NCBI RefSeq assembly: GCF_902832885.1
Contig: NZ_CADFDK010000001.1
Span: forward strand, 806,001-870,000
Direction of reading: 5' to 3'
Origin: Burkholderia seminalis DSM 23518
GTDB lineage: Bacteria > Pseudomonadota > Gammaproteobacteria > Burkholderiales > Burkholderiaceae
Length of the DNA stretch: 64,000 nt
Positions 1-64,000 of the stretch are shown piece after piece; within the stretch, counting starts at the first letter, position 1, and every line of letters begins with the position of its first letter. The notes beneath the pieces were generated by a model. The model ran no database searches. It saw only the letters and a list, made by a program, of their open reading frames with translations, and was not told the origin of the DNA. The position numbers and the translations under genes were made by a program.

Positions 1-119
1 AGCGCATTCAGCGCCTTCGGCCGGTTCAGCTCGAGAAAGCCGATGCGGTTCGCGACATACGCGTGGACGTCGGGCCGGACGGATTCGGCGGTAGCAACGG
101 CGGAAGTGGAATCGGTCAT
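1..119 (-). CDS. Enoyl-CoA hydratase/isomerase family protein, N-terminal part only
   Basis: Only the first 39 codons are present; the gene runs off the left edge. The translated start ends in a segment reading GFLELNRPKALNA. This matches the first strand of the crotonase fold, where the LNRPxxLNA motif is nearly universal. Crotonase-fold enzymes act on acyl-CoA thioesters, and 3-hydroxyisobutyryl-CoA hydrolases share this start, so the exact reaction cannot be fixed from this piece. It is 31 bases downstream of the SMR gene and is probably co-transcribed with it. Confidence 0.75.
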   Translation of the reverse strand, partial: MTDSTSAVATAESVRPDVHAYVANRIGFLELNRPKALNA

Positions 120-150
120 GGAAGTCATCCGGCAAACGGCAGTCGCACGG

Positions 151-489
151 TCAGTGCGCCTGCATCTTCGAGAACAGGTTCAGTACCACGACGCCCGAGA
201 TGATCAGCCCGAGGCCGATCACCGCCGGCAGGTCAGGCACCTGACGATAGAGCAGCATCGCGACGAGCGTGATCAGCACGATGCCGGCGCCCGACCAGAC
301 TGCATAGATGATGCCGACGGGCATCGTGCGCAACGTGAGCGACAGACAGTAGAACGCGATGCCGTAACCGGCGACGACGAGCGCCGACGGCCAGAAGCGC
401 GTGAAGCCGTCCGCCGCGCGCAACGCGGACGTGCCGACCACTTCCGCGACGATCGCGATCGCGAGCCATGCATAACCGGGCAGTTGCAT
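151..489 (-). CDS. Small multidrug resistance (SMR) efflux protein, EmrE/QacE type
   Basis: The 112-residue length is typical of SMR proteins, which have four membrane helices and work as dimeric proton/drug antiporters in the inner membrane. The essential membrane glutamate lies in helix 1 within AEVVGTSAL. The family signature YAVWSGAGIVLI is present near residues 63-74. The start follows the UPF0303 stop by only three bases, so the two are translationally close and likely one operon. Substrates (quaternary ammonium compounds, dyes, guanidinium or polyamines) cannot be told apart from sequence by eye. Confidence 0.9.
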   Translation of the reverse strand: MQLPGYAWLAIAIVAEVVGTSALRAADGFTRFWPSALVVAGYGIAFYCLSLTLRTMPVGIIYAVWSGAGIVLITLVAMLLYRQVPDLPAVIGLGLIISGVVVLNLFSKMQAH

Positions 490-492
490 CGC

Positions 493-990
493 TCAGCTCC
501 TGGCGAGGGCCAGCACGGCGTAGTCGTGGCCGAGCTCCGCGCACAGCGCCTCGACGACGAACTCGTGATCCGCGCGCTGCGGCAGCCCCGACGCGGTGAT
601 CGAGCCGATCACGCCGGCGCCGGCGACGGTCAGCGGGAACGAGCCGCCGTGCGGCGCATATTCGGCGATCGGCAGCCCGTGCTTGTCCGCGAGCGTGGCG
701 CCGGCCTGCTGCATGCGCAGGCCGATCGCGTACGAGCTGCGGCGGAAATGCGCGACGACGTTGCGCTTGCGGCGCACCCAGTCGGCGTTGTCGGGCGTCG
801 CGCCGGCGAGCGCCGCGTAGAACAGCGGCTGGCCGAACGTGACGATGTCGATCGCGATCGCATGGCCGCGCGTCGTCGCGAGCGCATGCATCCGGTTGCC
901 GAGCGCCCATGCGCGCGCGGGATCGAAATGGGGAAACACGAGCGCCTGTTCCTGCGCGCCGATCGATTGCAGATCGTGAGCGATGTCCAT
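493..990 (-). CDS. UPF0303 (heme-degrading domain, HbpS/GlcG-like) protein
   Basis: The product is 165 residues. The open frame extends upstream, but the ATG at 990 begins the conserved region ([11 protein letters not shown]) and gives the usual family length. The body contains [17 protein letters not shown] and HGGSFPLTV, characteristic of the UPF0303/DUF336 fold, members of which bind heme or small ligands. No catalytic role is established for this subgroup. The SMR gene follows three bases later. Confidence 0.85.
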
Positions 991-1142
991 GAATCCGTCG
1001 ATACAGTAAAGGGAGCCGCAACGGCGCCGACGCGATCGCGCACGGCCCTGCTGCCGGGATGACGACACAAACCGCTCGATTCTAGCGCACGCGCTCCACG
1101 TACCGTCCCTACGAGACGCGACACGCGATTGTCAGAAAGTGC

Positions 1143-1171
1143 TTGCATGCCCTGGGGTAACTCCTTATAAT
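1143..1171 (+). promoter_or_regulatory. Sigma-70 promoter of the initiator tRNA gene
   Basis: A -35 box TTGCAT (1143-1148) and a perfect -10 box TATAAT (1166-1171) are separated by 17 bases. They end 16 bases before the mature tRNA 5' end, the expected position for a short tRNA leader. Confidence 0.8.
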
Positions 1172-1187
1172 TCATTTCTTCGACGGA

Positions 1188-1264
<77 letters not shown>

Positions 1265-1282
1265 ACCCGTCCAGCATTCCGC

Positions 1283-1317
1283 AAAAAGCCCGGCCTCGTG
1301 CCGGGCTTTTTGTTTTT
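1283..1317 (+). terminator. Rho-independent terminator after tRNA-fMet
   Basis: The arms AAAAAGCCCGGC and GCCGGGCTTTTT form a perfect stem with a five-base loop, followed by a T-rich tract. It starts 18 bases after the tRNA. Confidence 0.9.
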
Positions 1318-1450
1318 CCGCGCCCGGGCACGGCACCCTTTTCGCGCACGCGCACCTCCGCTTCGCGCGACATGCCGCCCGCATGCGCAGGCGTTCTGGA
1401 ATGGCGTGCCCCGGTGATACACTCGCATCACCTCGTCCCTTCCACTCGAC

Positions 1451-1996
1451 ATGAAATTCTGCTCCGTCTGCGGTCACGAAGTCATCGCGCGCATTCCTCC
1501 GGGCGACAACCGCGAGCGCTTCGTCTGCGATCACTGCGGCACGATCCACTACCAGAATCCGCGCAACGTCGTCGGCACGGTCCCGGTCTGGGGCGACCAG
1601 ATCCTGCTGTGTCGCCGCGCGATCGAACCGCGCTACGGATTCTGGACGCTGCCGGCAGGCTTCATGGAAATGGGCGAAACGACGGCCGAAGCCGCCGCGC
1701 GCGAAACGCTCGAGGAAGCCGGCGCACGCGTCGAGGTGCAGAACCTGTTCACGCTGCTCAATGTGCCGCACGTGCACCAGGTCCACCTGTTCTACCTCGC
1801 GCGGCTCACCGATCCGGGGTTCGAAGCCGGCGAGGAAAGCCTCGAAGTGAAGCTGTTCGACGAAGCCGACATTCCGTGGGACGAGATCGCGTTCCCGACC
1901 GTCAGCCAGACCCTGCGTTTCTTCTTCGCCGATCGCGCCGCCGGTGATTACGGCGTGCACACCGGCGACATCTTCCGCTCGCTGCGCAACGGCTGA
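1451..1996 (+). CDS. Nudix hydrolase with N-terminal zinc ribbon
   Basis: The 181-residue protein starts with a zinc ribbon (CSVCG near residues 4-8, CDHCG near 27-31). A Nudix domain follows, with the box [20 protein letters not shown], matching Gx5Ex7REUxEExGU, around residues 73-95. Nudix enzymes hydrolyse nucleoside diphosphates linked to another moiety using a divalent metal. The zinc ribbon resembles NudC-type NADH pyrophosphatases and ADP-ribose hydrolases, but the protein is shorter than NudC, so the substrate is open. It is the first gene of a tight row with aat, bpt and pyrD. Confidence 0.92.
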
Positions 1997-2007
1997 GCCC
2001 GCGCCCC

Positions 2008-2772
2008 ATGGTCCCCTGGCTCGGCCCGGACGATCCGTTTCCGCCCATCGAGCGCGCGCTCGGCCCCGCGACCGGCGCGCCCGGGCTGCTGGCCGCGAGC
2101 GCAGACCTGCTGCCGTCGCGCCTCATCGAGGCGTACCTGCGCGGCATTTTCCCGTGGTACTCGGACGGCCAGCCCGTGCTGTGGTGGAGCCCCGATCCGC
2201 GCATGATCCTCGTGCCGGCCGAATTCAAGGTGTCGCCGTCGCTGCGCAAGACGCTGAAGCGCGTGCTGCGCGATCCCGAATGGGAAGTGCGGGTCGACCA
2301 CGACTTTCCGGGCGTGATGCGCGCCTGTGCGCAGGCGCCGCGGCGCGGGCAACGCGGCACGTGGATCACGGCCGAGATCATCGACGCGTATACGTCGCTC
2401 TACCGCTCCGGCAACGCGCACAGCATCGAGACGTGGCACGACGGACGCCGCGTCGGCGGCCTGTACGGCGTGTCGTTCGGGCGGATGTTTTTCGGCGAGT
2501 CGATGTATGCGGACGTGACCGACGCGTCGAAAATCGCGCTGGCCGCGCTCATCGCGCACCTTCGCGAGCAGGGGCTGGAGATGATAGACTGCCAGCAGAA
2601 TACGTCGCATCTAGCGTCGCTCGGCGGCCGCGAGATCGCACGCAAGGCGTTTGTCGCTCACGTGCGCAGCGCGGTGGCCGAACCGCCGATTCCGTGGCAG
2701 TTCGACAAGCGCGTGCTCGCCGCGCTGACGGGCTCCGCCGAGAAGGCGGCGCCCTCCGGGATCGAGCGCTAG
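2008..2772 (+). CDS. aat: Leucyl/phenylalanyl-tRNA--protein transferase
   Basis: This cytoplasmic enzyme moves Leu or Phe from aminoacyl-tRNA to N-terminal Arg/Lys of proteins, marking them for ClpAPS degradation. The 254-residue product carries the conserved blocks [32 protein letters not shown] and [17 protein letters not shown], which form the aminoacyl-adenosine pocket. Eleven bases separate it from the Nudix stop. The second N-degron transferase gene, bpt, follows. Confidence 0.97.
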
Positions 2773-2805
2773 CGCGGCACTCCTTCCCTGCATCGAGAGC
2801 TGCCC

Positions 2806-3636
2806 ATGACTCACCCGACTGAGCTGCCGCTTTCACCGCTTTCGGCGCTGCAATTCTATGCAACGGCGCCCTATCCGTGCAGCTATCTGGACGGTCGCAT
2901 CGCGCGCTCGCAAGTCGCGACGCCGAGCCACCTGATCAATTCCGACATCTACACCGAACTCGTGAAGGCCGGCTTCCGCCGCTCGGGCGTGTTCACGTAT
3001 CGCCCGTACTGCGACGGCTGCCGCGCATGCGTGCCGGTGCGCGTCCCCGTGGGCGCGTTCGCGCCGTCGCGCACGCAGCGCAGGATGTGGAAGCGCCACC
3101 GCGCGCTGATCGCGACGGTTTCGCCGCTGCACTACGACGAAGAGCACTACGCGCTCTACATGCGCTACCAGTCCGCGCGCCACGCGGGCGGCGGCATGGA
3201 TCGCGACAGCCGCGACCAGTACGAGCAGTTCCTGCTGCAGAGCCGGATCAACTCGCGCCTCGTCGAATTCCGCGACCTCGACGCGCCGGGCGGCGAACCC
3301 GGCAAGCTGCGCATGGTCAGCATGATCGACATCCTCGGCGACGGGCTGTCGTCGGTTTACACATTCTTCGAGCCCGACGACCGGCATACGAGCTACGGCA
3401 CCTACAACATCCTGTGGCAGATCGAGCAGGCGAAGAGCCTCGACCTGCCGTACGTGTACCTCGGCTACTGGATCCGCGAGAGCCCGAAGATGGCGTACAA
3501 GGCGAACTTCCACCCGCTCGAGGGGCTGATCGACGGCCGCTGGAAGACGCTCGATCCGGAACGGATCGACCTGCCGCCCGTCGACGCGGCGCTGGCCCGC
3601 GCGCCGTTGCCGGGCGGGCATTCCGGCTCGGGTTGA
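2806..3636 (+). CDS. bpt: Aspartate/glutamate leucyltransferase (Bpt, arginyl-transferase family)
   Basis: Bpt transfers Leu from Leu-tRNA to N-terminal Asp or Glu, feeding the same ClpS degradation route as Aat. The product is 276 residues with the ATE N-terminal features [13 protein letters not shown] and the cysteine cluster [12 protein letters not shown] (near residues 65-76). C-terminal ATE blocks include YLGYWI and [11 protein letters not shown]. It follows aat by 33 bases, so the two transferases of the bacterial N-degron pathway are probably co-expressed. Confidence 0.95.
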
Positions 3637-3734
3637 CGCACGCGGCGGGGGCTACGAAGCGAAGCACGCCCCTGCCGCGCAACTCCCGGTAAAATAGCGG
3701 GTTGTCATTCATTCCGGCTGCCCGCCCCATTCCC

Positions 3735-4772
3735 GTGTTCAGTTCCCTCTATCCGCTGGCCCGCGCATCCCTGTTCAAAATGGATGCGGAAGATGCTCAC
3801 CACCTCACGCTGCGCGCGCTCGGCGCGGCCGGCCGCACGGGCCTCGCCTGCGCGCTGTCGGCCCGCGTGCCCGACGCACCGCGCACCGTGATGGGGCTCA
3901 CGTTCCGCAACCCGGTCGGCCTCGCGGCCGGCCTCGACAAGGACGGCGCGGCCATCGACGGCCTCGCGGCGCTCGGCTTCGGCTTCATCGAGGTCGGCAC
4001 GGTCACGCCGCGCGCGCAGCCGGGCAACCCGCGCCCACGGATGTTCCGCCTGCCGCAAGCCGAAGCGCTGATCAACCGGATGGGCTTCAACAACCATGGC
4101 GTCGACCAGTTCGTGAAGAACGTCCAGGCCGCCCGCTATCGCGGCATTCTCGGCCTGAACATCGGCAAGAACGCCGACACGCCGATCGAGCGCGCCGCCG
4201 AGGACTACCTGTACTGCCTCGAGCGCGTATACCCGTTCGCGAGCTACGTGACGATCAACATTTCGTCGCCGAACACGAAGAACCTGCGCCAGCTGCAGGG
4301 CGCCGGCGAACTCGACGCACTGCTCGCCGCGCTGAAGGACAAGCAGCAGCGCCTCGCCGACCTGCACGGCAAGCTCGTGCCGCTCGCGCTGAAGATCGCC
4401 CCCGATCTCGACGACGAACAGGTCAAGGAAATCGGCGACACGCTGCTGCGCCACAAGATCGAAGCGGTCATCGCCACCAACACGACGCTGTCGCGCGCGG
4501 CCGTCCAGGGCCTGCCGCATGCGGACGAAGCCGGCGGCCTGTCGGGCCGCCCCGTGTTCGACGCGTCGAACGAAGTGATCCGCAAGCTGCACGCGGAAGT
4601 CGGCAACGACGTGCCGATCATCGGCGTCGGCGGCATTTTCTCGGGCGAGGACGCCCGCGCGAAGCTCGCGGCCGGCGCGGCGCTCGTCCAGCTTTACACG
4701 GGCTTCATCTATCGCGGCCCGGCGCTCGTGTCGGAATGCGTGAAGGCGATCGCCCGCGAGCGCACCGCGTAA
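3735..4772 (+). CDS. pyrD: Dihydroorotate dehydrogenase (quinone), class 2
   Basis: This membrane-associated flavoenzyme oxidises dihydroorotate to orotate with quinone, the fourth step of pyrimidine synthesis. Conserved elements are [10 protein letters not shown] (FMN/phosphate), NRMGFNNHG, the catalytic-serine region [10 protein letters not shown] (the serine marks class 2), and [11 protein letters not shown]. The frame is open from an ATG at 3702. The GTG at 3735 is preferred because it begins [17 protein letters not shown], the quinone-channel helix at the N-terminus of class 2 enzymes, and gives 345 residues. Confidence 0.95.
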
Positions 4773-4803
4773 TATAGACATAAACAAACTATATTTAATG
4801 ATC

Positions 4804-4821
4804 GATAGCGTTTTTGCTATC
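4804..4821. promoter_or_regulatory. Inverted repeat upstream of the amino-acid binding protein gene
   Basis: GATAGC and GCTATC flank six bases (GTTTTT) in an AT-rich stretch 50-70 bases before the binding-protein start. It could be an operator, or could overlap a promoter -10 region. No T tract follows, so it is not a terminator. No binding protein can be named. Confidence 0.35.
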
Positions 4822-4872
4822 ATCGGCCTCACTATCAGAATCATTGACCCGGACAGGGCAAGGACACACACG

Positions 4873-5667
4873 ATGAAATTTTCGCTGCTGAAGAAGCTGC
4901 TGGTTGCCGGCCTGGTCGGCACGTCGTTCGCCGCCGCGACCGCGCACGCGGCCGACCTCCTCGACCAGGTCAAACAGCGCGGCACGCTGCGCGTCGGCCT
5001 CGAAGGCACGTTCCCCCCGTTCAACTCGAAGAACCCGCAAGGCGAACTCGTCGGCTTCGACGTCGACATCGCGAAGGCCGTCGCCGCGAAGCTCGGCGTG
5101 AAGGCCGAATTCGTGACGACCGAATGGAGCGGCATCATCGCGGGCCTGCAGGCCGGCAAGTTCGACGTGATCGCCAACCAGGTCGGCATCACCGACAAGC
5201 GCAAGGAAACGCTCGACTTCTCGCCGGCGTACACGTTCTCGTCCGCGCAGCTGATCCAGCGCAAGGACGACACGCGCGAGTTCAAGTCGCTGGACGACCT
5301 GAAGGGCAAGAAGCTCGGCGTCGCGCTCGGCACCAACTACATGGACATGGCGAAGTCGGTGCCCGGCATCGACGTGAAGACGTACCCGGGCGCGCCCGAG
5401 TACCTGCGCGACCTCGCCGCCGGCCGCCTCGACGCGGCGCTCAACGACCGCCTGATGCTCGCGTACCTGACGAAGAACGCGCAGCTGCCGCTGCGCCCGG
5501 GCGCGAACGTCGGCTCGGCGAACCCGTCGGGCATCCCGTTCAAGAAGGGCAACCCGAAGTTCCAGAAGGCGATCGACGACGCGATGACGCAACTCGAGGC
5601 CGACGGCACGTTCACGAAGATCTCGGACAAGTGGTTCGGCATCGACGTGACCAAACCGATCAAGTAA
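4873..5667 (+). CDS. Polar amino-acid ABC transporter, periplasmic binding protein
   Basis: The 264-residue protein has a clear Sec signal peptide (MKFSLLKKLLVAGLVG..., cleavage after AHA near residue 26). It carries the family-3 solute-binding signature, including GTLRVGLEGTFPPFN and GELVGFDVDIAKAVA. The frame is open upstream, but the ATG at 4873 gives the signal peptide and has AAGGA before it. Similarity is closest to the cystine/glutamine-type (FliY/TcyJ-like) group, inferred by eye. A terminator separates it from its permease. No ATPase gene is present here. Confidence 0.9.
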   Translation: MKFSLLKKLLVAGLVGTSFAAATAHAADLLDQVKQRGTLRVGLEGTFPPFNSKNPQGELVGFDVDIAKAVAAKLGVKAEFVTTEWSGIIAGLQAGKFDVIANQVGITDKRKETLDFSPAYTFSSAQLIQRKDDTREFKSLDDLKGKKLGVALGTNYMDMAKSVPGIDVKTYPGAPEYLRDLAAGRLDAALNDRLMLAYLTKNAQLPLRPGANVGSANPSGIPFKKGNPKFQKAIDDAMTQLEADGTFTKISDKWFGIDVTKPIK

Positions 5668-5701
5668 GCACGCCTGCATGTCCCGCCTGACGGCGGGCCG
5701 G

Positions 5702-5739
5702 AAAGGGCGGCATCCGTCACGATGCCGCCCTTTGTTTTA
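5702..5739 (+). terminator. Terminator between binding protein and permease genes
   Basis: AAAGGGCGGCATC and GATGCCGCCCTTT pair around a six-base loop and are followed by a T-rich stretch. It lies inside the presumed transport operon, which would make the binding protein more abundant than the permease. Confidence 0.85.
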
Positions 5740-5789
5740 TGCGTCCGGTTTATGATTGCGCTTTCGCGCACGCATTCGATTCGTACTCC

Positions 5790-6482
5790 ATGTCGACAAC
5801 GTCCCTGCTCGTCCAATCGCTGCCGGTGCTCGCCCAGGGCGCCGTCCTGACCGTCAAGTTCGCCGTGCTGTCGATGGTGTTCGGCCTGCTTGGCGCCGTC
5901 GTGCTCGCGATGATGGGCATCCGGCAAAGCGAAGCGCTCGACGGCTTCGAACGCGTCTGGGTCAACGCGCTCGCGTGGCTCGCGCGCGGGTATGTGAGCC
6001 TGATGCGCGGCACGCCGCTGCTCGTGCAGATCTTCGTCATCTACTACGGGCTGCCGAGCCTCGGCATCTCGCTCGACCCGACGCCGGCCGGCGTCATTGC
6101 GCTGTCCGCGAACGTCGCGGCTTACATGTCCGAAAGCATGCGCGGCGCCATCAACGGGATCGCGCGCGGCCAATGGCTCGCCGCGTACAGCCTCGGGCTG
6201 TCGTGGGGGCAGACGCTGCGCTACGTGATCGGCCCGCAGGCGCTGCGCATCGCGGTGCCAAGCCTGTCGAACAGCCTGATCAGCCTGATCAAGGACACGT
6301 CGCTCGTCTCCGTGATCACCGTGACCGAACTGCTGCGCAGCGCGCAGGAAGTGATCGCGGCGACCTATCAGCCGCTGCCGCTCTACCTCGCCGCCGCGGC
6401 CGTGTACTGGATCCTGTGCCAGATCCTCGAATGGGTGCAGCGCTGGTACGAAAAGCGCCTGTCGCTGCCGTCGCGGCACTGA
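5790..6482 (+). CDS. Polar amino-acid ABC transporter permease (HisM/GlnP type)
   Basis: The 230-residue inner-membrane protein carries the permease signature (EAA loop) SLGLSWGQTLRYVIGPQALR near residues 145-165 and the N-terminal strip GAVLTVKFAVLSMVFG common to HAAAP permeases. The ATG at 5790 is chosen over the upstream in-frame ATG because it starts just before the first hydrophobic helix. It pairs functionally with the binding protein upstream. The ATP-binding subunit must lie elsewhere or be shared. Confidence 0.92.
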   Translation: MSTTSLLVQSLPVLAQGAVLTVKFAVLSMVFGLLGAVVLAMMGIRQSEALDGFERVWVNALAWLARGYVSLMRGTPLLVQIFVIYYGLPSLGISLDPTPAGVIALSANVAAYMSESMRGAINGIARGQWLAAYSLGLSWGQTLRYVIGPQALRIAVPSLSNSLISLIKDTSLVSVITVTELLRSAQEVIAATYQPLPLYLAAAAVYWILCQILEWVQRWYEKRLSLPSRH

Positions 6483-6537
6483 GCGCACGCGCTCCCGCCG
6501 GGGTGCGCATGCGCGCCCCGCCCCCTCTCCTTCCCGC

Positions 6538-7524
6538 TTACTCGCCCGAATAGCGCACGCCGAGCGCGGCGCGCGCCGCATCGGTCATCGCGATCATCCG
6601 CCGCGAATGGTCGTGCGTCATGATCGGGCTTTCCGTTTCGCCCGCGCGCAGCAGGTCGCAGAAATGCGCGGTCTCGTAGTTCAACCCGCCGCCCTCGGCC
6701 GGCGCGTCGAGTTCGACGGTACGCCCGTCCGCATAGCAAATCGTCGCGCGCGCCGGGTTCCACCACTTCTCGTGAATCGTCACGTGGCCGCCGGCCGCGG
6801 CGATCAGCGCGTCGCCGCGCCCCATCACGTCGAGTCCGCAAAAGAGCTGGGCGATCCCGCCGTTCGCATGCACGCTGTTCAGGCTCGCGAACAGGTCGAC
6901 GCCCGTCGCGCCGACGCGGCCGAGCGTCTGCACGTCGAGCGCCGCCCCGAGCCAGTCGACCGCGAGAAACGCCTCGTAGATCCCGATATCGAGCAGCGCA
7001 CCGCCCGCGCGATCGAGGCGGTAGACGGAGTGGTCGTCCGGCACCGACGACGATGCGCATCCTGCCCGGACGAGCCGGATCTCGCCGATCGGGTCGTTGC
7101 GCAGATGCGCACGCAATTGACGGTACAGCGGAAAGAACGGCGGCTTCATCGCTTCCATGAACAGCCGCCCGGCCTCGCTTGCCGCCTGCAGCACGGTGTC
7201 GAGCTGCGCCGCGTTCAGCGTCGCGGGCTTTTCGCACAGCACGGCCTTGCCGGCGGCCAGCGCGGCCAGCGCGTACTGCGCATGACTGTCATGGAGCGTC
7301 GCGATGTAGACCGCGTCGATATCGCTCGCGAGGAGCGCGTCGAGGCTCGCGGCAGGCGTACCGCCGCAAGTCCCGCAAAAGGCGGCCGCGGCGTCGGCGC
7401 GGCGAGCCCAGGCACCGGCGAGCGTGGCACCCGGCACGTGCGCGAGGCTTTGCGCGAAGCGGCGCGCAATGCTGCCCGCGCCGACGATGCCGAAGCGCAC
7501 CGGGCGATGGTCGTTGTCGTTCAT
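6538..7524 (-). CDS. Gfo/Idh/MocA family oxidoreductase
   Basis: The 328-residue cytoplasmic protein opens with a Rossmann NAD(P)-binding motif (FGIVGAGSIARRFA, residues 9-22) and has the family EKP motif in VLCEKPATLNAAQ (near residues 98-110). The C-terminal GFO/IDH/MocA domain includes GGALLDIGIYEAFLA. Such enzymes oxidise or reduce sugar and inositol derivatives, or act as trans-dihydrodiol dehydrogenases; the substrate is not determinable here. The ATG at 7524 is preferred to the ATG 39 bases upstream because the domain starts right after it. Confidence 0.88.
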   Translation of the reverse strand: MNDNDHRPVRFGIVGAGSIARRFAQSLAHVPGATLAGAWARRADAAAAFCGTCGGTPAASLDALLASDIDAVYIATLHDSHAQYALAALAAGKAVLCEKPATLNAAQLDTVLQAASEAGRLFMEAMKPPFFPLYRQLRAHLRNDPIGEIRLVRAGCASSSVPDDHSVYRLDRAGGALLDIGIYEAFLAVDWLGAALDVQTLGRVGATGVDLFASLNSVHANGGIAQLFCGLDVMGRGDALIAAAGGHVTIHEKWWNPARATICYADGRTVELDAPAEGGGLNYETAHFCDLLRAGETESPIMTHDHSRRMIAMTDAARAALGVRYSGE

Positions 7525-7625
7525 CCTGATCTTCCGTGTCGGTCGTATGACGGTAGCCGGCACGCTGCCGGCCGGCCGTCATGATAAACGGCCCGGCGGC
7601 ACACGGATGAGCGACACGCGCAACG

Positions 7626-8342
7626 TCAGGCGCGCACGGGCACGTCGACCGAGAAATCGCGCGAAATTTCGTCGGCGCTGAAATCGATCAGCGCGAGCGA
7701 CGCCGCCTCGGCCTCGCGCGGGTCGCGCCGCTCGATCGCATCGACGACGCGCGCATGCGCCTTCACCGCGATCTCGTGCGCCCCTTCCTTCTGCACGACG
7801 CGCGGGTTCACGAGGCGCACCGCACCGCGCACGATCGCCGCCATCTGCTGGAAGAACTGGTTGCCGCTGGCCTGGACGATCCGCGTATGCAGCAACTCGT
7901 CCGCCGTGTCGTAGCCGGAATCCCCCGGCTGCAGCACCTTGAACGCATCGAACGCTTCGCGAATGCCCGCGATGTCGGTCGCCGTCGCACGCACCGCCGC
8001 CTGCGCGGTCGCACGTGGCTCGATCAGCATCCGAAACTCGATGACGTCGCGCATGAATTGCGGGTCGGGTTTCGCCCGAAATCGCCAGCTCACGACGTCT
8101 TCGTCGATCATGCGCCAGTCGCGCATCGGGCGCACACGCGTGCCGACTTTCGGGCGCACGTCGAGCATGTCGCGCGCAAGCAACATCGACAATGCTTCCC
8201 GCATCACCGTACGACTCACATCGAACTCTTTCGACAGCACGTCTTGCGGCGGCAAGATGCCGCCATACTTGTCCTCGACGATACCCGAGACAAGCCCATC
8301 CATCACTTTGGCGACCAGTGACCGGTCTTTGCCCTGCTCCAT
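7626..8342 (-). CDS. FadR/GntR-family transcriptional regulator (FCD domain)
   Basis: The 238-residue protein has an N-terminal winged helix (residues 8-72, with ILPPQDVLSKEFDVSRTVMREAL) and a C-terminal all-helical FCD effector domain with the metal-binding Asp/His pattern (ADELLHTRIV, VKAHARVVDAIERRD). The segment GTRVRPMRDWRMIDEDVVSWR resembles DgoR-like regulators of sugar-acid catabolism, so a sugar-acid ligand is plausible but inferred. A strong GGAGG site precedes the ATG. It ends 102 bases before the oxidoreductase on the same strand. Confidence 0.9.
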   Translation of the reverse strand: MEQGKDRSLVAKVMDGLVSGIVEDKYGGILPPQDVLSKEFDVSRTVMREALSMLLARDMLDVRPKVGTRVRPMRDWRMIDEDVVSWRFRAKPDPQFMRDVIEFRMLIEPRATAQAAVRATATDIAGIREAFDAFKVLQPGDSGYDTADELLHTRIVQASGNQFFQQMAAIVRGAVRLVNPRVVQKEGAHEIAVKAHARVVDAIERRDPREAEAASLALIDFSADEISRDFSVDVPVRA

Positions 8343-8508
8343 GACACCTCCCCGTGCGTCGATTTGCGAACACCTGCTCCGCAGTTCCGCCGGCCCTGGT
8401 TACCACTGTTCTTATGATCTATAAGTTGATGAGTTCGACGATATTCCGCTATCTGGTAAACACCTGACAGGGTTATCCCTCTTTTTTGACGAGGTGATTT
8501 ATACGGCT

Positions 8509-8546
8509 AAAAAAAAAGCCCGGGAAGCGCGCTGCGCTTGCCGGGC
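8509..8546 (-). terminator. Terminator downstream of rpiA
   Basis: Read on the minus strand, GCCCGGCAAGCGC and GCGCTTCCCGGGC form a stem with a three-base loop, followed directly by nine T residues. The rest of the 280-base gap (8343-8622) holds the upstream region of the FadR-type gene and no recognisable gene. Confidence 0.88.
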
Positions 8547-8622
8547 CCCGATTTCCACAAGATTTAAACCTTCAGTCCATTAATGATCGACAACGCCGTT
8601 ACGGACTGCTTCTCATTCAGGT

Positions 8623-9318
8623 TCAGCCAGCCGGATAAACGATCGTTTCAACGCCGTTTTCCGTGCCAAGCAAGCACAGATTCGCGCCGCGCCCGGCGAA
8701 CAGGCCGACCGTCACGACGCCCGGCCATGCATTCACCTGCGCTTCGAAACCGCGCGGATCGGCGATCTGCAGCCCCTTCACGTCGATGATCTCGTTGCCG
8801 TTGTCGGTGATGTACGGTGCGCCGTCCTTCGTCACGCGCAGCACGGGCACGCCGCCGAGCGCGGCGACGCGCCGGCCGATCGCCGTGCGCGCCATCGGCA
8901 CGACCTCGATCGGGAGCGGGAACGCGCCGAGCACCGGCACGCGCTTGCTGCCGTCCGCGATGCAGACGAACGTGTCGGCCACCGACGCGACGATCTTCTC
9001 GCGCGTCAGCGCGCCGCCACCGCCCTTGATCATCGCGCCGCTCGCGTCGATCTCGTCGGCGCCGTCGACGTACACCTGCAGCGAGTCGACCTCGTTCAGG
9101 TCGAACACCTTGATGCCGTGCGCTTTCAGGCGCTCGGTCGTCGCGACCGAGCTCGATACGGCGCCGCGATAGCGCGACTTGACGACGGCGAGCGCGTCGA
9201 TGAAGCAGTTGGCGGTCGAGCCGGTGCCGACGCCGATCACGGCGCCTTGCGGCACGTTCTGGATCACGTAGTCGGCGGCGGCCTGGCCGACGAGGCGTTT
9301 GAGTTCGTCTTGAGTCAT
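8623..9318 (-). CDS. rpiA: Ribose-5-phosphate isomerase A
   Basis: RpiA interconverts ribose-5-phosphate and ribulose-5-phosphate in the non-oxidative pentose phosphate pathway. The product is 231 residues, the family norm, beginning [12 protein letters not shown]. Active-site blocks are [22 protein letters not shown] and [13 protein letters not shown], holding the catalytic Asp, Glu and Lys of the family. A longer reading frame continues upstream, but only this ATG gives the conserved N-terminus. Confidence 0.97.
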
Positions 9319-9409
9319 GGCGTGGTAATGCTGCGGGATTGCGAAAAACCGCCAGTTTACCGGAGTCGGGGGACGGCCCGTGTTTTTCGGCGTGCGACGC
9401 GCCGCGTGT

Positions 9410-10282
9410 TCACGGTGCGCCGGACGCGGGGGCGTCATCCGCCGGCTGCGTGCCGGGGAAGTACTTGTCGAGCAACGCCTGTGCGATCGCGTCGGTTTCG
9501 GCGTCCGGATTGCCTGCATAGTCGGACGGCCGGAAATGCATCTGGAACGCGGCGAACACGCGCCGCGTGCGCACATCGAGCATTCCGTCGGTCGGCACGT
9601 CGTAGCCGTAGCGGGCGAGCTTGAGCTGCAGTTCACGCACGTCGACCGGCGCGCGCGGGTCGCGGCCGCCGAGCCGCGCGACCACGGTCGCCCCGTCCGG
9701 CCACGCGCCGACACCGGCCTGCGCCAGCGCATGCCACGGGAACAGCGGCCCCGGATCGATCTTGCGTTGCGGCGCGATGTCGCTGTGCCCGACCACGCGT
9801 GTCGGCGGGATGCCGTAGCGCGCGACGATGTCCTTCGACAGGTCGATCAATGCGACGACCTGCTCGGGGGGATACGGCTGCCAGGTGCGATTCTGCGGAT
9901 CGAGCGGGCCGCGGTTCACGTTCTCGATGCCGATCGACACCGCGTTCAGCTCGGTCGTGCCTTGCCATTCACTCACGCCCGCGTGCCAGGCGCGCTGCGC
10001 TTCCGGCACGAGCTGATAGACGACGGGCATCCCGCGCTCGATGCGCGGCTGCGGCGGGACGACGTAATGCACGCTGACCGAATCGCCCGTCAGCGTGCGC
10101 AACGACTTCGCCTCGTCGCTTTCGGTGTAGTGCATCACGAGAAAGCGAACCCGCGAATCGGCGCCGCGCGCATGCAGGCTCGTGTCGGCGTAGTAGGTCC
10201 CGCGTTCGACGAGCGACGGCGACGTGCAGGCCGCCAGCAGGCACAGCACGGCGCAGGAGGCGCCAACACGGAGCAGGGTCAT
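9410..10282 (-). CDS. N-acetylmuramoyl-L-alanine amidase lipoprotein (AmiD-like)
   Basis: The 290-residue protein starts [20 protein letters not shown], a lipoprotein signal with lipobox LAAC, implying outer-membrane anchoring. An Amidase_2 zinc domain follows: ligand His in FLVMHYT, IGIENVN, and the His/Asp ligands in [18 protein letters not shown]-terminal peptidoglycan-binding domain covers the last ~90 residues ([15 protein letters not shown]...). Such enzymes cleave anhydro- or intact muropeptide amide bonds in the periplasm. The ATG at 10282 is chosen because the lipobox follows directly. Confidence 0.93.
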
Positions 10283-10381
10283 CGGTCGCGGGTTCCGGAG
10301 AGCCGCGTGCCGCACCCCATCACGGCACGCGTCGTTCGGGTCATTCGAAGCCCCGCGCGGCTCGCGCGGGACGGGCGGGCG

Positions 10382-11125
10382 TCAGCCCTTCGCGCGCCGC
10401 TGGCGCACGGCCTCGTACAGGCACACGCCGCTCGCGACCGACACGTTCAGGCTTTCCACGCTGCCGGCCATCGGGATGCTCATCACTTCGTCGCAGGTGT
10501 CGCGCGTAAGCCGGCGCATGCCTTCGCCTTCGGCGCCCATCACGAGCGCGACGGGGCCGTCGAGCTTGGTCTCGTAGAGCGTCGCCGGCGCCTCGTCCGA
10601 CGTGCCGATGACCCACACGCCGGCTTCCTTCAGCTCGCGCAGCGCGCGGGCGAGGTTCGTCACCGTGATGTACGGCACCGTGTCGGCCGCGCCGCTCGCC
10701 ACCTTGGCCGCCGTCGCGTTCAGGCCGACTGCGCGGTCGCGCGGGGCGATCACCGCATGCGCGCCGGCCGAATCGGCGACACGCAGGCACGCGCCGAGGT
10801 TGTGCGGATCGGTGACGCCGTCGAGCACGAGCAGCAGCGCGGGACCCTGGATGCCGTCGAGCAGCTCCGACAGGTTCTGCGCAAGCGGCATGTCCTCGAC
10901 CCGCGCGACAACGCCCTGGTGGCGCTCGGTGTGCGCGAGGCCCCACAGGCGCGTTTCGTCGGCTGCAATCAATCGCACGCCCGCTTCCTTCGCGGCGTGC
11001 AGGAAGTCCTGCATGCGGCGGTCGCGGCGCGTCTGGTCGTACAGCACCTCCGCAACCGTCGATGCATCGTGCCGCAAACGTGCGGTCACCGCATGAAAAC
11101 CGTAAAGAACCTTCAGACGTGACAT
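10382..11125 (-). CDS. rlmB: 23S rRNA (guanosine-2251-2'-O)-methyltransferase
   Basis: RlmB methylates the 2'-O of G2251 in the 23S rRNA P-loop using SAM. The 247-residue SPOUT protein has an N-terminal substrate-binding domain ([10 protein letters not shown]) and the SpoU motifs [28 protein letters not shown] and [18 protein letters not shown], which form the trefoil-knot SAM site. It is downstream of rnr on the same strand with a 148-base gap. The same pairing is known in E. coli. Confidence 0.96.
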
Positions 11126-11273
11126 GACTGGAACAACCTTCGATCAAACGTGCGGCCGCGCGACACGCGCAGCCGCGATCCATGGAAAAGGAAAGCGCCG
11201 CGTTGCCGGCCGATGACCGGTGACGCGGCGTCTCTCGATACTGCGGAGCGTGCGCTTGCGACGCCCCGAACGC

Positions 11274-13751
11274 TCAATACTTCTTGCGGGCGCGAGTCTT
11301 CTTCGCGGTCGGCTTCGCGGGCGCACCGCTCCCGCCACCGCCCTTCTTCTTCGCGGCGGCGCGCGCGGCACGCGCGTCCTTCACCGCGACGCTCGGCGCG
11401 CTCGCGGCCTGCTTGCGACGCGGCGCCGACTCTTCCGACGGCGGCAGCACGCGCACGCGCGGACCGTTGCCGTTGCGATCGGCACCGGCGGCAGCCGGCG
11501 CGGGCGACGGACGCGGCGCCTTCACCGGCGTATCGCGCACGAGGCGGAAGTCGATCTTGCGCGCGTCGAGATCGACGCGGCTCACCTGGACGCGCACGCG
11601 ATCCGACAGGCGATAGCGGATGCCCGTCCGCTCGCCGCGCAGTTCGTTCTTGATCTCGTCGTACTGGAAGTAGTCCGAGCCGAGTTCCGTGACGTGCACG
11701 AGCCCTTCGATGAACAGCGTGTCGAGCTGCACGAAGATGCCGAACGACGTGACGCCGTTCACCATCCCGCCGTACTCCTCGCCGAGCTTGTCGCGCATGA
11801 AGTAGCACTTGAGCCATGCCTCGACGTCGCGCGACGCTTCGTCCGCACGACGTTCGTTCGCCGAGCAGTGCAGGCCGAGTTCTTCCCAGATCGCCGTGTT
11901 CGAGCGCGAGCGGCCGCGCGATTCGTCGTCGGCCTGCTGCATGGCGCGCGCGCGCGGCGACAGCGCGGTGTTCAGCTCGAAGCCGTCCGGCGCCTTCGGC
12001 ACGTACTTCTTGCCCGACAGGATCGCGTAGATCGCACGGTGCGTGAGCAAGTCCGGATAACGGCGGATCGGGCTCGTGAAGTGCGCGTACGCGTCGTAGG
12101 CGAGGCCGAAGTGGCCGATGTTGTCCGGGCTGTAGACGGCCTGTTGCATCGAGCGCAGCAGCATCGGCTGCAGCATCTGCGCATCGGGCCGGTCGCGGAT
12201 CTGCGCCATCAGTGCCGCGTAGTCGCTCGCATGCGGCTTGTCGCCGCCACCGAGCGACAGGCCCATGCCGCGCAGGAAGGCACGCAGGTTCTCGAGCTTC
12301 TCCGGCGTCGGCCCCGCGTGCACGCGGTACAGGCCCGGATGCTTGTTGCGCTTCAGGAAGTCGGCCGCACAGACGTTCGCGGCCAGCATGCATTCCTCGA
12401 TCAGCTTGTGTGCGTCGTTGCGCTGGCGCGGCACGATCTGCTCGATCTTGCCCTGCGAGTTGCAGACGATGTAGGTCTCGGTCGTATCGAAGTCGATCGC
12501 ACCGCGTTTCTGGCGTGCGGCGAACAGCGACTTGTAGACGCCGTACAGATCCTGCAGGTGCGGCAACAGGTCGGCGCGGCGCGCGGCCTCCGGCCCCTTC
12601 GTGTTCGACAGCACGGCCGCGACCTCGGTGTACGTGAGGCGTGCAGCCGAATGGATCACGGCCGGATAGAACTGGTAGGCCTTGATCTCGCCGCGCGCGG
12701 TGATCACCATGTCGCACGCGAGCACGCAGCGGTCGACGTGCGGATTCAGCGAGCACAGGCCGTTCGACAGCTTCTCCGGCAGCATCGGGATCACGCGGCG
12801 CGGGAAATAGACCGAGGTGCTGCGTTCGAGCGCATCGGCGTCGAGGCCCGTGCCCGGCTGGACGTAGTGCGACACGTCGGCGATCGCGACGATCAGCCGG
12901 AAGCCGTCGCCACGGCCGACCTTGACCGGCTCGCAGTACACGGCGTCGTCGAAGTCGCGGGCGTCCTCGCCGTCGATCGTCACGAGCGGCACGTCGCGCA
13001 GATCGACGCGGAAACGCAGGTCGCCCGGCCGGACCTTGTCCGGCAACCCGGCGGCTTCGTCGAGCGCCGGCTGGCTGAATTCGTGCGGCACGCCGTACTT
13101 GCGCACCGCGATTTCGATTTCCATGCCCGGATCGTCGATGTCGCCGAGCACTTCGACGACACGGCCGAGCGGCTGCGAATGACGGCTCGGGAAATCGGTC
13201 AGCTCGACGACGACGACCTGCCCGACCTTCGCCTTCTTCACGTTCTGCGTGATCAGGATGTCGTGGCCGATGCGCTTGTCTTCCGGCGCGACGATCAGCG
13301 CACCGTTCTCGTTGAGCAGGCGGCCGATCACGCGCTTGTTCGCGCGTTCGGTGACTTCGACGACATGCCCTTCCGGGCGGCCGCGGCGATCGTAGCCGAC
13401 GATCCGCGCGAGGACGCGGTCGTTGTGCATCACCTTCTGCATTTCGCCGTTCGGCAGGAACAGATCGTCCTGGCCGTCGTCGCGGATCACGAACCCGTAG
13501 CCGTCGCGATGCCCCTGCACGCGCCCGGCGACGAAGTTCGACGGATGGGTCAACTGGTAATGGCCGCGCTTGTCGAGGCGGATCTGGCCGTCGCGCTCCA
13601 TCGCGGCGACACGCCGGAAGAACCCCTCGCGCTCCTGACGCTTGATCGACAGGGCCTCGGCGATGTCGTTGGCAGCCAGCGGCGCGTCGCTCGTACGCAG
13701 CACGCCGAGAATTTCTTCACGGCTCGGAATGGGGTACGGATATTTGCTCAA
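11274..13751 (-). CDS. rnr: Ribonuclease R
   Basis: This is a 3'-5' exoribonuclease that degrades structured RNA and helps trans-translation. The 825-residue product has cold-shock domains, then the RNB catalytic domain with DGEDARDFDDAVY (metal-binding aspartates), an S1 domain (MVNGVTSFGIFVQL), and a Lys/Arg/Ala-rich tail ending KKTRARKKY. The start is a TTG codon: no in-frame ATG precedes it, and the following SKYPYPIPSREEIL fits the family N-terminus. Use of TTG may hold translation low. Confidence 0.96.
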   Translation of the reverse strand: MSKYPYPIPSREEILGVLRTSDAPLAANDIAEALSIKRQEREGFFRRVAAMERDGQIRLDKRGHYQLTHPSNFVAGRVQGHRDGYGFVIRDDGQDDLFLPNGEMQKVMHNDRVLARIVGYDRRGRPEGHVVEVTERANKRVIGRLLNENGALIVAPEDKRIGHDILITQNVKKAKVGQVVVVELTDFPSRHSQPLGRVVEVLGDIDDPGMEIEIAVRKYGVPHEFSQPALDEAAGLPDKVRPGDLRFRVDLRDVPLVTIDGEDARDFDDAVYCEPVKVGRGDGFRLIVAIADVSHYVQPGTGLDADALERSTSVYFPRRVIPMLPEKLSNGLCSLNPHVDRCVLACDMVITARGEIKAYQFYPAVIHSAARLTYTEVAAVLSNTKGPEAARRADLLPHLQDLYGVYKSLFAARQKRGAIDFDTTETYIVCNSQGKIEQIVPRQRNDAHKLIEECMLAANVCAADFLKRNKHPGLYRVHAGPTPEKLENLRAFLRGMGLSLGGGDKPHASDYAALMAQIRDRPDAQMLQPMLLRSMQQAVYSPDNIGHFGLAYDAYAHFTSPIRRYPDLLTHRAIYAILSGKKYVPKAPDGFELNTALSPRARAMQQADDESRGRSRSNTAIWEELGLHCSANERRADEASRDVEAWLKCYFMRDKLGEEYGGMVNGVTSFGIFVQLDTLFIEGLVHVTELGSDYFQYDEIKNELRGERTGIRYRLSDRVRVQVSRVDLDARKIDFRLVRDTPVKAPRPSPAPAAAGADRNGNGPRVRVLPPSEESAPRRKQAASAPSVAVKDARAARAAAKKKGGGGSGAPAKPTAKKTRARKKY

Positions 13752-13936
13752 GGGTTTGTCGATGATTGTTCTCGTTGCGTTGACTGATGGTGCACGGCAT
13801 CAACATAGAGGTGTCCGTCAGACAGTTCTATATTGACGGCGGCGGGTCATTCTATCACCCGCCTGAGTCGCCAAATGACGGGAATGCCGCGAGCGGGCGC
13901 GACAGCAGCCGGTTTGCGATGCATCGCAAAAAAGTG

Positions 13937-13964
13937 TTGACACGAATAATTGGGGCGCTATAAT
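13937..13964 (+). promoter_or_regulatory. Promoter of tRNA-Leu copy 1
   Basis: A consensus -35 TTGACA (13937-13942) and -10 TATAAT (13959-13964) are 16 bases apart, ending 37 bases before the mature tRNA. All three tRNA-Leu copies have the same 16-base spacing. Confidence 0.85.
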
Positions 13965-14001
13965 TTTGCTTCTTTGCAGCAAGCAGCTCACTGCAAAACG
14001 T

Positions 14002-14088
14002 GCCCAGGTGGCGGAATTGGTAGACGCACTAGGTTCAGGTCCTAGCGGTGGCAACATCGTGGAGGTTCGAGTCCTCTCCTGGGCACCA
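14002..14088 (+). tRNA. tRNA-Leu (anticodon CAG), copy 1
   Basis: This 87-base class II tRNA has a long variable arm and encoded CCA. The anticodon stem-loop CTAGGTTCAGGTCCTAG gives anticodon CAG, reading CUG. Acceptor arms GCCCAGG and CCTGGGC pair fully. The gene is identical to copies at 15683 and 16732. Its last 21 bases are repeated twice downstream as part of a 155-base repeat. Confidence 0.97.
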
Positions 14089-14443
14089 CTTGATTTATAA
14101 AAAAGGTCGGCTTCTAGCCGGCCTTTTTCATTTTCAGCCCAGGAAGCAAAGCGCCTGCGCGCTTTGCGCGAGGACTCGAAGGGCTGCGCTTGCAAGCGCA
14201 GCCGGGGTCGCGCCCGTGTGACCGAGTCCTCTCCTGGGCACCACTTGATTTATAAAAAAGGTCGGCTTCTGCCGGCCTTTTTCATTTTCAGCCCAGGAAG
14301 CAAAGCGCCTGCGCGCTTTGCGCGAGGACTCGAAGGGCTGCGCTTGCAAGCGCAGCCGGGGTCGCGCCCGTGTAACCGAGTCCTCTCCTGGGCACCACTT
14401 GATTTATAGAAAAGGTCGGCTTCTGCCGGCCTTTTTTCATTTC
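14068..14443 (+). repeat. tRNA-Leu-derived tandem repeat array A (2.4 copies of a 155-base unit)
   Basis: Units begin at 14068 (inside the tRNA), 14223 and 14377, with periods of 155 and 154. Each starts with the last 21 bases of tRNA-Leu including CCA, then a terminator (GGTCGGC/GCCGGCC plus T run). Next comes an inverted copy of the tRNA 3' end (GCCCAGGA ... GAGGACTCGAA) split by a 25-base insert that is itself palindromic (GCAAAGCGC/GCGCTTTGC). A perfect 22-base palindrome (14182-14203) follows. Copy 3 stops after its terminator. The layout recalls the E. coli tyrT repeats, which also carry a tRNA 3' end, but the sequence is different. Confidence 0.93.
14098..14129 (+). terminator. Terminator after tRNA-Leu copy 1
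   Basis: A-rich lead, then GGTCGGC paired with GCCGGCC around TTCTA, then T5. It is repeated at about 14254-14282 and 14408-14437 in the following repeat units, giving three terminators in series. Confidence 0.85.
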
Positions 14444-14583
14444 GGCACCCGCATCGCGGCGACTGCCGTCGGCCCTTATGTCGGCCATTCCGATCGATAG
14501 CAGAATTTATCGCTTATCAATCGCCCTCCCCGTTGCTACGTTAGCCGCCTTGCTTTCAATGCATCCAACGAGGAGCACGATTC

Positions 14584-15573
14584 ATGACGTCGATGAACCG
14601 CCGCGCATTCGCGCGCGCGATGCTGGCCGCCGGCCTCACTGTCGCGGGCGTCAGGGCCCGCGCCGAGAACACGCCCGCGACGCTGCGCATCGGCTACCAG
14701 AAATCTTCGACGCTCATCACGTTACTGAAGACACGCGGCACGCTCGAGCAGGCGCTGACACCGCTCGGCCTGCGCGTGTCGTGGCATGAATTCGCGAGCG
14801 GATTGCCGCTGACCGAAGCGCTCAACGTCGGCGCCGTCGATTTCAGCGCCGACGTGGCCGACACGGTTCCGGTCTTCGCGCAGGCAGCCCATGCGCGTTT
14901 CGTGTACGTCGCGCAGGAAGCACCTTCGCCGAAAGCGCAGGCGATCGTCGTGAAGCAGGACAGCGCGCTGCACACGCTCGCCGATCTCAAGGGCAAACGC
15001 ATCGCGGTCACGAAGGCGGCCGGCAGCCACTACCTGCTGCTCGCGGCGCTCGCACGCGCGAAGCTCGCGCCCGCCGATACAGCGATCCACTACCTGACGC
15101 CTGCGGATGGGCGCGCGGCGTTCGAGCGCGGCAGCGTGGATGCATGGATCACGTGGGATCCCTATGTCGCATCGGTCGACCGGAATCCCGACGTGCGGAT
15201 TCTCGCCGACGGCGAGGGGCTCGCATCGTACCAGCGCTACTACCTCGCCTCGAGCAGTTTCGCGACCGCGCGACCCGACGTCGTCCAGGTCCTGTTCGAC
15301 CAACTGTCGCAGGCCGGCACGTGGCTGCGTGACCACCCGCAGGACGCCGCGAACACACTCGCGCCGATCTGGGGGCTCGACGCGGCAACGATCGCGCGCG
15401 CAAACGCGCGGCGCAGCTATCTCGTCCGCACCGTGGTCGCGCAAAACTTCAGCGAACAACAGAAGATCGCCGACACCTTCCTCGCGGCGGGACTGCTGCC
15501 CGCCCGCGTCGATACGGAACAGGCGTTGCGCTGGAATTTCGCGGCAAAGCGTGCGGAGCCGGTCGGCGCGTGA
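14584..15573 (+). CDS. Aliphatic sulfonate ABC transporter periplasmic binding protein (SsuA-like)
   Basis: The 329-residue protein belongs to the SsuA/nitrate-taurine binding family: LRIGYQKSSTLITLLKTRGTLEQAL near residue 34, the hallmark SVDAWITWDPY near residue 182, and DLKGKRIAVTKAAGSHYLL. The N-terminus (NRRAFARAMLAAG) looks like a twin-arginine-type signal peptide. GAGGAG lies about ten bases before the ATG. No ssuB or ssuC gene is adjacent, so this is an orphan binding protein placed between two tRNA-Leu copies. It may serve sulfonate uptake through a remote transporter. Confidence 0.88.
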   Translation: MTSMNRRAFARAMLAAGLTVAGVRARAENTPATLRIGYQKSSTLITLLKTRGTLEQALTPLGLRVSWHEFASGLPLTEALNVGAVDFSADVADTVPVFAQAAHARFVYVAQEAPSPKAQAIVVKQDSALHTLADLKGKRIAVTKAAGSHYLLLAALARAKLAPADTAIHYLTPADGRAAFERGSVDAWITWDPYVASVDRNPDVRILADGEGLASYQRYYLASSSFATARPDVVQVLFDQLSQAGTWLRDHPQDAANTLAPIWGLDAATIARANARRSYLVRTVVAQNFSEQQKIADTFLAAGLLPARVDTEQALRWNFAAKRAEPVGA

Positions 15574-15623
15574 AGCCCTGCCGCGCAAGCGCAAATATTT
15601 TTATCACTTCGGATGAAATTCTG

Positions 15624-15651
15624 TTGACAGACTCCGGCCACACGCTAGAAT
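15624..15651 (+). promoter_or_regulatory. Promoter of tRNA-Leu copy 2
   Basis: -35 TTGACA (15624-15629) and -10 TAGAAT (15646-15651), spacing 16. The -10 has one change from the TATAAT of copies 1 and 3, which may make this copy slightly weaker. Confidence 0.8.
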
Positions 15652-15682
15652 AGCGGTCTTCGCACTGCAGCAAGCGAAACGT

Positions 15683-15769
15683 GCCCAGGTGGCGGAATTG
15701 GTAGACGCACTAGGTTCAGGTCCTAGCGGTGGCAACATCGTGGAGGTTCGAGTCCTCTCCTGGGCACCA
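15683..15769 (+). tRNA. tRNA-Leu (anticodon CAG), copy 2
   Basis: Identical over 87 bases to the copy at 14002, including CCA and the flank through the first terminator. Confidence 0.97.
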
Positions 15770-15895
15770 CTTGATTTATAAAAAAGGTCGGCTTCTAGCC
15801 GGCCTTTTTCATTTTCAGCCCAGGAAGCAAAGCGCCTGCGCGCTTTGCGCGAGGACTCGAAGAGCTGCGCTTGCAAGCGCAGCCGGCGTCGCGCA
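15749..15895 (+). repeat. tRNA-Leu-derived repeat array B (one unit)
   Basis: A single unit starts within tRNA copy 2 at 15749. It includes the terminator (15779-15810), the interrupted inverted tRNA end and the long palindrome, here changed to GAGCTGCGCTTGCAAGCGCAGCC. The match to arrays A and C fades after about 15890. No second tRNA 3' end follows, so this array has contracted or never expanded. Confidence 0.88.
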
Positions 15896-15930
15896 CACCG
15901 GCCGCGGCAATCTCAGGCGTTCGACGCAGA

Positions 15931-16494
15931 TCAGGCACCGCTCCAGCGCTTCGCCGCAATCGCAACGCGCTCGCCCAGCACTTCAGCCGTCTTGCGGTCA
16001 CTCTCGAGAATCGCGTCGCCGCTCTGGTCCGCATTCGCCTGCGCCATCGCGCCGAGAAACGAGCCGAGCCGGTTCAGATCGTTGACGGACCCCGTGCTGC
16101 TATTGTTGCCGGGCATCAGGCCGAGGCTGACCCACAGCATCTGATGCTGGGCCGCAAACACGGCGAGCTGCTGCAACGTCGACAGCTTGTCGCCGCTTTG
16201 CGAAGCCGACACCGTGAACCCGGCCGCCAGCTTGTCCCGCCACTTTCCCCAATACTTCGACGACGCATCCATGAAGCCCTTGAACTGGGCGGATGCGCTG
16301 CCCATGTAAGTCGGCGAACCGAAGATGATCGCATCGGCATCACGCTCCAGATACGCCCAGTGTTCATCGATCGTATCGACCGGAATCAGCTTGACCGATG
16401 CACCGTCGACTTTCTCGACACCGCGCGCGACCGCGTCCGCAATGACGGCCGCGTGGCCATAACCGCTATGAAAAACGACTGCGATTTCAGACAT
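15931..16494 (-). CDS. Flavodoxin-family NAD(P)H-dependent oxidoreductase (WrbA-like)
   Basis: The 187-residue protein has a flavodoxin-like fold: an FMN-phosphate loop near the N-terminus (FHSGYGHAAVIADAV), the SPTYMGSASAQFKGFMD segment near residue 60, and AGFTVSASQSGDK before the third FMN loop. WrbA-like proteins reduce quinones by two electrons in the cytoplasm. AAGGAG precedes the ATG. It is transcribed against the tRNA genes on both sides. An inverted repeat 30-50 bases upstream may be its operator. Confidence 0.88.
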   Translation of the reverse strand: MSEIAVVFHSGYGHAAVIADAVARGVEKVDGASVKLIPVDTIDEHWAYLERDADAIIFGSPTYMGSASAQFKGFMDASSKYWGKWRDKLAAGFTVSASQSGDKLSTLQQLAVFAAQHQMLWVSLGLMPGNNSSTGSVNDLNRLGSFLGAMAQANADQSGDAILESDRKTAEVLGERVAIAAKRWSGA

Positions 16495-16525
16495 GAAGCA
16501 CTCCTTGTTGGCAGGGACAAAAAAC

Positions 16526-16542
16526 GTTACCGAGACAGTAAC
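16526..16542. promoter_or_regulatory. Candidate operator upstream of the flavodoxin gene
   Basis: GTTAC and GTAAC flank seven bases, 32 bases upstream of the start codon. The spacing (dyad centres about one helical turn apart) suits a dimeric winged-helix regulator of redox genes. The regulator is unknown. Confidence 0.35.
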
Positions 16543-16669
16543 ATAAAATGCCGGCTCGGGCCTCTTGGTTCATGTGTATGGTTGCCCCCTCTTCCGTGGA
16601 CGAAACAACGTGCGAGCCATCGTCACGCGCTGCCGGATCGTGCCAATGAAGATACTTTGCAGGAAACTG

Positions 16670-16697
16670 TTGACAACGATTCCGGCCACGCTATAAT
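16670..16697 (+). promoter_or_regulatory. Promoter of tRNA-Leu copy 3
   Basis: -35 TTGACA (16670-16675) and -10 TATAAT (16692-16697), spacing 16, 34 bases before the tRNA. Confidence 0.85.
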
Positions 16698-16731
16698 TGC
16701 GGTCTTCGCTTCGCAACAAAAAGCGAAACGT

Positions 16732-16818
16732 GCCCAGGTGGCGGAATTGGTAGACGCACTAGGTTCAGGTCCTAGCGGTGGCAACATCGTGGAGGTTCGA
16801 GTCCTCTCCTGGGCACCA
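16732..16818 (+). tRNA. tRNA-Leu (anticodon CAG), copy 3
   Basis: Identical to copies 1 and 2 over 87 bases, with the same leader end (AAACGT) and the same 3' repeat. Confidence 0.97.
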
Positions 16819-17022
16819 CTTGATTTATAAAAAAGGTCGGCTTCTAGCCGGCCTTTTTCATTTTCAGCCCAGGAAGCAAAGCGCCTGCGCGCTTTGCGCG
16901 AGGACTCGAAGGGCTGCGCTTGCAAGCGCAGCCGGGGTCGCGCCCGTGTGACCGAGTCCTCTCCTGGGCACCACTTGATTTATAAAAAGGTCGGCTTCCA
17001 GCCGGCCTTTTTTCATTCCAAG
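16798..17022 (+). repeat. tRNA-Leu-derived repeat array C (1.4 units)
   Basis: Units start at 16798 (in the tRNA) and 16953, period 155. The first is essentially identical to unit 1 of array A. The second holds the tRNA 3' end and a terminator with loop TTCCA, then stops. Terminators lie at about 16828-16859 and 16983-17013. Confidence 0.92.
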
Positions 17023-17037
17023 CTCCGGAATCGCGAC

Positions 17038-17541
17038 TTACCTCGCCCCGATCACACGCACCGCGTGCCGGATGCCGCCTCTCACCATCTTCGCATACGG
17101 ACATATCGCTTCGGTTTCCGCGACCAGCGCACGCGCGTCATCGGGATCGACGCCCGGCATGCCGACCTCGACATCCAGTTCCAGTTCGAACAAGCCGTCC
17201 GACGGATCGCGCTGAAACGTCACGCGGGCCGAGACGGCGAGGTCCGCCGGCAAGCGAACCCTGCGCTTCATCGCGACCAGCGTCAGCGCGCCGTGAAAAC
17301 ATGCGGCACACCCAGCGGCAAACAACTGCTCCGGATTCGTCCCGCCACCCACACCGCCCAACTCTACCGGCAAACGCAACGACAGATCGAGTTCGCCGGT
17401 TGCCGCGCGTGCGTGCCCGGACGATCGGCCGTGCGCCGCCTCGCCGCCGGTTACGACCACCGTCGTCGTGTAAAGCGGCAGCGGCTCGCTGCCGGAATAA
17501 GGATCAAGCAGCGACTCCGAAAGCCGCGTCGCAGGTTGCAT
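17038..17541 (-). CDS. OsmC/Ohr-family organic hydroperoxide reductase
   Basis: The 167-residue protein has the two redox cysteines of the Ohr/OsmC fold, in GCAACFHGAL and ICPYAKM. Ohr proteins reduce organic hydroperoxides in the cytoplasm with lipoyl-type dithiols. The family block GGGTNPEQLFAAG precedes the first Cys. The open frame starts much further upstream, but the ATG at 17541 has GGGAGA before it and gives a normal length. No ohrR gene is adjacent. Confidence 0.88.
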   Translation of the reverse strand: MQPATRLSESLLDPYSGSEPLPLYTTTVVVTGGEAAHGRSSGHARAATGELDLSLRLPVELGGVGGGTNPEQLFAAGCAACFHGALTLVAMKRRVRLPADLAVSARVTFQRDPSDGLFELELDVEVGMPGVDPDDARALVAETEAICPYAKMVRGGIRHAVRVIGAR

Positions 17542-17819
17542 GGGTTTCTCCCGGAAAAGGCACGGCGCCCTCCCGATCGCGCCGTGCCGGATGTCCAATG
17601 AACGATACCGGACCGTGCCAGCAGGCACCGTCGGGCTTCGCCTCGCGCGGATGGCGGCGACCCGCCATCCCGCGAGCAATCGTGACGCGCAGCCGCATCC
17701 CGGTCCATCAGACGAATTCCAAATTTCCCGATTCGACGGCATTCACGATCCATCCCCGATTCCCCGTGCCGACGCCCCGACCGGGATTTCCCTAGGCTGA
17801 CATGTCGGCGCGCACGCGG

Positions 17820-17846
17820 TTAAATAAATCAACGTGATTTATTTAA
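17820..17846. promoter_or_regulatory. Perfect 12-3-12 palindrome, candidate ROK operator
   Basis: TTAAATAAATCA and TGATTTATTTAA flank ACG exactly, in an otherwise GC-rich gap. It ends 36 bases before the ROK regulator start. AT-rich palindromes are typical targets of ROK repressors such as NagC, Mlc and XylR. It most likely controls the regulator and the sugar operon. A second short hairpin (GCACCG/CGGTGC, 17848-17864) lies between it and the ribosome site. Nothing else was found in the 341-base gap from 17542. Confidence 0.75.
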
Positions 17847-17882
17847 TGCACCGCCACACGGTGCAACATGGAAGGAGACGCC

Positions 17883-19131
17883 ATGAGAAGCCCGCACATC
17901 GGCCAGGGAAGCAACTCGGCCAACGTGCGCCGTTACAACGAGCGCCTGCTGCTGAAGACGCTGCGCCGCGTGGGCAGCGCGTCGAAGGCCGACCTCGCCC
18001 GTCTCGCGAACATGACGGGCACGGCGGTCGGCAGCATCATCGAATCGCTCGCCGACTCGAAGCTGATCGAATTCGCGGGCCGCACCGAGGGCCAGCGCGG
18101 CCAGCCGGCCTCGTTGATCCGTCTCGACCCGCGCGGCGCGTTCGGCATCGGCGTCCATCTGGACCGGATGCGCATCGAGACCGCGCTGGTCAACTTCGCC
18201 GGCGACGTGCTCGGCCGCCGCTCGCACGACACGCTGCTGCCGCCCCCCCGCCGACGTGCTCGAGATCGTGCGTCGCGACATCGACGCGATGCAGGCCCTG
18301 CTCCCCGACCATGAACGCGCGCGCCTGACCGGCGTCGGCGTCGCGCAACCCTACAACCTCGGCGCGTGGATGCGCGAGCTCGGCCTCGCGCCCGACACGT
18401 TCCGTGCGTGGGAAGACGTCGATTTCGCGGCCGACCTCGGCCGCATGCTGGCGCTGCCCGTGTTCGGCGAAAACGACGGCAACGCGGCCGCGATCGCCGA
18501 GCTGTTCTACGGCTACGGCCGGCAGTGCGACGACTTCGTCTACCTGTTCATCGGGCCGGCGATCGGCGGCGGCATCGCGATCGACGGCGACTGTCTGCGC
18601 GGCGTGACCGGCAATGCAGGCGACATCGCCGTGATTCCGGTACTGCCGAGCCGGCTCGCCTCCGCACCGCCGCCGCGCGGCGCGTGGGACATCCTGCTCG
18701 CGCGCGCGTCGCTGCACGCGCTCGTGCGTCACCTGCGCCATCACGGCGAGACGGTCGAGAACCGCGCCGATCTCGAAGCGTGCATCGCCCGCGGCCTGCC
18801 GGCCGTCGACGAGTGGATCGACGACTGCGTCGACGCGCTCGCACCGGCGTTGCGCGCGGTGCTGTGCGTGGTCGACGCGCCGGTCGTCGTACTCGACGCC
18901 GACACCGACGCGGGCCTGCTCGACGCAGTCACGACGCGCCTGCGCTCGGCGCTGGTCGCGACCGCCCCCGAAGCACGCGGCACGCCGACGCTCGTGCGCG
19001 GCACGTTCGGCGCGGACGCCGGCGCGATCGGCGCCGCCACGCTGCCGATGTTCTTCAACTTCTCCCCGCGGGCCGGCATCCTCAAGGGCGCCCGCACCGA
19101 CTCGCAGGAGGTCCACCATGTCGCGTTCTGA
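17883..19131 (+). pseudogene. ROK-family transcriptional regulator, frameshifted
   Basis: Two frames together make one ROK repressor. The 5' part (17883-18314) carries a winged helix (KADLARLANMTGTAVGSIIE) and the first strands of the actin-like domain. The 3' part (from about 18250 to the stop at 19131) carries the sugar-kinase-like domain (VFGENDGNAAAIAEL, GPAIGGGIAIDG). The frames meet in a run of seven C at 18243-18249; six C would restore one continuous protein (LLPPPADVLEIV). The start is set by AAGGAG before the ATG at 17883. It could be a true null allele, a slippage site or a base-calling error. It overlaps the ATPase gene by 14 bases. Confidence 0.85.
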
Positions 19132-20671
19132 GTCGCCCCGTCCGTTGCTCGAGATGCGCGGGATCAGCAAGACGTTCCCGGCCGTACGCGCGCTCGACAA
19201 GGTCAGCCTGACCGTCTATCCCGGCGAGATCCACTCGCTGATGGGCGAGAACGGCGCGGGCAAATCGACGCTGATGAAGATCCTGTCCGGCGCATACCGC
19301 GCCGACGCCGGCGGCGAAATCCTGATCGACGGCGAACGCATCGAGATCGACGGCCCGCTCGCCGCACGCGATGCGGGTGTCGCGGTGATCTACCAGGAGC
19401 TGTGCCTGTCACCGAACCTGACCGTCGCGGAAAACATCTACATCGGCCGCGAACTGCGGCGCGGCAACCGGCGCTGGGGCACGATCGACCGCGCGGCGAT
19501 GGCGCGCGGCTGCCAGGACGTGCTCGCGCGCCTGGGTGCGCCGTTCGGCCCCGACACGCTCGTCGACACGCTGTCGATCGCCGAACAGCAGCTCGTCGAA
19601 ATCGCGCGTGCGGTGCATACGCGTGCCCGCATCCTCGTGATGGACGAGCCGACGACGCCGCTGTCGTCGCGCGAAACGGAACACCTGTTCAGCCTGATCC
19701 GCCAGTTGCGCGAGGAAGGCCTCGCGATCATCTACATCAGCCACCGGATGGCGGAGATCTACGAACTGTCCGATCGCGTGTCGGTGCTGCGCGACGGCGC
19801 ATACGTCGGCACGCTCGAACGCGCATCGCTGTCGGCCGAGCGGCTCGTCGCGATGATGGTCGGCCGCGACATCTCCGGCTTCTACAAGAAGGAACATGCG
19901 CCGTACGACCCCGGCCACCTGCTGCTGTCGGTCCGCGACATCGCCGACGACACGCGCGTGCGCGGCTGCAGCCTCGACCTGCACGCCGGCGAAGTGCTCG
20001 GCATCGCGGGCCTCGTCGGCGCGGGCCGCACCGAGCTCGCGCGGCTGATCTTCGGCGCCGAACCACGCGTGCGCGGCGACGTGAAGCTGGGCGAACGCAC
20101 GTTCGGCGCGCACTCGCCGCGCGACGCGATCGACGCGGGCCTCGTCTACCTGACCGAGGACCGCAAGCGCCAGGGCCTGTTCCTCGACATGAGCGTGCGC
20201 GACAACATCAACATTTCGGTGTGCAACCGCGACGCACGGCTCGGCGCGCTCGACCTCGCACGCGGCGCCGAACGCGCACGCGACGCGATCGCGTCGTTGT
20301 CGATCCGTGTCCCGCACGCGAACGTCAACGTTGGCGCGCTGTCGGGCGGCAACCAGCAGAAGGTGCTGCTGTCGCGGCTGCTCGAGACGAAGCCGCGCGT
20401 GCTGATCCTCGACGAACCGACACGGGGCGTCGACATCGGCGCGAAATCCGAGATCTACCGGATCATCAACGAACTGGCCCGCGCCGGCGTGGGCGTGATC
20501 GTGATCTCGAGCGAGCTGCCGGAAATCATCGGCGTCGCCGACCGCGTGCTCGTGATGCGCGAGGGCGAGATCGCCGGCGAACTCGGCGGCCACACGCATA
20601 CGCCCATCACGCAGGAAGCGATCATCGCGCTCGCCACCGGCTCGCAGGCCGAACTCGCCGACGCGCACTGA
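19118..20671 (+). CDS. Sugar ABC transporter ATP-binding protein (RbsA/MglA type, two NBDs)
   Basis: The 517-residue protein has two fused nucleotide-binding domains. The first has Walker [13 protein letters not shown] (near residue 44) and signature [14 protein letters not shown]. The second has the atypical P-loop [12 protein letters not shown] and a full signature [13 protein letters not shown]. This asymmetry is the rule in CUT2 sugar importers. AGGAGG precedes the start inside the end of the ROK gene, implying coupled translation. The permease follows 40 bases later. Confidence 0.96.
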
Positions 20672-20711
20672 GCCCGCCCTTTCATTTCACTCTTACCTTC
20701 AGGTTACCGAC

Positions 20712-21749
20712 ATGATCAATCCGACCAAGCAGCGGAACCTCGCTTCCGCGACGGCCCATCCGGTGCCCAACCGTACGCCGCTGCTGCGCGGCGCCGATCA
20801 ACGCGCCCGCATGCAATCGCTGATCCGCACGGCCGGCATGCTGCCGGTGCTGCTGGTTCTGTGCATCGGCTTCGGCTTCCTGACCGACGGCTTCTTCACG
20901 CTGCAGAACCTGTCGATCGTCACGCAGCAGGCGTCGATCAACATCGTGCTCGCGGCCGGCATGACCTTCGTGATCCTGACGGGCGGCATCGACCTGTCGG
21001 TCGGCTCGGTGCTCGCCGCCGCGGCCGTCGCCGCGCTGCTCGCGTCGACGATCCCCGGCTGGGGCTGGCTCGGCGTGCCTTTCGCACTCGTCGTCGGCCT
21101 CGTGTTCGGCGCGATCAACGGCGGGCTGATCTCGTTCCTGCGCCTGCCGCCGTTCATCGTCACGCTCGGCGCGATGACGGCCGTGCGCGGCGTCGCGCGC
21201 CTGATCGGCAACGACACGACCGTCTTCAACCCGCAGCTGCCGTTCGCGTTCATCGGCAACGGCACGATCCTCGGCGTGCCGTGGCTCGTCGTGATCGCGT
21301 GCGCGGTGATCGCGATCTCGTGGTTCATCCTGCGCCGCACGGTGCTCGGCATGCGGATCTATTCGGTCGGCGGCAACCCGGAAGCCGCGCGCCTGTCGGG
21401 CATCAACGTGCGGGCGATCCAGATGTTCGTGTATGCGGCGTCGGGGCTGCTCGCCGGCCTCGGCGCGGTGATGTCGGCCGCGCGGCTCTATGCGGCCAAC
21501 GGCCTGCAGCTCGGCCAGTCCTACGAACTCGACGCGATCGCCGCGGTGATCCTCGGCGGCACGAGCTTCGTCGGCGGCGTCGGCTCGATCGTCGGCACGC
21601 TGATCGGCGCGCTGATCATCGCCGTCCTGACGAACGGGCTCGTGCTGCTCGGCGTATCGGACATCTGGCAGTACATCATCAAGGGGCTCGTGATCATCGG
21701 CGCCGTCGCGCTCGACCGCTATCGCCAGCGCGACTCGGCGCGCACCTGA
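20712..21749 (+). CDS. Sugar ABC transporter permease (RbsC type)
   Basis: The 345-residue inner-membrane protein has about ten hydrophobic segments and the CUT2 permease hallmarks TGGIDLSVGSVLAAAA and GRTVLGM-like RRTVLGMRIYSVGGNPEAARLSGI, plus GGTSFVGGVGSIVGTLIGA. It dimerises to form the channel driven by the ATPase encoded just upstream. Confidence 0.95.
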   Translation: MINPTKQRNLASATAHPVPNRTPLLRGADQRARMQSLIRTAGMLPVLLVLCIGFGFLTDGFFTLQNLSIVTQQASINIVLAAGMTFVILTGGIDLSVGSVLAAAAVAALLASTIPGWGWLGVPFALVVGLVFGAINGGLISFLRLPPFIVTLGAMTAVRGVARLIGNDTTVFNPQLPFAFIGNGTILGVPWLVVIACAVIAISWFILRRTVLGMRIYSVGGNPEAARLSGINVRAIQMFVYAASGLLAGLGAVMSAARLYAANGLQLGQSYELDAIAAVILGGTSFVGGVGSIVGTLIGALIIAVLTNGLVLLGVSDIWQYIIKGLVIIGAVALDRYRQRDSART

Positions 21750-21832
21750 CAGCATCCCGTCGATTCAACCTCGCGGCGCAGGCCGGTCCGCCTGCGCCCG
21801 TTCGCCAACAAACCTCTCGGAGACACCACGAC

Positions 21833-22777
21833 ATGTTCAAGCACACCGCCGCCCTGACCGCCGTCGCCTGCGCGCTTGCCTTCGGCGCTTCCGCCGCACA
21901 CGCGGCCGACAAGCCGCTCAAATCGATCGGCGTCACGGTCGGATCGCTCGGCAACCCGTACTTCGTCACCATCGTCAAGGGCGCCGAAGCACGCGCGAAG
22001 CAGCTCAACCCGAACGCAAAGGTGACGGCCGTGTCGGCCGACTACGACCTGAACAAGCAGTTCACGCAGATCGACAACTTCATCTCCGCGCACGTCGACA
22101 TGATCCTGCTCAACGCAACCGATCCGAAAGCCATCGAGCCGGCGGTGAAGAAGGCGCAGGCGGCCGGCATCACGGTCATCGCGGTCGACGTCGCGGCAGC
22201 CGGCGCGAACGCGACCGTGCAGACCAACAACGTGAAGGCAGGCGAGCTCGCCTGCGACTACATCGCGAAGAAGCTCAACGGCAAGGGGAACGTGATCATC
22301 GAGAACGGCCCGCAGGTGTCGGCCGTGATCGATCGCGTCAACGGCTGCAAGGCCGTGCTCGCGAAAAACGCCGGCATCAAGCTGCTGTCGAGCGACCAGG
22401 ACGGCAAGGGCTCGCGCGAAGGCGGGATGAACGCGATGCAAGGCTACCTGACGCGCTTTCCGAAGCTCGACGCGGTGTTCACGATCAACGACCCGCAGGC
22501 GATCGGCAGCGACCTCGCCGCGAAGCAGCTGAACCGTCCGGGCATCGTGATCACGTCGGTCGACGGCGCACCCGACATCGAGGTCGCGCTCAAGTCCAAC
22601 ACGCTCGTGCAGGCATCGTCGAGCCAGGACCCGTGGGCGATGGCGCAGCAGGCCGTCAACGTCGGCTACGGGATCATGAACGGCCAGAAGCCGGCCAATC
22701 CGATGATCCTGATCGAGCCGACGCTCATCACGCGCGACAACGTGAAGACCTACAAGGGCTGGAGCGCGCCGCGCTGA
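21833..22777 (+). CDS. Sugar ABC transporter periplasmic binding protein (RbsB type)
   Basis: The 314-residue protein has a Sec signal peptide cut after AHA (residue 24) and a type I periplasmic-binding fold (IGVTVGSLGNPYFVTIVKGA, DPKAIEPAVKKAQAAGITVIAVD). The frame is open far upstream; the ATG at 21833 gives the signal peptide. The overall look is close to fructose/ribose-type CUT2 binding proteins, but the sugar is not fixed by sequence alone. The kinase gene follows 130 bases later. Confidence 0.95.
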   Translation: MFKHTAALTAVACALAFGASAAHAADKPLKSIGVTVGSLGNPYFVTIVKGAEARAKQLNPNAKVTAVSADYDLNKQFTQIDNFISAHVDMILLNATDPKAIEPAVKKAQAAGITVIAVDVAAAGANATVQTNNVKAGELACDYIAKKLNGKGNVIIENGPQVSAVIDRVNGCKAVLAKNAGIKLLSSDQDGKGSREGGMNAMQGYLTRFPKLDAVFTINDPQAIGSDLAAKQLNRPGIVITSVDGAPDIEVALKSNTLVQASSSQDPWAMAQQAVNVGYGIMNGQKPANPMILIEPTLITRDNVKTYKGWSAPR

Positions 22778-22907
22778 GCGCGCCGCCGTCCGCCCGCGCA
22801 ACCGGGCAGTGCCGGGCCGGGTCGCCATGCGCGGCGGCCCGCGCTGCCCGCCCTTTCGGATCAACCGCCGTACGGCCGTGCGCAACGCCACGGCACAAGG
22901 TTTCGAC

Positions 22908-23843
22908 ATGACGACCACGTTCCCTCGCCTGATCGTATTCGGCGAAGCGCTGACCGATTTCATCCGCGACGACGCGCAGCACTGGCACAGCGTCGCCGGC
23001 GGCTCATGCTGGAACGTCGCGCGCGTCGGCGCGCGACTCGGCGTGCCGACGGCCTTCGCCGGCACGGTCAGCCGCGACACCTTCGGCGACGAGCTGATGC
23101 GCAAGAGCGCCGACGCCGGACTCGACATGCGCTTCATCCGGCAGGTCGACCGCGCACCGCTGCTCGCGATGGTCGTGTCGAAGCAGCCGCCCCACTATTT
23201 CTTCATCGGCGAGAACAGCGCCGATCTCGCATTCGATCCGGCGGACCTGCCCGCCGGCGCCTTCGACGCGGCCGAGATCGTGCACGTCGGCTCGCTCGGC
23301 GTCGTGCGCGAACCGCTCGCGTCGCGCCTGATCGAGGTCGCACAGGCCGCGCGTGCGGCCGGCAAGCGGATCTCGTTCGACCCGAACTTCCGCGCACCGA
23401 TGGCCGCGCCGTCGTATCGCGACACGCTGCGCCGGCTGTCCGCGCTCGCGGACTGGATCAAGGTTTCCGACGAGGATCTGCGCGGGCTGTTTCCCGAACT
23501 CGACGAAGCCGCCGCGCTCGCGCAACTGCGCGCATGGTCGCCCGACGCGACACTGCTCGTCACGCGCGGCGCATCGGGCATGCAGCTCCTGCATCGCGAC
23601 ACCGTGCTGTTCCAGCCCGCATTCCCGGCCGAAGTCGCCGATACGGTCGGCTGCGGCGATGCGAGCATCGGCGGCTGGCTCGCGAGCCAGCTTGCGCGCC
23701 CCGATGCAACGGCCGCCGACCATCTGCGCTACGCGGCCGCATGCGCGGCGGTCGCCTGTGCGCACGCAGGCGCCTATGCGCCGACGGCCGGGGAAGTGGC
23801 CGACATGATCGATCGCACGACGGACGTCGCGCTTTCGCGATAG
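22908..23843 (+). CDS. PfkB-family carbohydrate kinase (fructokinase/ribokinase-like)
   Basis: The 311-residue protein has PfkB signature 1 (GGSCWNVARVGARLG, residues ~27-41) and signature 2 (DTVGCGDASIGGWLA near residue 245) with the catalytic aspartate. The usual GAGD reads GCGD. It phosphorylates a sugar with ATP, presumably the one imported by the transporter upstream. The ATG at 22908 is preferred over an in-frame ATG 99 bases earlier because the core begins nine residues later. Confidence 0.9.
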   Translation: MTTTFPRLIVFGEALTDFIRDDAQHWHSVAGGSCWNVARVGARLGVPTAFAGTVSRDTFGDELMRKSADAGLDMRFIRQVDRAPLLAMVVSKQPPHYFFIGENSADLAFDPADLPAGAFDAAEIVHVGSLGVVREPLASRLIEVAQAARAAGKRISFDPNFRAPMAAPSYRDTLRRLSALADWIKVSDEDLRGLFPELDEAAALAQLRAWSPDATLLVTRGASGMQLLHRDTVLFQPAFPAEVADTVGCGDASIGGWLASQLARPDATAADHLRYAAACAAVACAHAGAYAPTAGEVADMIDRTTDVALSR

Positions 23844-23865
23844 ACGGCACCGACACGGCCGGCGG

Positions 23866-25596
23866 TCATGCGGCAGTCGCGCCGTCGCCGCCGTCCGGCG
23901 GCATGCCGGCCTGCAACAGCTGCAGGCTTTCGTCGACGCTCAGCTCCGACATCGCGTCGCCGTGAAGCGTATCGTCCGCCGCGCGGCGCAACGCATGCAG
24001 CGCATGCACCTTGAGCCGCACGATCGCGAGCCGCAACCCGCGCGCCGCGCATTCGGCCGCAAAGGTGCGCAGCGATTCGATCGTCGTACCGTCGACGTCC
24101 GGCGTCTCCTCGAGGCTCAGCATCACGGTATGCGTATCCGGCGTGGCCTTCATCAGCGCACGCACGCGATTGAGCATCCGGTCCGCGTTCGCGAAGAACA
24201 GTTGCGCCTCGGGCCGCACGATCAGCACGCCCGGCACCGGTTTCGCATCGGCGTGGCTCGCGACATCGACGAAATCGTGGCTGTCGCGTAGCCGGCCGAG
24301 CACGCTCACGTTCGGCTCGGACAGCTTGCGCAGCGTCAGCAGCAGGCTCACGCCGATGGCCGCGAGCAAGCCGTGCAGCACGCCGAGCACGAGCACCGCG
24401 AGCAACGCGGCGATCACGACGAGCCGGTCGCGATGCCACGCCCAATACGGCCGGAAGACGGACGGATGCAGCGAGTGGCTGACCGCGAAGATCACGATCG
24501 CCGCGAGCACGGGCTCCGGCGTGCGGGCAAGCTGCGGCAGCAGCAGCCAGACGATCAGCGCGACCACGCCGGCCGCCCACAGGCCGGCAAAGCGCGACTG
24601 CGCGCCAGCCGCCTCGTTCGCCGACGTCGCCGAATAACCGGCGCCGACCGGCATGCCGTGCAGCAGGCCCGACACGAGATTCGCGCAGCCGAGCGCGACG
24701 AGATCGCGGTTCGGCGACACGGTATCGCCATGCTTGAGCGCGAAATTGCGGATCGATCCGTACGACTCCGCGTACAGGATCAGCATCAGCGCGAACGCGA
24801 GTTCGACCGTCTGCATCCACGCGTTGCGGTCGAGACGCGGCAAGCCGAATTCGAGGTGCCGGAAGTCGATCTGGCCGACGATCGCGATGCCGTACCGTTG
24901 CCAGTCGATCGCGTAACCTGCCGCGATCGACAGCACGATCACGACGAGCGTCGCGGGCACGCGCGCGCCGCGCCCGAGCACGAACAGCAGCGCCAGCGCG
25001 GTCGCGCCGAGCACCATGCTCGCGAGGTTCGCGTGCGGCGCGCCGGCGATCAGGTCGAGCGCGACGTGCGGCGCATCGCTGTGCTGCACGGAGATCGCGA
25101 GGATCTTCGGCAACTGCTTGATGACGATCGTCAGCGCGAGGCCGAACGTGAAGCCGCGCAGCACGGGCCGCGCGACGAAATCCGACATGCCGCCGAGCCG
25201 CGCGGCGCCCGCGAGGATGAACAGCATGCCCGTCATCGCGACGAGCGCCGCCGCGAGCGCGAGTTGCGCGGCCAGCGCCATGCCCGATTCGGCGAGCACG
25301 GTTGCCGCGAGCACCGCGGCCGACGACGACGTCGACGACACGATCGCAAAGCGGCTGCTGCCCGTGAGCGCATAGACGACGAGCCCCGACAACAGCGCGA
25401 TCAGGCCGGCCTGCGGCGGCAGGTTGGCCAGCCCCGCATACGCGACCGCTTCGGGAATCAGCAGCCCCGCGATCGACAGGCCGGCCAGCGCATCGAGGCC
25501 GATGCGCCGCCTGGGCGGCGGCGAAGCCGTATCGAGCGCGGCGAAATGGTCCGCATGCTGCGGGCCGGCATCGGGGCGGATCGGGGCGGTCGTCAT
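23866..25596 (-). CDS. SulP-family inorganic anion transporter with STAS domain
   Basis: The 576-residue membrane protein begins its transporter domain with GLDALAGLSIAGLLIPEAVAYAGLA, the SulP start in which a conserved PxxxAYA lies. About ten more hydrophobic segments follow. A cytoplasmic STAS domain fills residues ~440-555. The family moves sulfate, bicarbonate or dicarboxylates with protons or sodium. The ParB-like gene is 24 bases upstream on the same strand, suggesting one transcript. The gene is convergent with the PfkB gene, with only 22 bases between stops. Confidence 0.92.
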   Translation of the reverse strand: MTTAPIRPDAGPQHADHFAALDTASPPPRRRIGLDALAGLSIAGLLIPEAVAYAGLANLPPQAGLIALLSGLVVYALTGSSRFAIVSSTSSSAAVLAATVLAESGMALAAQLALAAALVAMTGMLFILAGAARLGGMSDFVARPVLRGFTFGLALTIVIKQLPKILAISVQHSDAPHVALDLIAGAPHANLASMVLGATALALLFVLGRGARVPATLVVIVLSIAAGYAIDWQRYGIAIVGQIDFRHLEFGLPRLDRNAWMQTVELAFALMLILYAESYGSIRNFALKHGDTVSPNRDLVALGCANLVSGLLHGMPVGAGYSATSANEAAGAQSRFAGLWAAGVVALIVWLLLPQLARTPEPVLAAIVIFAVSHSLHPSVFRPYWAWHRDRLVVIAALLAVLVLGVLHGLLAAIGVSLLLTLRKLSEPNVSVLGRLRDSHDFVDVASHADAKPVPGVLIVRPEAQLFFANADRMLNRVRALMKATPDTHTVMLSLEETPDVDGTTIESLRTFAAECAARGLRLAIVRLKVHALHALRRAADDTLHGDAMSELSVDESLQLLQAGMPPDGGDGATAA

Positions 25597-25620
25597 GAGT
25601 CGGTCGGCGCCGTGCGCCGG

Positions 25621-26247
25621 TCAGGGTTTGACGGCGATGACGCCCGACCAGCCGGGCAGGTAGCGCGCATCCTGCTCGTGCGCGCGATGCAGCGCGATAT
25701 CGAGCGCCTTCGAAAAATTCTTGCGGATCTGGTCGAGCGACACGTGCTGGCGCAGGTAATCGGCCCACAGGAATTCGCTGAACGGCGTCGCGTCCTTCGC
25801 ATAACCGCCCGCCGTGCGCAGTTCGCCCGCGAGGCTGCGGTACGGATCGTCCTCGAGCCCCGTCAACGCCTTCGGCAGATGCGCATAGTCGCGCCGCGAT
25901 CCGTCCGCGCCGAACGGATGCACCCACTGATTGTGCTCCATCATCCGCCAGAAGATCGTGTCGTCGAGCCACGACAGATCCTTCAGCAGCATCGCGTTCA
26001 CGCGCGACTCGCCCTCCTCGATCAGCGCGAGGCCGAGATGGTGGTGATCGGTGATGTAGTGCAGCCCGTCCGGGCCGAGGACGGCCGGGAACCAGTGCGA
26101 TTCGATCGCCGCCTTGCGCGCACGCTTGTCGAGCCCCTTCCAGTGCTTGCGCTTCGCCTTGACCTCGCGATACCCGACCGTCATCTGCGTCGGACGCAGC
26201 GCGTCGAGCCGGACGGGAATGAGATGAACGTCGTTGCCGAGTGCCAT
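25621..26247 (-). CDS. ParB-like protein (ParBc_2 family)
   Basis: The 208-residue protein begins HLIPVRLDALRPTQMTVGYREVKAKRKHW and has DHHHLGLAL near residue 67, the pattern of the ParBc_2 putative nuclease family rather than chromosomal ParB. It has no ParB helix-turn-helix or CTPase GxxRR box, so a segregation role is unlikely. It is directly upstream of the SulP gene. Function is unknown; members may bind or cleave a nucleotide, which is inference. Confidence 0.8.
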   Translation of the reverse strand: MALGNDVHLIPVRLDALRPTQMTVGYREVKAKRKHWKGLDKRARKAAIESHWFPAVLGPDGLHYITDHHHLGLALIEEGESRVNAMLLKDLSWLDDTIFWRMMEHNQWVHPFGADGSRRDYAHLPKALTGLEDDPYRSLAGELRTAGGYAKDATPFSEFLWADYLRQHVSLDQIRKNFSKALDIALHRAHEQDARYLPGWSGVIAVKP

Positions 26248-26367
26248 GGTCGTACCCCATGTTGCGAAATTCCGGCAACGATACTCCGGATCGCATGGGC
26301 CGTTAATCCGTCATGACCTCGATACGCCTCCGATTGACAATCCCTGACAACCGTCCGCGCCTGCGCG

Positions 26368-26910
26368 CTACGCGCGCAGGTCGTTGCGTTCGAGACGATG
26401 ACGAATGTAAGGAATGCCGTCGTGCACGACGCTCACGCGCTGCATCCCGAGCTTGCGCGCGACGTTCAGCGAGCCGCCGTTGGCTTCCGCGATATCGGCG
26501 ATCACGCGCGGCAGGCGCACGGTGTCGAACGCGTGACGCACGAGGGCTTGCGCAGCCTCGCTCGCGATGCCGCGCCCCCAGGCCGCACGCACGAGCCGCC
26601 AGCCGATCTCCACGTCGCGCGCGCCGTCCGCGTAGTCGGGAATCAGCAGGACCCAGCCGATGAACGCGTCGGGCGCGGCCTTCTCGAAGATCGACCAGTA
26701 GCCGAGGCCCGGCGGATAGTCGCGCGTGATCCGGTGCGTGACGAAGCGGCGATGCGCGTCGGAGTCGTGCCACGGGCCCGCGATGTGCCGCGTGACTTCC
26801 GGATCGCGATCCATCTCGACGCACGCCTCAAGGTCGGCCAGCACGCGCGGACGCAGCCACAGCCTGTCGGTTTCGAGCACGGGCAATTCGGCGGCGGAAC
26901 ATTGATTCAT
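26368..26910 (-). CDS. GNAT-family N-acetyltransferase (RimJ/RimL type)
   Basis: The 180-residue protein has the RimJ/L-like layout: LETDRLWLRPRVLADLEAC at the start, IGWVLLIPDYADGARDVEIGWRL in the middle, and the acetyl-CoA loop AAWGRGIASEAAQALVRHA (Q/RxxGxG/A). It probably acetylates an N-terminus or small molecule. AGGAG precedes the ATG at 26910, which is preferred to ATGs further upstream in the open frame. Confidence 0.88.
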   Translation of the reverse strand: MNQCSAAELPVLETDRLWLRPRVLADLEACVEMDRDPEVTRHIAGPWHDSDAHRRFVTHRITRDYPPGLGYWSIFEKAAPDAFIGWVLLIPDYADGARDVEIGWRLVRAAWGRGIASEAAQALVRHAFDTVRLPRVIADIAEANGGSLNVARKLGMQRVSVVHDGIPYIRHRLERNDLRA

Positions 26911-27192
26911 CCGGACTCCTGATTCGGTGACGATGCGCATCGGGCGCATTACAGAATTGATACAAAAAGCCTTCCGGAATGATACAGACGCCTGTCGCTT
27001 GGCTCGCGCCGCCTCGTTGCCATTTCCGAAACAGTTCATTTCGTAGGGATTATTCCCGATTCGGGCTTATCGCGCCCCACATCGCGCGGCGCGGAGGCCT
27101 ACACTCGATCAGTGCCTCCCGCGCCGCGCGCATGCCGGGCCGGCATCCGCATGCATATCGCGAGCGCGCAAGCCAACGAGGAGACCCCGGAC

Positions 27193-28413
27193 ATGAGCTG
27201 GACCCGCGAACAACGCAACGTCACGATCGCCGCCTACCTGGGCTGGACGCTCGATGCGTTCGATTTTTTCCTGATGGTTTTCGTGCTGAAGGACATCGCC
27301 GCGGAATTCGCGTCGACGATCCCCGCCGTCGCGTTCGCGCTCACGCTGACGCTTGCGATGCGCCCGCTCGGCGCGCTGATCTTCGGCCGGCTCGCCGACC
27401 GCTTCGGCCGCCGCCCGACGCTGATGGTCAACATCGCGTGCTATTCGCTGCTCGAGCTCGCGTCCGGTTTCGCGCCGAGCCTCACCGCGCTGCTCGTGCT
27501 GCGTGCGCTGTTCGGCATCGCGATGGGCGGCGAATGGGGTGTCGGCTCCGCGCTGACGATGGAGACCGTGCCGACCCATGCGCGCGGCTTCGTATCGGGG
27601 CTGTTGCAGGCCGGCTATCCGAGCGGCTACCTGCTCGCGTCCGTCGTGTTCGGCCTGTTCTACCAGTACATCGGCTGGCGCGGCATGTTCATGATCGGGG
27701 TGCTGCCCGCGCTGCTCGTGCTGTATGTCCGGGCGCACGTGCCGGAATCGCCCGCATGGAAACAGATGGAGAAGCGCCCGCGCCCGAGCCTCGGCGCCAC
27801 GCTGAAGCAGAACTGGAAGCTCACGGTCTACGCGATCGTGCTGATGACCGCGTTCAACTTCTTCTCGCACGGCACGCAGGATCTCTACCCGACCTTCCTG
27901 CGCGAACAGCATCACTTCGATCCGCATACCGTGTCGTGGATCACGATCGTGCTGAACCTCGGCGCGATCGTCGGCGGCCTGTCGTTCGGCACGATCTCGG
28001 AGCGGATCGGCCGGCGCCGCGCGATCTTCATCGCCGCACTGATCGCGCTGCCCGTGCTGCCGCTGTGGGCATTCTCGAGCGGGCCGGTTGCCCTCGCCGC
28101 CGGTGCGTTCCTGATGCAGATCTCGGTCCAGGGCGCGTGGGGCGTGATCCCGGTTCACCTGAACGAGATCTCGCCCGACGAAATCCGGGCAACCTTTCCC
28201 GGTGTCGTCTATCAGCTCGGCAACCTGCTCGCGTCCGGCAACGCGACGATGCAGGCGTCGCTCGCCGTTTCGCACGGCAACAACTACAGCCTCGCGCTTG
28301 CGCTCGTGGCCGGCACCGTCGCGGTCGTGATCGCCGTGCTGATCCTGTTCAGCCGCGAACGGCGCGGCATCGACATGACGCAATCGGTCAATACGCGTAG
28401 CACCGTCGGCTGA
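27193..28413 (+). CDS. Major facilitator superfamily transporter (sialate/lactate:H+ symporter type)
   Basis: The 406-residue protein has twelve predicted helices and MFS loop motif GRLADRFGRRPTLM between helices 2 and 3. LGWTLDAFDFFLMVF near the N-terminus is typical of the SHS family of sialic-acid, lactate and aromatic-acid carriers. The substrate is not identifiable. GAGGAG before the ATG at 27193 fixes the start against an open upstream frame. Confidence 0.9.
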   Translation: MSWTREQRNVTIAAYLGWTLDAFDFFLMVFVLKDIAAEFASTIPAVAFALTLTLAMRPLGALIFGRLADRFGRRPTLMVNIACYSLLELASGFAPSLTALLVLRALFGIAMGGEWGVGSALTMETVPTHARGFVSGLLQAGYPSGYLLASVVFGLFYQYIGWRGMFMIGVLPALLVLYVRAHVPESPAWKQMEKRPRPSLGATLKQNWKLTVYAIVLMTAFNFFSHGTQDLYPTFLREQHHFDPHTVSWITIVLNLGAIVGGLSFGTISERIGRRRAIFIAALIALPVLPLWAFSSGPVALAAGAFLMQISVQGAWGVIPVHLNEISPDEIRATFPGVVYQLGNLLASGNATMQASLAVSHGNNYSLALALVAGTVAVVIAVLILFSRERRGIDMTQSVNTRSTVG

Positions 28414-28627
28414 ATCCGCACGTTTGCGCATCGCACCATCGCGCGCGCCCCGCCAGGCCGGGGCCGCGCGTCGCACTTTCCGCATTCGCACATCGAACTA
28501 GAGGAATTTGTCCAGATTCCCCGCTTGCCCGCCGTGCCCGCGTTTTTTATCTTAATAAAAACGACTGTTTGAATCAGATAATCAAATCACCTGTTCGCGG
28601 CTGGGAAACCGGCATGGGAGGCGGAAC

Positions 28628-29449
28628 ATGGCAGTAAGTCAGGAGGGGCGGCCATCCGCGGGACGGCCGTCCGGGGCACGGTCATCCGGCACGCGGCAGA
28701 CCGGCGGGACGAAGGCGCGCATCCTCGATGCGGCCGAGGACCTGTTCATCGAGCATGGCTTCGAGGCGATGTCGATGCGGCAGATCACGTCGCGCGCGGC
28801 GGTCAATCTCGCCGCGGTCAACTACCACTTCGGCAGCAAGGAGGCGCTGATCCACGCGATGCTGTCGCGCCGGCTCGACCAGCTCAACCAGGAACGCCTC
28901 GGCATCCTCGACCGCTTCGATGCGCAGCTCGGCACGCACATCACCTGCGAGCACGTGCTCGGCGCGATGTTCATCCCCGCGCTGAAGGCGTCGCGCGACC
29001 CGGAACGCGGCGGGCCCGGGTTCCTCCGGCTGATCGGGCGCGCCTATACCGATCCGTCGCCGTTCGTACGCAACTTCCTGACCGCCCACTACGCGAGCGT
29101 CGCGGGCCGCTTCTTCGACGCATTCCAGCGCGCGCTGCCGCACCTGCCGCGCACCGAGCTCGGCTGGCGGCTGCATTTCGCGATCGGCGCGTTGTCCGGC
29201 GCGCTCGCCGGCGCCGAAACGGAGAGCCTGATCGACGAATTCTCGCAAGGCCGCACGATGAACGACGTACAGATGATCGCGCGGCTGTCGTCGCTGATCG
29301 TCGCCGCGCTGAAGGCGCCGATGCCCGACAGCGCGCAGCTGTCGATCTTCGCCGCGGTACTCGACGACGCGGGCGCGAGCGAAGCGTTCGGGCTGCCGCA
29401 ATCGGGCGCGACGAGCGCCGGCACGGCGACGCTGCATTCCGCGAACTGA
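28628..29449 (+). CDS. TetR/AcrR-family transcriptional regulator
   Basis: The 273-residue protein has a low-complexity head (residues 1-27, Ser/Gly/Arg-rich), then a TetR helix-turn-helix (residues ~28-75: ILDAAEDLFIEHGF, NLAAVNYHFGSKEALI). The rest is the helical ligand domain. It lies 157 bases before fadD on the same strand and may regulate it, as TetR proteins often sense acyl-CoA; this is inference. GGGAGG lies before the start. Confidence 0.9.
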   Translation: MAVSQEGRPSAGRPSGARSSGTRQTGGTKARILDAAEDLFIEHGFEAMSMRQITSRAAVNLAAVNYHFGSKEALIHAMLSRRLDQLNQERLGILDRFDAQLGTHITCEHVLGAMFIPALKASRDPERGGPGFLRLIGRAYTDPSPFVRNFLTAHYASVAGRFFDAFQRALPHLPRTELGWRLHFAIGALSGALAGAETESLIDEFSQGRTMNDVQMIARLSSLIVAALKAPMPDSAQLSIFAAVLDDAGASEAFGLPQSGATSAGTATLHSAN

Positions 29450-29606
29450 GCGCGCGAGGCCACGCGCGGCTTCCTGTTCACGATTTGATTGATACGCGCG
29501 GTCAGGCGGGGCGTCGAGGCGCCCGCGCCGATCGACCGCGAAGCACGGGGCATGGGCAGGCGCCGAAGCGCCCGCCCTCGCCGAAAGCAAAGACCGGAGA
29601 CACGTC

Positions 29607-31361
29607 ATGTCATCTTCCGCAGCAACCACGACGGCCCAGATCCCGCCGAACACCGACGGCATCTGGTACGCGTCATATCCGCCCGGCGTCCCGCACGACA
29701 TCGACGTCACGCAATACGCGTCGCTCGTGCAGTTCTTCGACGAATGCACGACCCGCTTCGCCGACCGCGTCGCATACGTGAGCGCCGGCGCGTCGATGAC
29801 TTACCGCACGCTCGCGCGGAAGGTCGACGCATTCGCGTCGTACCTGCAAAGCCTCGGCGTGAAGCCGGGCGATCGCGTCGCGATCATGCTGCCGAATACG
29901 TTCCAGTACCCGGTCGCGCTGTTCGGCACGCTGAAGGCCGGTGCGATCGTCGTCAACGTCAATCCGCTCTACACCGTGCGCGAACTCGCGCACCAGCTGA
30001 AGGACAGCGGCGCACAGACGATCGTCGTATTCGAGAACTTCGCACGCACGCTGCAGGACGCGCTGCCTGAAACGCAGGTGAAGCACATCGTCGTCACAGC
30101 ACTCGGCGACCTGCTCGCCGACGGTTTCAATGCGAAAGGACGCCTGATCAATTTCGTGCTGAAGCACGTGAAGAAGCTCGTGCCGGCCTACCACCTGCCG
30201 CAGGCCATCCGGCTGCGCTCCGCCCTCGCGCTCGGCGCGCGCGGCAAGCCGCAGCCCGTGCAGACGACGCGCGACGACCTCGCGTTCCTGCAATACACGG
30301 GCGGCACGACCGGGGTCGCGAAAGGCGCGATGCTCACGCACGGCAACCTGATCGCGAACCTGCTGCAGGCGAAGGCGTGGATCGCCGACCAGGTGTCGGG
30401 CGACGTCGAGACCGTGCTCACGCCGCTGCCGCTGTATCACATCTATTCGCTGACGGTGAACGCGTTCATCTTCATGGGACTGGGCGGACGCAACATCCTG
30501 ATCGCGAACCCGCGCGACATGAAGATGGTGATGAAGATCATCCGCAACGAAACGTTCACGGGGATCACCGGCATCAACACGCTGTACAACGCGTTCCTCG
30601 ACAACGAGGAATTCCGCAAGCGCGACTTCTCGAAGCTCAAGCTTGCGATGGCCGGCGGGATGGCGATGCAACGCGCGGTCGCGGAGCGCTTCCAGCAGGT
30701 GACGGGCCGGCCGGTCGTCGAAGGCTACGGGCTCACCGAGTGCTCGCCGATCGTCACGATGAACCCCGTGGACCTGAACGACATGGCCGCGTTCAGCGGC
30801 TCGATCGGGCTGCCCGCGCCATCCACCTCCGTGCGCTTTCGCCGCGAGGACGGCACCTGGGCGCCCGTCGGCGAGCCGGGCGAACTGTGCGTGCACGGCC
30901 CGCAGGTGATGCGCGGCTACTGGCAGCGCCCCGACGAGACCGCCAAGGTGCTCGACGCCGACGGCTGGCTCGGCACCGGCGACATCGGCGTGATGGACGA
31001 ACGCGGCTTCATCCGCCTGATCGACCGCAAGAAGGACATGATCCTCGTGTCGGGTTTCAACGTGTATCCGAACGAGATCGAGGAAGTGCTCGTGATGCAT
31101 CCGGGCATCAGCGAGGCGGCGGCGATCGGCATTCCGGACGAAGTCCAGGGCGAACGGATCAAGGTGTTCGTCGTGCGCCGCGACCCGTCGCTGACGGTCG
31201 ACGACGTGCTCGCGCACTGCCGCAAGAACCTGACCGGCTACAAGATGCCGAAATTCGTCGAGTTCCGCGACGCGCTTCCGCAGACGAACGTCGGCAAGAT
31301 CCTGCGCCGCGCGCTGCGCGACGAGGAGCTCGCCAAAATCAAGGCCGCGAAGCAAGGCTGA
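29607..31361 (+). CDS. fadD: Long-chain fatty acid--CoA ligase
   Basis: The 584-residue enzyme activates fatty acids to acyl-CoA through an adenylate. Motifs in order are the P-loop YTGGTTGVAKGAM (near residue 230), VEGYGLTECSP, WLGTGDIGVMDERGF, the FACS region DRKKDMILVSGFNVYPNEIE, and the C-terminal lysine region VGKILRR. It acts at the inner membrane, feeding beta-oxidation. GGAG precedes the ATG. The DUF1571 gene follows 29 bases later. Confidence 0.95.
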   Translation: MSSSAATTTAQIPPNTDGIWYASYPPGVPHDIDVTQYASLVQFFDECTTRFADRVAYVSAGASMTYRTLARKVDAFASYLQSLGVKPGDRVAIMLPNTFQYPVALFGTLKAGAIVVNVNPLYTVRELAHQLKDSGAQTIVVFENFARTLQDALPETQVKHIVVTALGDLLADGFNAKGRLINFVLKHVKKLVPAYHLPQAIRLRSALALGARGKPQPVQTTRDDLAFLQYTGGTTGVAKGAMLTHGNLIANLLQAKAWIADQVSGDVETVLTPLPLYHIYSLTVNAFIFMGLGGRNILIANPRDMKMVMKIIRNETFTGITGINTLYNAFLDNEEFRKRDFSKLKLAMAGGMAMQRAVAERFQQVTGRPVVEGYGLTECSPIVTMNPVDLNDMAAFSGSIGLPAPSTSVRFRREDGTWAPVGEPGELCVHGPQVMRGYWQRPDETAKVLDADGWLGTGDIGVMDERGFIRLIDRKKDMILVSGFNVYPNEIEEVLVMHPGISEAAAIGIPDEVQGERIKVFVVRRDPSLTVDDVLAHCRKNLTGYKMPKFVEFRDALPQTNVGKILRRALRDEELAKIKAAKQG

Positions 31362-31390
31362 ACGATCCATCGCTCCGGGAGGCACTGTCG

Positions 31391-32308
31391 ATGAACGAAG
31401 GAATGAAGCGCCGCGCACGACATGCCGCCGCCGCGGCTGTCGCCTGCCTGCTGTCGCTCGCGCACGCGGGCCTGCATGCGCAGGAAACGGCCGATGCCGC
31501 GAGTGCGGCGCAGGAGGCCGCATTGCCGGCGGACCTGGCGAAAGTCGCGCGCGAGCCGCTCGCGCAACAGGCACGCTGGCTGCGCACGGCCGCGCAGCGC
31601 GGCACGCTCGCGCAGCTCGACGACGCGACGCTCACCGCGCTCTTCAAGGCGCTCGATCCGCTTGCCGTGCCGCTCTATATCCGTAACGGTCCGAACGGCT
31701 ATCCGTCGTACCAGTTCACGATGGTGCGCCAGGAGCGCATCAGCGGAAAGTGGTCCGACACGCCCGACCGCATGCTGGTGAAGACCACCCGCGAGCCGCT
31801 GCGCGTCTATGCGAAATGGCTGCCGGGCGGCGCGCACGCGGGACAGGAAACCATCTACGACACGACGCAGCGCAAGGACGAGATGTATGGCCACCTGGGC
31901 GGCCTGCTCGGCAAGATTCCGCTGTGGACGTCGCTCGACGGCGCGCTGGCGCGTGCCCAGTCGAATCACCAGGTGAAGGATCTCGGCACCGAGTTCATCA
32001 CGAACCTGTACCTGACCGAAGGGAAGAAGTACCTGGAAGCCGGCGTGCAGCGACCGACCCAGATCGAGGCAAAATCGATCGGCGGCGTGCGCGTGGTCGC
32101 GCTCACCTACGAGACGCCGACCGGCCGGCCGCAGTTCTATGCGAAAAAGGAAGTCCTCGGGCTCGACCTGCACGCGCCCTATTTCCGGACCGTCGAGTCC
32201 TATGACAACGACGGCAGGATCTTCGAGCGGATCGTCATCGAGAAAATCGCGCCGGCCACGCTCGACGACACCGCATTTGACCCGAAAAACCCCGACTACG
32301 CATTCTGA
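31391..32308 (+). CDS. DUF1571 domain-containing exported protein
   Basis: The 305-residue protein has a signal peptide (cleavage near LHAQ, residue ~31) and a body matching the DUF1571 family: QFTMVRQERISGKWSD, VYAKWLPGGAHAGQETIYD and LTYETPTGRPQFYAKKEVLG. The fold is expected to be a lipoprotein-carrier-like beta sheet (inference). GGGAGG lies before the ATG. Close spacing after fadD suggests co-transcription; a lipid-linked periplasmic role is possible but unproven. Confidence 0.8.
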   Translation: MNEGMKRRARHAAAAAVACLLSLAHAGLHAQETADAASAAQEAALPADLAKVAREPLAQQARWLRTAAQRGTLAQLDDATLTALFKALDPLAVPLYIRNGPNGYPSYQFTMVRQERISGKWSDTPDRMLVKTTREPLRVYAKWLPGGAHAGQETIYDTTQRKDEMYGHLGGLLGKIPLWTSLDGALARAQSNHQVKDLGTEFITNLYLTEGKKYLEAGVQRPTQIEAKSIGGVRVVALTYETPTGRPQFYAKKEVLGLDLHAPYFRTVESYDNDGRIFERIVIEKIAPATLDDTAFDPKNPDYAF

Positions 32309-32335
32309 TTCGCGCCGGCGCGGCTGAAGTCGGGA

Positions 32336-32611
32336 TCAATCGTCGTCGCCGTGGTGCTTGCGCCAATGCTTGTCATAGTGCTTGCGCCACTTCCGGTAGC
32401 GGTCGTCGTCGTCATCGCCGTAGTAGCCGTATCCGTAGCCCGGATAGGCGACGACGGCCGGCTGCGGCGCCACATAGACCGGTGCCGGCTCGACATAGAC
32501 CGGCGCGACCGGCACGCCGATGCCGACCGACAGGTCGACATGCGCCATTGCACTGCCGGAGGCCAGCAACGCCACACCCCCGACCCACCCCGCCCATTGC
32601 CTCGTGTTCAT
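32336..32611 (-). CDS. Small exported protein, Pro/Val/Tyr-rich with Asp-rich, basic tail
   Basis: The 91-residue protein has a signal peptide (MNTRQWAGWVGGVALLAS, cut near AMA). A segment of alternating Pro/Val (VAPVYVEPAPVYVAPQP), a GYGYGYY patch and a charged tail with DDDDDRYRKWRKHYDKHW follow. I do not recognise a named family; similar short YXP-rich periplasmic proteins are common in Burkholderia. AGGGG precedes the ATG at 32611. It converges with the DUF1571 gene. Confidence 0.7.
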   Translation of the reverse strand: MNTRQWAGWVGGVALLASGSAMAHVDLSVGIGVPVAPVYVEPAPVYVAPQPAVVAYPGYGYGYYGDDDDDRYRKWRKHYDKHWRKHHGDDD

Positions 32612-32906
32612 GTTCTGCACCCCTGGTACGCCGGCCTGCCCGGCTCGCGCGGCCAATGTAAGCGCACCGCACGCGGCGAGGTGATACGGCGCTGCGAGAG
32701 TCGTAACGCGACGTAACGAAACGGCTTCGGCCATTCGGCCGAATCGCGAAAATGCGCTGGAACGTCTATAGTGGGTTACGGTTCGACACAATCACGACTG
32801 CGCGCTTCCCTATTGAACAGGGTAGAATCCCGCCAAACACCTTGTGGACGAACACGCCACACACACGCACAACATATTCTCTGACGCAGGCTCCTGCCGC
32901 ACCTCA

Positions 32907-33461
32907 ATGGCCAATCCCGCAGAATCCCATCCGCAAAACGACTTCATCAATTCGGCGCGCAAGGAACGTAAGCGCGTTGAAATCTATCTCGTCAACGGCA
33001 TTCGTCTGACGGGGTGTATCGAGTCGTTCGACCAGTACCTGGTGATGCTGCGCACCCCCGTGGGTCTGCAAGGCATCTACAAGCGCGCGATTTCCACCAT
33101 CCAGCTCGACACGGGCGGCTCGCGCCCGGGCGGCGGCGGCCCCCGCGGGCCGCGCACCGGCGGCCGCCCCGGCGGTCGTGAAGGCGGCGGTCACAGCCCG
33201 TACGGCTCGCACGGCGGCCCGCGCGAATCGCGTGGCGACGGCGGCGGCTACGGCTCCCGCGAACCGCGTGAAGGTTATGGCTCGCGTGAGCCGCGCGAAG
33301 GCTACGGCGCCCCGCGCGAACCCCGTGAACCGCGCGAGAGCTATGGCGCGCCGCGCGACAGCGGCGATGCCTCCGGCAACACGTCGTCGCCGGATACACG
33401 CGGCGGCAACGGTCCGGTGATCGTCACACGCCGCCGGCGGATCGTGCCGGACGGCCAGTAA
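32907..33461 (+). CDS. hfq2: Hfq2-type RNA chaperone with long C-terminal tail
   Basis: Residues ~8-65 form an Sm/Hfq fold ([20 protein letters not shown], then KRAISTIQL; Sm2 motif altered from the usual YKHA to YKRA). A ~110-residue tail follows, rich in Gly and Arg, with repeats of GYGSREPRE and a basic end. A second long Hfq (Hfq2) is described in B. cenocepacia; this 184-residue protein fits it. Hfq pairs sRNAs with mRNAs, and the tail may add RNA contacts. The ATG at 32907 is chosen over an upstream in-frame ATG because the Hfq core starts just after it. Confidence 0.92.
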
Positions 33462-33464
33462 AAC

Positions 33465-33494
33465 AAAAGGGCAAGCCAACCGGCTTGCCCTTTT
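33465..33494. terminator. Bidirectional terminator between hfq2 and the DUF2968 gene
   Basis: AAAAGGGCAAGCC and GGCTTGCCCTTTT form a near-perfect stem with T and A runs on both sides, placed between convergent genes. Confidence 0.9.
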
Positions 33495-33538
33495 CGCTTG
33501 TGCAGCCGGCGCGGCATGTCGCCGCACCGCCGCCGGGT

Positions 33539-34246
33539 TCAGCGTGCCGACGTCGGCAGGCCCGCGTCGGCCTCACGCTGCAACGAGCGCACCTGCTGCT
33601 GCAACGCGCGCAGTTGCGACTGGAGTTCGGCTTGTTGCGCCTGCAATGCCGCCGTCTCGCTGCGAACGCTCTTCTGCCGATCCGCGACCGCCGCCTGCTG
33701 CTGGCGTGCGATCGAGATGTCGGCCTGCAGGCGTCGTGCGCGATCCTGCGTGACCTCGAGCTGCTTGTCCAATTGCGCCTTCTGCGATTCCAGCTTCGCC
33801 GCCCGCAGTTCGTTGACGGCCAGCCGCTCCGCCTGGCGCGAGAAATCGCGATAGATCGCTTCCGCGCGCGTTTCGTCGTACGTCTTGATCACGCGCCAGA
33901 ACGCCTTCTGCTGGAACAGCGCGACGAAGTACGCACCGTCCTTCACATTGAACAGCAGGCTCGCGCCGTAGCTGCCGTTGTAGCTCGTGCGCATTTCCGT
34001 CAGCGAGTGCGCCTGGATCTGGCGCTGCAGATCGTCGACCGTGCTCGGCCCCGTCGTCTCGCCCGCTTGCGGCTGCAGCGACGTCTGGGCCTGCGAATCG
34101 ATCGCCGGAATCGCTGCTACCGGCGCCGACGCCTGCTGTACCGCCGGCGAATCGCTGCCGGCCAGCCCCTGCGCGAAAGCGCCCTGCATGCCTCCTACCA
34201 GGGCGAGCAACACGCTCACCCGCCCCAACCCCGTCATATGGCTCAT
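33539..34246 (-). CDS. DUF2968 family exported coiled-coil protein
   Basis: The 235-residue protein has a signal peptide (cut near AFAQ, residue ~26) and the DUF2968 core (SLTEMRTSYNGSYGASLLFN, YVALFQQKAFWRVIKTYDE). A long C-terminal coiled coil follows (residues ~120-225, Gln/Leu/Arg heptads). The function is unknown. It ends convergent to hfq2. Confidence 0.82.
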   Translation of the reverse strand: MSHMTGLGRVSVLLALVGGMQGAFAQGLAGSDSPAVQQASAPVAAIPAIDSQAQTSLQPQAGETTGPSTVDDLQRQIQAHSLTEMRTSYNGSYGASLLFNVKDGAYFVALFQQKAFWRVIKTYDETRAEAIYRDFSRQAERLAVNELRAAKLESQKAQLDKQLEVTQDRARRLQADISIARQQQAAVADRQKSVRSETAALQAQQAELQSQLRALQQQVRSLQREADAGLPTSAR

Positions 34247-34300
34247 GAAGTTTTATTCCCGCCCGAGTCGTTGTGATTCAGCGCGATTTTATCGCATTAA

Positions 34301-37517
<3,217 letters not shown>

Positions 37518-37529
37518 CGTTTTGCTCCG

Positions 37530-37853
37530 TCAACGCGCGAGGTCGCCACCGGACAGTCCACCGCTGCCACCGCTATTGCCGCCGCCCGACGCCGACATCG
37601 TGCCGAACCACTGCGGAATCGTCGTCTTGAACGAGTCGATATAGCGCTGATAGGCATACGTCCCAGCCGCGCCGTCGATCGGTTGCGGCGTGACGGCCGC
37701 GCGATTCGAACGCTGCAGGTCGAGCAGAGCGTTCGTAGCATGACCGATTTCGGACGCCGGCGTGTCGCCTTGCGCATGCGCGATGCCCGCGCCAAGCGTG
37801 CACGCGAACGCGATGCACACTGCTTGCACGCGGATTGAGGAAAGGTGAAACAT
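37530..37853 (-). CDS. DUF3613 domain protein in the Tad locus
   Basis: The 107-residue protein has a signal peptide (cut near AHAQ, residue ~28) and the DUF3613 core (EIGHATNALLDLQRSNRAA, YQRYIDSFKTTIPQWF). A Gly/Ser-rich tail ends it. It lies between tadD and tadG in all-one-strand order, so a periplasmic role in pilus assembly is likely; no function is established. Confidence 0.78.
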   Translation of the reverse strand: MFHLSSIRVQAVCIAFACTLGAGIAHAQGDTPASEIGHATNALLDLQRSNRAAVTPQPIDGAAGTYAYQRYIDSFKTTIPQWFGTMSASGGGNSGGSGGLSGGDLAR

Positions 37854-37876
37854 GATGGCCTCCGTGAATATCGTCG

Positions 37877-38704
37877 TTATCGCGCGAAACGCTGCAGCAG
37901 CGGCACCGCAAGATCGAAGTTGTCGCTGCTCGCAACCGACGGCACGGGCACATTGCCTGGCACGTGTGCGACTGCGCGTTGTTTCGCGCGCATCGCGGCC
38001 TCGACCTTCATCTCGTCGTCGCGAATCTGGCCGCGCACCGCGGGCGAAAGCTTCTGCTGATCCATCAGCCGCCGCGCGTCCTTCGCATGACCGCTCGCGA
38101 GCAGATAAAGCACAAAGTTGCTGAGGATTTTCGGGTTCTTCTGCTCGAGTTCGGCTGCCTTCAGCAGCGGCACGCGTGCGCCTGCCAGGTCGCCTTCGCG
38201 CATTTTCGAATATGCGAGGTCGGACAGCGTCGCCGCATCGGTCGGCGCAAGCACCGTCGCCTGTTCGAGTTGCTGCGCGGCAAGCGCAAAATCGCCACGG
38301 GCGCCGGCGGTCAGACCCAGCCCGCGGTAGCCGCGCGCGGCGAGCGGTGACGTCAGCAACTTCGTATAGGCGGCCACGCCGGCGTCGTACTGACCGGTCG
38401 CGCGCAATGCGTCGGCACGCAGCAGGATCGTGTCCGGCGATGCACCATATTGCTTCTCGTACTGATCGATGTGGGCCAGTGACGCAAAATACAATCCCTG
38501 CCCCTGCATCCGCTCGATCAAGCCCAGGTACATGCCTGGCGTATCGGGTGGTGCACTCTTGTCGGCAGCCGCCTGCATCAGCGCGCCGCGCTCGGCCTGC
38601 GCACCGATCCCGTATCCGGACTCCTTGAACAACGAGCACCCGCCGGCGAGCAACCCGACCGCCGTCGCCCCTGCGATCGTGCGGATCCAACCAAATCGAT
38701 TCAT
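37877..38704 (-). CDS. tadD: TadD tetratricopeptide lipoprotein
   Basis: The 275-residue lipoprotein has lipobox LAGGC (Cys near residue 23) and TPR repeats in the middle (e.g. TILLRADALRATGQYDAGVAA, ARGDFALAAQQLEQATVLAP, ATLSDLAYSKMREGDLAG). TadD is thought to act as pilotin or scaffold for the Tad secretin at the outer membrane. It sits between tadC and the DUF3613 gene. Confidence 0.88.
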   Translation of the reverse strand: MNRFGWIRTIAGATAVGLLAGGCSLFKESGYGIGAQAERGALMQAAADKSAPPDTPGMYLGLIERMQGQGLYFASLAHIDQYEKQYGASPDTILLRADALRATGQYDAGVAAYTKLLTSPLAARGYRGLGLTAGARGDFALAAQQLEQATVLAPTDAATLSDLAYSKMREGDLAGARVPLLKAAELEQKNPKILSNFVLYLLASGHAKDARRLMDQQKLSPAVRGQIRDDEMKVEAAMRAKQRAVAHVPGNVPVPSVASSDNFDLAVPLLQRFAR

Positions 38705-38733
38705 CTTGTGTCGCTCCTTCCCCTCATGCCGCG

Positions 38734-39732
38734 TCAGTGCTGAAACGCGGCAAGCGCGGACAGCACGGTCATGATCCCGGGCCCCGCGGTAACGATCAAC
38801 AGCGCCGGCAACAGTGTGACAATCATGACGCCAGTCATCTTCACCGTCAGGCGGCCGATCTGCTCCCGCAGCGTCGCACGACGCCCTTCGCGCAGTCGGT
38901 CGCCAAACTGCTTCAGCGGCTCCTGCACCGCGCCGCCGTGCTTGTCCACCTGAATCAGCAATCGCACGATCGCACGCAGATCCTCGTTGTCGAAGCTGTT
39001 CGTGAGACGTTGCAGCGATTGTTCGCGCGTGCGTCCGGCCGCGAACTGCCGTTGCGCAACGCCGAGCTCCCACGACAATACGGGCAGCATGGTCTGAAAA
39101 TCGTGCGTGACAACCTGAATGCTCTGGTCGAGCGACAGACCGACACCCTGCAGCAGCCTCAGCATGTCGACAAGCAGCGGCAATTCAGCCGCAATGCTCT
39201 GTCGGCGTGCAGTGGCACGCCGACGCACGTAAATTTTCGGCAACATGTAGCCGGTCACGAGCGCGAAGGAGATCCAGAGCGGCCAGCGCGCCTCATGTCC
39301 GCGGCTGACCAGTACCAACATGGCGAGCGCCGGCAGCAGGATGGCGCCAACGATGCGCGCACTGACAAACAGCGCTCTCGCACGAACGTCGACAAAACCG
39401 CACTGATCCAGCAATTGGCGATCCTCGTCGGCGATCAGATATCGGCTGAAGCCGGTTTCGAGCCACCGCATCCCGACGTCTTCGAAGCGTTCGCGCAGCC
39501 CCGCGAAACGCCCGCGCGCTGCAGCAGGTGCTGCCGCATCGCGCGCAGGCTCGGCGGAACCGGCTCGCGCTGCGGCCGCTTCGATTGCCGCAGTCCGTCG
39601 GTCAAGCGCATTCACCAGCGCACGCTCGGCACGCTGCACGAGTACGACGCGAACGATCGCGAGCGCGGCAAGCAGCAACACGCCGACCGATCCGAGCACC
39701 AGCGCCAGTGCGCCTAAACGGTTTGCATCCAT
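38734..39732 (-). CDS. tadC: TadC type II/IV secretion inner-membrane platform protein
   Basis: The 332-residue protein carries a T2SSF domain (residues ~170-300, with ELPLLVDMLRLLQGVGLSLDQSIQ and VDKHGGAVQEPLKQFGDRLRE) and three to four membrane segments. It pairs with TadB to form the inner-membrane platform turned by the TadA ATPase. Only four bases separate it from tadB. Confidence 0.93.
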   Translation of the reverse strand: MDANRLGALALVLGSVGVLLLAALAIVRVVLVQRAERALVNALDRRTAAIEAAAARAGSAEPARDAAAPAAARGRFAGLRERFEDVGMRWLETGFSRYLIADEDRQLLDQCGFVDVRARALFVSARIVGAILLPALAMLVLVSRGHEARWPLWISFALVTGYMLPKIYVRRRATARRQSIAAELPLLVDMLRLLQGVGLSLDQSIQVVTHDFQTMLPVLSWELGVAQRQFAAGRTREQSLQRLTNSFDNEDLRAIVRLLIQVDKHGGAVQEPLKQFGDRLREGRRATLREQIGRLTVKMTGVMIVTLLPALLIVTAGPGIMTVLSALAAFQH

Positions 39733-39736
39733 CGAT

Positions 39737-40717
39737 TCACCTCAGCCGCGCAAGCCGATACAGCCAGAAACCACCTATCGCCTGCAGCGCAAACGCCAGA
39801 TAAATCAGTTGGCGCCCGGAGTCGTCATTCCACATCGCCGTGAAGTAGCGCGGGCTCGTGGAGATGACGAAGCTACCGACTGCGATCGGCAACAGCGCCA
39901 GCACCCATGCAGACAGCCTGGTCTCGGCCGACATCGCGGACAGCTCGCGTTCGGCCTGCTCGAGATCGCGCATGAACGTCGACATCCGATCGAGCATCAC
40001 GTCTGCCCGGCCGCCATAGCGAACCGACAGGCGCAGCACAGCACCGACCAGTTCGAATTCGCGAATCCGGTACGTGTGTGCAATGTGCAGCATCGCACGA
40101 TCGATCTCGACGCCAGAGCGCAGCATCTGCGACACGTCGTCGAGGCAACGGCGCAACGGCATCTCGGCCGTCTGAAGCGCTGACTGGAAAGCCGCCGGTA
40201 CGCTGTTCCCGAGAGTCACGAGCCGAACGATCCCGTCGAGGAACGACGGCAACTGGCGGACGATCTTCAGGCGGCGCCGGCTGATACGCGATGTAATCCA
40301 CAGGACGACAAGCACCCCGCCCGCAATAAGCGCAGCTGCGGCCGCGAGCATCCCGCCGGCCATGCCGGCCCATAGCGCGAGCAGCGCAATGATCGCGAGC
40401 CCCAGCACAAGGCCGGCGCGCACTTCATCGAGGCCTGCGCGGTCGGACAGCACGGTCCACGCGTCGAACACCAACGAGCGCCAGCGCGCCAAACCCTGTT
40501 CCGACGCCTGCGCGTTCACCATACCGGCCGCCGCGGTACGCATGGTGCGTGCGTCGCCGGCCGGCAGTTCGGTGCGTGCGCCCTGGCCCACCCGGCTGTC
40601 GAAGAATCGTTGCGTATGCGCGCGCCCTTCCCGCACCTGGCTTCCGCGCCACAGCAGCAACCCGGCCGCCGCACAGATCAGCGCGAACATCAGCGCGAGC
40701 AAGGTGGCGCTAGACAT
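39737..40717 (-). CDS. tadB: TadB type II/IV secretion inner-membrane platform protein
   Basis: The 326-residue protein has a T2SSF domain (QLPSFLDGIVRLVTLGNSVPAAFQSAL, LSVRYGGRADVMLDRMSTFMRDLEQAERE) and several membrane helices. The ATG at 40717 overlaps the tadA stop by eight bases, so translation is coupled. The longer frame upstream is a shadow of tadA. Confidence 0.93.
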   Translation of the reverse strand: MSSATLLALMFALICAAAGLLLWRGSQVREGRAHTQRFFDSRVGQGARTELPAGDARTMRTAAAGMVNAQASEQGLARWRSLVFDAWTVLSDRAGLDEVRAGLVLGLAIIALLALWAGMAGGMLAAAAALIAGGVLVVLWITSRISRRRLKIVRQLPSFLDGIVRLVTLGNSVPAAFQSALQTAEMPLRRCLDDVSQMLRSGVEIDRAMLHIAHTYRIREFELVGAVLRLSVRYGGRADVMLDRMSTFMRDLEQAERELSAMSAETRLSAWVLALLPIAVGSFVISTSPRYFTAMWNDDSGRQLIYLAFALQAIGGFWLYRLARLR

Positions 40718-42053
40718 TGAAACCTCCGCCACGCCCGAAATTGCCGCCGAACCCGCCGCCGCTCGACACCAGCGTGTTACGGAAACGTGCAAGCTTCGGC
40801 GAATGCGGATGAATGCCGAGCGACTCCCAATGATCGATCTCGTCGCCCTCAGGCGTAACGCGCGCCTCGTAGCGATACAGTTCCTGCGTCGATACGATGT
40901 TGTCCGACATGCCGGTGACTTCGGTGATCGACAGGATGCGCCGACGACCGTTGGACAGCCGGCCAATCTGTACGATGAAATCGATCGCATTGGCAATCTG
41001 CCGGCGCAGACTTGCTTCGGTACCCTGAAAACCGGCGAAACCGGCAAGCATCTCGAGCCGGTACAGGCACTCACGCGGCGAACTCGCGTGCACGGTGCCC
41101 ATCGATCCGTCGTGACCTGTATTCATCGCCTGCAGCATTTCGAGCACTTCGCCGCCGCGCACTTCGCCGACGATGATTCGGTCCGGCCGCATCCGCAACG
41201 TGTTTCGCAACAGGTCGCGAATCGTCACGACGCCGCTGCCGTCAAACCCGCCTGGACGGCTCTCGAGCCGCACGACGTGCGGGTGATTCAACGACAATTC
41301 GGCCGTATCCTCGATCGTCACGACGCGTTCGGCCATGGGAATATGGAACGCGAGCGCGTTCAGCAGCGACGTCTTGCCCGAACTGGTGCCGCCCGACACG
41401 AGGACGTTGCAGCGCGCCTCGACCGCGGCCTCGAGCAACCGGCCAATTTCTTCGTTGTAGGTGCCGTTGCCAAGCAGATCCTCGGGCTTCAGCGGGTCCT
41501 TGCGGAACTTACGGATCGACACGACCGGACCGTCGATCGACAGCGGTTCGATCACGACGTTGACACGGCCGCCGTCGGGCAGCCGCGCATCGACCATCGG
41601 ATTCGATTCGTCGAGTCGCCGGCCAACCGGAGCGAGAATCCGTCGCACGATCCTCAGCAGATGGGCGTTGTCGGTAAAGCGGATCGGCAGCTTCGACAGG
41701 ATCCCGTGCCGTGACACGTAGATGTCGTTGTAGCCGTTGATCAGGATGTCTTCGACGTGCGGATCCGCCAGCAGGTCTTCGATCGGCCCGAAACCGGCGA
41801 GCTCCTTCGTCAGCGCCTCGGCAACGGCACGCACCTCACTCTCGTTGAGCGGGATCCGCCGTAGCCGCACGAAGCTGTCGATCTCGAGATCGACGAACTG
41901 GTTGATCGCCTGTCGCGACCAGCGGCCGAATTCGGCGCCCAGTTCCTCAATCCGCGTGAGCAGATGTTCGTGAGCGGCATTCTTGATGTCGTGGAACTGT
42001 TGCGTTTGCGAGAACGGCGCTGCGCCGTCGGCAAATTGAATGTCGTGTGCCAT
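40710..42053 (-). CDS. tadA: TadA/CpaF pilus assembly ATPase
   Basis: The 447-residue cytoplasmic hexameric ATPase powers Flp pilus assembly and, in related systems, retraction. It has Walker [11 protein letters not shown] (near residue 221), Asp box, Walker [14 protein letters not shown] and His box [15 protein letters not shown]. An alternative start one codon earlier is GTG, which directly abuts the tadZ stop. Confidence 0.96.
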
Positions 42054-42056
42054 CAC

Positions 42057-43295
42057 TTACGACCGCTTCGTTGAGGATTGAATGATTCGCCTGAGCGCCG
42101 AGAGACCGCCAGCCGCACGCTGTGCCGCTCCCGGCGCCGGCGCACCCGCGAGGCGCTCGACCAACGGTCCGAGCGCACGTACATACGGATCGCGTTCCGT
42201 GACTTCCGCAATCAGCTTGCCCTGGTTCGCCGCATGCCCGATGGACACCCGCCGTGACGGTAACGTCGCGACCAGCGACAACTCCAGCCGTTCGGCGATC
42301 TGTGCAGGCATCAGCCCGAGATCTGCGTCGAACTGGTTGACGACGAGCCGAATCCGTTCGGTCGCGGCCCCCGCGTCGCGCAGCCCGTCCAGCATCTCCA
42401 CCGCCGAAACGACCGACGCCACGCCCTGATCGCACACGAGCCATGCTTCGTCCGCAAGATTCACGACCTGCGCGATGAATTCGCGATTCGGGAACCCGCC
42501 GAGATCGACAATCTGGTGATCGAAGAACGCCCGCAGCCGATTGAGCAATGCCGAGCACGACGCCGTTGCAACCTCGCGCAGATCGGCGAGGTTCGGCGGG
42601 AGCGTCGTCAGTGCAACACCACTCGAATGGCGCGCGAGCGCAGTCGTCACGAACGTGCGGTCGATTCGACGCAGGTTGCGTACGGCTTCGACGAAATGGA
42701 ATTCGCAGCGCGTATTCAGGAACAATGCACCGTCGCCAGCCGGCAATCCGAGATCAAGGAGCGCCGCCGTCAGTGCGGGATCGGCAGGCCGCCGCTGCAT
42801 CAACACCGACAGGTTCGCGGCCAGCGTGCTCACGCCCATCCCGGCGCGAGCGCCGAGCAACGCGGTGACCTTCCCGTGCCGATTCGCCGGCTCACCGACG
42901 TTGTCGAGCAACACTCGCGTGATCCGCAGCGCCTCGTCAGCCGGCGCGGAAAAATCGACAAAATCGCGCACGCCCGCGCGCAGCGCGGCGAGTGCTCCCT
43001 CCGGTTGCGCGAGCGAACCCAGCGCGACGACCGGCACCCCTGGATGTGATACGCGTACCGCGGCGACAGCCGTACTCGCCGCCGCGCAATCACCCGAAAA
43101 ATCGATGAACACCAGCGCAGGATTCAACACGCCGATGCGCTGCGACAATGCTGCACCATCGAGCGGCGCGCCCTCGACGGCGCCGGCCGAGACCAGCGAC
43201 TGCGACAGCCAATGCACATGCTCCGCAAGCGAGGATGCGCACACGAAGTGGTCGGTGACGGCGGGCTCAGCCAAAGAATAGGTTCTCGCATTCAT
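42057..43295 (-). CDS. tadZ: TadZ/CpaE atypical ParA/MinD-family protein
   Basis: The 412-residue protein has an N-terminal receiver-like domain (to ~130) and a MinD-like domain. Its P-loop reads GARAGMGVST: the lysine of the canonical GKST is replaced by Val, so ATP hydrolysis is probably lost or weak. TadZ proteins place the pilus machine at a cell pole. The ATG at 43295 has GGGAG upstream; the TTG five codons earlier has no site. Confidence 0.9.
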   Translation of the reverse strand: MNARTYSLAEPAVTDHFVCASSLAEHVHWLSQSLVSAGAVEGAPLDGAALSQRIGVLNPALVFIDFSGDCAAASTAVAAVRVSHPGVPVVALGSLAQPEGALAALRAGVRDFVDFSAPADEALRITRVLLDNVGEPANRHGKVTALLGARAGMGVSTLAANLSVLMQRRPADPALTAALLDLGLPAGDGALFLNTRCEFHFVEAVRNLRRIDRTFVTTALARHSSGVALTTLPPNLADLREVATASCSALLNRLRAFFDHQIVDLGGFPNREFIAQVVNLADEAWLVCDQGVASVVSAVEMLDGLRDAGAATERIRLVVNQFDADLGLMPAQIAERLELSLVATLPSRRVSIGHAANQGKLIAEVTERDPYVRALGPLVERLAGAPAPGAAQRAAGGLSALRRIIQSSTKRS

Positions 43296-43370
43296 CTTGG
43301 ATACTCCCAATGAAGCAAGGCATCGCGTCGCGCGCGACGGCCTGCGCTGCCCCGTAACGACTCGGCGCGC

Positions 43371-44702
43371 TCATTTCGAGAACCCCGGTCCTGCGTCTGG
43401 CGACGCCATGCCGCCCAGATAAGAACGCCACACGGGAGCATCGCGCTGCTCGGACAGTTCGCCCGGCGTCGCCGGCAGCGATGCGCCTTGCGCAATCGGT
43501 GCGACGAGGTGCGGCGTAACGATGATCACGAGTTCCTTGTCGTTCTGCTGGTAACTCAGATTCTTGAAAAACGCGCCGATGATGGGCAGATCACCCAGGA
43601 ACGGCACCTTGTTGACGTTGGACGTCGTCTCCCGGTCGACCAGGCCGCCGATGACGAAGCTTTCGCCATCGCCAAGTTCGACGGTTGTGTCCGCACGTCG
43701 CGTTGTCAGCGCGGGCACCTGGATTCCGTTGATCGTGATCGAATGCACGAAGTCGAGCTGGCTCGACTCGGGTGCGACCTTCAGCGCGATCCGCCGCGGG
43801 TTCAGCACGGTCGGCGTGACAGTGAGCCCAACACCATAAGGTTTCCACTCGATGGAAATCGTGCCGAGCGATTGCGGCACCGGCACCGGAATTTCTCCGC
43901 CCGCGAGGAAGTTCGCACTCTGGCCGGACAACGCGACAAGCGTAGGCTGGGCAAGCACGCGGGCAAGATTGTTCGCCTCAAGAATCGACAGATCCGCGAA
44001 CAGCCCATGCGACACCGAGTTGACGACGAGGTTGAACGCAGAAGAAATCGGCACGTTCGTATTGTATGTAAGCGAGCCGCCCGGCGTACCGGTAATCGAC
44101 GTCAGCCCCGTCGGCGCGAATGCACCGAACGAAAAACCGTTGCTCTGCTTGAAGAAGTTGAGACCCGCCTGCTTCAGCACCGAACGGCTGAATTCAACGA
44201 CACGCACGTCAACCTGCACGACGTTCTTGCCGGAAATCGTCGACGCATCAAGCGTCGTCCCGTCCTTGCCGCTGACTGTCTTCGCTGCATGAACCGCCCG
44301 CTGATGCCCGTCGAGGGTCCCGGACGCGCCGCCGATCACCGTCGTGCCGCCATACGTATTCACGCTCGGCGATGCACCGTCAAGCAGTGCACGCGCGGCA
44401 CCACTCGTGACATTCACGTTGTAGACGGTCGGTTCGTCACGGCCACGCTCCCAGATCATCACATTCGTCGACCCGGCATTCTTCGCGACGAGCAACACGC
44501 CGCCGCGCCCACCCTTCACGACAAGCACATCGGCGACCGACGGATCACCAATCGCAACCCGCTGCAGCGTGTGCCCCATTGCAAGCTGCCGTTGTGCGCC
44601 GACCGCAAGGCTGATCGTCCCGCTCGTGTCGGCCGCGTCCGACAGCGGCGGCATTGCCAGCGCGCTCAATGCAATAGCCAATCCAATCAGTTTCTTTTTC
44701 AT
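43371..44702 (-). CDS. rcpA: RcpA/CpaC outer-membrane secretin
   Basis: The 443-residue protein has a signal peptide (cut near SDAAD, residue ~24), then a pilus-N domain (LAVGAQRQLAMGHTLQRVAIGDPSVADV, in shorter pieces) and a secretin domain with VPFLGDLPIIGAFFKN and ELVIIVTPHLV near the end. It multimerises to form the outer-membrane pore for the Flp pilus. The ATG at 44702 is chosen for its signal peptide. Confidence 0.94.
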   Translation of the reverse strand: MKKKLIGLAIALSALAMPPLSDAADTSGTISLAVGAQRQLAMGHTLQRVAIGDPSVADVLVVKGGRGGVLLVAKNAGSTNVMIWERGRDEPTVYNVNVTSGAARALLDGASPSVNTYGGTTVIGGASGTLDGHQRAVHAAKTVSGKDGTTLDASTISGKNVVQVDVRVVEFSRSVLKQAGLNFFKQSNGFSFGAFAPTGLTSITGTPGGSLTYNTNVPISSAFNLVVNSVSHGLFADLSILEANNLARVLAQPTLVALSGQSANFLAGGEIPVPVPQSLGTISIEWKPYGVGLTVTPTVLNPRRIALKVAPESSQLDFVHSITINGIQVPALTTRRADTTVELGDGESFVIGGLVDRETTSNVNKVPFLGDLPIIGAFFKNLSYQQNDKELVIIVTPHLVAPIAQGASLPATPGELSEQRDAPVWRSYLGGMASPDAGPGFSK

Positions 44703-44755
44703 TGTTTTGGAGGCATCGATCCGCCCCCCTTCTCTGGTTGTCGTCTTCGTCCCGC

Positions 44756-45655
44756 TCAATAGGCGACCGTCTCGGCCCGCCCACCCCGAATCACTTCGAT
44801 GCTGCCACCGCCCGCATGCCGCGTGGCTGCCCGCACCACCGCACGCGGGGCCGGCGCCGTCGCGCTCTTCGACAACTCACCCAGCATCACGCCGGCTGCG
44901 GCGAGCGCTGACGGACTCTTGTCGTCACCCACACGGACCGCGACGGTCTGCGTCGCGACATCGTCGTCGCGCGGGCTGCGAAGCGCGAGGACGATCCGGC
45001 CGCTCTGTTCGGCAAGCGTCAGCGCATCCACCTGCGCGGTCGGCACTGCCAGCACCGCGGTCCGTATCCCGACCACGGAACCGTTTGAGCTGTCCCGCTC
45101 GGTTGTGGCATCGCCAAACGACAGCACGCGGACCTTCGACATCAGCAATCGAGCCTGGGTATTCACGATCTCGGCCGTCGACGTCCCGCCAATCGCCACG
45201 CCAGTCCCATCGCGTTTCAGGTTCAGGAACACGTCGACATAGTTGCCGGGCCGCACCCGGTTGCCAACCGCGTTGGTCTCGTCGACCTTGATCGCGACGG
45301 CGCGTTCTCCCGGCGCGATCTGCTCGGCAAGGCCGGAGGACAGTGCGCTTGCAACGACGGCCGCCTGCGCGGGAATGTCGGCAGCGGGAATGCGGCCAAC
45401 CAGTTGCAGCGGATCGGCAAACGCACCCTTTGGCGCGGCCGTCGACTGTTGAATCTTCAACGCATCGGCCGGAATCGGCTGGCCGGCCTGCAATGGCCGG
45501 GTCGCCACAACGACGGGCACGCTTTGCGTCGCCACCGTCGCGGCAACCGGCGCGACGTCGGCCGGCTTGCGGCCGAGCATCCACGCATAGACGCCGAGCA
45601 GGACCGCGATCGCGATCAGCAAGCCCGCAATGATCTTCGTCAGGTTGTTGGCCAT
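44756..45655 (-). CDS. rcpC: RcpC/CpaB Flp pilus assembly protein
   Basis: The 299-residue protein has one N-terminal membrane helix (residues 5-27), then a SAF/CpaB domain (ATRPLQAGQPIPADALKIQ, VDETNAVGNRVRPGNYVDVFLN). CpaB/RcpC modifies or stabilises the secretin in the periplasm. It is upstream of the secretin gene with a 53-base gap. Confidence 0.92.
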   Translation of the reverse strand: MANNLTKIIAGLLIAIAVLLGVYAWMLGRKPADVAPVAATVATQSVPVVVATRPLQAGQPIPADALKIQQSTAAPKGAFADPLQLVGRIPAADIPAQAAVVASALSSGLAEQIAPGERAVAIKVDETNAVGNRVRPGNYVDVFLNLKRDGTGVAIGGTSTAEIVNTQARLLMSKVRVLSFGDATTERDSSNGSVVGIRTAVLAVPTAQVDALTLAEQSGRIVLALRSPRDDDVATQTVAVRVGDDKSPSALAAAGVMLGELSKSATAPAPRAVVRAATRHAGGGSIEVIRGGRAETVAY

Positions 45656-45745
45656 GGTGTTGTTATGCTTCCCCGCTACTCACGATTGAATTCTTCGTGC
45701 GACGTTGCCGGCCAGGCGTTCTCGACCCGGCACCATCGCTTCCAT

Positions 45746-46240
45746 CTATAAGATGTTGACCGGGCTGATCTGCACCATCGCGGTTCCGACGAGCGCCGAC
45801 GGCACCGGCAACAGCGAGCCGAGCAGCGGAAACGGCGGGACCAGCGGGTTTTGCGAATACGGATAGGTCAGCGTAATCTGCACGCACAGCATCGTCGTGT
45901 CGTATGAACAGCTACCTTGCTGCGTCGGCGTGCATGTCGCCCCTTTCAGCCACGTAGTGAGGTTCGTTGCGGCCGTGCAGGCGGCCTGCGCCCGCGCCGC
46001 AAGCGCGGCTTGCTGCGCCGCCGGCACCGACGCAGCCGCCCCAACCTGCTGATAATTCAGCGCGGCGCGAGCGCCCTCGGTTGCCGCAAGCGTCAGGTTT
46101 TGCTGCGCGGCGAAGATCATTCCGTACGTGATGATCGCGTACAGGATCAGAAAGAACACCGGCAGCATCAACGCAAATTCAATAGCCGTCGCGCCACGCT
46201 CGCGACGCCGGATTCCTGACGCGAGACGAGAGAACGTCAT
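45746..46240 (-). CDS. tadE: TadE minor pseudopilin
   Basis: The 164-residue protein has the TadE leader: basic head (SGIRRRERG), cleavage-site-like G followed by ATAIEFALMLPVFFLILYAIITYG, with Glu at +5. The prepilin peptidase encoded just upstream would process it. The ATG overlaps the tadV stop (ATGA). Confidence 0.92.
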   Translation of the reverse strand: MTFSRLASGIRRRERGATAIEFALMLPVFFLILYAIITYGMIFAAQQNLTLAATEGARAALNYQQVGAAASVPAAQQAALAARAQAACTAATNLTTWLKGATCTPTQQGSCSYDTTMLCVQITLTYPYSQNPLVPPFPLLGSLLPVPSALVGTAMVQISPVNIL

Positions 46241-46731
46241 TGAATTCCCCCGGTCGCGATCCGGTACACGCACCACAACGCCGCCGGAATCACGAGAAAG
46301 GCGGCATACGGCGACGCGCGGAAACCGGCAATCTCCATCGTCGGAGCACGTCGCTGCCACAGCGCAGACACCGGCGTACGGGTGGCAACGATCAGCGTGC
46401 CGGCATGGGCAAACGCGAGCAGGCTCGCCACGATCCAAAGCCACAACAGCGCATGGGCACCACACCACGCGCCCAGTACCGCGAATACCTTGACATCCGC
46501 AGCACCCATTACGCGCAGCACGAAAAATGGGAAAAGACTGATGAGGCCAATCAGTACGCCGACGAGCGCCTGATTTACCGATATGCCGAACGGGTTGTGT
46601 CCGGAGAGCACAAATGCAGCCACGAACCCACCGATCACCAGTGAATTCGGTATACGCCTGTGACGAATATCCTCGAGCGCGACGAGTACCGCCCACGCGA
46701 GGAAAACCCCGACGCCAGTTAGCAGGATCAT
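46237..46731 (-). CDS. tadV: TadV/CpaA Flp prepilin peptidase
   Basis: The 164-residue inner-membrane aspartic protease has the two catalytic aspartates of type IV prepilin peptidases, D21 (LEDIRHRRIPN) and D79 (GAADVK). It lacks the methylase domain, as is usual for TadV. It cuts Flp, TadE and probably TadG. Confidence 0.92.
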   Translation of the reverse strand: MILLTGVGVFLAWAVLVALEDIRHRRIPNSLVIGGFVAAFVLSGHNPFGISVNQALVGVLIGLISLFPFFVLRVMGAADVKVFAVLGAWCGAHALLWLWIVASLLAFAHAGTLIVATRTPVSALWQRRAPTMEIAGFRASPYAAFLVIPAALWCVYRIATGGIQ

Positions 46732-46819
46732 TTACGCCCCGAGCGGCAAAACTTACCTACGCGGATTGCCGAAGCAACCCGCGCCCCTATCAGCAGGGAA
46801 TTGAGCGAAAGCTCGTTCG

Positions 46820-46990
46820 TTATGCCGCCGGCAACTTGCTCGCGATGTAGCTGAACGCCCCCGAGATGCCACCCGTCAGCGTGGACATGGCACTGACGAG
46901 AGCGACTGCGATAAGTCCGGCAATGAGTCCATACTCGACTGCGGTAACCCCGTTTTCTTCCGAAAGGAAACGCTTGATGATTGCTTTCAT
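46820..46990 (-). CDS. flp: Flp-type pilin subunit
   Basis: The 56-residue pilin has a short basic leader ending ENG, cleavage before VTAVEYGLIAGLIAV with Glu at +5 and Tyr at +6 (the EY pair marks Flp pilins), then a hydrophobic helix. It is the main fibre subunit and the first gene of the leftward Tad operon. The frame extends upstream, but only the ATG at 46990 gives a normal leader. Confidence 0.95.
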   Translation of the reverse strand: MKAIIKRFLSEENGVTAVEYGLIAGLIAVALVSAMSTLTGGISGAFSYIASKLPAA

Positions 46991-47667
46991 TTTATTCCTC
47001 GTGCCTGTATTTACGTTTTCTGGCCTTTTATACGTATACGTCCCCGCATATCTGGCCGCTTTGCCCCGCTCGTTCGCCACATCTGCTGCAACGACAACCG
47101 GGTGCGCTTTCTTTATAGGTCGCCCCGAAGGGCATTGCTCACAATTTGATGCAAGTTAACATTCGCGATAGTGACCCTCCTCGAACGTTGTGTACCGAAC
47201 CGTACATTTGCTTACATCTGCTCCGGATTCTATATCCGATCCTATTTAAGTTCCAACCTCTTTTAACGACTCTGTCGGAAAAAATCTTCAGGAGCACAGC
47301 GTATTTGTACGGCGTTTCGGTACGACTTACACATAGGATTTACGATAGGTTAGATGTGCACGCCTAATCCACCAGTAAAACAATTGCCTCGTCCATCAAG
47401 CTCGCTCGCCACCCACGTTACGCCGCACGCGTAACGCCAATGTTGTGACGTTACGTTACGAAACGGCCGAAACCGTTCTCATTCATCTGCACTTAAACAG
47501 ATTCAACAATCTTTCAATCTCCTCGACTTCCTTTCCCGACAAGGAATTGCGTCGTTTAAAACCGGTTGTAGACCTGCCGGGCATCGAAATGGCACGACAG
47601 TTGCAGAGTAGTCCTCGCACCACTCAACACAACGCAGTTCACAACACATTTTTAATGCGAGGAAGAA
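46991..47667. other. Divergent intergenic region between flp and the lipoprotein cassette
   Basis: This 677-base stretch has no convincing gene and is much more AT-rich than its surroundings. It must hold the promoter of the leftward flp operon, for which no clear sigma-70 or sigma-54 boxes were found, and the rightward sigma-54 promoter at 47590-47605. A dyad CGTTACG-N7-CGTAACG lies at 47416-47436, and a direct repeat of CGTTACG at 47449-47460. Possible activator sites for the sigma-54 promoter may be among these. Confidence 0.8.
47590..47605 (+). promoter_or_regulatory. Sigma-54 (RpoN) promoter for the lipoprotein cassette
   Basis: TGGCACGACAGTTGCA matches the consensus TGGCAC-N5-TTGCW at all conserved bases, with GG and GC ten bases apart. 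The expected start site is about 47616, giving a ~52-base leader before the ATG at 47668, which has AGGAAG before it. Confidence 0.85.
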
Positions 47668-49359
47668 ATGGACATCAAGGTTATCCCTCATGGCGTGTTC
47701 CGGACGACTCTGATCGCGGCCACCGTTGCAGCCATGCTTTCCCTCTCCGCGTGCGGCGGTTCCGGTTCGATCAGCCAGGGGCTCGGCGGCGGCTCGAGCT
47801 CGGGCGGCGGTGACACGATCTCGACGTCGGGTGGCGGCAGCTCCGGCACGAGCGGCACCTCGGGCACGAGCGGTACCTCCGGCACCAGCGGAACCTCGGG
47901 CACGAGCGGTACCTCCGGCACCAGCGGCACCTCGGGCACGAGCGGCACCTCCGGTACCAGCGGAACCTCGGGCACGAGCGGTACGTCGGGCACGTCGGGC
48001 ACGTCGGGTGTGTCGTCGAACGCGGTGGGACAGGTCCTCGCAAGCAGCAGCAATATCGTCACGGGTGTCGGCAGTACCGTCTCCGGTCTCGGCTCGGTCA
48101 TCGGCAGCCAGTCGCTGCCGGGCGTCAACCCGGCCACCACGCAAGCCGCAGGCGGCATCGTGCAAAGCGTCGGCGGCGCGGTGACCGCACTCGGCAACGG
48201 CCTCGGCAACGGTCTCGGCCAGCTCGGCGCAACGAAGGATCCGCTCGGCACCACGCTCGCCAGCACGGGAGGCGTCGTCAACCAGCTGGGCGGCGCAGTC
48301 ACGGACACCGGCAAACTGGTCACGAGCCTCGGCAGCGGCCCGCTGTCGCCACTCGCACCGGTCACGGGTGCCGTCGGCGGCCTCGTGTCGACGCTCGGCG
48401 GCGCCGTATCGAACGGCGGCACGACCCTCACCAATGCGCTGTCGACCGGCCCGATCCAGCAAGTCACGCAGACGGTCAGCTCGGCCATCACGCCGATCAC
48501 GACGATGGTCGGCCAGACGACCCAGACGATCGGCACGGCCACCGGCCTCGGCGCACCGGTCAACACGCTGCTCGGCACGATCGGCAACGGGCTGAACCAG
48601 GCCGGCGCACTGCTCGCGTCGACGGGCGGCAATCCGGTCACGACAGGCCTCGGCAACACCGTCTCGGCGACGGGCAATACCGTGAAGGCCGTCGGCGGCC
48701 TGCTCACGGGCGGCACCGGCGGCGTGACCAACCCGCTCGCCCCGCTCACGGGCCTCGTCTCCACGGTTACCGGCGCACTCGGCGGCGCAACGGGTGGCGG
48801 CAGCGGCCCGCTCGCACCGGTCACCGGCCTCGTCTCCACGGTCACCGGCGCACTCGGCGGTGCAACGGGTGGCGGCAGCGGCCCGCTCGCACCGGTTACC
48901 GGCCTCGTCTCCACGGTCACCGGCGCACTCGGCGGTGCAACGGGTGGCGGCAGCGGCCCGCTCGCACCGGTTACCGGCCTCGTCTCCACGGTCACCGGCG
49001 CACTCGGCGGCGCAGCAGGCGGCGGCAGCGGCCCGCTCGCACCGGTTACCGGTCTCGTCTCGACGGTCACGGGTGCGCTCGGCGGTGCAACGGGCGGAAC
49101 GAGCGGCGGTCCGCTCGCCCCGGTCACGGGTCTCCTCGGTGCAGTCACGGGTGCGCTTGGCGGCGTGGCCGGCAGCGCAGGCGGCAGCAGCCCGCTCGCC
49201 CCGGTGACGAATGCCGTCTCGACGGTCACCAGTTCGGTCGGCGTACCGGCACTGAGCGGCGGCACGGGTGCGGTCACGAACTCGGGCTCGTCGTCGAACC
49301 CGCTCGCGCCTGTCACGTCGCTGATCGGCGGCCTGCTCGGCGGCACGCACGGCAAGTAA
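47668..49359 (+). CDS. Low-complexity collagen-like repeat lipoprotein 1
   Basis: The 563-residue protein has a lipoprotein signal with lipobox LSAC (Cys near residue 29). Residues ~60-113 are 18 consecutive Gly-Thr-Ser triplets, which is why such proteins are annotated as collagen-like. The rest is Val/Thr/Gly/Ser-rich with many STV-G-L units and a C-terminal block of 25-residue repeats ([19 protein letters not shown]). Proline is too scarce for a classical collagen helix. It is predicted to be surface or periplasm exposed. Function unknown; first gene of a cassette with a paralogue and a TpsB-type transporter, behind a sigma-54 promoter. Confidence 0.85.
47845..48006 (+). repeat. Nine-base tandem repeats encoding Gly-Thr-Ser
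   Basis: 18 in-frame nine-base units, GGNACSNSN-like with codon-level variation (serine as AGC or TCN). The number may vary between strains by slipped-strand replication without frameshift. Confidence 0.9.
48731..49160 (+). repeat. 75-base tandem repeats in the lipoprotein 1 gene
   Basis: Copies start (at the GPLAP codons) near 48731, 48806, 48881, 48956, 49031 and, with a 3-base longer step, 49109. Each encodes 25 residues. The central copies are almost identical in DNA, so recent duplication or gene conversion is likely. Confidence 0.92.
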
Positions 49360-49399
49360 TCCGACATCCATTCATCGAAAAGACAGCGAGGAGTCCATC

Positions 49400-50824
49400 A
49401 TGTCCCAGCAACGTTCCATCACGACGGCCGCCCTGCGCCAGTGGCGTGCGCCCCTCACCGCCTTCGCCGCGGCCTGCCTGCTGGCCGCGTGCGGCGGCGG
49501 CGGCGTCAGCTCGCCGCCGAGCAGCAGCAATAACAACAACAATCCGAGCACGAGCGGCACGTCCGGCACCAGCGGCACCAGTGGCTCGTCCACCGGCACC
49601 AAGGGTGTCGTCAGCACGGTCGGCCAGACGGCCAGCGACCTCGGCAGCACGGTCGGCAACATCAGCCTGCCGGGCCTCGGCGACGGCGTGACGAAGGGTG
49701 TCGGCAGCACGCTGTCCAGCACCGGCACGATCATCGGTGCGGCCGCCGATGCCGTGAGCAACGGGCTGGGACAGATCGGCTCGACGAAGGATCCGGTCGG
49801 CACGACGGTTGCCGGCCTCGGCAATGTCGTCGGCGCGACGAGCAACACGGTGTCCGGCCTGAGCTCGACGGTCAAGGCGCTCGGCACGGGTCCGCTCGCG
49901 CCGCTCGCCCCCGTCACGACGCCGGTCGGCACCGTGCTCGACACGGTCGCCAACGGCCTGACGGCCGCCGGCACGACGATCGGCTCGACGCTGTCGTCGG
50001 GCGCCGTCCAGCAGGTCACGCAACCGATCAGCTCGGCGATCACGCCGCTCGTGATCACGGCCGGCCAGGTCACGCAACAGGTCGGCACGACGACCGGCCT
50101 CGGCCAACCCGTCTCCGGCCTGCTCGGCCAGATCGGCGGCGCGATCAGCTCGGCGGGCAAGCAAGTCGGCGGCACGTCGAGCCAGCCGCTCGTCGGCGAC
50201 GTCGGTCAACTCGTGACCGCGGTCGGCAACACGGTGACCAACACGGGCGGCCTCGTCAACCCGAACGGCCCGAACGGCGCCGCACCGATCCCCGGCCTGA
50301 TCACGAGCCTCGTCGGCGGCTCGACGGCGACCGTCCAGAACGGCACGTCGTCGGGTTCCGGCTCGACGAACCCGCTCGGCGGCCTGCTGTCCGGTCTCGG
50401 CTCGACGCCGCTGGGCTCGCTCACGGGCGCAATCGGCGGCGCAACCGGCGGCTCGGGCAGCGGCCCGCTCGCGCCTGTCACGGGCCTCGTGTCGACGGTC
50501 ACCGGCGCACTGGGCGGCGCGGCAGGCGGCAGCGGCGGCCCGCTCTCCCCCGTCACGAATCTCGTGTCGACGGTCACCGGCACGCTCGGTGGCGCAACGG
50601 GCGGCGCAGGCAGTGCAAACCCTCTCGCGCCCGTCACCGGTTTGCTGAATACTGTCACCGGAGCAGTGGGCGGTGCAGCAGGATCGGGTGGTGCGAGCCC
50701 GCTCGCGCCGGTCACGTCGCTGGTCGGCAGTGTCACGGGTACGGCATCGTCGGGCAGCGGTTCGACGGGCCTGCTGGCACCGGTAACGGGGTTGCTTGGC
50801 ACGCTGGGTAGCGTTGGCAAGTAA
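49400..50824 (+). CDS. Low-complexity collagen-like repeat lipoprotein 2 (paralogue)
   Basis: The 474-residue protein has lipobox LAAC (Cys near residue 31), a Ser/Asn-rich linker with short Gly-Thr-Ser units, and a body much like lipoprotein 1: shared LGQ-GSTKDP-GTT, ISSAITP, TTGLGQPV blocks and C-terminal [18 protein letters not shown]-like repeats. It probably arose by duplication. GAGGAG precedes the ATG, 40 bases after the first gene. No known function. Confidence 0.85.
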   Translation: MSQQRSITTAALRQWRAPLTAFAAACLLAACGGGGVSSPPSSSNNNNNPSTSGTSGTSGTSGSSTGTKGVVSTVGQTASDLGSTVGNISLPGLGDGVTKGVGSTLSSTGTIIGAAADAVSNGLGQIGSTKDPVGTTVAGLGNVVGATSNTVSGLSSTVKALGTGPLAPLAPVTTPVGTVLDTVANGLTAAGTTIGSTLSSGAVQQVTQPISSAITPLVITAGQVTQQVGTTTGLGQPVSGLLGQIGGAISSAGKQVGGTSSQPLVGDVGQLVTAVGNTVTNTGGLVNPNGPNGAAPIPGLITSLVGGSTATVQNGTSSGSGSTNPLGGLLSGLGSTPLGSLTGAIGGATGGSGSGPLAPVTGLVSTVTGALGGAAGGSGGPLSPVTNLVSTVTGTLGGATGGAGSANPLAPVTGLLNTVTGAVGGAAGSGGASPLAPVTSLVGSVTGTASSGSGSTGLLAPVTGLLGTLGSVGK

Positions 50825-50895
50825 GGACGACGGTCGCACCATCGCAGCCGGAGCGAATGGCGCGGTCGTACATACACAACCGGCATGGCGGCACG

Positions 50896-50925
50896 CGGCG
50901 CGCGACACCCTGGTGTCGCGCGCCG
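50896..50925 (+). other. Strong intergenic hairpin before the TpsB-type gene
   Basis: CGGCGCGCGACACC and GGTGTCGCGCGCCG form a perfect 14-base-pair stem with a two-base centre. No T tract follows, so a simple terminator is unlikely. It could be an RNA processing or stability element, or an attenuator lowering transporter expression relative to the lipoproteins. Confidence 0.7.
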
Positions 50926-50968
50926 GCATTACAAAGAAGACGAAAAGCAAGGCCTACGAGGAAGAACA

Positions 50969-52657
50969 ATGAAATCCAGACTCGACAGATGGATGATGAT
51001 GCTGCTCGCCGTCACGGCGGCAAGCACGGCACATGCACAATCGCGCGTCGGCGGTAACCCGCTCGACTCCCTTCCGCAGATCAACGCACCGAAGACCGGC
51101 CCGAACGTTACCGTGCAGGTCGCACCGCAAGCGCCGCAACTGCAGGAGCTACTGTCGCGCCACCTGACGCCGTCGACGTTTCAGGTCGAAGGCGTGAAGT
51201 CGGTGCCGTTCGAGGAAATCTCGCGTCGCTTCACGCCCCTCGTCGGCAAGGACATCACGATCGGCGACCTGATCGAAACCGCGAACGGCGTGACGAAGCT
51301 GTACCAGGAGCGCGGCTACGCGCTGTCGTTCGCGTTCGTTCCCGCGCAGACGTTCGAGAACGGCGTCGTGCGCATCACGGTAGTCGAAGGCTACGTGTCG
51401 GACGTCAAGGTCACCGGCAAGCCCGGTGCGATGGAACCGAAGATCCGCGCGATCGCCGCGCACATCACCGACGATCGCCCGCTGCGCCGCGCGACGTTCG
51501 AGCGCTACGTCAACACGTTCGGCCTGCTGCCCGGCCTCACGGTGAAGGCGAACGTCCCGCCGCCGCAAACCACCGACGGCGCCACGACGCTCGAACTCGC
51601 GGTCGACCGCAAGCCGTTCAACGTCAGCACCGGCATCGACTTCAACCACCCGGGCGTCCAGGGCCTGATCACCGCGACCGAAAACGGCCTCACGCGATTC
51701 GGCGAGCAGCTGAGCATCTCGGCGCTCGCGCCGCCGGGACGCGACAAGCAGACCTACTTCGCGTTCAGCGGCGCGGTGCCCGTCGGCAGCAGCGGCCTGA
51801 TCACGCGCCTCGATGCAAGTACGTATCGCGGCAAGCCGACCGACAATCCGGGGTTGCCGTCGTACGTGCAGCGTACGGTCAAGAACGAGAAGCTTGGTCT
51901 TTCGGCATCCTATCCGATCTTGTTGAATAATCAGCGCAGCCTGCTCGGCACCGTGTCGGGCTACGCATCGCACAACGAGGATCGCTACCAGAACCAGATC
52001 AACGGTGCGAGCCTCGATACGCGCTCGCAGGTCCGCGTGCTGCAGATGCAGCTCGACTACACGAGCGTCCAGCCGAAGCAGGTCCAAAAGCTGAGCGTCA
52101 ACGTCGCGAAGGGTTTCAACATTCTCGGCGCGTCGAAGTCGCAGGACATCACCGTCGGCACGACAACGACCTCGGTGGACAGCCCGATTTCGCTGACCTT
52201 CGTTCGCACGGGGGCGACTTTCACGCAAACCAACGAATGGCCGTTCCGAATCGGCACATCGGTTTCGCTGACCGGTCAATACAGTCCCGACTCGCTGCCA
52301 ACGTCCGAACAGATCTCGTTCGGCTCGACGCGCTACGCGCTCGGTTATCAGCCTGGCGAAGCGTCAGGTGACTCGGGCTGGGGGATGTCGCTGGAGGTCA
52401 ATCGCGGCTTCACGCCGGGCTGGACGTATCTGAAATCGATCACGCCGTACGTCGCCTACGACATGGCGCGCGTATACCTGCATTCGGGCACGCCGTCACC
52501 AAACCGCATGTCGTCGGTCGGCATCGGCGTGCGATTCACGGACAGCCGCTTCTACAGTCTCGACCTGAACATCGCGAAGCCGATCGGCGACGCACCCGTC
52601 GAAAGCGCGTCGCGCAGCCCGCGCATCAACGCGGCCTTCTCGTATCAGCTCAACTGA
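50969..52657 (+). CDS. ShlB/FhaC/HecB (TpsB) family outer-membrane transporter
   Basis: The 562-residue protein has a signal peptide (cut near AHAQ, residue ~23), two POTRA-like domains (residues ~50-215, e.g. FQVEGVKSVPFEEISRRFT and GYVSDVKVTGKPG), and a 16-strand-type barrel. The L6 region has the SGDSGWGMSLE block of FhaC, but the VRGF/Y tetrad of that loop reads TRYA. TpsB proteins pass one large TpsA exoprotein; none is encoded nearby. GAGGAAG precedes the ATG at 50969; the upstream frame is not used. The cargo may be one of the lipoproteins. Confidence 0.88.
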   Translation: MKSRLDRWMMMLLAVTAASTAHAQSRVGGNPLDSLPQINAPKTGPNVTVQVAPQAPQLQELLSRHLTPSTFQVEGVKSVPFEEISRRFTPLVGKDITIGDLIETANGVTKLYQERGYALSFAFVPAQTFENGVVRITVVEGYVSDVKVTGKPGAMEPKIRAIAAHITDDRPLRRATFERYVNTFGLLPGLTVKANVPPPQTTDGATTLELAVDRKPFNVSTGIDFNHPGVQGLITATENGLTRFGEQLSISALAPPGRDKQTYFAFSGAVPVGSSGLITRLDASTYRGKPTDNPGLPSYVQRTVKNEKLGLSASYPILLNNQRSLLGTVSGYASHNEDRYQNQINGASLDTRSQVRVLQMQLDYTSVQPKQVQKLSVNVAKGFNILGASKSQDITVGTTTTSVDSPISLTFVRTGATFTQTNEWPFRIGTSVSLTGQYSPDSLPTSEQISFGSTRYALGYQPGEASGDSGWGMSLEVNRGFTPGWTYLKSITPYVAYDMARVYLHSGTPSPNRMSSVGIGVRFTDSRFYSLDLNIAKPIGDAPVESASRSPRINAAFSYQLN

Positions 52658-52666
52658 TCGGACACC

Positions 52667-52693
52667 AAACAGCCCGCTTCACGCGGGCTGTTT
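52667..52693 (+). terminator. Terminator after the TpsB-type gene
   Basis: AAACAGCCCGC and GCGGGCTGTTT pair around TTCAC, ten bases after the stop. It closes the three-gene cassette. Confidence 0.88.
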
Positions 52694-52822
52694 CGATTAG
52701 AGTCCCCTCTATCAAACGTGGCACGCGGTTTCACGTATTCTGGCGAAGCTCGCAACATGCCCGCCCCATGCAGACGGTCGTGCGGGCGAATGAACACGAC
52801 ATGCAAAACAAGGAGGATGACA

Positions 52823-53284
52823 ATGATTCAACTGACTCGCCCGTTGCGTGCAATCGCCGTTGCCGGTGCACTGCTCGCCTGCGCAGCCCCCACGTTCGCA
52901 CAGGCCGACAGCCCCATCGGCATGTGGCAGACGATCGACGACAACACCCATCAGCCGAAGGCACTCGTGCAGATCGCCGAAGACGGCGACGGTGCGCTGA
53001 CGGGCAAGGTCGTCAAGGGCCTCGGCGCGAACGATACGCCCGATCGCCGCTGCACCGCCTGCACGGACGAGCGCAAGGATCAGCTCATCAAGGGCATGAC
53101 GATCATCAAGGCGATGAAGAAGGAAGGCGACCACTGGGACGGCGGCAACATCCTCGACCCGGAAAACGGCAAGGTCTACAAGTGCAAGATGACGCTTGAA
53201 GACGGCGGCCAGAAACTCGTGGTGCGCGGTTACATCGGCGTATCGCTGCTCGGCCGGTCGCAGACCTGGGTTCGCCAGCAATAA
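52823..53284 (+). CDS. DUF2147 domain exported protein
   Basis: The 153-residue protein has a signal peptide (cut near FAQA, residue ~27) and a DUF2147 fold: GMWQTIDDNTHQPKALVQI, DRRCTACTDERKDQ, LVVRGYIGVSLLGRSQTWVR. It is a small periplasmic beta-barrel-like protein of unknown role. The ATG at 52823 leaves a six-base gap to AGGAGG, whereas the ATG at 52817 abuts it. Confidence 0.85.
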   Translation: MIQLTRPLRAIAVAGALLACAAPTFAQADSPIGMWQTIDDNTHQPKALVQIAEDGDGALTGKVVKGLGANDTPDRRCTACTDERKDQLIKGMTIIKAMKKEGDHWDGGNILDPENGKVYKCKMTLEDGGQKLVVRGYIGVSLLGRSQTWVRQQ

Positions 53285-53317
53285 CGCAGCACGCTGCCGA
53301 CTCGCGCGGCGCAATGA

Positions 53318-53353
53318 AAAATCGGCCTGCGACGAAGTCGTCAGGCCGATTTT
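53318..53353 (+). terminator. Terminator after the DUF2147 gene
   Basis: AAAATCGGCCTG and CAGGCCGATTTT enclose a small inner hairpin (CGAC/GTCG). T and A runs flank both ends, so it may also work for the opposite gene at 53388. Confidence 0.85.
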
Positions 53354-53387
53354 CTTTGGGTGCGGGCGTGACGGAAACCGATCCGCA

Positions 53388-53798
53388 TCACGCCGCATGC
53401 TTCAGCGAGTCGGGCGCGTAGGAGCCCGGTGTGCGATACGCGGGTACCGCATTGCTACGCGCCTCCGCCGCCTTCGATTGCGTGTGCTTGCGCATCCGTG
53501 CGGACAATTCATTGCACAGATTCACGCCCGAATCGCCGTAGAGTTCACGCATCACGTTCAACAGCGTGCCCGTCTCGTGCCAGACCTTGAAGCGGCGATG
53601 GCAAGTTTGATACGACGGGTAACGGCGCGGTATGGCAGACCACGTTGCGCCGCTGTAGATCACCCAAAGCACGCCGTTCAGGACGGCGCGCGTATTGGCT
53701 AACGGACGACCGCGCAACTCGGTGCGCGGCTGCATTTCGGGCAGAAGCGGCGCAACACAGCGCCACTCGTGGTCGGTCAGATCGCGATACGGTGTCAT
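53388..53798 (-). CDS. IS5-type transposase N-terminal domain protein, no DDE domain
   Basis: The 136-residue protein begins PYRDLTDHEWRCVAPLLPEM and continues with the DUF4096/IS5 helix-turn-helix region (ANTRAVLNGVLWVIYSGATW, PSYQTCHRRFKVWHETGTL). After ~100 residues it diverges to a basic, Ala-rich end with no catalytic DDE motifs. No terminal inverted repeats were seen. It is either an IS remnant or a domesticated DNA-binding protein. The ATG at 53798 has GGAG at good distance. Confidence 0.75.
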   Translation of the reverse strand: MTPYRDLTDHEWRCVAPLLPEMQPRTELRGRPLANTRAVLNGVLWVIYSGATWSAIPRRYPSYQTCHRRFKVWHETGTLLNVMRELYGDSGVNLCNELSARMRKHTQSKAAEARSNAVPAYRTPGSYAPDSLKHAA

Positions 53799-53943
53799 GG
53801 ACATCTCCAGCCTTGGTAACCATGACACAACGATATCGGCTCACCTCAACGATGAATATAAGACAAATCCGAAAATACCCCGAGATTGCGCGAATTTGAC
53901 CGGAATTGACGTTTGAATCCCGTCGATTACCCGGACGACGCAA

Positions 53944-55041
53944 TCAGGTCAGCGACGTATCGACGATGCGACGCGGCGTTTCGAGATACTCCTTCGACTG
54001 CATCTCGACGATTCGCGACACCGTGCGCGCGAATTCGTTGGCCATCGGGCCTTCGACGTACAACGCCTCCGCCGGCACCGCCGCCGACATCAGCAGCTTG
54101 ACCTTGTGGTCGTACAGCACGTCGATGAGCCACGTGAAGCGTCGCGCCTCGGACGCCATCCGCGGCGACATCTGCGGCACCTCGGACAACACGATCGCAT
54201 GGAAGCGGCTCGCCAGCTCGAGATAGTCGTTCTGCGATCGCGGGCCGCCGCACAGCGTCGCGAAGTCGAACCAGACGACGCCGTCCGCCTTGCGCAGCGC
54301 CTTCAGCTCGCGCTTCTCGATATGCAGGATCGGGCTTTCGTCGGGTACCGCCGCGAGCTTGCCGAACGCATGACGCAGTTCGCGATCGGCGTCCGCACCG
54401 AGCGGCGTGTGATACATCTTCACCTGTGCGAGCGTGCGCTGACGGTAGTCGACGCCCGCGTCGACGTTCAGCACGTCGAGCTTGTCCTTGATCAGCGCGA
54501 TCGCCGGCAGCATGCGGTCGCGATGCAGGCCGTCCGGATACAGGTCGTCGGGATCGTAGTTGGACGTCATCACGAACTGCACGCCGTTGTTGAACAGGCG
54601 GTCGAGCAGACGGTACAGGATCATCGCGTCCGCGATGTCCGACACGTGGAATTCGTCGAAGCAGATCAGCCGGTAGCGCTTCGCGATGCGCCGCGCGAGT
54701 TCGTCGAGCGGATCGGCCTGCCCTTTCAGTTCCTCGAGCTCGCGGTGCACTTCGCGCATGAACTCGTGGAAATGCAGGCGCGTCTTGCGCTGCACGGGCA
54801 CGACGGCGTAGAAGCTGTCCATCAGGAAGCTCTTGCCGCGGCCCACCCCGCCCCACATGTAGACGCCGCGCGGGAGATCCGGGTGATTGATCAGCTTCTT
54901 GAACGCGTTCGAGCGGCGCGCCTTGTATTCGACCCACTCGTCGAAGCAACGCTGCAGGCGATCGACGGCCGCGCGCTGGGCGGGATCGGACTGATAGCCG
55001 CGCGTGGTCAGTTCGCGCGTGTAGTATTCGGTGACGTTCAT
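53944..55041 (-). CDS. zapE: Cell division protein ZapE (AFG1-like ATPase)
   Basis: The 365-residue AFG1-family P-loop ATPase has Walker A MWGGVGRGKSFLMD (near residue 62) and Walker B YRLICFDEFHVSD (near residue 127), with TSNYDPDDLYPDGLHRDRMLP downstream. ZapE links to the Z-ring and is important under low oxygen or heat in E. coli. The ATG at 55041 starts MNVTEYYTREL, the family N-terminus. It is 98 bases after lpdA on the same strand. Confidence 0.94.
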   Translation of the reverse strand: MNVTEYYTRELTTRGYQSDPAQRAAVDRLQRCFDEWVEYKARRSNAFKKLINHPDLPRGVYMWGGVGRGKSFLMDSFYAVVPVQRKTRLHFHEFMREVHRELEELKGQADPLDELARRIAKRYRLICFDEFHVSDIADAMILYRLLDRLFNNGVQFVMTSNYDPDDLYPDGLHRDRMLPAIALIKDKLDVLNVDAGVDYRQRTLAQVKMYHTPLGADADRELRHAFGKLAAVPDESPILHIEKRELKALRKADGVVWFDFATLCGGPRSQNDYLELASRFHAIVLSEVPQMSPRMASEARRFTWLIDVLYDHKVKLLMSAAVPAEALYVEGPMANEFARTVSRIVEMQSKEYLETPRRIVDTSLT

Positions 55042-55058
55042 CGGGCAAACCGGAAAGA

Positions 55059-55092
55059 ACGAAGGCGAGCGGGAAACCCCGCCCGCCTTCGT
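55059..55092 (-). terminator. GC-rich hairpin between lpdA and zapE, possible terminator
   Basis: ACGAAGGCG-A-GCGGG pairs with CCCGC-C-CGCCTTCGT around AAAC. It lacks a clear T run on the minus strand, so termination would be weak or attenuating. Confidence 0.45.
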
Positions 55093-55139
55093 CAAGAGAC
55101 GGCTGCGCCGGTCGATGGCCGACAGGCGCTACACCATGC

Positions 55140-56570
55140 TCAGCTGTTTAGCGAGCGCTTGTCGACGGCGAGCGCCGCTTCGCGCATCACTTCCGACATC
55201 GACGGGTGCGGATGGCAGATGCGGGCGATGTCTTCCGACGCCGCCTTGAATTCCATCGCCACCACCGCTTCCGCGATCAGGTCCGACGCGTTCGCGCCGA
55301 TCACGTGCACGCCGAGCAGCTCGTCGGTCTTCGCATCCGCGATCATCTTCACGAAACCGTCCGGCGCGTTCATGCCGAGTGCGCGGCCGTTGATCGAGAA
55401 CGGGAACTTGCCCGACTTGATCTCGCGGCCTTCCGCCTTCAGCTGCTGCTCCGTCTTGCCGACCCACGCGATTTCCGGGTACGTGTAGATCACCCACGGA
55501 ATGCAGTTGTAGTCGATGTGCGGCTTCTGGCCGTCGATCACTTCCGCGACCAGCACGCCTTCGTCTTCCGCCTTGTGCGCGAGCATCGGGCCGCGCACCA
55601 CGTCGCCGATCGCGTACACGTTCGGCACCGCCGTACGGCAGTGGTCGTCCACGTCGATGAAGCCGCGCTCGTTCGCCTTCAGGCCGATCGCCTCGAGGCC
55701 GAGGTTGTCGGTGTTCGGCACACGGCCGACCGACACGATCAGGCGGTCGGCGTCGAGCGTCTGCGCGTTGCCGTCCTTGTCGGTGTAGGCGATCGACACG
55801 CCGTTCGCGGTCGTCTTCACTTCGCCGATCTTCACGCCGAGATGGATGTCGAGACCTTGCTTCTTGAACAGCTTGGCCGCTTCCTTCGCGAGCGCTTCGT
55901 CGGCGGCGCCGAGGAATGCCGGCAGCGCTTCGAGCACCGTCACTTCGGCACCGAGGCGACGCCACACCGAGCCGAGCTCGAGGCCGATCACGCCTGCGCC
56001 GATCACGGCGAGCTTCTTCGGCACCGAGTCGAACGTCAGCGCACCTTCGTTGTCCGACACGATCTTGTTGTCGACCGGGATGCCCGGCAGGTGACGCGCC
56101 TTCGAGCCCGTCGCGATGATCACGTTCTTCGCGGTGACGACTTCGGTTTCACCCTCGCCGCTCACTTCGATCTGCACGCCGGCGTCGGTCTTGCCGGTGA
56201 ACTTGCCATGGCCCTTCAGCCAGGTGATCTTGTTCTTCTTGAACAGGAACTCGATCCCGCTCGTCATTTTCTCGACGATCGCATCCTTGCGGCCGAGCAT
56301 CTTCGCGACGTCGATCTTCACGCCGTCGACCGTGATGCCGTGGTCGACCAGGTGATGCGACGCGTTCTCGAACTCTTCCGACGAGGCGAGCAGCGCCTTC
56401 GACGGAATGCAGCCGACGTTCAGGCAGGTGCCGCCGAGCTTCAGCGCGCCGGCCGGGTTCTTCCACTTCTCGATACAGGCAACGGTCTTGCCGAGCTGCG
56501 CGGCGCGAATCGCGGCGATGTAGCCGCCGGGGCCGGCGCCGATCACGACGACGTCAAATTCCTTGGACAT
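55140..56570 (-). CDS. lpdA: Dihydrolipoyl dehydrogenase (E3)
   Basis: The 476-residue flavoprotein reoxidises dihydrolipoamide with NAD+ for the 2-oxoacid dehydrogenase complexes. It has the FAD motif [10 protein letters not shown] (residues 11-20), the redox disulfide C49/C54 in TCLNVGC, the NAD motif [12 protein letters not shown], and the catalytic His/Glu near [10 protein letters not shown] at the C-terminus. It follows odhB by 81 bases. AAAGGAT precedes the ATG. Confidence 0.97.
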
Positions 56571-56651
56571 GACAATCCTTTCTACTTGTACGCCCGCGGG
56601 TTCACGCGTGTGCGCGAACCCGCGGAGCGGGTCGATGCAGTGAGACTCGGC

Positions 56652-57929
56652 TTACAGGTCGAGCAGCAGGCGTGCCGGATCTTCCAGCGCATCCTTCATC
56701 GCGACGAGCGACAGCACGGCTTCGCGACCGTCGATGATGCGGTGGTCGTACGACAGCGCCAGGTAGTTGATCGGACGGATCACGATCTGGCCGTTCTCGA
56801 CGACCGGACGCTCCTTCGTCGCGTGCACGCCGAGGATGGCCGACTGCGGCGGGTTGATGATCGGCGTCGACAGCATCGAGCCGAACACGCCGCCGTTCGA
56901 GATCGAGAACGTACCGCCCGTCATTTCCTCGATCGACAGCTTGCCGTCCTTCGCCTTCTGGCCGAATTCGGCGATCTTCTTTTCGATGTCGGCGAGGCTC
57001 ATCTGGTCCGCGTTGCGCAGGATCGGCACCACGAGGCCACGCGGCGAGCCGACGGCGATACCGATGTCGAAGTAGCCGTGGTAGACGATGTCGTTACCGT
57101 CGATCGACGCGTTCACGAGCGGGAACTTCTTCAGCGCGTGAACAGCCGCCTTCACGAAGAACGACATGAAGCCGAGCTTCACGCCATGTTCCTTCTCGAA
57201 CTTGTCCTTGTACTTGTTGCGCAGCTCCATGACCGGAGCCATGTTGACTTCGTTGAACGTCGTCAGGATCGCGTTGGTCTGCTGCGATTCGAGCAGACGC
57301 TCGGCGATACGCGCACGCAGGCGCGACATCGGCACGCGTTGCTCCGGACGGTCGTTCAGCCAGGTCGTTGCCGACGCCGGCACTTTCACTTCCGGCAGCG
57401 ACGGCTTCGCGGCAGCGGCCTTGGCCGGTGCGGCGGCCGGAGCGGCCTTCGGTGCGCTGCCTGCGGCCAGCGCGTCGCCCTTCGTGACGCGGCCGTCGCG
57501 GCCCGAACCTGCGACGTCGCCCGCCGACAGGCCCTTCTCGGCCAGCAGCTTCGATGCAGCCGGCGATGCGGCGGCCGAGCTCGATGCCGTCGCGGCGGCC
57601 GGCTGGGCTGCCGGTGCAGCCGCGGCAGGCGCGGCGGCCGGCTTGACTTCGGCGGCGCCCGCCGCTGCTTCGGCGGCACCTGCCTTCGCTTCGGTGTCGA
57701 TCGTCGCGATCACTTGATCGGCAACCACCGTGTCACCGTCGTTCTGCAGCACTTGCGCGAGCACGCCCGCTGCCGGTGCCGGCACTTCGAGCACGACCTT
57801 GTCGGTCTCGAGTTCGATCAGGATTTCGTCCTGTGCGACTGCTTCGCCCGGCTTCTTCTTCCACTGCAGCATGGTCGCTTCCGAAACCGACTCCGAAAGC
57901 TGGGGGACTTTGACTTCTACGATAGCCAT
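56652..57929 (-). CDS. odhB: Dihydrolipoyllysine-residue succinyltransferase (E2 of 2-oxoglutarate dehydrogenase)
   Basis: The 425-residue E2 has one lipoyl domain (lipoyl Lys44 in ETDKVVLEV), an Ala/Pro-rich linker (residues ~80-120), an E1/E3-binding domain ([22 protein letters not shown] in part), a second Ala/Lys linker, and the catalytic domain with [12 protein letters not shown] (active His) near the end. It forms the core of the TCA-cycle complex with odhA and lpdA. Confidence 0.96.
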
Positions 57930-58064
57930 GTGATTTTCCTGGATGCTTAATCTGGGGTATGACGAGGTTCGTGCGATTCCTTCGGCCGATGCGGCGCGCC
58001 ACGCGCCCGGCAGGCCGGAAGAGACGGGAAAGCGCCGCGCGCCTTCCCGTTTCGCTTCCGTCGG

Positions 58065-60929
58065 TTATTTCGCGATCGATGCGCTCTTCAGGCGGCCGAA
58101 AGCACCTTCGATCAGGGCCTTCTGCTGCTCGTAGTGCTTCGCGTAGTAGCCAACCGCCGGCGAGGCCGAAGCCGGACGGCCGCTGTATGCCAGCTTCTGC
58201 CCTTCCTTCATGCCTTCCTTCAGATGGTGCTCGACGTAGAACCAGGGGCCCTGGTTCTGCGGCTCGTCCTGCACCCAGACCACTTCAGTCGCGTTCTCGT
58301 ACTTCTTCATTTCGGCTTCGAACTGCTTGTGCGCGAACGGATACAGCTGCTCGATACGGATGATCGCGACGTCGTTCGCCTTCGCTTCGCGGCGATGTGC
58401 GACGAGGTCGTAATACACGCGGCCCGAGCACACCAGCACGCGCTTGACCTTCTTCGCGTCGATGCCGCCGTCGGTTTCGCCCAGCACCGGCTGGAACGAA
58501 CCCTTCGCCAGTTCCGACAGGTCCGACACGGCTTCCTTGTGACGCAGCAGCGACTTCGGCGTTGCGACGATCAGCGGCTTGCGGAACAGGCGGATCATTT
58601 GGCGGCGCAGCAGGTGGAAAATCTGCGCCGGCGTCGTCGGCTGAACGACCTGCATGTTGTGATCGGCACACAGCTGCAGGAAACGCTCGATACGCGTCGA
58701 CGAGTGTTCCGGACCTTGCCCTTCATAGCCGTGCGGCAGCAGCATCGTGAGGCCCGACACGCGGCCCCACTTCACTTCGCCCGACGAGATGAACTGGTCG
58801 ATCACGACCTGCGCGCCGTTGACGAAGTCGCCGAACTGCGCTTCCCACAGCACGAGCGTGTTCGGCTCGGCGGTCGAGTAACCGTATTCGAAGCCCAGCA
58901 CCGCTTCTTCCGACAGCACCGAGTCGATCACCGTGAACTTCGCCTGACCTTCGGCGATGTTCTGCAGCGGCACGTACGTACCGTCGTTCCAGCGCTCGCG
59001 ATTCTGGTCGTGCAGCACCGCGTGACGGTGCGTGAACGTGCCGCGGCCCGAGTCCTGGCCCGTCAGGCGCACCGAGTAGCCCGATGCGACGAGCGACGCG
59101 AATGCGAGGTGTTCGCCCATGCCCCAGTCGAGCGGCTGGTCGCCACGCGCCATGTTGCGGCGGTCGTTGATCACGCGCTCGACGAGCGGGTGGACCTTGA
59201 AGTTTTCCGGGACCGTCGTGATGCGTTCGCCGAGGCGCTTCAGTTCGGCGAGCGGCACGGCCGTATCGGCAGCATCGGTCCACTTGCGGTTCAGGAACGG
59301 CACCCAGTCGACCGCGTACTTGCTCTTGTAGTTCGACAGGACCGGGTCGACCGTGTGGTGACCGTCGTCCATCGCCTTGCGGTACGCCTTCACGTAGTTG
59401 TCGGCGTCTTCCGCGGTGATCACGCCCTGCTGCACGAGCTTCTCGGCGTACAGCGCACGGGTGCCCGGGTGCTGCGCGATCTTCTTGTACATCAGCGGCT
59501 GCGTGACCGCCGGCGTGTCCTGCTCGTTGTGACCCAGCTTGCGGAAGCAGACGATGTCGATCACGACATCCTTGTGGAACTGCATCCGGTAGTCGATCGC
59601 GATCTGCGTCGCGAGGATCACGGCTTCCGGATCGTCGCCGTTCACGTGCAGCACCGGCGCCTCGATCATCTTGACGACGTCGGTACAGTACAGCGTCGAG
59701 CGCGCATCGCGCGGGTCGGACGTCGTGAAGCCGATCTGGTTGTTGATGACGATGTGCAGCGTGCCGTGCGTGCCGTAGCCGCGCGTCTGCGCGAGGTTCA
59801 GCGTTTCCATCACGACGCCCTGGCCCGCGAAGGCCGCGTCGCCGTGGATCTGCACCGGCAGCACCTGCAGGCCGTCTTCGTCGCCGCGGCGGTCCATCCG
59901 CGCCTTCGCGGAACCTTCGACCACCGGGTTCACGATTTCGAGGTGCGACGGGTTGAACGCGAGCGACAGGTGGACCGGGCCGCCTTCCGTCGACACGTCC
60001 GACGAGAAGCCCTTGTGGTACTTCACGTCACCGGCCGGCAGGTCGTCGACGTGCTTGCCTTCGAATTCGGCGAACAGGTCGGCCGGCATCTTGCCCAGCG
60101 TGTTGACCAGCACGTTCAGACGGCCGCGGTGGGCCATGCCGATGATGATTTCCTGCACGCCGCGCTTGCCCGCGTGCTGGACGACTTCGTCCATCGCCGC
60201 GATGAAGCTTTCGCCGCCTTCGAGCGAGAAGCGCTTCTGGCCGACGTACTTGGTGTGCAGGTATCGCTCGAGGCCTTCGGCGGCCGTCAGGCGATTCAGG
60301 ATGTGCTTCTTCTCGTCGATCGAGAAGTTCGGCGTCGCGCGGGTCGACTCCAGGCGCTCCTGCCACCAGCGCTTCTGTTCCGGATCGCTGATGTACATGT
60401 ATTCGGCGCCGATCGTGCCGCAGTACGTGTCGCGCAGGCCCTTGACGATATCGCGCAGCGAAGCCTGGTCGAAACCGAAATACAGGTTGCTTGCGCTGTA
60501 CGTCTGGTCGAGATCGCCTTCGGAGAAGTCGTAGAACGCGGGTTCGAGCTCGGGAATGGCGGGACGTTCGCGGCGCTTCAGGGGATCCAGATTGGCCCAT
60601 TGCGAGCCAAGGAAGCGATACGCGCTGATGAGGGACTGGACGTGAACCTGCTTGCGTGCGGCAGCCAGGTTGGTGCTGCTTTCGCGCGGGATGAAGGCAT
60701 TGGCCTTCGCGCGCTCGGCGAACGATTCGACGATCGGGAAGTGAGCGACGTCATTGGCATTCGAGCCGTCCGTTGCAGGCACGTTCTGCAGCGCGTCGAA
60801 ATACTCTCGCCAGTTCTCCGGCACCGACGCCGGATTGTTGAGATATGCATCGTACAGTTCTTCAACGTACGAAGCATTGCCGCCGAACAGATAGGAGTTC
60901 AGCTGAAACTGCTTCATTACATCTGACAT
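58065..60929 (-). CDS. odhA: 2-oxoglutarate dehydrogenase E1 component
   Basis: The 954-residue thiamine-diphosphate enzyme decarboxylates 2-oxoglutarate and succinylates E2. Blocks include the N-terminal E2-binding segment (FGGNASYVEELYDAYLNNP), the ThDP/substrate region IIGMAHRGRLNVL, IHGDAAFAGQGVV, and C-terminal GYEGQGPEHSSTRIERFLQ. It starts the odhA-odhB-lpdA operon; AAAGG lies before the ATG. Also known as sucA. Confidence 0.97.
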   Translation of the reverse strand: MSDVMKQFQLNSYLFGGNASYVEELYDAYLNNPASVPENWREYFDALQNVPATDGSNANDVAHFPIVESFAERAKANAFIPRESSTNLAAARKQVHVQSLISAYRFLGSQWANLDPLKRRERPAIPELEPAFYDFSEGDLDQTYSASNLYFGFDQASLRDIVKGLRDTYCGTIGAEYMYISDPEQKRWWQERLESTRATPNFSIDEKKHILNRLTAAEGLERYLHTKYVGQKRFSLEGGESFIAAMDEVVQHAGKRGVQEIIIGMAHRGRLNVLVNTLGKMPADLFAEFEGKHVDDLPAGDVKYHKGFSSDVSTEGGPVHLSLAFNPSHLEIVNPVVEGSAKARMDRRGDEDGLQVLPVQIHGDAAFAGQGVVMETLNLAQTRGYGTHGTLHIVINNQIGFTTSDPRDARSTLYCTDVVKMIEAPVLHVNGDDPEAVILATQIAIDYRMQFHKDVVIDIVCFRKLGHNEQDTPAVTQPLMYKKIAQHPGTRALYAEKLVQQGVITAEDADNYVKAYRKAMDDGHHTVDPVLSNYKSKYAVDWVPFLNRKWTDAADTAVPLAELKRLGERITTVPENFKVHPLVERVINDRRNMARGDQPLDWGMGEHLAFASLVASGYSVRLTGQDSGRGTFTHRHAVLHDQNRERWNDGTYVPLQNIAEGQAKFTVIDSVLSEEAVLGFEYGYSTAEPNTLVLWEAQFGDFVNGAQVVIDQFISSGEVKWGRVSGLTMLLPHGYEGQGPEHSSTRIERFLQLCADHNMQVVQPTTPAQIFHLLRRQMIRLFRKPLIVATPKSLLRHKEAVSDLSELAKGSFQPVLGETDGGIDAKKVKRVLVCSGRVYYDLVAHRREAKANDVAIIRIEQLYPFAHKQFEAEMKKYENATEVVWVQDEPQNQGPWFYVEHHLKEGMKEGQKLAYSGRPASASPAVGYYAKHYEQQKALIEGAFGRLKSASIAK

Positions 60930-61246
60930 TTTACGCTCACCTTTCTTCGAGCTTCTCGAGAAATAGCGGGTTACTCAACCTTCCGCGACACGGCCTGACC
61001 GTTTAGCGGATTGCGAATCAAGTCTTGCTTGGAAGGACCTAAAACTTGCGTGCGCGCAGCATATCACAGAACCGATACCGGAGTTCACGGCGAAATGTGC
61101 CCGAAAGCACCGCGCGACGGGGTTTTGCCGGATTGCCACGACCCGCGGGAACAGTGTTTTGCAGGTAATCCGGTTGCGCGTCGCGCAGATGCGAAAAAGG
61201 CTGCCCGCGGGCAGCCTTTTTCGTGATGCAGCGAACGGTCGAACGC
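60930..61246. other. Intergenic region between odhA and typA
   Basis: The 317-base gap holds the promoter side of odhA (right-to-left) and the terminator of typA at 61193-61222. No open frame with a family match and no RNA gene was recognised in the remainder. Confidence 0.6.
61193..61222 (-). terminator. Terminator of typA
   Basis: On the minus strand, AAAAAGGCTGCCCG and CGGGCAGCCTTTTT form a tight palindromic hairpin followed by T residues, 25 bases after the typA stop. The symmetric A/T flanks could also stop transcription from the other side. Confidence 0.88.
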
Positions 61247-63073
61247 TTAGTCGACCGCGCCTTCGCGGCTCGCGCGGCGACGCTCGTGCTCCTTCAGGAA
61301 GCGCTTGCGCAGGCGGATCGACTGCGGCGTCACTTCCACGAGTTCGTCGTCGTCGATGAATTCGACCGCGTACTCGAGCGACATCTGGACCGGCGGCACG
61401 AGACGCACGGCTTCGTCGGTACCCGACGCACGCACGTTGGTCAGCTGCTTGCCCTTGATCGGGTTCACGACGAGGTCGTTGTCGCGGCTGTGGATGCCGA
61501 TGATCATGCCCTCATACAGCGCGTCGCCCGGCTTCACGAACATGCGGCCGCGATCCTGCAGCTTCCACAGTGCGTAGGCCACGGCCGCGCCGTCGTCCTG
61601 CGAGATCAGCACGCCGTTGCGGCGCTCGAAGACCGAGCCGTCCTTGACCGGTGCGTACGAATCGAAGATGTGGCTCATCAGGCCCGTGCCGCGCGTGAGC
61701 GTCAGGAATTCGCTCTGGAAGCCGATCAGGCCACGTGCCGAGATCTTGTATTCCAGACGCGTGCGGCCGCGGCCGTCCGACGCCATGTCGAGCATTTCGC
61801 CCTTGCGGCGGCCGAGTTCTTCCATCACGCCGCCCTGGTGTTCGTCCTCGACGTCGACCGTCAGCAGCTCGTACGGCTCGTGACGCACGCCGTCGATCTC
61901 CTGCATCACGACGCGCGGACGCGACACGGCCAGCTCGTAGCCTTCGCGGCGCATGTTCTCGACGAGAATGGTCAGATGCAGCTCGCCGCGGCCCGACACT
62001 TCGAACACCGTTTCGTCGCCCGTGTCCTTCACGCGCAACGCGACGTTGTGGTTCAGCTCCTTCATCAGGCGGTCGCGGATCTGGCGGCTCGTCACGAACT
62101 TGCCTTCGCGGCCCGCGAGCGGCGACGAGTTGACGAGGAAGTTCATCGTCAGCGTCGGTTCGTCGACGGTGATCATCGGCAACGCTTCCGGCGTGTCGAC
62201 CGCGCAGATCGTCGCGCCGATGCCGACGTCTTCAATACCGTTGATCAGCACGATGTCGCCCGCTTCGGCCGATTCGACCTGCACGCGCTCAAGGCCCTTG
62301 AACGACAGCACCTGGTTGATCTTGCGGTTCAGCACGTCGCCTTCCGGGCCGAAGCGCATCACGACCGGCTGACCCGGCTTGATGCGGCCGCGCGTGATGC
62401 GGCCGACGCCGATCCGGCCGACGTACGTCGAATAGTCGAGCGACGTGATCTGGAGCTGCAGCGGCGCTTCCGGATCGGCCGGGCGAACCGGCACGTGCTC
62501 GAGGATCGCCTCGAACAGCGGGCGCATGTCGCCTTCGCGCGCGGCCGGGTCGAGCGACGCGTAGCCGTTCAGGCCCGACGCGTAGACGATCGGGAAGTCG
62601 AGCTGCTCCTCGGTCGCGCCGAGCTTGTCGAACAGGTCGAAGGTCTGGTTGATCACCCAGTCGATGCGCGCGCCCGGGCGGTCGATCTTGTTGACGACGA
62701 CGATCGGCTTCAGGCCGAGCGCCAGCGCCTTCTTCGTGACGAAGCGGGTCTGCGGCATCGGGCCTTCGACCGCGTCGACCAGCAGCAGCACCGAGTCGAC
62801 CATCGACAGCACGCGCTCGACTTCACCGCCGAAGTCCGCGTGGCCCGGGGTGTCGACGATGTTGACGTGCGTGCCTTCGTATTCGACCGCGCAGTTCTTC
62901 GCGAGAATCGTGATCCCGCGCTCCTTTTCGATGTCGTTCGAGTCCATCACACGCTCGGCGACTTGCTGGTTGTCGCGGAAGGTGCCGGACTGGCGAAGCA
63001 GTTGGTCGACGAGCGTCGTCTTGCCGTGGTCGACGTGAGCGATGATGGCGATATTGCGAAGGGCGCGGGTCAT
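61247..63073 (-). CDS. typA: Ribosome-associated GTPase TypA/BipA
   Basis: The 608-residue translational GTPase has G1 [13 protein letters not shown]2 near [10 protein letters not shown]3 [11 protein letters not shown] and G4 VVNKIDRPG, then EF-G-like domains III and V and the TypA-specific C-terminal domain ([18 protein letters not shown]). It binds 70S ribosomes, helps 50S assembly and supports growth in cold and stress. It is monocistronic here. Confidence 0.97.
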
Positions 63074-63155
63074 AGAAACCTGGAAATCGTTTGAACGCGC
63101 AAACGCGCCCGCTCGTTTTCACGGGCGCGCGCTGTTGCAGCTTGGAAAGCCTAAC

Positions 63156-63161
63156 ATTATA
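63156..63161 (-). promoter_or_regulatory. Candidate -10 box for typA
   Basis: TATAAT on the minus strand lies 83 bases upstream of the typA ATG. No good -35 box precedes it at 16-18 bases, so the promoter may be extended or activator dependent. The rest of the 329-base gap (63074-63402) has no gene. Confidence 0.4.
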
Positions 63162-63402
63162 GCACGCGAGAATGTCGAGAGCTGACGGACACGTCGCGAC
63201 GCGACAAAACCGGGCCCGCCAGCCCCGCCCGTGAACCGGCGAAGCGATCGAATGCGCCGTGGCCCGACACACCGCAAAACCTTGTCCCCGAGAGGGATTT
63301 TCGCACCGCGCAGCGCGCGCTTTGCCGTTCGATTAACATTTGCCGCGGCAAGCAATTGTGCCTATACTGCTGCCTAGTCAACTATTGCAGCTTCAGGGTT
63401 TT

Positions 63403-63894
63403 ATGCCGGATTCCTCTACCCAACCACCCGTCTCGTCGCTGTCCTCGTATCAGATGAACGACAGCGTCGGTTATCTGATGTCGCGCGTGAAGTCGGTGAT
63501 GACCAACCTCGTCACGCAACGCACGCAGGAAGAGCTCGGCATCACGGGCACGCAGGCGAGCATGCTGTTCATGATCGCGGTCGGCAGGTGCTCGACGGCC
63601 GCCGAGCTCGCGCGCGAATACGGGATCGATGCGAGCGCGGTCACGCGCCTGCTCGACCGGGTCGAGAAACGCGGCCTGCTGTCCCGCGTGCGCAGCATCG
63701 AGGACCGGCGCGTCGTCCGCCTCGAACTGACCGATGAAGGCCGCGCGCTCGCCGAACAGCTGCCGCCCATTTTCCGCAGCGTGCTCGATCAGGTGCTGGA
63801 CGGATTTACGCCGGAAGAAGTCGGGTTCCTGAAGAGCATGCTGCGCCGCATTCTCAGCAACTATTGCGAGACGGCCGGCGGCAGCATCACGTAA
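63403..63894 (+). CDS. MarR-family transcriptional regulator
   Basis: The 163-residue winged-helix protein has recognition helix region STAAELAREYGIDASAVTRLLDRVEKRGLLSR, in shorter pieces near residues 66-98, and the wing RSIEDRRVVRLELTDEGR. MarR proteins are dimeric repressors released by phenolics or oxidants. The ATG at 63403 is preferred to an in-frame ATG 63 bases upstream. The gene downstream (start ~63946) is on the same strand and may be its target. Confidence 0.92.
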   Translation: MPDSSTQPPVSSLSSYQMNDSVGYLMSRVKSVMTNLVTQRTQEELGITGTQASMLFMIAVGRCSTAAELAREYGIDASAVTRLLDRVEKRGLLSRVRSIEDRRVVRLELTDEGRALAEQLPPIFRSVLDQVLDGFTPEEVGFLKSMLRRILSNYCETAGGSIT

Positions 63895-63945
63895 TAGTTG
63901 CCATAACAATTACTTTTGACAGTTTATTGTAAGGAAATCCTTGCA

Positions 63946-64000
63946 GTGTCCATCATTCATTCCGAGTCAGGGGTCAGCGCGATGAAGTCCTCCCCGTTGT
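63946..64000 (+). CDS. Start of an unidentified gene, cut by the window end
   Basis: A frame opens at GTG 63946 with AAGGAAA at 63931-63937, and an in-frame ATG follows at 63982 (MKSSPL). Only 18 codons are visible, too few to assign. MarR genes in Burkholderia are often followed by efflux outer-membrane lipoproteins, so an efflux component is a guess. Confidence 0.4.
   Translation, partial: MSIIHSESGVSAMKSSPL

Follow-up and report, generated by a model that had tools for sequence, protein, structure and literature searches.

The genes clp1, clp2 and tpsB form a conserved unit in which a TpsB-family outer-membrane transporter is paired with two collagen-like lipoproteins, and this unit is probably a lipoprotein-dedicated variant of two-partner secretion. 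The genetic pairing is observed in the genomes described below, and the transporter would then be the route by which its lipoprotein partners are moved. TpsB-type transporters normally export one kind of giant adhesin and, to our knowledge, they have been described as devoted to TPS-domain substrates. The pairing hints at an undescribed way of putting collagen-like lipoproteins on the cell surface. If this is correct, the barrel mechanism is separable from TPS-domain recognition, Gram-negative lipoproteins have a route to the surface outside Slam, and collagen-like adhesins in Burkholderia, Cupriavidus, and other bacteria gain a transporter that had been missing. What is new is the pairing of TpsB with these proteins, whereas the lipoprotein family (PF15984) and the autoaggregation linked to BCAL1524 were already known. 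No report that joins the two was present among the matches listed in a search covering the open-access literature, with subscription journals and preprints outside its scope.

Two collagen-like lipoproteins and their adjoining transporter

The three genes lie on the plus strand of the window, by which we mean the whole 64-kb stretch of DNA that was analyzed. The first encodes CLP1 (47668..49359; 563 aa; PF15984 E 2.2e-67), a homologue of BCAL1524, and the second encodes its paralogue CLP2 (49400..50824; 474 aa; PF15984 E 2.4e-63), a homologue of BCAL1523. The two proteins are 49% identical, and both carry a lipobox (LSAC|G in CLP1 and LAAC|G in CLP2) and low-complexity GXX repeats. In CLP1, the lipobox is followed by GTS repeats, the Collagen_mid domain, and PLAPVTG repeats of approximately 25 residues. 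Thus, the original prediction of two paralogous lipoproteins holds, although it did not recognize that both belong to the Collagen_mid family. Judged by sequence, CLP1 and CLP2 are the published collagen-like proteins BCAL1524 and BCAL1523.

The lipobox cysteine and the next two glycines are invariant in all 26 aligned Collagen_mid lipoprotein rows. Among 36 proteins with Collagen_mid or repeats, paired and unpaired, 35 fit a loose lipobox pattern and the second protein of L102 lacks one; the count omits the proteins of loci L091, L101, L108, and L117. Neither CLP1 nor CLP2 matches Pfam Collagen (PF01391) at E up to 1, and Gly-X-Y repeats of that family are present in a distant partner protein (L151, 5412-7127). 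An AlphaFold2 model of CLP1 (pLDDT 58.8, alignment of 26 rows) is of modest confidence and indicates only a rough domain layout, with pLDDT below 50 up to residue 117, helices over residues 119-346, and repeats thereafter. A Foldseek search of this model against the PDB returned no matches at E up to 0.001.

The Bcc-CLP collagen-like lipoproteins described previously (BCAL1523, BCAL1524, BCAL2397, BCAM0695, and BCAM1598; PF15984) include the CLP1 and CLP2 members, which occupy the same neighborhood and a possible operon in B. cenocepacia J2315 (PMC10224339). In that report, whose scope is the Bcc, BCAL1522 appears as an exported protein related to heme utilisation. Neither hemolysin nor sigma-54 is mentioned in its main text, and its passages on this locus propose no secretion partner for the Bcc-CLPs (PMC10224339). 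According to the parts of a second report that deal with BCAL1524, this protein is located in outer-membrane vesicles and is needed for full autoaggregation, the deletion being complemented, and no role for it in biofilm was seen (PMC10303873). Location in vesicles is no proof of surface exposure. Collagen-like repeats also occur in the Bucl proteins of Burkholderia, among which Bucl8 is likewise a predicted lipoprotein but has efflux outer-membrane domains (PMC4565658). The main text of that paper mentions neither PF15984, Collagen_mid, hemolysin, two-partner, nor FhaC (PMC4565658).

The third gene encodes a TpsB-family outer-membrane transporter of 562 aa, a homologue of BCAL1522 (50969..52657, plus strand). 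Its Pfam matches over the cut-off are POTRA_2 (E 8e-21, 74.1 bits) followed by a ShlB-type barrel (E 3e-20, 73.5 bits), and at E up to 1 there is one further, sub-cut-off match. A profile of the transporter family matches the solved structures of CdiB and FhaC, the latter over residues 87-542 (E 1e-10), in keeping with the proposal that it is FhaC-like. TpsB transporters typically have an N-terminal H1 plug helix and a 16-stranded barrel; an AlphaFold2 model of this one, made from a shallow alignment (15 Burkholderia rows), reached a pLDDT of 32.9 and was set aside.

At the tip of loop L6, the transporter carries ALGY in place of (V/I)RG(Y/F). The tetrad is ALGY in all 15 aligned Burkholderia rows, and it is AQGY, GLGY, GLAY, or AMGY in other Burkholderiales. 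The lid-lock arginine, which forms a salt bridge in FhaC (PMC4490367), is absent from the window transporter and most Burkholderiales rows. The absence of the VRGF/Y tetrad had been predicted and is correct for this protein; as a hallmark of the system we reject it because arginine loss is lineage dependent. Relatives in family f54, which also have a Collagen_mid partner, carry GRGY, and GRAY or GRAF occurs in a group partnered with repeat lipoproteins.

With this motif altered, the barrel might insert the lipoproteins, provide a platform for their assembly, or be a plugged pore for them, with the lipoproteins remaining periplasmic, and BamA-type Omp85 relatives are indeed described as assembling rather than secreting (PMC4104836). 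We regard this as unlikely since the domain make-up and the best solved-structure relatives, CdiB and FhaC, are those of translocases, and since BCAL1524 influences cell-cell aggregation (PMC10303873).

Relative to type Vb systems (FhaC/FHA, CdiB/CdiA, and HxuB/HxuA), the unit shares the POTRA_2 and ShlB architecture and a candidate cargo gene adjoining the transporter gene. It differs in its altered L6 tetrad and in that the candidate cargo is a lipidated collagen-like protein rather than a TPS-domain protein. Slam is a dedicated outer-membrane barrel that brings lipoproteins to the surface. The transporter studied here would work in a similar manner, but it belongs to the POTRA_2/ShlB family.

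Conservation of the lipoprotein-TpsB pairing

The original prediction treated the three genes as one unit, and their joint conservation bears this out. All 33 Burkholderia loci that include upstream DNA have the clp1-clp2-tpsB triad, counting one (L045) in which the second lipoprotein is divided between two frames and excluding one at a contig end (L028). PF15984 scored over its cut-off in 10 of 300 genomes of the order and in 12 of 299 genomes of a phylum draw. Seven of these are shared, which leaves 15 distinct genomes from 10 genera and 5 families; sub-cut-off matches (G057; G306, G352, G414, G466, and G559) were excluded from the counts. In all 15 genomes, a gene for this TpsB lies no more than 2.5 kb from a Collagen_mid gene and shares its strand, as judged with a profile built solely from Burkholderia rows plus the window. 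Two of them (G118 and G192) have one extra repeat-protein gene between the Collagen_mid gene and tpsB. Loci carry from 1 to 3 lipoprotein copies, and the pair is also present in the soil strain Cupriavidus metallidurans CH34, where two Collagen_mid genes, tpsB, and Tad genes adjoin one another (L115).

When the 300 order genomes were searched with a second TpsB profile (A2), the genomes scoring at least 766 bits were the same 10 that carry Collagen_mid, and the next score was 500, although this agreement is partly by construction because the profile contains rows from those 10 genomes or near kin. Three genomes outside the profile (G024, G071, and G177; 488-500 bits) have a TpsB that adjoins repeat-rich lipoproteins, one of which matches Pfam Collagen (PF01391). 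The weaker TpsB matches in the order search, at 234 bits or less, were mostly judged by the TpsB match alone, and, of 37 plasmid records that matched TpsB, 4 were examined.

A pre-set test on 370 genomes of the class yielded two new TpsB matches above 300 bits (G705 at 379 and G869 at 348). Both adjoin a Collagen_mid lipoprotein (E 7e-44 and 9e-16), and they represent two further families that were unused in building the TpsB profile. Among the nine matches at 274 bits or less, a neighboring TPS-domain TpsA was shown for two (L167 and L169), a third (L174) adjoins a small GATG-repeat lipoprotein that has no Pfam match, another (L166) is truncated where its contig stops, and the remaining neighbors were judged by eye.

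In a phylogenetic tree, one branch with 100/100 support unites all 16 CLP-linked rows, three repeat-lipoprotein rows, and the TpsB of G155, as opposed to 13 other rows that include the four other TpsB proteins encoded by the window's own genome. This tree omits G356 (L108), L117, G138 (L155), and all class-search matches. The G155 protein (366 bits) falls inside the clade, and no evident partner was found nearby. Conversely, no TpsB was found alongside in 10 of 24 Collagen_mid regions, two of which (L091 and L105) are at contig ends. Each of these 10 regions is in a genome that also has a paired copy, so their lipoproteins would have to be served in trans or by another route. For searches of this kind, we note that a two-row Collagen_mid HMM misses the C2 copy in the window's own genome (L101), which PF15984 detects.

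The pairing and the clade thus favor the predicted role of the lipoproteins as the transporter's partner, with their export being the step that we infer. After export through Sec and lipidation of the lipobox cysteine, the collagen-like proteins would be delivered by Lol to the outer membrane, as the lipobox and the residue next to it suggest. The unfolded lipoprotein, rather than a TPS domain, may then be what the POTRA domains bind, and the barrel would move the polypeptide to the surface. There, the lipid or a long flexible N-terminal linker could retain the protein, which may act as an adhesin or aggregation factor given the autoaggregation phenotype published for the BCAL1524 deletion. 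In its wider form, we give the proposal about an even chance: the transporters would be a separate type Vb branch, spread over several families, in which TpsB carries lipidated, largely disordered collagen-like adhesins, recognizing them without a TPS domain, and in which the lipid of each adhesin retains it at the cell surface. The rule that links TpsB to a TpsA with a TPS domain would then not be universal.

Other candidate cargos and the Tad pilus

As predicted, no TpsA accompanies the transporter: no TPS domain (PF05860) is found in the 64-kb window. This could be a conventional two-partner system whose TpsA is encoded elsewhere, and TPS domains occur at four places in the window's own genome and elsewhere in 13 of 17 genomes that carry the transporter. 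However, the four places are on contigs carrying another TpsB, and only one is on the window's contig, approximately 360 kb away. Furthermore, PF05860 was not found anywhere in 4 of the 17 genomes, which are 99-100% complete (G118, G192, and G220 with Collagen_mid pairs and G177 with repeat lipoproteins). In three of these (G118, G192, and G177), this TpsB is the only ShlB match in the genome. We therefore reject a remote TpsA as extremely improbable.

Alternatively, another secreted protein could be the cargo, and the lipoproteins could be periplasmic accessories of TpsB in the way that BcpO assists some BcpA systems. BcpO is an accessory in some Burkholderia CDI loci and is a lipoprotein or cytoplasmic depending on the species (PMC5422565), and some of our loci have an extra repeat protein that lacks a lipobox (L102, 10172-11008; L164, 6442-7419). 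This arrangement seems fairly unlikely, as in the regions inspected no third gene recurs across families in the way that the lipoproteins do (neighbors were mostly seen as open frames), and the four genomes in which no TPS domain was found are again unfavorable to it. The variation in lipoprotein copy number per locus would also fit a cargo better than a fixed accessory.

The original prediction tied the cassette to a Tad pilus. A divergent Tad cluster does adjoin the unit, beginning with a gene identified from its sequence as encoding an Flp pilin (46820..46990, minus strand) and running on the minus strand to approximately 35.7 kb. Tad genes were also found close to all three paired regions from named records and to 11 of the 14 others, so the association is common, but it is not general. 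Searches with the window's Tad proteins (blastp, E up to 1e-8, which very distant ones could escape) found no Tad genes within the 18-20 kb examined at L106-L108, where the pair is present, or at L149-L151, which carry the repeat-lipoprotein kin.

These exceptions make it improbable that the cassette is a Tad accessory, with TpsB and the lipoproteins serving to anchor, decorate, or tune the Flp pilus. Besides the adjoining cluster, which ends in a sigma-54 activator gene, this idea draws on a report that contact with membranes induces the lipoprotein genes together with Flp genes (PMC7970998). The passage on contact-induced genes in that report names BCAL1520, 1523, and 1524 and does not name the transporter gene BCAL1522 (PMC7970998).

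Promoter and boundaries of the unit

Upstream of clp1 is a sigma-54 promoter element, TGGCACGACAGTTGCA (47590..47605, plus strand), with no mismatches to TGGCACGN4TTGCW and with the GG and GC of the -24/-12 boxes at the set spacing. This is the consensus RpoN promoter that was originally predicted, and it is the sole exact match in the window. When as many as two mismatches are allowed, the window has no more matches than expected by chance (9 observed versus a mean of 12.2 in shuffles), and the promoter call therefore rests on exactness, place, and conservation. Each of the 33 Burkholderia loci that include upstream DNA has the element before clp1 (28 exact and five with one mismatch), and on both strands of these loci (0.71 Mb) the 28 exact matches all fall at this promoter. 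On these grounds, we reject a chance occurrence. A sigma-70 scan of the plus strand upstream of clp1 gave no match.

An inverted repeat, CGTTACG-N7-CGTAACG (47416..47436, no strand assigned), ends 153 nt 5' of the -24 element, is followed by more CGTTACG half-sites, and is a candidate enhancer site for an activator. The repeat, with a spacer of 6-7, is found in 31 of 33 Burkholderia loci as well as the window, and it occurs at two places in the window's own genome compared to none for a reversed control. A candidate for the activator is encoded at the far end of the Tad cluster (34301..35779, minus strand) by a gene whose product has AAA+ (PF00158, E 7e-62) and Fis-type HTH (PF02954, E 2.2e-11) domains and falls below the cut-off of NCBIfam families (best 25 of 28). 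Sigma-54 RNA polymerase and an enhancer-binding activator, possibly this one, would thus transcribe clp1-clp2-tpsB from conserved promoter and candidate enhancer sequences.

Downstream of tpsB is a strong terminator-like hairpin (52669..52691, plus strand; the fold of 52655-52705 has -23.8 kcal/mol, z -5.2), but it is followed by only three U residues and is not among the calls of a consensus terminator scan. The predicted terminator is supported as a hairpin, and the predicted end of the unit is less secure. An adjoining gene, possibly co-transcribed, encodes a DUF2147 protein homologous to BCAL1520 (52823..53284, plus strand; PF09917 E 3.9e-32). Because of this gene, and because BCAL1524-1520 have been treated as one putative operon (PMC2753556; PMC10224339), the unit may extend past 52693. 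The DUF2147 gene is present in 3 of 45 scanned regions (L092, L095, and L099), and for this reason its product was rejected as a cargo.

The cassette and its published counterparts

As the original prediction had stated, an exact sigma-54 (-24/-12) element at 47590-47605 (+) precedes two paralogous lipoprotein genes, CLP1 (47668-49359, +) and CLP2 (49400-50824, +), and then the gene for a TpsB outer-membrane transporter (50969-52657, +). The predicted terminator held in part: a strong hairpin lies past the TpsB gene, but its U tract is weak, and a DUF2147 gene comes next. The Tad cluster of the window is divergent from the cassette on the - strand, with Flp as its first gene and a sigma-54 activator gene at its far end on the - strand side.

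Both lipoproteins match the Collagen_mid family (PF15984; E values of 2e-67 and 2e-63), which had been overlooked, and their GTS runs are GXX repeats as reported for BCAL1524 and BCAL1523, members of the Bcc-CLP family (PMC10224339). The next gene, BCAL1522, is entered there as a heme-utilisation-related exported protein and possible operon member. The window TpsB is up to 98% identical to its counterparts at named loci, and 96% identical to that of B. cenocepacia, which places its nearest relatives in the B. cepacia complex. BCAL1524 has been reported from outer-membrane vesicles, and its deletion reduces autoaggregation and causes attenuation in an insect model, both restored by complementation; the same work saw no involvement in biofilm (PMC10303873). 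Epithelial membrane vesicles, on contact, induce BCAL1520, BCAL1523, BCAL1524, and Flp genes, and BCAL1522 is absent from the list in the passage concerned (PMC7970998). Parts of the BCAL cluster also respond to CepR (PMC2753556). Because published collagen-like protein, vesicle, induction, and CepR work covers it, the cassette is already known. Beyond it, the window carries an IS4/5-type transposase gene or fragment (DUF4096) at 53388-53828 (-); the B. cenocepacia J2315 locus is also flanked by a transposase, bcal1519 (PMC10224339).

Linkage of Collagen_mid lipoproteins to TpsB

Collagen_mid proteins scoring over the cut-off are rare (found in 10 of 300 genomes of the order and, when the phylum was sampled, in 12 of 299), and no match to the family was found in 14 control genomes. 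They occur in 15 different genomes including that of B. seminalis, from 10 genera and five families, although such counts do not equal independent events because genomic sampling is uneven and the genomes are related. The pairing extends well outside Burkholderia: using a TpsB profile built from Burkholderia rows, we found in each of the 15 genomes a same-strand TpsB gene no more than 2.5 kb from a Collagen_mid gene. The pair is also present in Cupriavidus metallidurans CH34, Cupriavidus campinensis, and Caballeronia insecticola, to name three. Two genomes (G118 and G192) have one extra repeat-protein gene in between.

Besides the window, 24 Collagen_mid regions were read, of which 14 are paired and 10 unpaired (L089, L091, L093, L094, L096, L097, L098, L100, L101, and L105), with L091 and L105 sitting at contig ends. 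Every genome with an unpaired region also holds a paired copy. The transporter of L117 (Cupriavidus campinensis) lies in two overlapping frames (7917-9131 and 8984-9592) and looks interrupted in this record, the second collagen-like lipoprotein of L045 is split across two frames (8555-9589 and 9084-9848), and L103 of G192 (6682-12652) has three same-strand repeat lipoproteins beside one transporter, one of them holding Collagen_mid and a PDNPGG-type linker.

A tree built from 33 TpsB rows and rooted at the midpoint for drawing only has one branch (100/100 support, length 0.92) that parts 20 rows from 13 others, which include the four other TpsB proteins of B. seminalis. The 20 comprise all 16 Collagen_mid-linked rows, three repeat-lipoprotein rows, and G155, a long branch of unsure placement.

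Transporter profile and the search for a TpsA

A profile of 14 pair-linked transporters was then searched against the 300 order genomes. Ten matches of at least 766 bits fall in the same ten genomes with Collagen_mid; since these rows or their near kin went into building the profile, information comes from the remaining rows. Three TpsB proteins at 488-500 bits (G024, G071, and G177) adjoin lipoproteins of [12 protein letters not shown] repeats that have no PF15984 match, one of which has Pfam Collagen repeats. At the G177 locus (L151), where the genome is without a detected TPS domain, the transporter has three such lipoproteins nearby, one of which carries GPTGAT repeats that match Pfam Collagen. 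The TpsB of G155 (366 bits) has no evident partner; some 5 kb from it is a gene for a DUF3443 lipoprotein.

As a prospective test, 370 genomes drawn separately from the class yielded eleven TpsB matches besides that of B. seminalis (189-379 bits). Both matches above 300 bits (G705 and G869) adjoin a Collagen_mid lipoprotein, and for two of the nine at or below 274 bits an adjoining TPS-domain TpsA could be shown. Therefore, profile score separates two partner types here, in small numbers. Another kind of lone TpsB was seen in Azospirillum lipoferum AZO_p3 (L118, 7833-9545), where the ShlB-family gene adjoins an adenylate/guanylate cyclase gene and TpsA annotation is absent within the stretch shown.

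A remote TpsA search, proposed with the original prediction, located four TPS-domain (PF05860) places in the 7.97-Mb B. seminalis genome. These lie on contigs C7, C1, and C31, all of which also carry a different TpsB. Across 17 transporter-carrying genomes searched whole, PF05860 was not found in four, namely G118, G192, and G220 (Collagen_mid pairs) and G177 (repeat-lipoprotein kin); the other 13 do have TPS-domain proteins. An ShlB search of G118, G192, and G177 found the cassette-type transporter alone. Given linkage, co-occurrence, the prospective test, and this absence of TpsA, the most economical account from sequence comparison is that the collagen-like lipoproteins would be clients of the cassette TpsB. 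The unpaired Collagen_mid copies and the partnerless G155 count against it.

The FhaC L6 loop is locked by a salt bridge from R450 of (V/I)RG(Y/F) to D492 (PMC4490367). This tetrad reads ALGY, AQGY, GLGY, GLAY, or AMGY in Collagen_mid-linked Burkholderiales rows, GRGY in family f54 and in G705 and G869, and GRAY or GRAF in repeat-lipoprotein rows. The arginine is thus lost or kept by lineage and is no mark of a lipoprotein partner.

Regulation, the Tad link, and lipoprotein features

The sigma-54 element is kept in all 33 Burkholderia loci (28 exact, five with one mismatch), and every exact match within them (0.71 Mb, both strands) is at the promoter position of the cassette. In a wider scan before Collagen_mid genes, allowing up to two mismatches with GG/GC fixed, elements turned up ahead of genes from other genera as well as some unpaired genes (L087, L088, L089, L090, L092, L093, L097, L098, L099, L100, L103, L115, and L116); the scan found no such element ahead of the Collagen_mid genes at L094, L096, L102, L106, L107, L109, and L110, and L104 gave just one, with three mismatches.

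The palindrome CGTTACG-N7-CGTAACG, a candidate enhancer, lies upstream of the window element, with its end at a distance of 153 nt. It is kept in 31 of the 33 loci (with a spacer of 6 in L023), and L044 and L045 are missing one arm. The whole B. seminalis genome has it in two places, the sole other copy found being at C4:538074-538092 (L163). Half-sites of five bases cluster upstream in several relatives; chance would give one per 450 bases, so only the richer loci (L087, L088, L092, L099, and L115) support a shared site. We infer an activator of the cassette promoter. At L098, on another replicon, a sigma-54 activator gene (7521-8651) adjoins an unpaired copy of Collagen_mid.

The predicted tie to Tad proved frequent (11 of 14 paired regions, plus a further three of three from named records) but not universal, with Tad unseen in six regions with a pair or repeat-lipoprotein kin. 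Therefore, the link is more likely to reflect shared regulation and a shared adhesion purpose than mechanism.

A CLP1 structure model of modest confidence has a helical Collagen_mid region and 25-residue repeats forming short strands, and its first 117 residues are modelled with low confidence; it had no PDB match at E values up to 0.001. The N-terminal linker varies among relatives (GTS, GGT, TP, NGN, and PDNPGG runs), which suggests that its length and flexibility may matter more than its sequence. The lipoproteins of L149 and L150 have an aspartate after the likely lipobox cysteine (LIGC|D). In E. coli this residue is the classical signal for retention in the inner membrane, and retention rules in these hosts may differ.
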